8,273 bases of DNA from Candidatus Poribacteria bacterium (GTDB taxonomy: Bacteria > Poribacteria > WGA-4E > WGA-3G). A program made the position numbers and the translations under genes. The notes beneath the pieces are model-generated. The model made no database searches and had not been told where the DNA came from. It saw nothing but the letters and a program-made list of their open reading frames with translations. Of the stretch, positions 1-8,273 are shown one piece after another (position 1 is the first letter of the stretch; each line of letters starts with the position of its first letter). The DNA is taken from assembly GCA_028818995.1 (NCBI GenBank), contig JAPPMR010000620.1, positions 1-8,273 on the forward strand. The letters are read 5' to 3'.

Positions 1-14
1 GACAGACTCCTGCC

Positions 15-64
15 CGTCCCAAGGACGTGCAAAACGTCCTAAATATGGCGTGCAACGTCCCAAG
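15..64. repeat. Short direct and inverted repeats at the left edge
   Basis: The 9-mer CGTCCCAAG occurs at 15-23 and again at 56-64. A related motif, CGTGCA(AA)ACGTCC, occurs at 26-39 and 49-60. AGGACGT (22-28) and ACGTCCT (34-40) form a perfect 7-bp stem with a 5-nt loop. No reading frame through this stretch gives a recognisable protein. It could be the edge of a dispersed intergenic repeat or the end of an upstream gene's untranslated region; the window is cut too close to decide. Confidence 0.4.
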
Positions 65-172
65 TGAATGTGTCCATCGGGAGGGCAAAGTGAAACTCAG
101 CCGACAATATGCCTCGTACGAAAACTTTACACACCCCTCAACTAATTCAATTACTTGCTTAAATATTTAAAC

Positions 173-201
173 TTGATTTTAATATCCATATTAAATAAAA
201 T
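173..201 (+). promoter_or_regulatory. Candidate sigma-70 promoter (distal)
   Basis: TTGATT (173-178) and TAAAAT (196-201) are separated by 17 bp. The -10 box matches consensus at 5 of 6 positions and the -35 box at 4 of 6. The surroundings are very AT-rich, which raises the chance of an accidental match, and the gene start is about 245 bp downstream. It would transcribe the structured leader and the lipoprotein gene. Confidence 0.3.
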
Positions 202-259
202 AGTTGTCAGTTTCCTTTTGCACTCCAAAAGAAAACAGTTTAGATAGATTTGTAAATCT

Positions 260-268
260 TGCTATAGT
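260..268 (+). promoter_or_regulatory. Candidate extended -10 promoter for the lipoprotein gene
   Basis: TGCTATAGT fits the extended -10 pattern TGnTATAAT with one mismatch in the hexamer. No good -35 box lies 17 bp upstream (TTAGAT at best), which an extended -10 promoter can tolerate. Transcription from about 275 would give a leader of about 170 nt containing all three palindromic structures at 299-420. Confidence 0.35.
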
Positions 269-298
269 GGATTCTACAATTAACTTTAAATCTGAGCT

Positions 299-361
299 GT
301 AGGAGGGAACTCCGATTCCCGACTATTAGGGGTTTCGTCGCGATTCGGAGATCGCTCCCGC
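299..361. repeat. Large imperfect palindrome in the lipoprotein gene leader
   Basis: Arms 299-323 and 337-361 are 25 nt each and complementary at 19 of 25 positions, around a 13-nt loop at 324-336. The element is more GC-rich than the sequence on its left. It may be a dispersed palindromic repeat (REP- or MITE-like) that landed between promoter and gene, or a structured 5' leader. The sequence alone does not separate these. It is not recognised as any named riboswitch. Confidence 0.6.
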
Positions 362-383
362 TGAATGCCAAAAGCGCATTCAG
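361..383. repeat. Hairpin CTGAATGC/GCATTCAG
   Basis: CTGAATGC (361-368) pairs perfectly with GCATTCAG (376-383) around a 7-nt loop. It starts where the larger palindrome ends, and GTTGATT follows shortly after at 385-391. A similar hairpin followed by the same GTTGATT stands at 4290-4320, which suggests a family of dispersed intergenic hairpins. There is no T-tract, so it is not a typical terminator. Confidence 0.5.
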
Positions 384-400
384 CGTTGATTCACAGAATA

Positions 401-420
401 TATGTAAACTGATTTACATA
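401..420. promoter_or_regulatory. Operator-like perfect palindrome
   Basis: TATGTAAA (401-408) and TTTACATA (413-420) are exact inverted repeats with a 4-bp spacer. The 20-bp size and symmetry are typical of a site for a dimeric helix-turn-helix repressor. It ends 15 bp before the ribosome-binding site of the lipoprotein gene, so binding there could block transcription or translation. The AT-rich context makes chance palindromes more likely. No regulator gene is in the window. Confidence 0.35.
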
Positions 421-447
421 ATTCACTATATATAAAAGGAGAAAATA

Positions 448-1215
448 ATGACATCAAAATTAGGTAGTTTATTCTTTATTCTTACTGTTGCTCTAATTGC
501 GCTTACAGGTTGTGAAAGAGCACAAAAAGTGGTAATGGATGCCATGCCACCTGAAGATGACACATCCATGGAAGATAGCATGGTGGAAGCGACTCCTATG
601 AAAATTGTTTTGCTAATTGACTACCCAGAAAATGGAAAGGATGCCTACATTGAATGGGTTAGATCCGTTGCTCCAACGCTGCAATCCTTTGAAGAGGTCC
701 GTCGGATACGTTCTTATGACAATCAAGACCCAACTATGAGTCCGAATCGACTTGTTGAATATGAATTTGATAGTTTTCTTGAAATGGCAGCATATCTGAA
801 TCGCCCTGAGATAGCTGAGATTATGAGCGATCTCCCAAACCATGCAAGCGATGTGAGCTTGTACACATTTATCCAGCGTTCCGACTACTCAAAAAGTGAG
901 GAAGGGAACTGGCCGGTTAAAGGTGTATTGTTGATTGACTACCCTCTTGGAGGAAAACAGGCATATCTGGAGTGGATTGATTCCGTTTCTTCTATAACAG
1001 TCGGGCCGCCACAGTTGAAAACAATAACATCTTACGACAACTACTATGGTGAATCACCTCACCGATTGGTTGAGTTTGAGTTTGCTAATTCCGAAGATTC
1101 CACTGCTTATGGAGAATTGGAAGATATTAAGGCAATTGAAGCTGAGCTCGATGTGCGCACAGGCAGCTGGACACAACATACGTTTGAGTTACGTTCAGAT
1201 TATATTAATGAATAA
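448..1215 (+). CDS. Lipoprotein with two tandem alpha/beta-barrel-like domains
   Basis: 255 residues; specific function not recognised. The start is set by AAGGAG at 436-441, six bases before the ATG. Residues 5-19 are hydrophobic and lead into the lipobox LTGC (C22), so the protein should be exported and lipid-anchored. An acidic, Met-rich linker follows (about 30-50). Residues 52-147 and 158-252 are two copies of one domain, sharing VLLIDYP, an AYxEW helix, a (I/T)xSYDN strand, RLVE(Y/F)EF and a closing RSDY. The apparent beta-alpha-beta-beta-alpha-beta order suggests the dimeric alpha/beta barrel (ferredoxin-like) superfamily, with the two copies packing as a pseudo-dimer; this fold call is inference. 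The gene stands alone, with a structured leader upstream and a possible terminator hairpin downstream. It could be a binding protein rather than an enzyme, since no catalytic motif is visible. Confidence 0.88.
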   Translation: MTSKLGSLFFILTVALIALTGCERAQKVVMDAMPPEDDTSMEDSMVEATPMKIVLLIDYPENGKDAYIEWVRSVAPTLQSFEEVRRIRSYDNQDPTMSPNRLVEYEFDSFLEMAAYLNRPEIAEIMSDLPNHASDVSLYTFIQRSDYSKSEEGNWPVKGVLLIDYPLGGKQAYLEWIDSVSSITVGPPQLKTITSYDNYYGESPHRLVEFEFANSEDSTAYGELEDIKAIEAELDVRTGSWTQHTFELRSDYINE

Positions 1216-1242
1216 CAGCTTAAATTTATAGGGAGATATTGC

Positions 1243-1293
1243 TTGCCTAACAAATGAACTGACTCTATCATTCGTTAGGCAACTCTTTCTTTG
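1243..1293 (+). terminator. Possible terminator after the lipoprotein gene
   Basis: TTGCCTAAC (1243-1251) pairs with GTTAGGCAA (1274-1282). After one A/C mismatch the stem continues for four more pairs (1253-1256 with 1269-1272), with a 12-nt loop. The sequence after it, CTCTTTCTTTG, is pyrimidine- and T-rich but not a pure T run. It begins 27 bp after the stop codon. It may act as an intrinsic terminator, or it may be another intergenic hairpin. Confidence 0.5.
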
Positions 1294-1388
1294 AGAATTT
1301 ATAAGTTCCGACGGTAAGCGGTATTTGCGGTCCCTACATAGCACTAAAAAAAGATTTTAGGTATTGAAATTATAATAGGGAATTTTGA

Positions 1389-3029
1389 ATGCAAAATAAA
1401 CACCCAACAATCGGTAACTACCTTCTGAGAAAATTAAAGAGTTACGGAATTGATCACATTTTCGGTATACCTGGTGATTATGTCATACAGTTTTTTGATA
1501 TGATTGAACAGAGTCCTATTCAACATATCGGCACAACGCGAGAAGAAACAGCAGGATTTGCTGCCGATGCTTATGCCCGAACAAACGGCATAGGGGCTGC
1601 ATGTGTGACTTATGGTGTCGGTGGTTTATCTATGATCAACGCTGTCACTGCTGCCTACGCTGAAAAATCACCGCTTGTTGTCATTAGCGGTGCCCCAGGA
1701 ATAAAAGAGCGCACTGAGGGTGCCCTCTTGCACCATACAGGCAAAAATTTTTATACACAACAACGTATCTATGAAGAGATTACCGTGGCATCAGCACTAC
1801 TTGACGAACCTTTTACCGCCTTTAACGAGATAGATAGAGTGTTGGATGCTGTCTATTGGCATAAGCGTCCGGGCTACATTGAACTGCCACGTGATATGGT
1901 AAGTATACATGGGGCAGTCCACCAACGTCCTTCAACGGGTGAACACTACAGTGACCCAGAAATACTTGATGCCGCGTTAGTTAATGCCATTGCGTTTATA
2001 AATCAATCCGAAAATCCAGTCATTTTAGCGGGTGTTGAACTGCATAGATTCAGATTTAGGGACAAATTACTTCGGCTTGCAGAAGAAAAGCAGATTCCAG
2101 TGGTAACAACGTTGCTGGGAAAATCGGTTATGCCAGAGGCACATCCACTCTATTTAGGTATTTATGCTGGTGCAATGGGCAGAACAGAGATCACAACGCT
2201 TGTTGAAACTTCTGATTGTCTTATTATTCTTGGTGCTTTCATGACCGATGTCAACCTTGGAATTTACACGGCAAATCTTGCGCGAAGCCGTAGTGTCTAT
2301 GCTACCTCAGACAAAATCACAGTCTCTTACTCCACTTATGAAGATGTTATGTTTGAGGATTTTCTGGATGGTTTGTGTGCTCCAGAACTCGTCAAACGCC
2401 CCGATGTGGACTTGGAATGGGTATTGGAAGTGTCAGAACCCTTTGTTATGGTCCCCGACCAAATTCTAACAGTAAAACGCCTATTTCAACATCTCAATCA
2501 ATTTCTGAATGATGAACTGACGGTTATTCCTGATGTGGGTGACAGCCTTTGGGGTGCTGCGGATTTACGGCTCCCAGAGCAGACAGATTTTATTTCTCTT
2601 GCATATTATACCTCAATGGGGTTTTCAATTCCCGCTGCTATTGGCGCACAACTGGGCAAACCCGATTCCAGACCACTTGTAATTGTCGGAGATGGTGCCT
2701 TCCAAATGACAGGTACTGAACTTTCAACGACTATCCGCTACGGACTTAACCCGATTATCCTTGTTCTCAACAATCAAGGTTACGGTACCATGCGTCCTCT
2801 CGTTGAAGGACCTTTTAACGAGATAGAAAATTGGGACTATACCTGTGTCCCAGAACTCTTGGGCGCAGGACGCGCGTTTGCTGTCCGTACCGAGGGCGAA
2901 TTTGACACCGCTATGAAGGCTGCGCTTTCGGAAACGCAACATTTTGTCATGATTGAAGCAGAACTTGACAAATTAGACACATCGCCAGCACTTTCTCGTT
3001 TAGCAGAGCAGGTGTCTAAGAAAGTTTGA
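1389..3029 (+). CDS. Thiamine-diphosphate-dependent 2-oxo acid decarboxylase (phenylpyruvate/indolepyruvate type)
   Basis: 546 residues, normal for the pyruvate/indolepyruvate decarboxylase family, cytoplasmic. It is expected to convert an aromatic or branched 2-oxo acid to the aldehyde and CO2, as in Ehrlich-type amino acid catabolism or the indole-3-pyruvate route to indole acetate. Visible features: D30 in the GIPGDY turn, cofactor-activating E52 in TREETAGF, the HH pair at 115-116 typical of decarboxylases, D287 in MTDVN, YYTSMGF (406-412), and the metal/ThDP motif from GDG (434-436) to NN (461-462). The active-site Glu that follows NNxGY in pyruvate decarboxylases is replaced by Met468. 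Azospirillum brasilense phenylpyruvate decarboxylase likewise has a hydrophobic residue there (from memory), and VGDGAFQMTG and the C-terminal region also fit that branch. AGGGA at 1377-1381 is the ribosome-binding site. A TATAAT at 1371-1376 is too close to the start to be a confident promoter. No aminotransferase or aldehyde dehydrogenase lies nearby, so the substrate stays open. Confidence 0.95.
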   Translation: MQNKHPTIGNYLLRKLKSYGIDHIFGIPGDYVIQFFDMIEQSPIQHIGTTREETAGFAADAYARTNGIGAACVTYGVGGLSMINAVTAAYAEKSPLVVISGAPGIKERTEGALLHHTGKNFYTQQRIYEEITVASALLDEPFTAFNEIDRVLDAVYWHKRPGYIELPRDMVSIHGAVHQRPSTGEHYSDPEILDAALVNAIAFINQSENPVILAGVELHRFRFRDKLLRLAEEKQIPVVTTLLGKSVMPEAHPLYLGIYAGAMGRTEITTLVETSDCLIILGAFMTDVNLGIYTANLARSRSVYATSDKITVSYSTYEDVMFEDFLDGLCAPELVKRPDVDLEWVLEVSEPFVMVPDQILTVKRLFQHLNQFLNDELTVIPDVGDSLWGAADLRLPEQTDFISLAYYTSMGFSIPAAIGAQLGKPDSRPLVIVGDGAFQMTGTELSTTIRYGLNPIILVLNNQGYGTMRPLVEGPFNEIENWDYTCVPELLGAGRAFAVRTEGEFDTAMKAALSETQHFVMIEAELDKLDTSPALSRLAEQVSKKV

Positions 3030-3078
3030 GTCTAAAAATAATGCAAGAAGTAACTTCTGCGCTTATATTCCTTAACCG

Positions 3079-3107
3079 TTGACAAAAAAGACAAACCCCG
3101 TTAAAAT
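3079..3107 (+). promoter_or_regulatory. Near-consensus sigma-70 promoter for the DUF1080 gene
   Basis: TTGACA (3079-3084) is a perfect -35 box. TAAAAT (3102-3107) matches the -10 consensus at 5 of 6, and the spacer is exactly 17 bp. Transcription would start near 3114, giving a leader of about 60 nt. It lies 50 bp past the stop of the decarboxylase gene, so the DUF1080 gene is probably transcribed on its own and constitutively. This is the best promoter match in the window. Confidence 0.7.
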
Positions 3108-3174
3108 TACGGAAATTCTCAAACCCTAATACAGAGGGTAAATTATAAATGTATAGCATTAGAAAGGAAATATT

Positions 3175-3798
3175 ATGTTACAAACACCCCCAGAATCCGC
3201 AGTGATTCTCTTTGATGGAAAAGACCTTAGTAATTGGGTAGGTCGTGATGGTGGCGAACCGAAATGGAAAGTTGAAGATAACGCTATGATTGTTGAACCA
3301 CGCACGGGTGACATATCAAGCAAGGAAACCTTCACAGACCATTTCCTCCACCTTGAATTTATGTGCCCTGATATGCCAGAAGCAAGTGGACAGGCAAAAG
3401 GTAATAGTGGCGTTTTTTTTCAAGGCAGATATGAAATTCAGGTCTTGGATTCTTACGGTATTGATGTACCCGGGAAAGGCGATTGCGGTGCAATTTACAA
3501 TCAATTCGCACCACTTGTTAACGCGTGTAATCCCCCACTTCATTGGCAAACGTATGATGTTATCTTTCGTGCCCCTCGGTTCAACGATGCTGGTGAAATG
3601 ATTGAAAACGTCAGAGTGACAGCGATACAAAATGGATTGGTAATCCTTAATAACGTTCAGCTTCCAGGCACCACAGCTGGTGCTGATTCAGAGGTGGCTA
3701 AACCGGGGCCGCTACGTTTACAAGACCACGGCAATTTAGTTCAGTATCGAAACATCTGGGCTGTTCCGCTGCCGCTTGAGGGATCAGATCAATACTAA
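3175..3798 (+). CDS. DUF1080 / 3-keto-disaccharide hydrolase family protein
   Basis: 207 residues, consistent with a single DUF1080 domain (Pfam PF06439), a concanavalin-like beta-sandwich fold related to glycoside hydrolases; members are annotated as 3-keto-disaccharide hydrolases. Family landmarks in order: LFDGKDLSNW (12-21), a KWKVED strand, GNSGVFFQGRYEIQVLDSYG (76-95), CGAIYNQFAP (104-113), WQTYDVIFRAPRF (124-136) and a closing LRLQDHG...QYRNIW strand pair. The start is supported by AAGGA about six bases upstream of the ATG. Unlike many family members it has no signal peptide, so it is predicted to be cytoplasmic unless the start is misassigned. A run of eight T (3413-3420) lies inside the gene. 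It has its own promoter and a hairpin 25 bp after the stop. Substrate and reaction are assigned by family only; no sugar oxidoreductase partner is nearby. Confidence 0.9.
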   Translation: MLQTPPESAVILFDGKDLSNWVGRDGGEPKWKVEDNAMIVEPRTGDISSKETFTDHFLHLEFMCPDMPEASGQAKGNSGVFFQGRYEIQVLDSYGIDVPGKGDCGAIYNQFAPLVNACNPPLHWQTYDVIFRAPRFNDAGEMIENVRVTAIQNGLVILNNVQLPGTTAGADSEVAKPGPLRLQDHGNLVQYRNIWAVPLPLEGSDQY

Positions 3799-3823
3799 CA
3801 CTTTGCTAAATTGTGTGATTCAG

Positions 3824-3854
3824 TTGTAGGCGAGATTTCAAAACTCGCCTACAA
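3824..3854 (+). terminator. Hairpin after the DUF1080 gene
   Basis: TTGTAGGCGAG (3824-3834) and CTCGCCTACAA (3844-3854) form a perfect 11-bp stem with a 9-nt loop, 25 bp after the stop codon. No T-run follows, so it is not a textbook intrinsic terminator. It may slow polymerase or protect the 3' end, or it may be a dispersed hairpin repeat. Confidence 0.5.
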
Positions 3855-3889
3855 TAGACATTATAATGACAGGACTTACGCATTTCCTA

Positions 3890-3916
3890 TTAAAGCCCCT
3901 TGATAAGGGGCTTTAA
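3890..3916. terminator. GC-rich hairpin, possibly a bidirectional terminator
   Basis: TTAAAGCCCCTT (3890-3901) and AAGGGGCTTTAA (3905-3916) pair perfectly over 12 bp with a 3-nt loop. The stem has a CCCC/GGGG core with A/T-rich ends on both sides, as in bidirectional terminators, but the T-tract is only three bases. It lies just inside the left end of the candidate mobile element and could end transcripts that read through from the DUF1080 gene. Confidence 0.5.
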
Positions 3917-4066
3917 GCGTTAAAAACATCTAAATGACTATTTTTGGATAAATACGCTCCATCTTTGCTCAATTTGCGTCCCTCCTAAAAGGTTAAAATA
4001 GGACACATCCATTTTTTTTCTAAAAAATCCAGGCAATATTCTAAAATATTCTGTAATTTTTTGTGT

Positions 4067-4095
4067 AAAACCAACAATTTTGTTGGTTTTTTTTT
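4067..4095 (+). terminator. Intrinsic terminator shape without an obvious gene
   Basis: AAAACCAACAA (4067-4077) pairs with TTGTTGGTTTT (4080-4090) in a perfect 11-bp stem; the 2-nt spacer means the innermost pairs must open to form a loop. T continues to 4095, giving nine T in a row on the + strand. This is the best T-tract hairpin in the window, but the nearest + strand gene ended 270 bp earlier. It may terminate a short RNA made inside the candidate mobile element, or insulate the downstream gene. Confidence 0.55.
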
Positions 4096-4222
4096 GAAAA
4101 TACCCTATAATATAGTTACACATAGGCTTTATTTTGTATTTTTAAGTATTATTTGTTATGTCTTTCTATAACCAACAGAGCGGACGCACTTTACTCATTT
4201 TCAGGCGTTACGGCGTTTAATG

Positions 4223-4320
4223 TGAATGCCACACGGAGAATCATGGCGAATACCACACGCGTATTCGTCCAAAGGCATTCATACCCGGGGAACGCCTAAA
4301 TGGCGTTCATACCGTTGATT
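4223..4320. repeat. Cluster of nested and adjacent hairpins
   Basis: TGAATGCC (4223-4230) pairs with GGCATTCA (4274-4281). Nested within it, CGAATAC (4247-4253) pairs with GTATTCG (4261-4267). Next to it, GAACGCC (4290-4296) pairs with GGCGTTC (4302-4308), followed by GTTGATT (4314-4320). The last hairpin plus GTTGATT repeats the arrangement at 361-391. No protein is encoded here. The pattern fits non-coding dispersed repeats gathered in the right half of the candidate mobile element. Confidence 0.5.
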
Positions 4321-4436
4321 TCTTGATTTGGCGCATTCACCAAGCATAATTCATTGTGGGTTTTTAGTGATATATCTCAATTTTGCTGATTGTTTCGGAC
4401 TTTTGCATAAGTCCTGTTTAAAAGGAATTTCAAAAT

Positions 4437-7400
4437 ATGAATAGAAAAGGAATAGTTTTAATTTTGGTGGTTACCTTGTTTGCATTTATTGCACAGGGCA
4501 TTTCTGCGGCAGCCCAGGACAAAATTTACTGGACAGACGGCTCTTGGGAGGGTAAGATTCGGCGTGCGAACCTTGATGGTTCGGGAATAGAAGACCTCAT
4601 CACTGGACTTACTTGGCCGTCTGACCTTGCGTTGGATGTGTCGGGTGGTAAGATGTATTGGATAGTCGAAGACTATGTCGGCTTTTGGCAGAGTAAGATT
4701 CAGCGTGCGAATCTTGATGGTTCGGGAATAGAAGACCTCGTCACTTTTAGGGGATCGCTGGCCCCCGAGAGCCTTGCGTTGGATGTGTCGGGTGGTAAGA
4801 TGTATTGGATATACTTTGATAAGATTCAGGGTGCGAACCTTGATGGCACATTTGTATACGACCTCTTCACTCCGGGATGGGGTTTTCCAGCTGACCTTGC
4901 GTTGGATGTGTCGGGTGGTCAGATGTATTGGATAGGGCAGACAGAGTGGTCGGGTAAGATTCAACGTGCAAGCCTGCGTGGTTGGGGTGCACAAGATCTC
5001 GTCACTGAATTGAAAGTCCCTCGTGACCTTGCGTTGGATGTGTCGGGTGGTCAGATGTATTGGACAGACCATGGCACGGGCGGCCATGGCACGGGTAAGA
5101 TTCAGGGTGCGAACCTTGATGGCACAAGTGTCCAAGACTTCGTCACTACAGGATTGAAATTCCCATCTGATCTTGTGTTGGATGTGTCGGGTGGTAAGAT
5201 GTATTGGACAGACTCTGGTAAGATTCAGCGTGCGAACCTTGATGGTTCGGGGATAGAAGACCTTGTCACTGGATTGGAAAGCCTGGATGGTCTTGCCATT
5301 GCGTTGGATGTGCCGGTGGTATCGCCCCCACCCACAGAACCTACTGAAGGTAAGATGTATTGGATAGAACAAGGTTCGGATAAAGTGCGTAGTGCGAACC
5401 TTGATGGCACGAATGTGCAAGACCTCGTCACCAAGGGTTTATATAATCCATACGGTATTGCATTAGATGTGTCGGGTAGCAAGATGTATTGGACTGACTG
5501 GGAAACGGATAAAATTCAGCGTGCGAACCTCAGCGGCACAAACGTGGAAACGCTCCTATCAGGATTAACTAACCCAAATGGTATTGCATTAGATGTCTCA
5601 GGTGGCAAGATGTATTGGGCTGATAGTGCCACGGATAAGATTCAGCGTGCGAACCTCAACGGCACGAATGTGGAAACGCTCGTTTTAGGATTGGGTAACC
5701 CGACAGGTATTACGTTAGATGTGTCGGGTGGCAAGATGTATTGGACTGACTGGGAAACGGATAAAATTCAGCGTGCGAACCTCAACGGCACGAATGTGGA
5801 AACGCTCGTTTTAGGATTGGGTAACCCGACAGGTATTACGTTAGATGTGTCGGGTGGCAAGATGTATTGGACTGACTGGGAAACGGATAAAATTCAGCGT
5901 GCGAACCTCAACGGCACGAATGTGGAAACGCTCGTTTCAGGATTGGGTGACCCGATAGGTATTACATTAGATATGTCGGGTGGCAAGATGTATTGGGTAG
6001 AATATTCAGCGCATAGAATCCAGCGTGCGAACCTCAACGGCACGAATGTGGAAATGCTCGTTTCAGGATTGAATTACCCGATAGGTATTGCATTAGATGT
6101 GTCAGGCGTTACTCCTCCATCCACGGATGGAGATGTCACCAGCGTCCCTTTGACAGATACGACGAATCTCCACTTAACTGAACACACCGGAGATGTCCGC
6201 TGCGTTGCCTATAGTCCGTGGGGTGTTGTCCTCGCCAGCGGTGGCACAGACGATATGATGCGGTTATGGCGTACCAGTACAGGACAACCTTTGTCCACCT
6301 ATAAGCATGAAGGAGATGTTAACAGTATTGCCTTTAGTCCGAATGACACCTATATTGCCAGTGGTAGTGATGCTGGGAAGTTACGCTTGTATAAGTGGAA
6401 CACGGCAGCGGATACTTGGGTGGAGTCCCAAGTCTTTAACATTCCCGGCAATCCGTTAGCAAACAATGTCAAGAGTGTCGCCTTTAGCCTTGATAACACG
6501 ATGCTGGCGTGCGGCACGAGTGGAAACAGTGTGCGTATCTATGATTACGATTCGGACCTGGACGAGTGGGTCTACCGCGAAACGTTTCAAGGACATAGGG
6601 GCAGTGTCAATAGCGTCGCTTTTAGTCCGCACGGGGTTGTTCTTGCCAGTGCAAGCGATGACGACACGGTGCAGTTATGGCGTGCGCGCACAGGTCAACG
6701 GCTTGCCACGCTTGACAGGCATACTGCAGATGTCAATAGCGTCGCTTTCAGTCGTGATGATGCCTTCATTGCCACTGGCAGCGATGACGACACCGTGATC
6801 CTGTGGAAATGGAGTGTTGAAGCGGATACATGGGTACATCATCGCACCCTTGAAGAACCGGATGCGGATGTGCGGAGTGTCACCTTCAATCCGAGTGGCA
6901 CAGTGCTGCTGGGTGGGTGTGCAGATAATACCGTCCAGGTATGGGACGGTAAAACAGGGGACTATCATGCCTTCCTGCAAGAGCATAGTGGTGCTGTTAA
7001 TAGCGTTGCGTTTAACTTTCAAGGAACTGCGATCGCGAGTGGGAGTGATGATGGCACGGTGCGGCAGTTTGCATACACAGAATTAGCGGACATCACACAC
7101 AGAGGAATCGATTTGACGGTGCCGTCGGATCTCATCTCTCAGATCGCGTTTGGTCCAAACTCGACCTACTTCGTCTTGAACGCGCAATATCCAATACTGA
7201 CAAGTGATTCGGGCGATTTTTCCTATGGAAAGTGCATCATAACACTTGATTTGCCTGATGTACCAGACAATACACTACGTGCGATCGCTTGGCAAACACT
7301 ATTGGAAAGATTCGTCCAAGCCGTTGATGAGATCGATAGGACAATACCTCTTTTTCAGTTTTTGGACAGGCTTGGTATCAATCCTTTTGATTTTATTGCG

Positions 7401-8273
7401 GATGTGCTGTCTGTTTCCTTCCTAACAAATACGCGGAAATATTTTATGTTCCCTCTCGAAACAATGCAACAAACCAGAGATAAGATACAGGAGGAGGCGA
7501 TCCGAAGCCAAAATATAACGCTGATTGCCGCTGCTGTTGGATCGGTCCCTCTTTTAGGTGACGTAGGAGGAGTGGTAATAAGTTTGGGTGCTATAGAATT
7601 GCAAAGACTGTTTGCCCTGATAGAACTTGTGCAATCTACCATGGATCCCAAAATTCACTTAAACCCAGGGATCGGTGGTATTGCCAATGCTATCATTGGG
7701 GGCGGTAATATTCTCGATGTTGTGATTGACTTTTTCGATCATGATAAACGACCTGATGACCGACTACGGTATCTGGTTTACATTCCGAAACAGATAGAGG
7801 AGATAGGCATTAAGATAGAACAAAAGTATAGTTTCAAAGGCAAGACTCGGGAGTTGACGTATAAGGGAACATGGAATTTGGCAGATAGCACCTTGACGGG
7901 CACCTTAGCGGCCCCGAATGCACAACCGATGTCCTTGTCAAAGTATCCACCATTTCAACAGCTTTCACCAGAAGTGCAAGAATATCTCCTCCGTCAGTTA
8001 GGTGAGTTTGTAAACACCGAGGCATGGCAGATTCCAGAGGAGACATCGCTATTGCCAAACTATCCGAACCCATTCAACCCAGAAACCTGGATACCGTATC
8101 AGTTGGCAAAACCTGCGGATGTGAAGTTGACGATCTATGACATCAACGGACACGTGGTGCGTGCTTTAGATTTAGGGCATCAACGGGCAGGTATTTATCG
8201 CAGTCGGAGCCGTGCGGCACATTGGGATGGTCGCAATGCGCAAGGTGAACCAGTGGCAAGTGGTGTCTATTTC
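4437..8273 (+). CDS. Very large secreted triple beta-propeller protein (YWTD x6, YWTD x6, WD40 x7) with FlgD-like tail; 3' end cut off
   Basis: 1279 codons without a stop, open to the right edge. The start is supported by AAGGA at 4422-4426 and an immediate signal peptide: N-R-K, hydrophobic residues 6-19, cleavage likely near 24-26 (SAAAQ). Six LDL-receptor class B (YWTD) repeats span about 29-305, a PPPTEPTEG linker follows, then six more at 306-557 and seven WD40 repeats at about 577-882. Since YWTD repeats make six-bladed and WD40 repeats usually seven-bladed propellers, three complete propellers are predicted. Residues 883-1204 are unrecognised, with hydrophobic, Gly-rich stretches at 1026-1055 and 1078-1100. 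From 1205 a FlgD-like/secretion-tail domain begins (YPNPFNPETW, IYDING, WDG, SGVYF). Such tails usually end soon after SGVYF, so little is probably missing. It is probably an extracellular or surface scaffold for protein or glycan binding; no catalytic motif is seen. The start lies 19 bp after a candidate mobile element, which may have replaced its native promoter. Confidence 0.95.
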   Translation, partial: MNRKGIVLILVVTLFAFIAQGISAAAQDKIYWTDGSWEGKIRRANLDGSGIEDLITGLTWPSDLALDVSGGKMYWIVEDYVGFWQSKIQRANLDGSGIEDLVTFRGSLAPESLALDVSGGKMYWIYFDKIQGANLDGTFVYDLFTPGWGFPADLALDVSGGQMYWIGQTEWSGKIQRASLRGWGAQDLVTELKVPRDLALDVSGGQMYWTDHGTGGHGTGKIQGANLDGTSVQDFVTTGLKFPSDLVLDVSGGKMYWTDSGKIQRANLDGSGIEDLVTGLESLDGLAIALDVPVVSPPPTEPTEGKMYWIEQGSDKVRSANLDGTNVQDLVTKGLYNPYGIALDVSGSKMYWTDWETDKIQRANLSGTNVETLLSGLTNPNGIALDVSGGKMYWADSATDKIQRANLNGTNVETLVLGLGNPTGITLDVSGGKMYWTDWETDKIQRANLNGTNVETLVLGLGNPTGITLDVSGGKMYWTDWETDKIQRANLNGTNVETLVSGLGDPIGITLDMSGGKMYWVEYSAHRIQRANLNGTNVEMLVSGLNYPIGIALDVSGVTPPSTDGDVTSVPLTDTTNLHLTEHTGDVRCVAYSPWGVVLASGGTDDMMRLWRTSTGQPLSTYKHEGDVNSIAFSPNDTYIASGSDAGKLRLYKWNTAADTWVESQVFNIPGNPLANNVKSVAFSLDNTMLACGTSGNSVRIYDYDSDLDEWVYRETFQGHRGSVNSVAFSPHGVVLASASDDDTVQLWRARTGQRLATLDRHTADVNSVAFSRDDAFIATGSDDDTVILWKWSVEADTWVHHRTLEEPDADVRSVTFNPSGTVLLGGCADNTVQVWDGKTGDYHAFLQEHSGAVNSVAFNFQGTAIASGSDDGTVRQFAYTELADITHRGIDLTVPSDLISQIAFGPNSTYFVLNAQYPILTSDSGDFSYGKCIITLDLPDVPDNTLRAIAWQTLLERFVQAVDEIDRTIPLFQFLDRLGINPFDFIADVLSVSFLTNTRKYFMFPLETMQQTRDKIQEEAIRSQNITLIAAAVGSVPLLGDVGGVVISLGAIELQRLFALIELVQSTMDPKIHLNPGIGGIANAIIGGGNILDVVIDFFDHDKRPDDRLRYLVYIPKQIEEIGIKIEQKYSFKGKTRELTYKGTWNLADSTLTGTLAAPNAQPMSLSKYPPFQQLSPEVQEYLLRQLGEFVNTEAWQIPEETSLLPNYPNPFNPETWIPYQLAKPADVKLTIYDINGHVVRALDLGHQRAGIYRSRSRAAHWDGRNAQGEPVASGVYF
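4521..5351 (+). repeat. First YWTD propeller: six divergent blades
   Basis: Blade starts (the K/Q of KxYW) are at 4521, 4650, 4797, 4920, 5052 and 5196. Unit length varies: 129, 147, 123, 132 and 144 bp, and 156 bp for the sixth including the linker. Each unit reads (K/Q)(I/M)YW, a variable loop, KIQ(R/G)A(N/S)L, a strand ending in a DLVT-like motif, and a (D/S)LALDVSGG turn. Blades 2, 3 and 4 have lost the TD of YWTD (YWIV, YWIY, YWIG). The sixth blade breaks off into the proline linker instead of the SGG turn. Confidence 0.9.
5352..6107 (+). repeat. Second YWTD propeller: six regular 126-bp blades
   Basis: Blades start at 5352, 5481, 5607, 5733, 5859 and 5985. Spacing is 129 bp once, then exactly 126 bp (42 residues). 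The consensus differs from propeller 1: ANLNGTNVETL with codons AAC CTC AAC GGC, against ANLDG with AAC CTT GAT GG(T/C). Each propeller therefore seems to have expanded from its own founder blade. The last blade ends in LDVSG before a second short Pro/Thr linker. Confidence 0.9.
5640..5937 (+). repeat. Recent tandem duplication of one propeller blade
   Basis: Positions 5640-5811 are identical, base for base, to 5766-5937 (172 bp at an offset of 126 bp), including all silent positions. Blades 10 and 11 differ at only 5 of 126 bases, all in the last third. This indicates recent unequal exchange or replication slippage by one blade unit, or gene conversion between blades. It is also a likely place for read-assembly collapse. 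Confidence 0.9.
6165..7082 (+). repeat. WD40 propeller: seven blades
   Basis: Seven units share a GDVxSVAFSP-like strand, an (A/T)SGSDDxTV-like turn and a (L/V)W(R/K/D) end. The WD dipeptide itself survives only in blade 6 (QVWDGKTG); others have LWR, LYK, IYD, LWK and QFA. Blades 2, 3 and 5 carry a longer final strand with a DxWV motif, while 1, 4 and 6 have the short TGQ/TGD type turn. Compared with the YWTD blades these are far more diverged at the DNA level, so there is no sign of recent duplication. Confidence 0.9.
7083..8048 (+). other. Unrecognised region of the large protein (residues ~883-1204)
   Basis: About 320 residues between the WD40 propeller and the C-terminal tail have no repeat and no family I can name. 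Visible features are a hydrophobic, Gly/Val-rich stretch (1026-1055, containing SVPLLGD), a second one (1078-1100, GIGGIANAIIGGG), then a charged segment DHDKRPDDR and a beta-rich part (KYSFKGKTRELTYKGTW). The hydrophobic parts could be amphipathic or membrane-inserting helices. A membrane anchor before the secretion-type tail would be unusual. Confidence 0.6.
8049..8273 (+). other. FlgD-like / secretion-tail domain, cut by the window edge
   Basis: Residues 1205-1279 contain YPNPFNPETWIPYQL, then VKLTIYDINGHVVRAL, a Gly-containing turn, HWDGRNAQGEPVASGVYF. This order is diagnostic of the FlgD Ig-like and type IX secretion sorting tail families at the C-terminus of many large exported proteins. 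Which secretion route is used here cannot be decided from this window, since no secretion genes are present. Confidence 0.85.

Follow-up and report, generated by a model that had tools for sequence, protein, structure and literature searches.

A predicted exported poribacterial protein with beta-propeller rings of six, six and seven blades and a type-A-like sorting tail

The window analysed here, a poribacterial contig of 8,273 nucleotides taken at its full length, ends in a gene for a protein that combines two groups of YWTD blades with one group of WD40 blades; three rings of 6 + 6 + 7 blades are predicted, and the structure model supports this. We regard it as probable (roughly 0.6) that this is a modular surface-binding protein, which would be exported by the Sec route, displayed by a T9SS-like apparatus and furnished with rings as binding platforms, and whose family, by the evidence of sequence, evolves by altering its repertoire of rings and blades.

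The reading frame lies on the forward strand, begins with an ATG at 4437 and comprises 1279 codons (1279 aa) that stay open to the last base at 8273, in agreement with the coordinates and frame given by an earlier sequence-only reading of this stretch. As the window is an entire contig and the frame runs off its end, about 20 residues of the tail are missing, judging from the relatives. From its N-terminus the protein consists of a signal-peptide-like start, six YWTD blades, a further six YWTD blades, seven WD40 blades, a module specific to the lineage and a sorting tail of FlgD-Ig/type-A kind, located as follows:

4420-4427, plus strand: Shine-Dalgarno-like AAAAGGAA, separated from the ATG by 9 nt, seen in the sequence
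4437-4511, plus strand: signal-peptide-like start, aa 1-25, with a short basic end, a hydrophobic core and an AxA-type site, judged by sequence
4521-5315, plus strand: YWTD ring 1, six blades, aa 29-293, from the blade HMM, 24 AF2 strands and sequence matches to PDB entries
5316-5351, plus strand: proline-rich linker VVSPPPTEPTEG, aa 294-305, from the sequence and low pLDDT
5352-6110, plus strand: YWTD ring 2, six blades, aa 306-558, from the blade HMM and AF2
6168-7082, plus strand: WD40 ring, seven blades, aa 578-882
7083-8030, plus strand: middle module, aa 883-1198, with beta strands that surround a helical, hydrophobic insert, no Pfam family
8031-8273, plus strand: FlgD-Ig/T9SS type-A-like sorting tail, aa 1199-1279, incomplete at the contig end, PF13860

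Hydropathy over 19 residues peaks, for the whole protein, within the first 25 residues, whose signal-peptide-like character agrees with the putative secretion proposed earlier. Searched as a whole, the protein matched the Pfam families Ldl_recept_b (E 1.6e-69), WD40 (E 1.9e-59) and FlgD_ig (E 3.9e-10), the last of which bears out the FlgD-like tail proposed previously; the tandem PF00058 (LDL-receptor class B/YWTD) matches reached 230.5 bits against a cut-off of 21 and PF00400 (WD40) 196 bits against 27. Blade HMMs built in this analysis placed the blades of ring 1 at aa 29-71, 72-120, 121-161, 162-205, 206-253 and 254-293, those of ring 2 at aa 306-348, 349-390, 391-432, 433-474, 475-516 and 517-558, and the seven WD40 blades at aa 587-888. 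The proline linker that had been noted between the YWTD rings was confirmed.

In the AF2 model of aa 26-900 (mean pLDDT 87.4), the three regions contain 24, 24 and 28 strands, equal to 6x4, 6x4 and 7x4, and the only stretches with pLDDT below 50 are both linkers and the 14 residues at the end. The pTM of 0.45 means that the relative arrangement of the three rings is not predicted. The WD40 ring was superposed on the solved seven-bladed 7big with VIA-align (285 of the 286 residues of 7big aligned, 1.4 A), and the VIA-align rows listed cover mostly this part of the protein; the YWTD rings were matched to LRP rings by Foldseek. The 6 + 6 + 7 count of the sequence-only reading is thus upheld by the blade HMM counts together with the modelled strands. 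Of the three closed rings that it had expected from structure prediction, all agree in their strand counts, and superposition adds support for the WD40 ring.

Related proteins point to the same whole-ring logic. A protein search returned 4764 of 7993 scored candidates at E <= 1e-3; 120 matches, the window's own included, were listed, of which ten and thirteen served as seeds for the blade HMMs. Among the 120, YWTD totals were a multiple of six in 95 of the 112 proteins with at least four YWTD blades, and WD40 totals a multiple of seven in 22 of the 25 with at least four WD40 blades; these proteins, which include the window's, are interrelated, so that the 112 do not represent independent trials. 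Counted by cluster, 254 of the 276 YWTD clusters in the listed matches were multiples of six and 241 held exactly six blades. Given the Pfam E-values and these multiples, the ring counts are not due to chance. Some exceptions among the matches listed (7, 11, 13-15, 17, 23, 29 and 35 YWTD blades; 6, 16 and 17 WD40 blades) may be due to truncation of the protein or to blades that were overlooked. Eighteen YWTD blades were present in 55 of the 120.

The combination of both repeat types, with at least four blades each, was found in 17 of the 120 matches listed, counting the window protein. The earlier view that the architecture is uncommon is supported. In 16 of the 17 dual-type proteins listed, all YWTD blades precede the WD40 blades. 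An identical order of parts was kept at 52-56% identity in P0002-P0005, which are encoded on other contigs, two of these longer than 5.7 Mb; this argues against an assembly chimera, the joining error that the sequence-only reading had named as a possible refutation. The matches listed that carry an organism name are all bacterial (P0023 from Poribacteria, P0055 and P0070 from Gemmatimonadaceae), and one contig scan added three further relatives in Gemmatimonadetes, Phycisphaerales and Desulfobacteraceae records. Matches to PF00058 above the cut-off occurred in 38 of 58 related genomes, against 0/14 control genomes. In the light of these matches, the earlier statement that YWTD propellers are known mainly from animals was not borne out.

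Variability within the YWTD blades suggests where binding might take place. In 149 blades from the 17 dual-type proteins it was concentrated in the loop after the YWTD motif and in the GLxxPxG loop, and mean entropy was 2.70 bits in these two loops of one face versus 1.25 in the two loops of the other, with the loop columns assigned after the entropy table had been inspected. In the AF2 model both variable loops come after alternate antiparallel strands and hence share one side of the blade, which would correspond to the face where LRP propellers usually bind their ligands. Loop variability may instead reflect relaxed constraint. The simplest reading of a variable face, in view of the sequences and the model, would be a binder displayed on the surface; any choice of ligand, such as a matrix polysaccharide or a glycoprotein, is guesswork.

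The C-terminal half of the protein is shared among proteins with different parts at the other end. The middle module (aa 883-1198) matched no Pfam family, and its low-confidence AF2 model (pLDDT 60.5), in which the hydrophobic helical insert occupies about aa 946-1067, had 0.21 as its best Foldseek E-value and thus nothing at E <= 0.001. Carriers of the module are known from 9 of the 59 related genomes and from 2 of 19 genera. Its four closest carriers, at 71-77% identity, are P0006, P0121, P0122 and P0020. P0006 has YWTD and WD40 blades as in the window protein. P0121, P0122 and P0020 (71-73%), as well as P0123 (60%), carry other N-termini on the module, namely M23 + CARDB, PPC, a lone YWTD ring, and cohesin + CARDB. 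Such different N-termini on a common middle module and tail show the C-terminal half to be a chassis for varied parts.

The cohesin + CARDB and M23 + CARDB proteins, which share the module and tail, also speak for the alternative that the window protein, instead of being a receptor or adhesin, serves an extracellular degradation or matrix system as an accessory that binds the substrate, and so does the 3-keto-disaccharide hydrolase (PF06439, E 1.1e-40) encoded upstream at 3175-3798. However, no enzyme domain appeared among the Pfam families of the protein (best 25 of 50), and the hydrolase gene lies 638 bases away with terminator-like hairpins in between, which makes co-transcription doubtful. 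This role, which is compatible with the surface-binding protein that we favour, is in our opinion possible but rather doubtful. A reading of the protein as an enzyme itself was rejected, since its matches to streptogramin lyase and ScyF were weak and far below the cut-offs.

In the tail of the window protein the cut-off of PF13860 FlgD_ig was exceeded (40 versus 27 bits), whereas TIGR04183, the model for T9SS type A sorting, gave the incomplete tail 20.0 bits against a cut-off of 23. This pattern would fit a tail that is a FlgD-like Ig end cap and not a sorting signal, in a protein that stays in the periplasm, where its rings would act, or leaves by another exit. Against this, the full-length relatives P0003 (34.9 bits) and P0005 (35.2 bits) both exceed the TIGR04183 cut-off. 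The model was also exceeded in 21/21 related genomes, with 32-82 matches in each at E <= 1e-3, while in the control genomes there were matches in 2/14 and matches above the cut-off in 1/14.

Components resembling a T9SS were looked for in relatives of the window's genome, the nearest of which shares 29% of sampled words. The SprA model matched in 57 of 58 related genomes and in 0/14 controls; in most of these genomes the matches listed fall, as several segments, into a single frame some 2000-2300 residues long. Its equivalog cut-off of 200 bits was exceeded in 1 of the 58, and P0177, P0186 and P0232 scored 158-182 against this value. The SprA-like family, represented by the related genome G010 and its relatives, aligned with a Zixibacteria SprA-headed profile over 1138 columns (HHalign 100%, E 2.7e-78), a profile made of three proteins that are all matches of the same SprA-like search; Zixibacteria SprA in turn matches F. 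johnsoniae SprA 6h3i at E 1.4e-43 and scores 596.8 bits with the SprA model. Compared with the PDB, the SprA-like profile found no SprA chain, even at E 10. The G010 representative is a 2140-aa protein (L038:6677-13099), and its homologues named as Poribacteria (P0186, P0232, P0249 and P0250) are annotated as 'hypothetical protein' in three cases and as 'LysM ... protein' in one.

The PorU model matched in 21/21 related genomes, in none of them above the cut-off of 420 bits, and below the cut-off it also matched 2/14 controls, Thermotoga maritima and Haloferax volcanii. One PorU-like frame of G010 reached 418 of the 420 bits, contains Peptidase_C25 with its propeptide and matches the solved PorU 6za2 at E 4.7e-33. 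The PorV_fam model was above its cut-off in 21/21 related genomes and matched in 1/14 controls, there below the cut-off; with 11-21 matches per related genome, it describes a broad family. The PorV-family neighbour of the G010 PorU-like gene scored 23 bits with the PorV equivalog against a cut-off of 250, and a comparison of the PorV-like protein with the PDB found no relative. A PorV-family match adjoins a PorU-like gene in at least 16 of 21 genomes (coordinates read by eye, among the matches listed), one of them, G013, with a PorV_fam match below the cut-off; for the genus of the nearest genome the adjacency holds in 13/13 genomes among the matches listed. Three PorU-like loci were seen in G010 among the matches listed, and at one of them a 2147-aa PorU-like C25 protein with a FlgD-Ig tail of its own (L044:3208-9651) lies next to the PorV-family protein at L044:2103-3107.

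Searches for the motor proteins, run without a positive control, found GldM in 0/30 and GldL in 0/21 related genomes, a further point in favour of an end cap. Because SprA and PorU are mostly under their cut-offs, PorV_fam is broad and no GldL/GldM motor was found, we speak of a 'T9SS-like' system and not of a T9SS. Nevertheless, the relatives combine tens of TIGR04183 tails in each genome with genes resembling SprA, PorU and PorV, and we consider it unlikely that the tail is an end cap in a periplasmic protein.

The modular surface-binding protein that we prefer would therefore work in the following way. Judged from its N-terminus, it would be exported by Sec, after which the C-terminal Ig-like tail would be recognised by a T9SS-like outer-membrane apparatus, homologues of which occur in related genomes. 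This apparatus would consist of a SprA-like translocon, a PorV-like shuttle and a PorU-like sortase and would hand the protein on to the cell surface; once there, its tail may be cleaved by the sortase and the product attached or released. The rings, folded as predicted, would act as rigid binding platforms, and the variable YWTD loops on one ring face would form the surface that contacts the ligand. Sequence comparison shows the repertoire to evolve in two ways: entire rings on the tail are exchanged or duplicated, and individual blades are copied within a ring, with the count remaining at six.

Both kinds of copying have left traces. The three YWTD rings of P0007 are 91-97% identical blade-for-blade in register and 44-49% out of register, which indicates that a six-blade ring was copied as a unit. 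Between ring 1 and ring 2 of the window protein, identity was 0.53-0.56 at every register without a preference, so that a whole-ring duplication as the origin of these two rings was unsupported; later homogenisation could have wiped out the register signal. Within ring 2, blades 8-11 show 82-96% DNA identity, with dS down to 0.036, and blades 9-11 differ at 4-10% of bases; such near-identical DNA shows that single blades were copied or converted within the ring while the count still remained six. In 14 of 15 pairs of ring-2 blades dS was larger than dN, and in pair 10-11 dN was slightly larger than dS.

The small divergence of blades 9-11 and the missing register preference would also be expected if blades multiplied neutrally by recombination without any function, but the counts hold mostly at multiples of six or seven, dS exceeds dN in nearly all ring-2 pairs, P0007 tripled a whole ring and the frame of the window gene is open throughout, which together make a neutral expansion very improbable.

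Tandem six-bladed YWTD rings are also found in the animal proteins LRP4, LRP6 and LRP2 (8s9p, 6l6r and 8jut), which gave the best Foldseek and sequence matches among solved structures, and by sequence the top solved structures for the YWTD rings were LRP2, LRP4, LRP6 and LDLR. This ranking says little, since these are the solved YWTD proteins. The four cysteines of the window protein are at positions 589, 692, 828 and 933 and none lies in aa 26-560; the cysteine-rich EGF modules that lie beside the ring in animal receptors of the LDL-receptor family are therefore absent. Unlike the LRP proteins, the window protein also has a WD40 ring after its YWTD rings and a sorting tail in place of a membrane anchor. 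The mimicry idea of the sequence-only reading, in which a host-associated bacterium would imitate an animal protein of the LDL-receptor type and to which the LRP and LDLR matches lend some colour, thus finds no support beyond the fold and is the least credible explanation, given cysteine-free rings, many non-animal relatives, and many uncharacterised proteins that match better by sequence, the large group with 18 YWTD blades among them.

Parts of this picture have been described before. Kamke et al. (2014, PMC3909097), in the portion of the paper available to us, reported class B repeats and abundant WD40 repeats in Poribacteria, judged the class B proteins to be at the cell surface and noted that many of these genes, above all those with WD40, carry a Por-type sorting tail, while structural genes of the Por secretion system were not found at that time. 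Since both repeats and the Por-type tails are already known in Poribacteria from that text, the window protein is a variant of those proteins. What the same portion does not describe is the joining of the two repeat types, the whole-ring counts or the middle module.

Among other known propellers, the WRAP-type WD40 rings (7big, 7bie) and the repetitive propeller 2ymu differ in that the ring here is one of three exported rings and its blades are diversified. The 18-blade proteins P0055 and P0070 of Gemmatimonadaceae likewise have YWTD blades in clusters of six, three clusters in their case, and the name given to P0055 mentions a T9SS type A sorting domain; they differ by spacers of ~110 residues between the clusters and by having no WD40 blades. 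With the T9SS of Bacteroidota, the related genomes share homologues of SprA/Sov, PorU and PorV, yet SprA and PorU are mostly under the equivalog cut-offs, GldL and GldM gave no match and the tail is of FlgD-Ig form.

The family thus illustrates, at the level of sequence, how proteins can grow by duplication of whole rings and copying of blades within a ring while the blade count is nearly fixed. SprA-like genes in 57/58 relatives and PorU- and PorV-like genes in 21/21 offer a possible answer to the gap left in 2014 (PMC3909097, available portion), and one that is directly testable. Abby et al. (2016, PMC4793230) found T9SS in Bacteroidetes only, and a 2024 paper (PMC11285876) listed the FCB phyla and stated that T9SS genes are absent elsewhere, in both cases according to the sections accessible to us; T9SS-like genes in the present genomes would qualify the latter statement. 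The literature searched, as far as its texts were available, held no report of a T9SS in Poribacteria or of the architecture of YWTD, WD40 and tail. We would extend the argument, with a little less than even confidence, to Poribacteria and their kin in general, which may display a large and fast-evolving set of exported multi-ring binders with interchangeable six- and seven-bladed propellers and a common tail, served by an unrecognised, divergent T9SS-like pathway with SprA-, PorV- and PorU-like parts and perhaps without a GldL/GldM motor. In the NCBI taxonomy, both Entoporibacteria and Pelagiporibacteria are listed.

The upstream part of the window contains further genes. A lipoprotein-like frame at 448-1215 has an LTGC lipobox and two tandem copies of a ~100-aa domain, and matched no Pfam or NCBIfam model at E <= 1e-3. 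At 1389-3029 a thiamine-pyrophosphate enzyme is encoded that is nearest to indolepyruvate/phenylpyruvate decarboxylase, below the cut-off (411 versus 554.5 bits). The hydrolase gene is followed by two near-perfect terminator-like hairpins at 3824-3854 and 3890-3916.

Two observations concern mobile DNA. In the related genome G035 (L039), the full-length relative of the window protein lies between two transposase-like frames at 927-1763 and 10932-11774 (identified by eye), which hints at possible mobility of these genes. Just upstream of the gene in the window, a 14-base sequence and its inverted copy with one mismatch (3869-3882 and 4404-4417) span 549 bp, a pair that we take to resemble the ends of a small mobile element. 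The 14-base sequence gave 2 matches versus 0.04 expected, and one more exact copy is present in G010 (L038).
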